A DNA stretch of 5,291 bases from Spirochaetaceae bacterium (GTDB lineage Bacteria; Spirochaetota; Spirochaetia; SZUA-6; Bin103): positions 1 to 5,291 of the forward strand of contig JAPOQV010000608.1 of NCBI GenBank assembly GCA_026710565.1. Direction: 5' to 3'. The position numbers were made by a program, and so were the translations under genes. This document shows positions 1 through 5,291 of this stretch, one piece after another. The notes beneath the pieces were generated by a model that worked only from the letters and a program-made list of their open reading frames with translations, was not told the origin of the DNA and did no database searches. Numbering within the stretch: position 1 is the first letter of the stretch; every line of letters starts with the position of its first letter.

Positions 1-1
1 A

Positions 2-202
2 GGGGGCGGGGGGGGGGGCGAGCTCAAGGCCCGCCGGTGGGCGTGCGGGGCGAGGGGCCAGCAGCTCGGGTGCGGTGACGTGCGGGCCCGCCAGGGCAGC
101 AACCGGTTGCGGATCGCGCTGGAGGCTCGTGCCGGAGAGTCGGACGAGCCGCTACGGATAGACGGCGTGGAGTTGATCGTCACCTACCGGGACGGAGCGT
201 AG
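2..202 (+). CDS. C-terminal fragment of an unidentified protein (5' end outside window)
   Basis: The frame is open from the left edge to a TAG at 200-202, about 66 codons. The last 30 or so residues look like real protein, with alternating hydrophobic strands (LRIALEAR, then LRIDGVELIVTYRDGA at the terminus). That pattern would fit the last strands of a C-terminal beta-sandwich, of the kind seen at the ends of some glycan-active proteins. The first codons lie in a G-rich stretch with an 11-G run (8-18) and translate as polyglycine, so the frame before about position 20 should not be trusted. I do not recognise the family and assign no function. The gene converges on the SDR gene ending at 311. 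In DNA this GC-rich a 66-codon open frame could occur by chance, and only the protein-like C-terminus supports the call. Confidence 0.5.
   Translation, partial: GGGGGGELKARRWACGARGQQLGCGDVRARQGSNRLRIALEARAGESDEPLRIDGVELIVTYRDGA
8..18. repeat. 11-base poly-G run
   Basis: An uninterrupted run of eleven G lies near the left edge, preceded by five G and one C. It falls inside the reading frame of the left partial gene. It could be a real phase-variable-type homopolymer or a sequencing or assembly artefact at a contig end. The sequence alone cannot tell these apart. Confidence 0.6.
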
Positions 203-211
203 CGCCCGCAG

Positions 212-248
212 GGTCCGTCATGAGTGCGCTTGATCCGAGTGATGGACC
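212..248 (+). terminator. possible hairpin between convergent genes
   Basis: GGTCCGTCAT (212-221) can pair with GTGATGGACC (239-248) over ten pairs, two of them G-T, around a 17-base loop. It starts ten bases after the stop of the left gene and lies in the 108-base gap before the convergent SDR gene's end. The G-T pairs become mismatches on the other strand, so the stem is stronger in a + strand transcript. No T run follows, so it is not a classical intrinsic terminator. It might be a stabilising 3' hairpin or chance. Confidence 0.28.
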
Positions 249-310
249 GAGCCACCGTCGAAGGCCATGGATCGGTATCCGCAGATGGCGATCGTGTTGG
301 TTACGCTACC

Positions 311-1333
311 TCAGAGTCGAGGAAATGACCGCTCAAGCCAGGCGCGGAGGTGGGCGGATTCCTGGGCGGCGGACGGGTCGAGTTCGGCTTGGCGGAGCCG
401 GGTGCGGACCACGAATACGTCCATCTCGTCGGGCGGTGAGTCCCGGTGCACGATCTCGTGCACCTTGCGCGCGAAGAAGGTTCCCCAGTCGGGCCGGCGG
501 CCGTCCAGGTCGGTGAAGCCGTACTCCTTCTCCAGCTCCCAGCTCGACAAAAGGCGGCCGCTCTTGTCGGCAACGGGCGGGTGGGCGGCGAGCCCCGCCA
601 CGGCGCGGCCGACGTAGCAGGGGGTCTCCGACTCGGCGAAGTAGGGGTCGGCCGCGATGCCGTCCCGCCAGTTCGATTCGGTAACGCCGAGTCCGTCGAG
701 CACCGCCTCCGAGCGCAGAAACCCGGGCGTGATCGCCAACGCGGGCACGCGCTGGGCGGGCAGGTCCGCCGCCATGGCGTAGGCGAGCCGGATCACCGCG
801 TTCTTGGCCAGGTCGTAAAACAGGTTGCCGCGGTATCCGAGGGTGTCGCCGTCGGTCACCTCCACGATGAGGCCGGCGTTGCGTTCGACCATCAGCGGAG
901 CGCCGTGGCGGCTGGTGATGATGTGGCTGTGCACGGCGCGCTCCAGCATCGCCAGCCCCTTGGACGTGGACAGCTCCCAGAACGGCAGCCCCCACTCGCT
1001 CAGCTCGTCGCCGCCCCAGATGTCATTCACCAGCACGTCAAGCCGGCCGTGCTCGGCGCGGATCCGTCCGAACAGCCGCTCCACCTCCGGCTCCACGGTG
1101 TGGTCGGTGCGGACGGCGATCCCGCGGCCACCCTCCGCGGTGACCAGTGCCGCCGTCTCGTCGATCGTCTCGGTGCGCCCGGCGGTCGCCGGGTTCCCGG
1201 CCACGCTGCGGCCCGTGCAATAGACGGTCGCCCCCGCCGCGCCCAGCATGCGGGCGATGCCGCGGCCGGCGCCGCGCGTGGCCCCGGCGACCACGGCAAC
1301 CTGTCCGGCAAGCGGTTGCCGTGGTGCGTTCAA
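311..1333 (-). CDS. SDR-family NAD(P)-dependent oxidoreductase
   Basis: This is a 340-residue short-chain dehydrogenase/reductase with an N-terminal Rossmann fold. The nucleotide-binding glycine motif is GATRGAGRGIA (about 17-27), after strand VAVVAGA. The usual NNAG position reads VNDIWGG (102-108). The catalytic YxxxK is Y173-D-L-A-K177. Residue 160, where the catalytic Ser normally sits 13 residues before the Tyr, is Thr in EVTDGD. ITPGFLRSEA (201-210) is the typical substrate-loop start. The C-terminal tail beyond about 250 is longer than in classical 250-residue SDRs. Overall it resembles DHRS1-like and related bacterial SDRs with a VNDxWGG signature, as I recall them. The start is TTG at 1333. 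Its bases overlap the TGA of the upstream GH32 gene (TTGA), implying translational coupling. The next in-frame GTG would remove the first beta strand. The substrate is unknown, and the operon suggests a sugar-derived or hydroxylated compound. Confidence 0.9.
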   Translation of the reverse strand: MNAPRQPLAGQVAVVAGATRGAGRGIARMLGAAGATVYCTGRSVAGNPATAGRTETIDETAALVTAEGGRGIAVRTDHTVEPEVERLFGRIRAEHGRLDVLVNDIWGGDELSEWGLPFWELSTSKGLAMLERAVHSHIITSRHGAPLMVERNAGLIVEVTDGDTLGYRGNLFYDLAKNAVIRLAYAMAADLPAQRVPALAITPGFLRSEAVLDGLGVTESNWRDGIAADPYFAESETPCYVGRAVAGLAAHPPVADKSGRLLSSWELEKEYGFTDLDGRRPDWGTFFARKVHEIVHRDSPPDEMDVFVVRTRLRQAELDPSAAQESAHLRAWLERSFPRL

Positions 1334-2775
1334 CCGCCGGTCCCGTGCGCCTGCGGCCAGGCGGAGTTCAGCTCGTGGATTGCCAGCGAGACGAGGCGCA
1401 CGTTCCCGCCGTCGGCGTACAGCTCCAGCGGAATGTCGCAGGCGGCCGGCAGGAAGCAGAACGATGCCGACACCAGGCCGCCGGCGGCGAACAGCTCCAG
1501 CGAGGTGCGGTCCACCAGGAGTTGCAGGCGCAGGCAGCCGTCGCCGTCGCGGGGGGCCGGGATCGTGTGGCCGAGCCAGGTAAACCGGGCGACCGCGGCG
1601 TCGTAGCGCAGGTCGTGGCCGCGGATGATGATGCCGAACGCGGCGGCGTCACCGGGGTCGATCACCGCTTCGAGGTGGAACAGGTCCCAGGTCGTGTCGG
1701 GCGCCAGGTTGCGATACTCGGTGGCAAGGCGGCTCTGCCAGCCGGGTCCGTGCACGTGGTACAGGTCGTGCCGGTTCAGGCCGGGGCTGAGCCGGTGGTC
1801 GTCCCAGCGCAGCGTGCGCCGGTGCAGAACCTCCAGCTCGCGCACCGGCTGCCGGCACAGGCGCACCCCCTGCGGCGTGGTGCGCAGGGTCAGCTCGACC
1901 GGGAACGACATCTGGCCGTTGAACGGCATCGCCGGGAAGTGCCCTCCGCGCAGCCAGGAGATCTGGATGCGGCGGCCGTCCTCGGACGGCACGTCGCTCC
2001 AGGTCTGGGCGGCGTAGCCGCTGGGACCCAGCTCGCTGCGCAGCGCCGGCGACTCGGGGGTGAATACGGTGCCGTCGAAGCGGCCCAGGCGGTAGACGCC
2101 GGCCGCGCCCCAGAACACCCAGCGGGTGTCGCCGGGGTCGCCGTCCACCGGCAGCTCGAACAGGTCCGGGCACTCGCCGGTGTCCGCCACCTCCAGGTCG
2201 CTCAGGTGGCGCCACCGCTTCAGGTCGGGCGATCCGTACAGGGCGAAGTCGTTGCCGTCCAGGAACAGCGCCATGATCCACTGCCCCGTGGGCGCGTGCC
2301 GGATCACCTTGGGGTCGCGGTTGTTGGCGCGCACGTGGCCGAGCACGGGGTTGCCGGCATAGCGCCGGAAGGTGCGCCCGCGGTCGGTGCTGGAGGCGAT
2401 CGCCTGCACGCACGGGGTGGCGCCCGGCTGGTCGGGCCGCGGCGCTCCGAAGCCCCCGGTGGTATAGACCGCCACCAGGGCCTGCTCACCGCCGCCGTCG
2501 GCAAGGCCCGCGCTGTTGTCGGTGTCGACCACCGCCGACCCGGACCAGATGAATCCGTAATCGTCCGGGGCGATGGCGGTGTCGAGCTCGCGCCAATGCA
2601 CCAGGTCGGTGCTCACCGCGTGCCCCCAGGAGTTGGCCGCGTGGTTCATGAACCCCGGCGTGTGCTGAAAGAACAGGTGGTATTCGCCGCGATAGTGGAC
2701 CGGCCCATTGGGATCGTTCATCCACGAGTGCCGCGGGCTGAAGTGGAACTGCGGGCGATGCAGCTCGTCATACAT
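1330..2775 (-). CDS. GH32 glycosidase (beta-fructofuranosidase/levanase/inulinase type)
   Basis: This 481-residue protein hydrolyses beta-fructosidic bonds, as in sucrose, fructo-oligosaccharides, levan or inulin. All three GH32 catalytic motifs are present: WMNDPNG (18-24) with nucleophile D21, NNRDPK (151-156) with transition-state Asp D154, and TGECPDLFEL (199-208) with acid/base E201. The five-bladed propeller fills roughly the first 300 residues. The C-terminal beta-sandwich carries the family signature LLVDRTSLELF (419-429). The length is normal for the family. There is no signal peptide, so it should act in the cytoplasm on imported short substrates. The frame stays open upstream to 3366, but that part is a shadow of the PhyH gene. 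ATG at 2775 places the WMNDPNG motif correctly and lies 23 bases after the PhyH stop. No clear Shine-Dalgarno sequence is visible, which suggests coupling to the upstream gene. Exact specificity cannot be read. Confidence 0.95.
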   Translation of the reverse strand: MYDELHRPQFHFSPRHSWMNDPNGPVHYRGEYHLFFQHTPGFMNHAANSWGHAVSTDLVHWRELDTAIAPDDYGFIWSGSAVVDTDNSAGLADGGGEQALVAVYTTGGFGAPRPDQPGATPCVQAIASSTDRGRTFRRYAGNPVLGHVRANNRDPKVIRHAPTGQWIMALFLDGNDFALYGSPDLKRWRHLSDLEVADTGECPDLFELPVDGDPGDTRWVFWGAAGVYRLGRFDGTVFTPESPALRSELGPSGYAAQTWSDVPSEDGRRIQISWLRGGHFPAMPFNGQMSFPVELTLRTTPQGVRLCRQPVRELEVLHRRTLRWDDHRLSPGLNRHDLYHVHGPGWQSRLATEYRNLAPDTTWDLFHLEAVIDPGDAAAFGIIIRGHDLRYDAAVARFTWLGHTIPAPRDGDGCLRLQLLVDRTSLELFAAGGLVSASFCFLPAACDIPLELYADGGNVRLVSLAIHELNSAWPQAHGTGG

Positions 2776-2798
2776 GGGGGGACCGCGACCGAGACAGG

Positions 2799-3710
2799 CT
2801 AGGCCTGCATCCAGGGATACATGGGGCCGAGGAAGGGAGTCGGTTCGGCGGGGCGCGGGTAGGAGAGCTTCTGCGGGTGGTTCTCGATGCCGGCCTTCCA
2901 CGCGGCGCTCCACTCGTCGTAGGTGGTCAGCGAGTCCGGCGCGGTGCTGCTGCGCGCGACCAGGCTCGGCCACTCCGGGCGTGGCGAGGGCGTGCCCCGC
3001 GTCTGGTAGCGCAGGTCCATGCTCCAGCGGATGCCGCCGGTGCGGTTGGGGCCGGAGCCGTGCGGACAGAGCTTGTGGATGAAGATCACGTCGCCCTTGC
3101 GCATGGGCACGGTCACCGGGGCGCACGGCGGCTGCGAGTCGAGGCTCCAGTACACGGTGCCCCGGCGGTGCAGGCCGGGACAGAGCTGCAGGCAGCCATT
3201 GTCCGCCGTCGCATCGTTGAGCGGGAACCAGACGGTGAGCACGAACAGCTCGCGTGCTTCCGGCGTGGTGAAGATCGCGTCCTGATGCCAGGGGGCGATG
3301 TTGGAGCCCTTGTTCTCGGCCTCGTCCGACGGGAGCTTGGCGCGCACGTGGGAGATGGCGTTGCACGCGATCTCCGGGCCGATGAAGCCCTCGACCAGGT
3401 CGAGCAGGCTCGGGTTGCGCATGATCTCGAACAGGCCGCGCGTCCGCGTCCGCCCGATGTCCAGGGCCGCGTCCGACTCGAAGTAGGTCGCGGAGTCCTC
3501 ATCGCAGATGCGTGCGAGCCGCGTGTCGAACGGCTCGTCAGCGTAGAGCTGCGAGATCCGGCCCTCCGCGCGCAGCCGCCGCGCGACGCCGTCGACGATC
3601 GCCGCATAGTCGTCGATCACCGGCTGCAGGTCCGCGTCGGAGAGCGCCTCTTCGACCACCACGTACCCCTGTTCGACGAACCGATCGACGTGCTTCTGAC
3701 TCAGCCTCAT
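2799..3710 (-). CDS. phytanoyl-CoA dioxygenase (PhyH) family Fe(II)/2-oxoglutarate oxygenase
   Basis: This 303-residue protein should hydroxylate a small molecule using O2 and 2-oxoglutarate. The iron-binding triad is visible as WHQD (H142, D144) and PHGSGPN (H217). The 2-oxoglutarate-binding Arg is R228, eleven residues after the distal His, the usual PhyH spacing. The N-terminus (FVEQGYVVVEEALSDADL, about 11-28) is the typical PhyH opening helix and strand. FPLNDATADNGCLQLCPGLH (162-181) is the conserved core strand pair. The family covers phytanoyl-CoA hydroxylase, ectoine hydroxylase and many unassigned bacterial enzymes, and the substrate here is unknown. The start is ATG at 3710. Its ATGA overlaps the stop of the AbiEii remnant, and only a weak GGGCAC lies upstream, so ribosomes may arrive by coupling. 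GH32 and SDR genes follow immediately, suggesting one pathway. Confidence 0.93.
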   Translation of the reverse strand: MRLSQKHVDRFVEQGYVVVEEALSDADLQPVIDDYAAIVDGVARRLRAEGRISQLYADEPFDTRLARICDEDSATYFESDAALDIGRTRTRGLFEIMRNPSLLDLVEGFIGPEIACNAISHVRAKLPSDEAENKGSNIAPWHQDAIFTTPEARELFVLTVWFPLNDATADNGCLQLCPGLHRRGTVYWSLDSQPPCAPVTVPMRKGDVIFIHKLCPHGSGPNRTGGIRWSMDLRYQTRGTPSPRPEWPSLVARSSTAPDSLTTYDEWSAAWKAGIENHPQKLSYPRPAEPTPFLGPMYPWMQA

Positions 3711-3920
3711 GTGCCCGGCAGCGTATCAGACCGCGCCGTCTCGGGAGCAGCACTGACTCCGTTCCACGGACGCCCCGGAAGCATCGCGATGAGCTGGTCC
3801 CGAACGATGTCCAGTGCGTCATCGAAGGCAAAGTCGCGGCTGGAGATCGGGTTCATCAGCGGAAGAATGCCCTCCCGGAACTCGCGACTGTCGGTCGGTG
3901 ATGTACGCCCGTGGAATCAT
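3707..3920 (-). pseudogene. abiEii: remnant of AbiEii-family nucleotidyltransferase toxin
   Basis: An ATG at 3920-3918 overlaps the antitoxin's TGA (ATGA), the expected position of the toxin gene. Its frame begins MIPRAYITD, matching the conserved start of one AbiEii/AbiGii toxin subfamily as I recall it, then becomes nonsense and stops at 3819-3821. In another frame, from about 3889 to the TGA at 3707-3709, the protein reads SREFREGILPLM, then FDDALDIVRDQLIAMLPGRPW. That matches the C-terminal helices and LPGxPW ending of the same subfamily. The 214 bases could encode about 71 residues, against about 230-300 for a whole toxin. The core with its GS-type nucleotidyltransferase motif is missing, and the two ends are joined out of frame near 3883-3895. 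Inactivation by internal deletion is the simplest reading. The C-terminal piece is in the same frame as AbiEi, separated by its stop. The family match rests on recalled motifs. Confidence 0.72.
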
Positions 3921-4702
3921 ACGTCGGGCTCGACTTCGACATTCTCCGCGACACGCCATCGCGAGACGCGCCGAGTTCCGTTCATCTCCTTCCACGGGGC
4001 GAGAGCGACGGGAAAGGCCGTGCGCTCCGCCAACACCGGATCGAGGCAGTCTGCCAGATCCGCCTCCTGCACGAGTTCCAGCAGGTAGCCGAGGCGTTGG
4101 ACCCACGCCATCGGCGCGCGCCGGGCTTCGGCTGCCAGCAGGTCGCCATTCATCGATTCGGAGAGCTCGGCAAGCACGGTAGCGACGTTGTTGAAGTAGC
4201 CGCAGCGTTCAGGGTAGCCGACGACCTCCAGGGCTGTTGCTTCCGGGGTCGCGATGCGGATGGTCCCAGTCTGTGTGTTCCGCTCGATGACGGGGGTGTC
4301 GTGCATGTCTCGCCGGGAGACGAAGTCCACTCGAACAGCTCCGCATTGCAGGCCTCGTCGCGACTTGGGCACGACGACCTGAAACACCATCGGCGCCTGA
4401 TGGCCGGCCCCATGGTACTTCGCTGCGCTGAGCAGCCCGACGTAGTAGGGCTCTCCGAGGTGGGCCATCAGCTCGGGGATGAACTGGTCCGCGGGCAGGC
4501 AGCCCAGCCGCCGGTAGGCGGGGGGCACAACGACATGGAACCCACGGTACGGGTCGGCAACCGAGCCCTTCTGCTTCAGCCGGCGCAGTCTGGCCCGTGC
4601 GGCGGTCACGGACGCGCCCAGGGCCTCAACCACGTTCTCCGTAGTGAAGACGATTCGTCCTCCAGCTTGTAGGTCATCCAGGTAATCTGACGTCTTTCGC
4701 AC
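3917..4702 (-). CDS. abiEi: AbiEi-family antitoxin / transcriptional repressor (type IV TA)
   Basis: The product has 261 residues. The N-terminal 60 or so form a winged helix-turn-helix: FTTENVVEALGASVTAARARL (the first 20 of these at 19-38), followed by a Lys/Arg-rich recognition region and the wing GFHVVVPP (54-61). The rest is the AbiEi C-terminal domain, with PYYVGLLSAAKYHG (85-98) and QVVVPKSRRG conserved in the family, which is also annotated as a predicted regulator of viral defence systems. AbiEi proteins counteract the AbiEii nucleotidyltransferase without stable binding and repress their own promoter. The start is GTG at 4702, preceded by GAGGA (4711-4707) with four bases between. 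Its TGA overlaps the remnant toxin's ATG. The frame is intact with a normal C-terminus (VAENVEVEPDV), so the antitoxin survives without a functional toxin beside it. The protein could now act mainly as a local repressor, which is inference. Confidence 0.88.
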   Translation of the reverse strand: MRKTSDYLDDLQAGGRIVFTTENVVEALGASVTAARARLRRLKQKGSVADPYRGFHVVVPPAYRRLGCLPADQFIPELMAHLGEPYYVGLLSAAKYHGAGHQAPMVFQVVVPKSRRGLQCGAVRVDFVSRRDMHDTPVIERNTQTGTIRIATPEATALEVVGYPERCGYFNNVATVLAELSESMNGDLLAAEARRAPMAWVQRLGYLLELVQEADLADCLDPVLAERTAFPVALAPWKEMNGTRRVSRWRVAENVEVEPDV

Positions 4703-4706
4703 GGAA

Positions 4707-4711
4707 TCCTC
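4707..4711 (-). promoter_or_regulatory. ribosome binding site of abiEi
   Basis: On the - strand AAAGAGGATTCC precedes the GTG at 4702, giving GAGGA with four intervening bases. This is the clearest Shine-Dalgarno sequence on the - strand and supports the GTG as the real start. Confidence 0.75.
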
Positions 4712-4773
4712 TTTCTCGTGTGAGAGTCCCTGCTCCGTGTAACCACGGCCGCTGAGTTTTGTACATGGAAAAG

Positions 4774-4852
4774 TAACGTTATAGATCGTTTTTTGAAAGT
4801 GAGGACTTCAGCGGCTTGTGTCCATGGAAGCCCAAGATAACGTATTTCGTTA
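4774..4852 (-). promoter_or_regulatory. candidate AbiEi operator with TAACG/CGTTA half-sites
   Basis: Four half-sites form two palindromes: TAACGTTA (4774-4781), and TAACG-N5-CGTTA (4838-4842 and 4848-4852). The first overlaps the candidate -10 box of abiEi, where a bound repressor would block transcription. Paired sites upstream fit the cooperative negative autoregulation known for AbiEi. The binding protein is inferred from position only. Confidence 0.4.
4778..4783 (-). promoter_or_regulatory. candidate -10 box of abiEi
   Basis: On the - strand the sequence reads TATAAC, one base from the TATAAT consensus, about 75 bases upstream of the GTG start. No convincing -35 box lies 16-18 bases further upstream. 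The surrounding AT-rich DNA makes chance matches easier, so this is tentative. Confidence 0.35.
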
Positions 4853-4856
4853 CTTT

Positions 4857-4875
4857 ATGAATCTATAGACTTCAT
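4857..4875. repeat. 19-base imperfect palindrome
   Basis: ATGAATCTATAGACTTCAT is built on the perfect 8-base palindrome TCTATAGA (4862-4869), with outer arms ATGAA and TTCAT offset by one extra C. It lies at the right edge of the AT-rich stretch and contains one arm of the TATAGAT/ATCTATA inverted repeat. It could be a regulator site for either divergent gene. No protein can be named. Confidence 0.45.
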
Positions 4876-5036
4876 GTGAGAATCCCCTCGGAGCTCTGAT
4901 TCTGAGGCAAGGACTGGCTTCGGTCCCATCATGATCCGTGCCATCGCGGGCCGTCCGCGTCCGCATGGGTCCGTGTTCGCCACACAGAACCTCGTTCATG
5001 CATCATTGACCATGGACGGCCGGTCCACCGGTCGGC

Positions 5037-5041
5037 AGGAG
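5037..5041 (+). promoter_or_regulatory. ribosome binding site of the DrmD-like gene
   Basis: AGGAG lies ten bases before the TTG at 5052, a slightly long but workable spacing. A TAG at 5046-5048 closes the frame just upstream and no ATG or GTG exists between it and the TTG, so this site supports the TTG start. Confidence 0.6.
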
Positions 5042-5051
5042 AACGTAGACC

Positions 5052-5291
5052 TTGGATCGCGTTGCCGAACTGCTACCCGAACATGCGCCGTGCATCGGCG
5101 ATCTGGTCGAGGTGCGCTCGCGCCGCTGGCTGGTCGAGGCGGTAGAGGAGCCTCCCGAGCAGTCCGCTCGGGTGAGCCTGGCCTGCGCCGATGACGATTC
5201 CCAGGGACAGACGCTGGAGGTCTACTGGGACTTCGAGATCGACCGCCGCATCCTCAAGCAAGAGGCATGGAGCGACCTCGGCTCCAAGGGG
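5052..5291 (+). CDS. drmD: N-terminal fragment of DrmD-like SNF2 helicase (DISARM), runs off the right edge
   Basis: Eighty codons are open to the window end. The segment GDLVEVRSRRWLVEAVEE (16-33), followed by VSLACADDDSQGQTLEVYW (41-59) and an EID/ILKQEAWSDLG stretch (62-77), matches my memory of the N-terminal domain ahead of the SNF2 helicase in DrmD and close relatives. DrmD is the helicase opening class 1 DISARM operons (drmD, drmMI, drmA, drmB, drmC), which restrict phage with a methylase-linked system. No helicase motif is within the window, because Walker A would lie further right. The start is TTG at 5052, with AGGAG at 5037-5041 and an in-frame stop just upstream. It diverges from abiEi across a 349-base gap, consistent with a defence island. 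It could instead be a solitary SNF2 helicase of the same family outside a full DISARM operon. Confidence 0.68.
   Translation, partial: MDRVAELLPEHAPCIGDLVEVRSRRWLVEAVEEPPEQSARVSLACADDDSQGQTLEVYWDFEIDRRILKQEAWSDLGSKG

What the first reader, a model, noticed from the sequence alone, without database searches (positions are those of the whole stretch)
5052..5291. Probable start of a DISARM operon at the right edge
The 80 visible residues resemble the N-terminus of DrmD. Class 1 DISARM order predicts drmMI, drmA, drmB and drmC further right. With the AbiE module beside it, this marks a defence-island boundary. The TTG start and missing stop make it easy for gene callers to miss in this window.
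Basis: partly seen in the sequence, partly recalled or inferred. Interest (0 to 1): 0.7.

Follow-up and report, generated by a model that had tools for sequence, protein, structure and literature searches.

The report
Cut-off start of DISARM helicase gene
The right edge of this contig holds the first 80 codons of DrmD, a motor protein of the known bacterial anti-phage system DISARM; it is an ordinary member of a known system, with a half-deleted toxin-antitoxin pair wedged beside it.

Summary
An open frame with a TTG start runs from 5052 off the contig end; its 80 residues match DrmD profiles near their N-terminus (PADLOC E 2.8e-15; NCBIfam E 3.4e-14). The nearest locus, L001 (a Spirochaetia MAG), shares the window's PhyH gene and drmD start at 88-89% DNA identity and leads into drmD, drmMI, drmA, drmB and drmC over about 37 kb. 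New member of a known kind, low to moderate interest. Boldest open reading: the orphan AbiEi now regulates the DISARM promoter it faces; untested, weakly supported.

The parts
5052..5291 (+). 5' end of drmD (80 codons, TTG start, cut by the contig end); predicted N-terminal small beta-barrel (SH3/Tudor-like) of a SNF2/RapA-type DISARM helicase
   Evidence: fold
5037..5041 (+). AGGAG, Shine-Dalgarno-like, 10 nt before the TTG
   Evidence: read; not tested statistically
4703..5051 (.). 349-nt divergent intergenic region between abiEi and drmD, 53% GC, against about 67-71% in the neighbouring coding stretches sampled
4770..4783 (+). left arm of an inverted repeat AAAGTAACGTTATA / TATTTCGTTACTTT, candidate AbiEi operator
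   Evidence: 12 of 14 pair; 1 of 60 Markov resamples of the 170-nt AT-rich part and 4 of 30 of the whole region do as well, so weak
4843..4856 (+). right arm of the same inverted repeat
3917..4702 (-). abiEi, full-length type IV antitoxin/regulator gene (261 aa)
   Evidence: PADLOC E 3.2e-95 over 3-259 of 260; Pfam PF09407 E 1e-49, N-terminal AbiEi_4 below its cut-off
3758..3920 (-). remnant of the abiEii toxin gene: C-terminal tail (3886-3758) and a probable start codon overlapping the abiEi stop by 4 nt (3917-3920); about 220 codons are missing compared with the 272-codon AbiEii of L115
   Evidence: tail; start: position and 4-nt overlap, its sequence match alone is at noise level
2799..3710 (-). 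PhyH-family dioxygenase, the metabolic gene that directly abuts drmD in L001
   Evidence: Pfam PF05721 E 3e-26; 89% nt identity to L001

Best explanation
The ORF is the first 80 codons of drmD, the first gene of a class 1 (type I) DISARM operon that continues beyond the contig end. SHOWN: the N-terminus is DrmD; in the nearest relative the same junction leads into a complete drmD, drmMI, drmA, drmB, drmC set. INFERRED: the window's operon is the same, with an AAA-ATPase and a PIN-type gene between drmD and drmMI. Likely working: DrmMI methylates adenines of host DNA as a self mark; the DrmA/DrmB helicase complex engages DNA with 5' single-stranded ends and is less active on methylated DNA (shown in the literature with 5-methylcytosine; for adenine methylation it is inferred); the PLD protein DrmC is an accessory nuclease; DrmD, a RapA-like SNF2 motor with an N-terminal SH3/Tudor-like barrel, moves along DNA to help recognise or restrict incoming phage DNA. 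The step for DrmD is inference; the paper whose passages I saw leaves its role to future work. To its left lies a decayed AbiE module between the metabolic gene PhyH and DISARM.
Confidence: 0.92

Rival explanations
1. The ORF starts a DISARM-related but different system, such as ARMADA, which also has a BrxHII/RapA-like helicase and a PglX-like methylase; the YprA helicase would then be a single fused protein.
For: ARMADA shares both genes with DISARM class I (passages of PMC12458937), so 80 residues of the helicase alone cannot fully decide; I tested no ARMADA profile.
Against: The fragment hits the DrmD equivalog NF038317 and no other NCBIfam model at E <= 0.01; in the nearest relative drmA and drmB are separate genes, both above their NCBIfam cut-offs, with DrmC.
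Confidence: 0.04
2. The ORF is a broken or solitary drmD remnant in a decayed island; no working DISARM follows.
For: The adjacent AbiE module is decayed. drmD is interrupted in G009, breaks off away from contig ends in L003, L013, L016, L020, L051 and L052 and lies in two frames in L053; the last seven are out of 80 loci.
Against: The 80 codons are open and differ from L001 mostly at third positions, 14 of 24. In 57 of 80 loci drmD is matched beyond residue 900 and followed by drmMI.
Confidence: 0.1
3. Chance ORF or unrelated small protein with a TTG start.
For: A weak start codon, no stop in the contig, and no Pfam match above cut-off.
Against: E-values of 1e-14 to 1e-15 to DrmD profiles and 94 tblastn-confirmed genome stretches that encode a relative.
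Confidence: 0.01

Closest known systems
Class 1 (type I) DISARM, as in PADLOC (DrmA, DrmB, DrmC, DrmD, DrmMI; drmE prohibited)
   Same: drmD start in the window; complete five-gene set on one strand in the nearest relative.
   Different: In the six near relatives that could be read into drmMI an AAA-ATPase/PIN-type pair lies between drmD and drmMI; in G001 several further cassettes lie between drmMI and drmA and between drmA and drmB.
ARMADA (DISARM-related system, preprint PMC12458937, passages seen)
   Same: Shares a RapA-like helicase and a PglX-like methylase with class I DISARM.
   Different: The relative's drmA and drmB are separate genes and a DrmC is present.
AbiE type IV toxin-antitoxin system
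   Same: AbiEi is full length; a 4-nt overlap with a probable abiEii start and an upstream inverted repeat are as described for AbiE.
   Different: The toxin gene has lost its middle; only a probable start and the C-terminal tail remain.
Hma- and defence-embedded candidates (HEC/PDC; Payne et al. 2024 preprint, seen only as cited in PMC12988326)
   Same: Defence-like cassettes inside a defence operon, as in G001 (HEC-01-like, HEC-05-like, PDC-M38-like, IetAS).
   Different: Here they sit inside DISARM; the AAA-ATPase/PIN pair fits no single PADLOC system cleanly (best NsnB, 157 bits, for the ATPase; none at E <= 0.001 for the PIN protein).

Membership tests
Class 1 DISARM | DrmD, SNF2-like helicase | tested here: met
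   N-terminal 80 residues only; the motor domain of this copy lies beyond the contig. Full-length relative L001: 996 bits against a cut-off of 610, SNF2-rel_dom and Helicase_C.
Class 1 DISARM | DrmMI adenine methylase downstream of drmD | not testable with these tools
   Beyond the contig end, and no genome is held. Met in the relatives: L001 PADLOC DrmMI 1178 bits, though no NCBIfam model above cut-off; drmMI follows drmD in 57 of 80 loci.
Class 1 DISARM | DrmA helicase, DrmB (DUF1998/MZB) and DrmC (PLD) | not testable with these tools
   Beyond the contig end. Met in the nearest relative G001: all three above their NCBIfam cut-offs.
Class 1 DISARM | no drmE (PADLOC rule, passage of PMC9252829) | not testable with these tools
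   Not testable in the window. In G001 no DrmE or DrmMII row among those listed for the 19 locus proteins scanned (at most 25 rows are shown per protein, and not every ORF of the 37 kb was scanned).
ARMADA | YprA helicase fused to OB-CON-DUF1998 in one protein | not testable with these tools
   Beyond the contig. Not met in the nearest relative, where drmA and drmB are separate.
AbiE | AbiEi antitoxin | tested here: met
   PADLOC AbiEi E 3.2e-95, nearly full profile.
AbiE | AbiEii nucleotidyltransferase toxin in the same operon | tested here: not met
   206 nt separate abiEi from PhyH, too short for the gene; a C-terminal tail remains (HMM E 4e-7) and a probable start.

The most novel reading that the evidence does not exclude
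The orphan AbiEi, freed of its toxin but full length and with an operator-like inverted repeat still between it and drmD, has been kept as a transcriptional regulator of the DISARM operon it faces.
Probability: 0.1. Interest if true: 0.5.

Novelty: new member of a known kind. Interest (0 to 1): 0.27.

Why it matters
It adds a DISARM locus in a probable spirochaete and shows, with a close relative, an AbiE module gained at or lost from a DISARM boundary. The comparison also suggests that the drmD/drmMI junction is a recurrent insertion slot: of 57 loci with both genes, 12 carry 0.8-6.2 kb there, and 9 of those 12 include a PIN-type gene (5 above Pfam's cut-off, 2 below it, 2 by likeness to L001's only). 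This makes it testable whether toxin-family genes inside DISARM guard it or simply ride along.

Tried and rejected
Viral contigs: 61 stretches matched a pattern but none encodes a relative, so no phage-borne copy was found there. Own genome: none held. AbiEi near drmD elsewhere: 0 of 80 loci (phmmer E <= 1e-5 over ORFs of 70 aa or more; flanks vary from under 1 kb to 10 kb), so the adjacency is not conserved among them. AbiEi in genomes: 1 of 7, 1 of 4 (two partial matches in G009, E 3e-7 and 1e-5), 3 of 20 at E <= 1e-3; 0 of 198 at 1e-40 (which the tool says shows nothing without a known positive), 1 of 17 at 1e-50, 1 of 398 at 1e-55, 6 of 147 at 1e-60. The single genome is the same one (G004). 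The strict limits mean that weaker relatives were not counted.

AbiEii remnant: the first test, a profile of 122 AbiEii, put the tail first of 108 window peptides but at E 0.27. Adding AbiEii from genomes with AbiEi found gave 4.7e-4, and those alone 4e-7, next best peptide 0.48. Nine of the ten loci were used (L113 left out); eight gave a candidate ORF (L116 none), and that of L120 has an odd C-terminus but stayed in the profile. The start of the toxin gene matched at E 3e-4 in a 351-nt target, but a chance match on the other strand reached 1.2e-4 in the same test, so the start rests on its position and the 4-nt overlap.

Promoter scan: no sigma-70-like site and no terminator in 3650-5291. 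The 170-nt stretch of one of the two inverted-repeat tests was chosen after the repeat was seen. Structure search: small-barrel matches, no Foldseek E under 0.001. Plasmids: 602 records with a DrmD relative, 22 covering 80% of it, best 56.5% identity, some annotated drmD; not followed. Papers: DISARM, drmD, class 1 and drmMI together, none; Hma-embedded candidate, one; three more searches on DISARM or AbiE; DISARM with PIN domain, embedded and toxin-antitoxin, three, listing only; AbiEi, AbiE, DISARM and orphan or solitary antitoxin, 14, of which 12 listed and none opened for that question. These do not amount to a full literature check.

Full report
What is in the window. The ORF at 5052-5291 exists as described: TTG start, 80 codons, open at the contig end, with AGGAG ten bases upstream (read). 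It matches DrmD profiles of PADLOC (best PDLC02621, E 2.8e-15) and NCBIfam (NF038317, E 3.4e-14), in both cases near the profile's N-terminus. A PADLOC model labelled DrmA (PDLC02572) also matches at E 9e-9, as it does a full-length DrmD. Pfam gave nothing above cut-off. One of the 16 other homologous proteins, P0014, carries on into the SNF2 Walker A motif. Against L001, 14 of 24 base differences over 205 bases fall in third codon positions, and the TTG aligns with L001's ATG.

What follows to the right. No genome is held for the window and the contig ends at 5291, so relatives were used. A scan of genome contigs gave 94 stretches encoding a relative, of which the best 80 became loci. L001, from a Spirochaetia MAG, is nearest: its PhyH gene and its drmD start match the window at 89% and 88% DNA identity. 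Its drmD is full length with SNF2 and Helicase_C domains. Further on the same strand come drmMI (PADLOC and Pfam; no NCBIfam model above cut-off), drmA, drmB and drmC, the last three above their NCBIfam cut-offs. drmD starts at 451,520 and drmC ends near 414,294 in that contig, so the set spans about 37 kb. Separate drmA and drmB genes argue against ARMADA, which shares the RapA-like helicase and the methylase with DISARM class I (passages of PMC12458937).

Extra genes inside the operon. In 57 of the 80 loci drmD (matched beyond residue 900; not always in one frame, L035 for instance) and drmMI could both be placed. Of the other 23, 16 stop at a contig or flank end, six have drmD broken off elsewhere (L003, L013, L016, L020, L051, L052), and L053 has drmD in two frames and no drmMI found. 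The drmD-drmMI gap is at most 30 nt in 39 of 57, 191 nt in one, 223-527 nt in five, and 804-6241 nt in twelve. Five of the twelve are the near relatives L001, L002, L004, L005 and L006, each with an AAA-ATPase and a PIN-type gene (in L006 the ATPase is split over two frames); a sixth relative, G009, has the same pair behind an interrupted drmD. Other near relatives could not be read that far: L003 breaks off, and L007 and L008 end. The PIN match is above Pfam's cut-off in L001 and below it in L005 and L004. The other seven of the twelve hold Phd plus PIN (L024, L022), an AAA/DUF3226 pair and a PIN gene (L028), a PIN gene (L035), Fic with a HicB-like gene just below its cut-off (L038), what looks like the same pair in L047 (not scanned), and a weak nucleotidyltransferase-like ORF (L059, below cut-off). 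These loci were picked for likeness to the window's drmD and are not an unbiased sample. In G001, IetAS, PDC-M38-like, HEC-05-like and KAP-type genes lie between drmMI and drmA, and a HEC-01-like pair between drmA and drmB. That defence genes lie embedded in other defence systems is already in print (Payne et al. 2024 preprint, seen only as cited in PMC12988326).

The AbiE neighbour. abiEi (3917-4702, minus strand) is full length. Its toxin partner is not: only 206 nt separate abiEi from PhyH. There an ATG overlaps the abiEi stop by 4 nt, as reported for abiEii of Streptococcus agalactiae (passage of PMC3985639), and a C-terminal AbiEii tail of about 43 codons follows (HMM E 4e-7, first of 108 window peptides). 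A profile of more distant AbiEii ranked the same peptide first but at E 0.27, and a mixed profile gave 4.7e-4. The start's own sequence match is no better than a chance match seen in the same test. L001 has 93 nt where the window has 1366 nt between the matching PhyH and drmD stretches, so AbiE was gained here or lost there.

Does the orphan AbiEi regulate DISARM? AbiEi of S. agalactiae represses its own promoter through inverted repeats (passages of PMC3985639). The window keeps a 14-nt imperfect inverted repeat between abiEi and drmD, but as good a one arises in 1 of 60 resamples of the AT-rich part and 4 of 30 of the whole region. No sigma-70-like promoter was found. The idea is open, not shown.

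Verdict. It is a new member of a known kind.

Noticed in passing
window 3758-3920 and 3917-4702: AbiE module with a full-length antitoxin and a toxin gene that has lost its middle.
   Followed up: yes
L001 13278-15082; L002, L004, L005, L006; L130: AAA-ATPase plus PIN-type gene pair between drmD and drmMI in the near relatives.
   Followed up: partly
L022, L024, L028, L035, L038, L047, L059: Other toxin-family or ATPase genes in the same drmD/drmMI slot (Phd-PIN, PIN, Fic with HicB-like, AAA with DUF3226, weak nucleotidyltransferase-like).
   Followed up: partly
L094, L095 (G001 contig 1, 409-443 kb): DISARM of G001 is spread over 37 kb with IetAS, PDC-M38-like, HEC-05-like, KAP and HEC-01-like genes inside it; a second IetA gene is followed by an ORF that matches only the N-terminal part of IetS.
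   Followed up: partly
L003 9224-10477: A second, truncated drmD start (77% identical to the window) lies behind drmB in a genome that has another drmD about 24 kb away (L004).
   Followed up: no
L131 3529-12118 (reverse complement; G001 contig 2): A second RapA-like helicase plus methylase-like locus (about 40% identical to DrmD) in the same genome, perhaps BREX- or ARMADA-like.
   Followed up: no
window 1-20: G-rich low-complexity run at the contig start, perhaps a sequencing or assembly artefact.
   Followed up: no
window 311-3710: SDR dehydrogenase, GH32 glycoside hydrolase and PhyH dioxygenase genes on the minus strand, a metabolic cluster left of the island.
   Followed up: partly
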